Source of the DNA: Victivallales bacterium
GTDB lineage: Bacteria > Verrucomicrobiota > Lentisphaeria > Oligosphaerales > Oligosphaeraceae
Direction: 5' to 3'
DNA: 7,957 nt
NCBI GenBank assembly: GCA_017543165.1
Contig: JAFYGL010000198.1
Coordinates: 1-7,957, forward strand
This document shows positions 1-7,957 of this stretch, one piece after another. The notes under the pieces were generated by a model. It did not search any database. It was not told the DNA's origin and saw only the letters and a program-made list of their open reading frames with translations. Both the position numbers and the translations under genes were made by a program. The stretch's first letter is position 1; each line of letters begins with the position of its first letter.

Positions 1-215
1 AATGTCACAATGGCCTCTGCTTTCCCTTCCTGGAATTGCTTGAGGGCGGCCTTGACCTCGTCGCAGCGGGCGCAGACTGGGGCCGCGATCAACTCGCATC
101 CCATTGAACGCAGTTTGCCTGCTATGGTATTTGCGAACTTGGCGACTTTTTCATCGTATGCAGGGCATACGTCACGGTAAAACTGTAGATACAGCGGCAG
201 AAAACCTAATTTCAT
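1..215 (-). CDS. L-fucose/L-arabinose isomerase-like protein, N-terminal part (3' end outside window)
   Basis: This reading frame starts with ATG at 215 and stays open to the left edge, giving 71 codons plus two bases; it is the N-terminus of a gene continuing outside. The protein begins MKLGFLPLYLQFYRDVCPAY, followed by a helix-rich stretch, then ELIAAPVCARCDEVKAAL and ...GKAEAIVT. The pattern of a 'GFLPLYL' strand, a long helix, an 'APVC' strand and a 'DAIVT'-like strand is what I recall for the N-terminal Rossmann-like domain of the L-fucose/L-arabinose isomerase-like family, which interconvert aldoses and ketoses. The metal-binding catalytic residues lie in the missing part and cannot be checked. 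The start is supported by a Shine-Dalgarno AAGGA at 224-228, eight bases upstream. The neighbours upstream on the same strand are the inverted repeat at 235-311 and the symporter gene. A sugar isomerase fits the glycan-use context. The family call is moderately sure; the substrate is unknown. Confidence 0.6.
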   Translation of the reverse strand, partial: MKLGFLPLYLQFYRDVCPAYDEKVAKFANTIAGKLRSMGCELIAAPVCARCDEVKAALKQFQEGKAEAIVT

Positions 216-234
216 TGTTGTGTTCCTTTTTATT

Positions 235-311
235 ATCCACAGATTGCCGCAGATTCACGCAGATTTTATTTAGACTAAAAAATCAGTGATAATCTGTGTC
301 AATCTGTGGAT
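235..311. repeat. Imperfect 31-bp inverted repeat of CAGATT units with 10-bp period
   Basis: Left arm 235-265 and right arm 281-311 are reverse complements at 25 of 31 positions, including the outer 12 bases without mismatch, around a 15-base AT-rich loop (266-280). Each arm is itself periodic: CAGATT occurs at 240, 250 and 260 in the left arm, and AATCTG occurs at 291 and 301, with a degenerate AATCAG at 281, in the right arm. All are spaced exactly 10 bp apart. The element fills the gap between the symporter stop codon (318-320) and the isomerase ribosome binding site (224-228). It could fold as a long hairpin in the intergenic transcript, or serve as a repeated protein-binding site. No T-tract follows on the minus strand, so it is not a classical rho-independent terminator. 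Similar 'ATCCACAGATT' intergenic sequences occur in many bacterial genomes, as far as I recall, which suggests a dispersed repeat family. Confidence 0.75.
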
Positions 312-317
312 TAAAAA

Positions 318-1706
318 TTATTTTATTTTGTATTTGATGTCCTGGCAGTCAGGATCCAGGTCGTACAAATGTTCCTCAGACCAGAGGTATTTCCGTGTTT
401 CCTCCACTACCTTGTTACTGAGGAATAGCAGGGACACTATGTTCGGGAAAACCATGAAGCCGTTTGCCAGGTCGGAGAAATCCCACACTATGGCGATGGA
501 GCCGATGGAACCCAGGAATGCGGCGATGACGAACAGTATCCTGTAGCCGATGATTGCGGCCTTCTTCTTGCTGAGGAAATGCACGCACTGCTCGCCATAG
601 TAGCACCATCCAAGCACCGTGGTTATTGCGAACGCGAATATTGAGAATGCCAGGATGTACTTCCCGCAGTAGGGTATCTGCTCGAAGGCGGACTGGGTGA
701 GAAGCTGGTTGTTGGTGATGTCTATGCTGGCATTGGCTATGGCGCTGGACACGATGACCAGCCCCGTCAGTGCGCAGATGACAATTGTGCAGGCGGTGCC
801 AGTGTAGGACACCAGTCCCTGGCGCACTGCATTGCGCGCCTGGGCGGTGGCCGCCACGATTGGTTCGGAACCCATGCCCGCCTCGTTGGAGAACAGGCCT
901 CGCGCAATGCCGTAGCGCGCCGCCAGCATAAGCCCGTATCCAGCCAGACCGCCTGTCACCGCCTTTGCGCTGAAGGCGCTCTTCACTATGACTGCAATCG
1001 CCTCGGGCAGCACCTTGACATTGATTATCAGGAGCGTGAAGCAGCCCAGCAGGTATATTGTGGACATCAGCGGCACCAGTTTGGTGCAGACGGAGGCGAT
1101 GGAATTCAACCCGCCAATCACCACCAGCGCAATGACTATCGCCACTGCAAGGCCCGTGATCCAGTTCGGCACAGAGAATGTCCTGTTGACAATGGCGGCA
1201 ATGGCGTTGCTTTGCACCAGGTCGCCTGTGCCTATCACGGCGATGGCTCCTGTTATGCTGAACAATATTGCAAGCCAGCGCATGCCCAGCCCGTTGCTGA
1301 TTGTGTACATTGGCCCGCCATGCACCTCGCCATTGCTGTCCTTTGCCCTGTATTTCACGGCTAGCAGCGATTCCGCATATTTTGTGGACATGCCGAATAT
1401 GCCCGTCATCAGGCACCAGAACACCGCGCCTGGGCCGCCCATGGTTATGGCCGTCGCCACGCCGATGATATTGCCTGTGCCGATGGTGGAGGCCATGGCG
1501 ACTGCCAGCGCGGAGATGGGCGATATGTTGCCTCCCTGGCTGTCCTCTTTACGCTTGATTATGATGCGGAAAGCCTTGATAAGATGCCTCTGCACGAATC
1601 TTAGCCGTATGGTGTAGAAGATATGCGTGCCAAGAAGCAGCACCAGCAGCGGCGGTCCCCAGATGAATGAATCAGCCCAGGCAATCCAGGAAGATAAAGT
1701 CTCCAT
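318..1706 (-). CDS. AGCS family sodium:alanine/glycine symporter
   Basis: This 462-residue inner-membrane protein belongs to the alanine/glycine:cation symporter family (AlsT/DagA-like), which imports small neutral amino acids with sodium. Family signatures are visible throughout. There is an N-terminal WGPPLLVLLLGTHIFYTIRL segment. The core motif GTGNI is at residues 76-80, followed by a GGPGAVFW segment (90-97). GGPMYTI is at 130-136, NEAGMGSEPIVAATA at 274-288, and TTVLGWCYYGE at 361-371. About ten or eleven hydrophobic segments span the chain, and the length is normal for the family. ATG at 1706 gives the expected family N-terminus, but no Shine-Dalgarno is visible upstream. A terminator lies between it and the upstream pseudopilin gene and a promoter candidate lies at 1733-1761, so it is probably its own transcription unit, possibly with the downstream isomerase. 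An amino acid carrier is an unexpected neighbour for sugar genes. Which amino acid is carried cannot be told. Confidence 0.93.
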   Translation of the reverse strand: METLSSWIAWADSFIWGPPLLVLLLGTHIFYTIRLRFVQRHLIKAFRIIIKRKEDSQGGNISPISALAVAMASTIGTGNIIGVATAITMGGPGAVFWCLMTGIFGMSTKYAESLLAVKYRAKDSNGEVHGGPMYTISNGLGMRWLAILFSITGAIAVIGTGDLVQSNAIAAIVNRTFSVPNWITGLAVAIVIALVVIGGLNSIASVCTKLVPLMSTIYLLGCFTLLIINVKVLPEAIAVIVKSAFSAKAVTGGLAGYGLMLAARYGIARGLFSNEAGMGSEPIVAATAQARNAVRQGLVSYTGTACTIVICALTGLVIVSSAIANASIDITNNQLLTQSAFEQIPYCGKYILAFSIFAFAITTVLGWCYYGEQCVHFLSKKKAAIIGYRILFVIAAFLGSIGSIAIVWDFSDLANGFMVFPNIVSLLFLSNKVVEETRKYLWSEEHLYDLDPDCQDIKYKIK

Positions 1707-1732
1707 ATTCAGAAATCAGTATTTTTTTTGCA

Positions 1733-1761
1733 ATAATGTAAGGTCAATGCAGTAAAATCAA
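1733..1761 (-). promoter_or_regulatory. Candidate sigma70-type promoter for the symporter gene
   Basis: On the minus strand TTGATT (1756-1761, four of six matches to TTGACA) is separated by exactly 17 bases from CATTAT (1733-1738, four of six matches to TATAAT). This would place transcription start about 20 bases before the symporter ATG. The -35 box lies inside the left arm of the perfect inverted repeat 1754-1780. The upstream terminator makes a promoter here necessary, but the boxes themselves are only moderate matches. Confidence 0.4.
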
Positions 1762-1780
1762 GGTGTATTGGCTTGATTTT
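1754..1780. promoter_or_regulatory. Perfect 9-bp inverted repeat, candidate operator
   Basis: AAAATCAAG (1754-1762) and CTTGATTTT (1772-1780) are perfect reverse complements separated by 9 bases, so the half-site centres are 18 bp apart, under two helical turns. The repeat overlaps the candidate -35 box of the symporter promoter, the usual position for a repressor operator. It could also form a weak AT-rich hairpin in RNA, but it has only four G:C-capable pairs and a four-base T run within the stem itself. An operator is therefore the preferred reading. Which protein would bind is unknown. Confidence 0.45.
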
Positions 1781-1786
1781 AGGTTA

Positions 1787-1811
1787 TGTGCGCGGCCATG
1801 AGCTGCGCACA
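1787..1811. repeat. GC-rich short hairpin between terminator and symporter promoter
   Basis: TGTGCGC (1787-1793) and GCGCACA (1805-1811) are perfect 7-bp complements. Pairing can extend inwards by a G-U and two G-C pairs to a 5-base loop. It lies just downstream, in the transcribed direction, of the pseudopilin terminator T-tract. It could be a second, back-up hairpin that stabilises the 3' end of the transcript, or a short REP-like element. No T-tract follows it on either strand. Confidence 0.5.
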
Positions 1812-1813
1812 TT

Positions 1814-1843
1814 AAAAAAGCCAGACCAAGGATGGCCTGGCTT
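1814..1843 (-). terminator. Rho-independent terminator of the pseudopilin operon
   Basis: On the minus strand AAGCCAGGCC (1843-1834) and GGTCTGGCTT (1827-1818) pair at nine of ten positions, and the odd one out is a possible G-U type pair. The loop is 6 bases. The stem is followed by an uninterrupted T-tract (A run 1814-1819 on the plus strand). The hairpin begins 25 bases after the pseudopilin stop codon, a usual spacing. It should end the repressor-oxidoreductase-glycosidase-pseudopilin transcript. Confidence 0.9.
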
Positions 1844-1868
1844 CCTTGTTTACGCTAGCGGATTATGC

Positions 1869-2666
1869 TTAATAGGAGTTTGGCATGCCTCCATTCCAGT
1901 TTACGGCAGCTGAAAGAGGACCGCCGCCTTCAACAATGCTCTTTGATGCGGTTACTGGGTCGGAAGCGGTGCCTTTGAATTGCTGCACGTGGCCATCGCT
2001 GAATGAGACATTGGCAATGCCCTGATGACGTGGGCCAAGATGCCCGTTTCCTTGATCCCCACTATACCATGCGTTCTGGTAATTTGCATACATGGCAAAG
2101 AATCCCACATTTTGATCAGCATTGTTCAAATCGCCACCTGGAGTGTAAATGCTATCAGCGAACATGACCAAGTCAGAAGGATTTGTTACAATGCTTTCCT
2201 TGGGGGGAATGCCTGTATAGCTTGATGCGTTTGAATATGGATTTTTACCGCCACCGCCGCCAGGATATCTCCAGTTGTAGCCATAGTTGATGTAAGTCCA
2301 GACCCAGCCTGAAACTCCGCTTGCCGTGGGATTGTGCATATAATCGCGCCAAATTACTGCGCTTGGGCAGATGAGTGATTTGGTGTCAGCCAAATAGCGT
2401 GTTGTGCTATTTGGGGATGCCAGAATTTTCGCCCAAGTCCCCATAGTGTCTGTTGCTTCGGTGGCTGGCACGAAATGGCCATCGAAGTCATCCCGATACA
2501 TACGCTCCGCCAATGCGATTTGCTTAATGTTGCTGGCGCAGTTGATTGCGCGGGCCTTTTCGCGGGCCTTGCTCAGCGCTGGCAGCAGCATCGCTGCCAG
2601 AATTGCGATGATGGCTATGACCACCAGCAATTCAATCAAGGTGAATTGTTTCTTCTCTCTGTTCAT
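1869..2666 (-). CDS. Type II secretion-like pseudopilin with H-X9-DG C-terminal motif
   Basis: This 265-residue protein has a prepilin-type N-terminus: a short basic leader MNREKKQ, then [20 protein letters not shown] as the single membrane helix and pilin assembly domain. Glu12 corresponds to the conserved Glu5 of mature pilins. The helix continues as [24 protein letters not shown]. The C-terminal part has the H-X9-DG motif (His214, Asp224-Gly225, within [15 protein letters not shown]). This combination marks the PulG-like/DUF1559-type pseudopilins expanded in Lentisphaerota and Planctomycetota. The residue before the predicted cleavage site is Gln, not the usual Gly. Two cysteines (43 and 100) could pair. 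ATG at 2666 has AAGGA at 2676-2680, nine bases upstream. The gene follows the glycosidase-like gene after 43 bases and is closed by a strong terminator, so it is probably the last gene of that operon. Its role is unknown; presentation or secretion of glycan-active proteins is inference from context. Confidence 0.92.
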
Positions 2667-2709
2667 TTTCCTGTTTCCTTTTGGTTTGGGGTGAAATTAT
2701 CTACAAAAA

Positions 2710-5700
2710 TCAGTCAGACCATATTTCCATTTCGGAGATGATTACAGGCTGCGGATTCGCCTCCAATGTAATTTTCAGCGCGTCTGCACTAACGGCCTTT
2801 GGCAGGGCGAACTCCGCAACGCGCACACTGAAGGAATCCTTGTTGAAGTCCTCAGCACAGGGAAAATCATACTTGATGCCGCCTATCTCCAATGACGCAT
2901 TGCGCCAAATGCCGCTGATGAACAGTCTCACTCTCCTGACATTGCGCTTGGCGGACCACTTGCAGTCAATCGAAACTGGCCTTTTCTCGCCGTTGTAGCC
3001 GATTGACCAGTCCATCCAATGGCTCTTGTTCTTGCAGGCACTGGGGGCGACTGCCGCCCTTGGCCTGTCCGTCAACTTGCCCTTGTCAAATGGAATGCTG
3101 CCCGGCTGGACATCCTTGGCCCAATTTGGTTCAGGCGAAAACGTGTATGTTCCAGTTACGTTGCCGTTGCAGGGCATGACTGGCGTGAAATGCTCCCACT
3201 TTACGTAGTTGTTTGTCAGGCACTTTTCAGGCAAAGCCTCGTTTTTGGGCAGGATTGAGGCGGGGAACTGGAAGCGCCAGAAGTCGCACTTTGTCTTCAC
3301 GCCGCATTGCTGGCAGATTTTCAGGAAGAAGCTCTTCCATTCGGGAAGGTCAACCAGCTTTGATGAGCAGGGATTTGCCGCCAGTGTGAGTACCTTGCCT
3401 TTGCCGCACCTGTTCTCCACCAGGGCCGCGTCTCCATTGGCGAATCTAACCAGCGTCTTTGCACCGCGCAGTGGATTCAGCTTGGGGCAGCGAATCGCCG
3501 CGACTGGAACACGTATTCCGCCGTAGTTGAAGTTAAGGGGATTTGCACAATAGCCCTTGAACTCCACACCTGTCAATGCCTGTCTCTCCTTCTCCAGTGA
3601 ATCGCCTTCTGTAGTGAAGCTGAAGGCATCGTTCCAGAGCACCAGCAGGGTGCCGCCATCGCGCACGTATGCCTGAAGTGCCGCCAGAGCCTTTCTTGGC
3701 AGGTACTTGTTCTCCACTGTGATGATTAGCTTGTAGTCGCCCAGCTTGTCCAGGGTCTGCTCATTCACGAAGGTGTAGCTGAGGCCTGCGCCGTAACCAA
3801 GGTATGTGTGCAGATAGATGTCATTGGCTGGCGTCGCCCTGAATGGAAGGGCACGCAGTGAATCCGTGGATGTGAACACGGCGGAATCGCATTCTGGGAA
3901 TGCCAGCTTTGGCATTGTGGCCAGCATCTTCTGCGCGCCAATCTCCACGGCATACCTGTCAGGTGCGCCCCAGCGCTCATGGATCAGGTATTTTTTGCCG
4001 CTGTTGTTTCCTGTGGAATCGTGCAGATAATAGTGGAAGCCAGTGGCGCCATTGCGCACGGCGGCTGATAGCTTGTACAGCACTTCCTTTGGCGTAAAAG
4101 AGGCACCATATTCCTCAATGTGGGGGCAGGGCCAGACTTCCTCGGCGCCAGTCAGCGTGGAGACGTACCTGGTCACGAAGCCAAAATCGTCCAGTCCTGG
4201 ATGGTTTCTTGGATAGAGCTGATGCGTGACGATGTCAAAGCTGCCCTTCCAGTCAGCGAAGCTGTAGATTTTGCTCTGGTGTCCCACTGGGTCATCAGAA
4301 ACCACGATTATGTCTGGATTGATTGACTTTGCCAGGTCGTATGCCTCATGATACAGCTTGACCAGCTCGTCATTCAGAGCGCGTCTATATGCAATCCATG
4401 CCAGCGGGTCGCTTTCGTCAAAGCTGGCTGGAATGCCGTATTTGCCTCTGCCGTATTTCTGCTTGACCATGGCGTCGAACTTCTTCAGGTCTGCATTGTC
4501 TGGCAGCTGCTTGAAGTCCGCGATAATTCTGTTTTCCGCGCATTCGGCTGATTCATCCGCCCAAGTTATGATTCTTACCTGCTTGTTTGAGGCGATGGTC
4601 TTCACATCCTCCAGCGAGAGCCTGCGAACCTCGGGAATGACAATTGAGGCATGATGCAGGCCAGACTTGATGTTCCTCTCAAGCACCCTGGGCATGGCGG
4701 CGATCGGGATTCCCAGCTCCTTGCAGAAGACCTCCTTGTTCATCCAGTCTATCATTGTCAGGTTGCTGTAGTTTGCCATGCCAGTGTCCTTGTTCTCCTG
4801 AGCGACGCCCATGACTGAAAATGGGATGCCATACTGAATGCCGAATTGCTGCATATAGCCTTTTTGCCCTACGCCGAATAACCACTGGAAGCCGTGAAAG
4901 TCCCTCTTTGGCAGATGTTCCTTGCTCAAAAGCTCATTGAAGAGAGGTTTATCCACTGGCAGTGCCAGCAGCTTTTCCTTTGCGCTGAGCTGCGGGAATG
5001 TGAATGTGCCGCTGTAGAGCGCATTGCCAGAGCCGTTTTCCGACAGCACACTGTATTTGATTGAGGCCACTTTTTTATGGCCATTTGCCTTGTAGTCAAT
5101 ACGGCTTTCCCTGCCAGGAACTGTCTTGAGGCTGAAATTTCCCAGCTTGCTGAAGGAGCTGTCGTACGTCTCTAATGTGACAGTGTATTTGCGCTTGTCT
5201 TTGGCATCGGTGTTGGCAAAGCGCATTTCAGGAACCAGTGGGGAACCCAGTACCAGGAATGTCACAGGCGGGAGCTTGCTGCCATGAGCCATAGGTCTGA
5301 ATTGGCGCAGGCGGCTTCTGTCCAGAAATCCGCCGCTGCCCTTGCCTAGGCAGGAATATTCTGGGGGCGTGTGTCCATTGCGCTCACGTCCCAGGTTGAT
5401 GCGCAGTATCTCCGCCCCGCCTGGCATAATGCCCAAGTCCGCAAATGGAATCAGTAGCTCCAATTCCCAGTTGTCCTTGTTGAGCTTGCATGCTGAATGA
5501 ATGCCACTTTCAAAAGTGGTGTCCCCATTGAACGCGTCGTAGATGATGCCATTGGTGTTGACCGCAAAGTGGAACAGGCCATCCTTGTTGTTGCCGAATG
5601 GCTCTATGAACACCTCAACGCAGTCGTCCTGGTGGATGGCATTGTCCCGTTCCTCCGTGTGGGAGAAGTTCCTTTTGATGTGGGCAATGTCTGGCTCGTT

Positions 5701-5949
5701 GCAGTGGAAGGCGATGTAGAGGTTGTCCTTGTCACATCCCATGCGCCAGGTGGTGGCATGCTGGGGCGCATTGCCAGTTCCCGAATGGAAGAATACTCCC
5801 TTTGCGGCTTTGTCCCACTCCGCCTTGTCAATCACACCGTCCAGCTTTGGCTTTCCAATGGCGGGGATATTGACAATGCCGCCCTCTGCCGCAATGCACA
5901 TATTGCAGAACAGGGCAAGCGTCGCAAATATGAAAGTACGTCTGAACAT
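2710..5949 (-). CDS. Exported multidomain glycosidase-like protein (CBM9-like, GH-like barrel, trimerisation-like, F5/8-type domains)
   Basis: Read from ATG at 5949, this is a 1079-residue protein. Residues 1-20 form a signal peptide (MFRRTFIFATLALFCNMCIA). Residues 25-225 resemble the CBM9-like carbohydrate-binding domain: PKLDGVIDKAEWDKA, DNLYIAFHCNEPD, DDCVEVFIEPFG, FHFAVNTNGIIYDA and WELELLIPFADLG. Residues 340-675 look like a TIM-barrel glycosidase. WADE (E466) and the PHIEEY stretch (E612/E613) followed by AAVRNGATGFHYY recall the acid/base and nucleophile strands of GH42-type clan A enzymes, but the match is distant. Residues 710-870 resemble the glutamine-amidotransferase-like trimerisation domain of beta-galactosidases (KLGDYKLIITVENKYLP...LQAYVRDGGTLLVLW). 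The last 110 residues resemble an F5/8 type C/CBM32-like sheet ending in ISEMEIW. It likely acts on a glycan in the periplasm or outside. An in-frame TTG at 5967 would overlap the upstream gene, but ATG at 5949 suits the signal peptide and the GAGGAA site. Catalytic activity is inferred only. Confidence 0.8.
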   Translation of the reverse strand: MFRRTFIFATLALFCNMCIAAEGGIVNIPAIGKPKLDGVIDKAEWDKAAKGVFFHSGTGNAPQHATTWRMGCDKDNLYIAFHCNEPDIAHIKRNFSHTEERDNAIHQDDCVEVFIEPFGNNKDGLFHFAVNTNGIIYDAFNGDTTFESGIHSACKLNKDNWELELLIPFADLGIMPGGAEILRINLGRERNGHTPPEYSCLGKGSGGFLDRSRLRQFRPMAHGSKLPPVTFLVLGSPLVPEMRFANTDAKDKRKYTVTLETYDSSFSKLGNFSLKTVPGRESRIDYKANGHKKVASIKYSVLSENGSGNALYSGTFTFPQLSAKEKLLALPVDKPLFNELLSKEHLPKRDFHGFQWLFGVGQKGYMQQFGIQYGIPFSVMGVAQENKDTGMANYSNLTMIDWMNKEVFCKELGIPIAAMPRVLERNIKSGLHHASIVIPEVRRLSLEDVKTIASNKQVRIITWADESAECAENRIIADFKQLPDNADLKKFDAMVKQKYGRGKYGIPASFDESDPLAWIAYRRALNDELVKLYHEAYDLAKSINPDIIVVSDDPVGHQSKIYSFADWKGSFDIVTHQLYPRNHPGLDDFGFVTRYVSTLTGAEEVWPCPHIEEYGASFTPKEVLYKLSAAVRNGATGFHYYLHDSTGNNSGKKYLIHERWGAPDRYAVEIGAQKMLATMPKLAFPECDSAVFTSTDSLRALPFRATPANDIYLHTYLGYGAGLSYTFVNEQTLDKLGDYKLIITVENKYLPRKALAALQAYVRDGGTLLVLWNDAFSFTTEGDSLEKERQALTGVEFKGYCANPLNFNYGGIRVPVAAIRCPKLNPLRGAKTLVRFANGDAALVENRCGKGKVLTLAANPCSSKLVDLPEWKSFFLKICQQCGVKTKCDFWRFQFPASILPKNEALPEKCLTNNYVKWEHFTPVMPCNGNVTGTYTFSPEPNWAKDVQPGSIPFDKGKLTDRPRAAVAPSACKNKSHWMDWSIGYNGEKRPVSIDCKWSAKRNVRRVRLFISGIWRNASLEIGGIKYDFPCAEDFNKDSFSVRVAEFALPKAVSADALKITLEANPQPVIISEMEIWSD

Positions 5950-5959
5950 TTTGCTATGG

Positions 5960-5965
5960 TTCCTC
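5960..5965 (-). promoter_or_regulatory. Ribosome binding site deciding the glycosidase-like gene start
   Basis: GAGGAA at 5965-5960 on the minus strand stands ten bases before ATG 5949. It overlaps the TGA stop (5964-5966) of the oxidoreductase gene. This position supports ATG 5949 rather than the in-frame TTG at 5967, which would place the site inside the coding region and add six polar residues ahead of the signal peptide. Overlap of the site with the stop suggests translational coupling. Confidence 0.7.
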
Positions 5966-7241
5966 AATCGAATTGCTCCACCTTCACCAGCTCGCCATCT
6001 CTCTGGGCTGACTTGTGGGCGGCTGCGCCCATGGCCATGAAATGCGCGGCTTCCCTGGCGGGAATCTCTGGCTCGCGGCCTTCCGCAACGGATGCTACGA
6101 ACTCATGCACCAGATATGGATGGCTGCCTCCGTGGCCTGTTGGCTGGAAGTCATCCTTTTCCGTGGCATTTGGATTGCACACTGGCTTGAACGCCTCCTG
6201 CACCTCTGGCGGCAGCGGGTCGCGCATTTCAGCGGGTTTCATTTCCTTGAAGCCTGCCCATGGCCATACTTTGTCCGCTGGATTGGGCACATTCTCCATG
6301 ATGGGCTGCGCCGTGCCTGGGACTGTGCGGTGATTGCTCTGCCATACGTTGCGGGAGAAGCTACCCATCTTGCCGAAGATGCGGAATATCTCGGACTCCT
6401 CACGGTCAAAGCTGGTGGCACCGATTTCACGGCATTCCGCGATGCGCAGGGAGGTCCCGTTTGCAAGCTGGAAGAGGGCAAACACATTGGAGAAGTCGTC
6501 TATCTCAAAGAAGCTGTCGTTGTTGGTGTTGGGCACGCCATACGCACTGACTTTGACGGCGCGTGTATTCATCACGTGTATCGGGCCTGATACCGAATGG
6601 GTGGGATAGCTCATTGGATTGTGTTTTGCGCCTTTGGCGATGTATGGCGCCATGACCGCCCCGTACTGTTCGCCGATCTTGCCAGTTTTGCGTGCCTTCA
6701 CCACGTTGCGCAGATTGCTCCATCCGTTCAGGTTGCCATCCACGTCATGGACATATTCGCCTTCCGCATACACGAATTCGCCGAACTCGCCAGCTGCCGC
6801 CTTGCGCTTGCAGAACATGGTCTGGGGACGGTAGATGGTGGTCTCGCCCAGCATGTACTGGCAGCCTGTGCGCTTCACGGCCTCCACCAGCTTGTGGCAC
6901 CAGTCCAGCACCACGTCATCATCAGGAAGGCTTATCAATGGCACTGCGCTATACACGTGCTTGCCTGAATTGAGCACCTGCAGGCACTGCGGCGCGTGAA
7001 GCCAGGGCTGCGTGATTACCACAATGGCCTCCACATCCTTTTTCACCAGTTCGTCCAGCGATGTGCAGCATTCGCTTACGGACAGTTTGTCCTGCATGAA
7101 GGGGTCTTCCGTAAATGTTTTTAACTTGCTGGCCTCGCAGTCGCAGAGCACGATTTTGTCCACCAGCGGATGTGCCTTGAACAGTTTGACGAAGTTGCTG
7201 CCGAACTGCCCCAATCCAAGCATTCCAAGTTTGATTCCCAT
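5964..7241 (-). CDS. Gfo/Idh/MocA family NAD(P)-dependent oxidoreductase lacking the EKP lysine
   Basis: This 425-residue cytoplasmic protein begins MGIKLGMLGLGQFGSNFVKLF, a Rossmann fold with GLGQFG at residues 9-14 for NAD(P) binding. It continues through VDKIVLCDCEASK (cofactor-selecting strand with acidic residues), EAIVVITQPWLHAPQ (72-85) and KHVYSAVPL (94-102). Most family members carry an EKP motif at that last position; here it reads Ala99-Val100-Pro101, so the lysine often needed for hydride transfer is absent. GETTIYRP (132-139) and YPTHSVSGPI (212-221, His215) match the sugar-binding C-terminal domain, and the C-terminus GHGGSHPYLVHEFV...GREPEIPAREAAH is typical. Length is normal. 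It follows the DeoR gene after 10 bases and precedes the exported glycosidase-like gene by 14, so it probably handles a sugar released by that protein. It may oxidise, reduce or epimerise a sugar or inositol-like compound; the substrate cannot be told. Confidence 0.92.
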   Translation of the reverse strand: MGIKLGMLGLGQFGSNFVKLFKAHPLVDKIVLCDCEASKLKTFTEDPFMQDKLSVSECCTSLDELVKKDVEAIVVITQPWLHAPQCLQVLNSGKHVYSAVPLISLPDDDVVLDWCHKLVEAVKRTGCQYMLGETTIYRPQTMFCKRKAAAGEFGEFVYAEGEYVHDVDGNLNGWSNLRNVVKARKTGKIGEQYGAVMAPYIAKGAKHNPMSYPTHSVSGPIHVMNTRAVKVSAYGVPNTNNDSFFEIDDFSNVFALFQLANGTSLRIAECREIGATSFDREESEIFRIFGKMGSFSRNVWQSNHRTVPGTAQPIMENVPNPADKVWPWAGFKEMKPAEMRDPLPPEVQEAFKPVCNPNATEKDDFQPTGHGGSHPYLVHEFVASVAEGREPEIPAREAAHFMAMGAAAHKSAQRDGELVKVEQFD

Positions 7242-7248
7242 TGTCTTA

Positions 7249-7253
7249 TCCTT
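7249..7253 (-). promoter_or_regulatory. Ribosome binding site overlapping the DeoR stop codon
   Basis: AAGGA at 7253-7249 on the minus strand is seven bases before the oxidoreductase ATG (7241). Its first two bases are the last two of the TAA stop (7252-7254) of the DeoR-family gene. The arrangement supports the start and indicates that the two genes are translated in a coupled manner from one message. Confidence 0.75.
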
Positions 7254-7957
7254 ATTTGTCTCTATTTTTCTGGGGTGCTGCTGCGCCCGCTATTATTATG
7301 TTGATGCCATTCTTGCGGAAATGCTCCAGCAACTTTTTGTCCGCCTTTTCATCGGTAATGAGTGTGAAGGAGGGACCCTTGAGCAGGCCGTACTCCGCGA
7401 AAGACACGTTGCCCAGCTTGGATGAATCCACCAGGATGAATGCCTGGCTGCTCTGCCTGAGGGCGGCAGTCGCCAGCAGGGACGTATCCTCGTCCGTGGA
7501 GTAGAGGCGCCCGTCCTCCGAAATGCCGTCCGCCCCGAGCAATGCCTTTGTGAAGTTGAATTTAGCCATGTTCTCCAGCGTTGCCAGCCCGCACAAATCC
7601 ATGCGCTGCATGCGCACCGTGCCGCCCAGCAGGTTGAAACGGCAGCATTTAGCCAGTTCCTCGCTATAGACCAGGGAATTGGTGGTGACGGAAATATCCC
7701 CCACCTCTCCCTGGTTGATGAAGTTGGCAAGGAAATTCCCGCATTCGCGAACCGTGGTGCCTGAATCAAAGAATAGCCTGTCATGGCTGCATATCATCTT
7801 TGCCGCCTCAAGGCCTATTGTCTTCTTCTCCACGATGTTGGTTATGGACTGCCTCTTGAAGTGGTATTCCGCCGCATTCGTGGTGCTTGGCAGGCACACG
7901 CCGCCGTATGTCCGTATCAGTTCGCCGCTCTTCTCCATCGTGGTGAAGTAGCGGCGC
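7252..7957 (-). CDS. DeoR family transcriptional repressor, C-terminal part (5' end outside window)
   Basis: The frame is open to the right edge and carries 234 complete codons plus stop. It does not start at the internal ATG 7938: six codons upstream (RRYFTT) continue the typical end of a DeoR helix-turn-helix, which runs into EKSGELIRTYGGVCLPS like the family's 'L...G.L.RTHGGA'. The C-terminal sugar-phosphate-sensing domain is complete. Counting from that Met, it has FFDSGTT (56-62), SVTTNSLVY (83-91), LLGGTVRM (103-110), FTKALLGADGI (129-139) and ILVDSSKLG (168-176). These match the isomerase-like DeoRC fold, in which DSGTT and the lysine of DSSK bind a phosphorylated sugar. It is the first visible gene of the operon and probably represses it, with release by a phosphosugar made from the substrate. 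The DNA-binding helix is outside the window, so no operator can be predicted. Family call is very sure, effector unknown. Confidence 0.95.
   Translation of the reverse strand, partial: RRYFTTMEKSGELIRTYGGVCLPSTTNAAEYHFKRQSITNIVEKKTIGLEAAKMICSHDRLFFDSGTTVRECGNFLANFINQGEVGDISVTTNSLVYSEELAKCCRFNLLGGTVRMQRMDLCGLATLENMAKFNFTKALLGADGISEDGRLYSTDEDTSLLATAALRQSSQAFILVDSSKLGNVSFAEYGLLKGPSFTLITDEKADKKLLEHFRKNGINIIIAGAAAPQKNRDK

What the first reader, a model, noticed from the sequence alone, without database searches (positions are those of the whole stretch)
1869..5949. Pseudopilin co-transcribed with a large exported glycosidase-like protein
A PulG/DUF1559-type pseudopilin with H-X9-DG follows, after 43 bases and before a strong terminator, a 1079-residue secreted CBM9/GH-like protein. 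The two genes therefore share one transcript with a DeoR repressor and a sugar oxidoreductase. Genes for type II secretion machinery (ATPase, secretin, prepilin peptidase) are absent here, so this is an orphan pseudopilin dedicated to a sugar locus. One possibility is that it is a surface-displayed or periplasmic partner that binds the same glycan or helps export the enzyme. Such pairing is, as I recall, recurrent in Lentisphaerota but poorly explained.
Basis: partly seen in the sequence, partly recalled or inferred. Interest (0 to 1): 0.7.

Follow-up and report, generated by a model that had tools for sequence, protein, structure and literature searches.

The report
Pilin paired with exported sugar enzyme
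In a rumen bacterium, a gene for a pilus-type protein sits in one operon with a gene for a large exported sugar-cutting enzyme, and some relatives keep such matched pairs, which hints that an enzyme may have its own pilin helper.

Summary
In detail: on the minus strand lie DeoR, a GFO/IDH/MocA oxidoreductase, a 1079-aa exported CBM9 + GH42-fold protein (BIG) and a 265-aa H-X9-DG (DUF1559) pilin, spaced 10, 14 and 43 bases, then a strong terminator. Two other rumen genomes keep the order. A same-strand pilin directly beside BIG relatives is found in 13 of 25 genes: 9 of 9 in the order of genome G003, 3 of 11 in the order of G002 (the window's likely own order; 5 of the 8 misses are cut by a contig end), 1 of 5 elsewhere. 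Pilins at 11 of the 13 loci fall into four lineages that follow the BIG subfamilies. One BIG clade (L003 + L005) has none. Across 40 genomes, 14 of 40 sampled pilins adjoin an exported large protein, against 15 of 221 random genes; in G002 alone there is no enrichment (8 of 48). 'Orphan' is true only locally: the machinery lies elsewhere in relatives. A 2026 paper already reports a PulG-like pseudopilin in an alginate-induced operon (PMC13274419). Best reading: a dedicated pseudopilin escorting or displaying its enzyme; pairing shown, mechanism inferred.

The parts
1869..2666 (-). H-X9-DG (DUF1559) pilin, 265 aa, last gene of the operon
   Evidence: group A lineage
1992..2027 (-). H-X9-DG motif of the pilin (H214 to G225)
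   Evidence: read from the sequence; TIGR04294 match 213-228
2710..5949 (-). BIG: exported CBM9 + GH42-fold protein, 1079 aa
5272..5880 (-). CBM9 module of BIG (residues 24-226)
3256..4920 (-). Barrel and GATase-like domains of BIG (residues 344-898); likely catalytic E466 and E612
5964..7241 (-). GFO/IDH/MocA oxidoreductase, 425 aa
7252..7956 (-). DeoR-type regulator, 5' end cut by the window
   Evidence: PF00455; complete in L001
1825..1841 (-). Intrinsic terminator after the pilin

Best explanation
The operon encodes a sugar regulator, a sugar oxidoreductase, an exported GH42-like glycosidase with a CBM9 module, and a pseudopilin dedicated to that enzyme. Shown: gene order, spacing, terminator, a pilin lineage that follows the enzyme subfamily, and pilus/secretion machinery elsewhere in relatives. 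Inferred: the enzyme crosses the inner membrane by its signal peptide; the pilin is cleaved by the shared prepilin peptidase and joins a shared pseudopilus; its C-terminal domain recruits that one enzyme and pushes it through the secretin or holds it at the cell surface while the sugar is present.
For: Order DeoR-oxidoreductase-BIG-pilin kept in L001 and L002. A pilin directly beside 13 of 25 BIG-like genes, 9 of 9 in the order of G003. Four pilin lineages follow BIG subfamilies among many paralogues; the trees largely agree. Random-gene controls are far lower: 10 of 133 and 5 of 88, 9 of 211. Machinery present in all five closest genomes. In print: a PulG-like pseudopilin in an alginate-induced operon with exported lyases, authors suggest type II export (PMC13274419).
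Against: In the order of G002 only 3 of 11 BIG genes have an adjacent pilin (5 of the 8 misses cut on one side). The L003 + L005 clade has none, and no second close pilin was found in their genomes. G002 pilins in general: 8 of 48 against 28 of 232, no enrichment. The pilin lacks the usual Gly before the cleavage site. The pilin model is poor (mean pLDDT 55) and no contact with BIG was tested.
Confidence: 0.4

Rival explanations
1. The pilin is a glycan-capturing subunit: its globular domain binds the same polysaccharide and brings it to the cell, without touching the enzyme.
For: Group A pilins share invariant or near-invariant aromatic positions (W78, W123, Y128, Y130, W257); dextran sticks to pili-like fibres in planctomycetes (PMC5394234, passages); PF07596 is named a solute-binding family (PMC2754498, passage).
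Against: No carbohydrate-binding fold was found; the pilin fold search gave nothing at E 0.001 or better. BIG already has a CBM9.
Confidence: 0.27
2. Co-regulation only: pilins are so numerous and mobile that some land in sugar operons and are induced with them, as general pilus parts with no partner of their own.
For: 51-100 N_methyl proteins per genome in G001-G005. No general enrichment beside large exported proteins in G002. The pilin is upstream at some BIG loci and downstream at others. The L003 + L005 clade does without one.
Against: Pilin lineages A-D keep to their BIG subfamilies across genomes and orders; 9 of 9 BIG genes in the order of G003 have a pilin neighbour.
Confidence: 0.27

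Closest known systems
PulG-like pseudopilin pgaptmp_000050 in the alginate operon of Verruconatronum alginivorum (PMC13274419; section 17 part 1 of 2 and passages seen)
   Same: Pseudopilin with 67 homologous proteins in the genome, inside a polysaccharide operon with exported lyases, induced as one unit on alginate; type II system encoded elsewhere.
   Different: Other enzymes (PL15, PL39, PL29), other phylum group; matched pilin-enzyme lineages not described in what I saw. Sequences were not compared here.
DUF1559 / H-X9-DG pilin-like families of planctomycetes (PMC2754498, PMC10632474; passages seen)
   Same: Same Pfam family PF07596, large paralogue sets (74 and 68 members).
   Different: No link to particular exported enzymes in the passages seen.
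Verru_Chthon cassette (TIGR02596, TIGR02598-TIGR02600)
   Same: Pilin-like proteins next to a BIG relative in L014.
   Different: A four-protein set with a 1200-aa protein A; the window has one pilin of another family.
GH42 beta-galactosidases / alpha-L-arabinopyranosidase
SusCD pairs of Bacteroidota (recalled)
   Same: Idea of a surface pair per polysaccharide locus.
   Different: No TonB-dependent transporter or SusD in the window; a pilin instead.

Membership tests
H-X9-DG / DUF1559 pilin-like protein | Prepilin-type N terminus | tested here: met
   TIGR02532 and PF07596 above cut-off; PF07963 just below
H-X9-DG / DUF1559 pilin-like protein | C-terminal H-X9-DG | tested here: met
   TIGR04294 21.9 against 19
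Canonical type IV prepilin | Gly just before the cleavage site (recalled) | tested here: not met
   Gln in the window; Gly in 1 of 90 G002 pilins
GspG major pseudopilin | TIGR01710 equivalog cut-off | tested here: not met
   37.2 against 88.85
GH42 | Pfam GH42 models | tested here: not met
   GH42M 19.7 against 25.8; catalytic model not listed
GH42 | Fold of barrel plus GATase-like domain | tested here: inconclusive
GH42 | Two catalytic Glu at ends of strands 4 and 7 (recalled) | tested here: inconclusive
   E466 and E612 in 32 of 32 rows after model strands 4 and 7; activity unknown
CBM9 | PF06452 cut-off and fold | tested here: met
Dedicated escort of the partner enzyme | Pilin binds the enzyme | not testable with these tools
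   No complex prediction or bench data

The most novel reading that the evidence does not exclude
Some Lentisphaeria run a 'one enzyme, one pilin' system: a shared pseudopilus carries many alternative pilins, each co-expressed with and specific for one exported polysaccharide enzyme, a counterpart of SusCD pairs built on secretion pilins. This would explain their large pilin families.
Probability: 0.27. Interest if true: 0.78.

Novelty: new variant of a known kind. Interest (0 to 1): 0.46.

Why it matters
What the tens to hundreds of DUF1559-type pilins in planctomycetes, Lentisphaeria and their kin are for is open. Matched pilin-enzyme lineages give a concrete, testable answer and name natural pairs for the test. 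If right, it would also show how these gut and rumen bacteria bring large glycosidases to their surface without a SusCD route.

Tried and rejected
A general rule that Lentisphaeria pilins adjoin exported enzymes holds only in part: 17 of 20 in G003, G005, G135 and G138, 8 of 20 and 6 of 20 across 20 genomes of each order, none above background in G002. Limits: in the 17, L165 counts through a FAD oxidoreductase that my crude hydrophobicity rule took for exported; G003 and G005 share near-identical pilins. In one search each focal pilin was a second or lower listed hit of its genome, chosen by me to avoid core pilins. The random genes for the order of G002 come from one genome (G033), where my simple caller found 110 genes in 200 kb. 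A looser rule (300 bases) gave 11 of 48 in G002 against 19 of 272 per side.

A second close pilin for the pilin-less BIG genes was sought in G002 and G004; the best other match is 46% identical. The pilin fold search gave no useful match. Same-contig pairs P0003/P0031 and P0007/P0032 are inferred from equal contig lengths. Group C 'pilins' (upstream in L025, L069, L070) are pilin-like by motif and kinship only: NCBIfam gave nothing for two and a weak GspG match for one. The L066 pilin and the L014 cassette are not in the pilin tree, whose bootstrap had not settled. Sixty loci (L166-L225) were not analysed. No viral collection was scanned.

Papers: searches. Passages only: PMC5352709, PMC2754498, PMC10632474, PMC4807772, PMC5394234, PMC12487129. 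Part of one section and passages: PMC13274419. Term look-ups without a match: PMC6388578, PMC10880615, PMC8857213. Others were seen as listings. These searches showed me no account of matched pilin-enzyme lineages; most subscription papers are not held.

Full report

Where it is from. The nearest relatives are Victivallales genomes from goat and sheep rumen. The window's own genome is not held. L001 (98% in BIG; genome G001) and L002 (59%; G002) keep the order DeoR-oxidoreductase-BIG-pilin; L004 (48%) keeps BIG-pilin with DeoR further off. Nearby in L002 and L004 lie an amidohydrolase (scanned in L002), class-III aminotransferase-like proteins and FGGY kinases, and in L004 an arabinose-isomerase-like protein. 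This is a sugar locus.

Is the pair kept? BIG at E 1e-150 is in 7 of 47 genomes of the order of G002 and 7 of 137 of the order of G003. Of 25 BIG-like genes at 24 loci, 13 have a pilin directly beside them on the same strand. By group: 9 of 9 in the order of G003; 3 of 11 in the order of G002, where 5 of the 8 without one are cut on one side; 1 of 5 in G010-G013, namely L014, where the neighbours are a Verru_Chthon cassette. Two BIG genes of the window's own subfamily, L003 and L005, have no adjacent pilin, and no second close pilin was found in their genomes.

One pilin or several recruited? In a tree of 133 pilins, those beside BIG at 11 of the 13 loci fall into lineages A to D (support 97/96 to 100/100 against the other groups). 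No paralogue from the sampled genomes lies inside them; six database proteins of unknown neighbourhood lie inside A. The BIG tree shows largely the same groups: the window with L001; L002 with P0003 and P0007; L004 outside; L006 with L007; L025, L067-L070 and L072 together. The pilin-less L003 and L005 form one clade, fitting one loss. Lineage A is downstream of BIG, B and C upstream, D downstream in four and upstream in one. So pilins of different lineages were joined to BIG genes more than once and then kept.

Is this special to BIG? In G003, G005, G135 and G138, 17 of 20 pilins lie within 100 bases of a protein judged exported and at least 400 aa long, against 9 of 211 random genes (Fisher p about 1e-16, not all independent); one of the 17 (L165) rests on a false export call. 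One pilin from each of 20 genomes per order gave 8 of 20 against 10 of 133 (order of G003) and 6 of 20 against 5 of 88 (order of G002). In G002 alone, 8 of 48 pilin clusters against 28 of 232 genes shows no enrichment. Other CBM9 proteins, by my reading: 2 of 21 with an adjacent pilin in G001, G002 and G004; 2 of 6 in G003 and G005, with a pilin one gene further off in three more. Of 20 proteins scanned next to or near the pilins of the four strongly paired genomes, 17 had a Pfam match, among them GH123, DUF4838, DUF6259, CBM9, CBM4_9, laminin-G, BNR, sulfatase/phosphodiesterase-like and GDSL types, and one FAD oxidoreductase.

Is the pilin an orphan? Only locally. Type II/IV ATPase, prepilin peptidase and secretin families have matches above cut-off in all five closest genomes. 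G002 has a 392-aa peptidase with paired cysteines and GYGD.

What is in print. DUF1559 families of 74 and 68 members are reported in planctomycetes, and dextran binds pili-like fibres there. The closest case is PMC13274419: in a verrucomicrobial alginate degrader, an operon induced by alginate holds exported lyases and a PulG-like pseudopilin with 67 homologous proteins, and the authors suggest type II export. That lowers the novelty of the pairing as such.

Verdict. The operon pair of an exported GH42-fold enzyme and a lineage-specific pilin is well supported. That the pilin escorts or displays that enzyme is the likeliest function (0.40), ahead of glycan capture (0.27) and mere co-regulation (0.27). 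A general one-enzyme-one-pilin system is not excluded (0.27), but 3 of 11 in the order of G002, the pilin-less clade and the null result in G002 speak against a strict rule.

Noticed in passing
window 2643-2666; G002 pilins: The residue before the prepilin cleavage site is Gln here and Gly in only 1 of 90 G002 pilins and 16 of 119 database relatives, although a prepilin peptidase is present.
   Followed up: partly
L001:1-3066 (-): A second pilin-enzyme pair in the same locus: a pilin 17 bases before a DUF4838/GH67N/CBM9 protein.
   Followed up: partly
L014:9932-19062: A BIG relative sits directly before a Verru_Chthon cassette B, C, A, D.
   Followed up: partly
L025, L069, L070 (upstream of BIG): A conserved pilin-like protein with a degenerate N terminus, mostly unseen by NCBIfam, precedes BIG in two orders.
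   Followed up: partly
window 3-215 (-): N-terminal 71 aa of a protein 42% identical to an arabinose-isomerase-like protein of L004.
   Followed up: partly
window 318-1706 (-): Sodium:alanine symporter family protein after the terminator.
   Followed up: no
G002: L030, L050, L053, L061: Tandem arrays of three to five similar pilins, possibly a source of new pilins.
   Followed up: no
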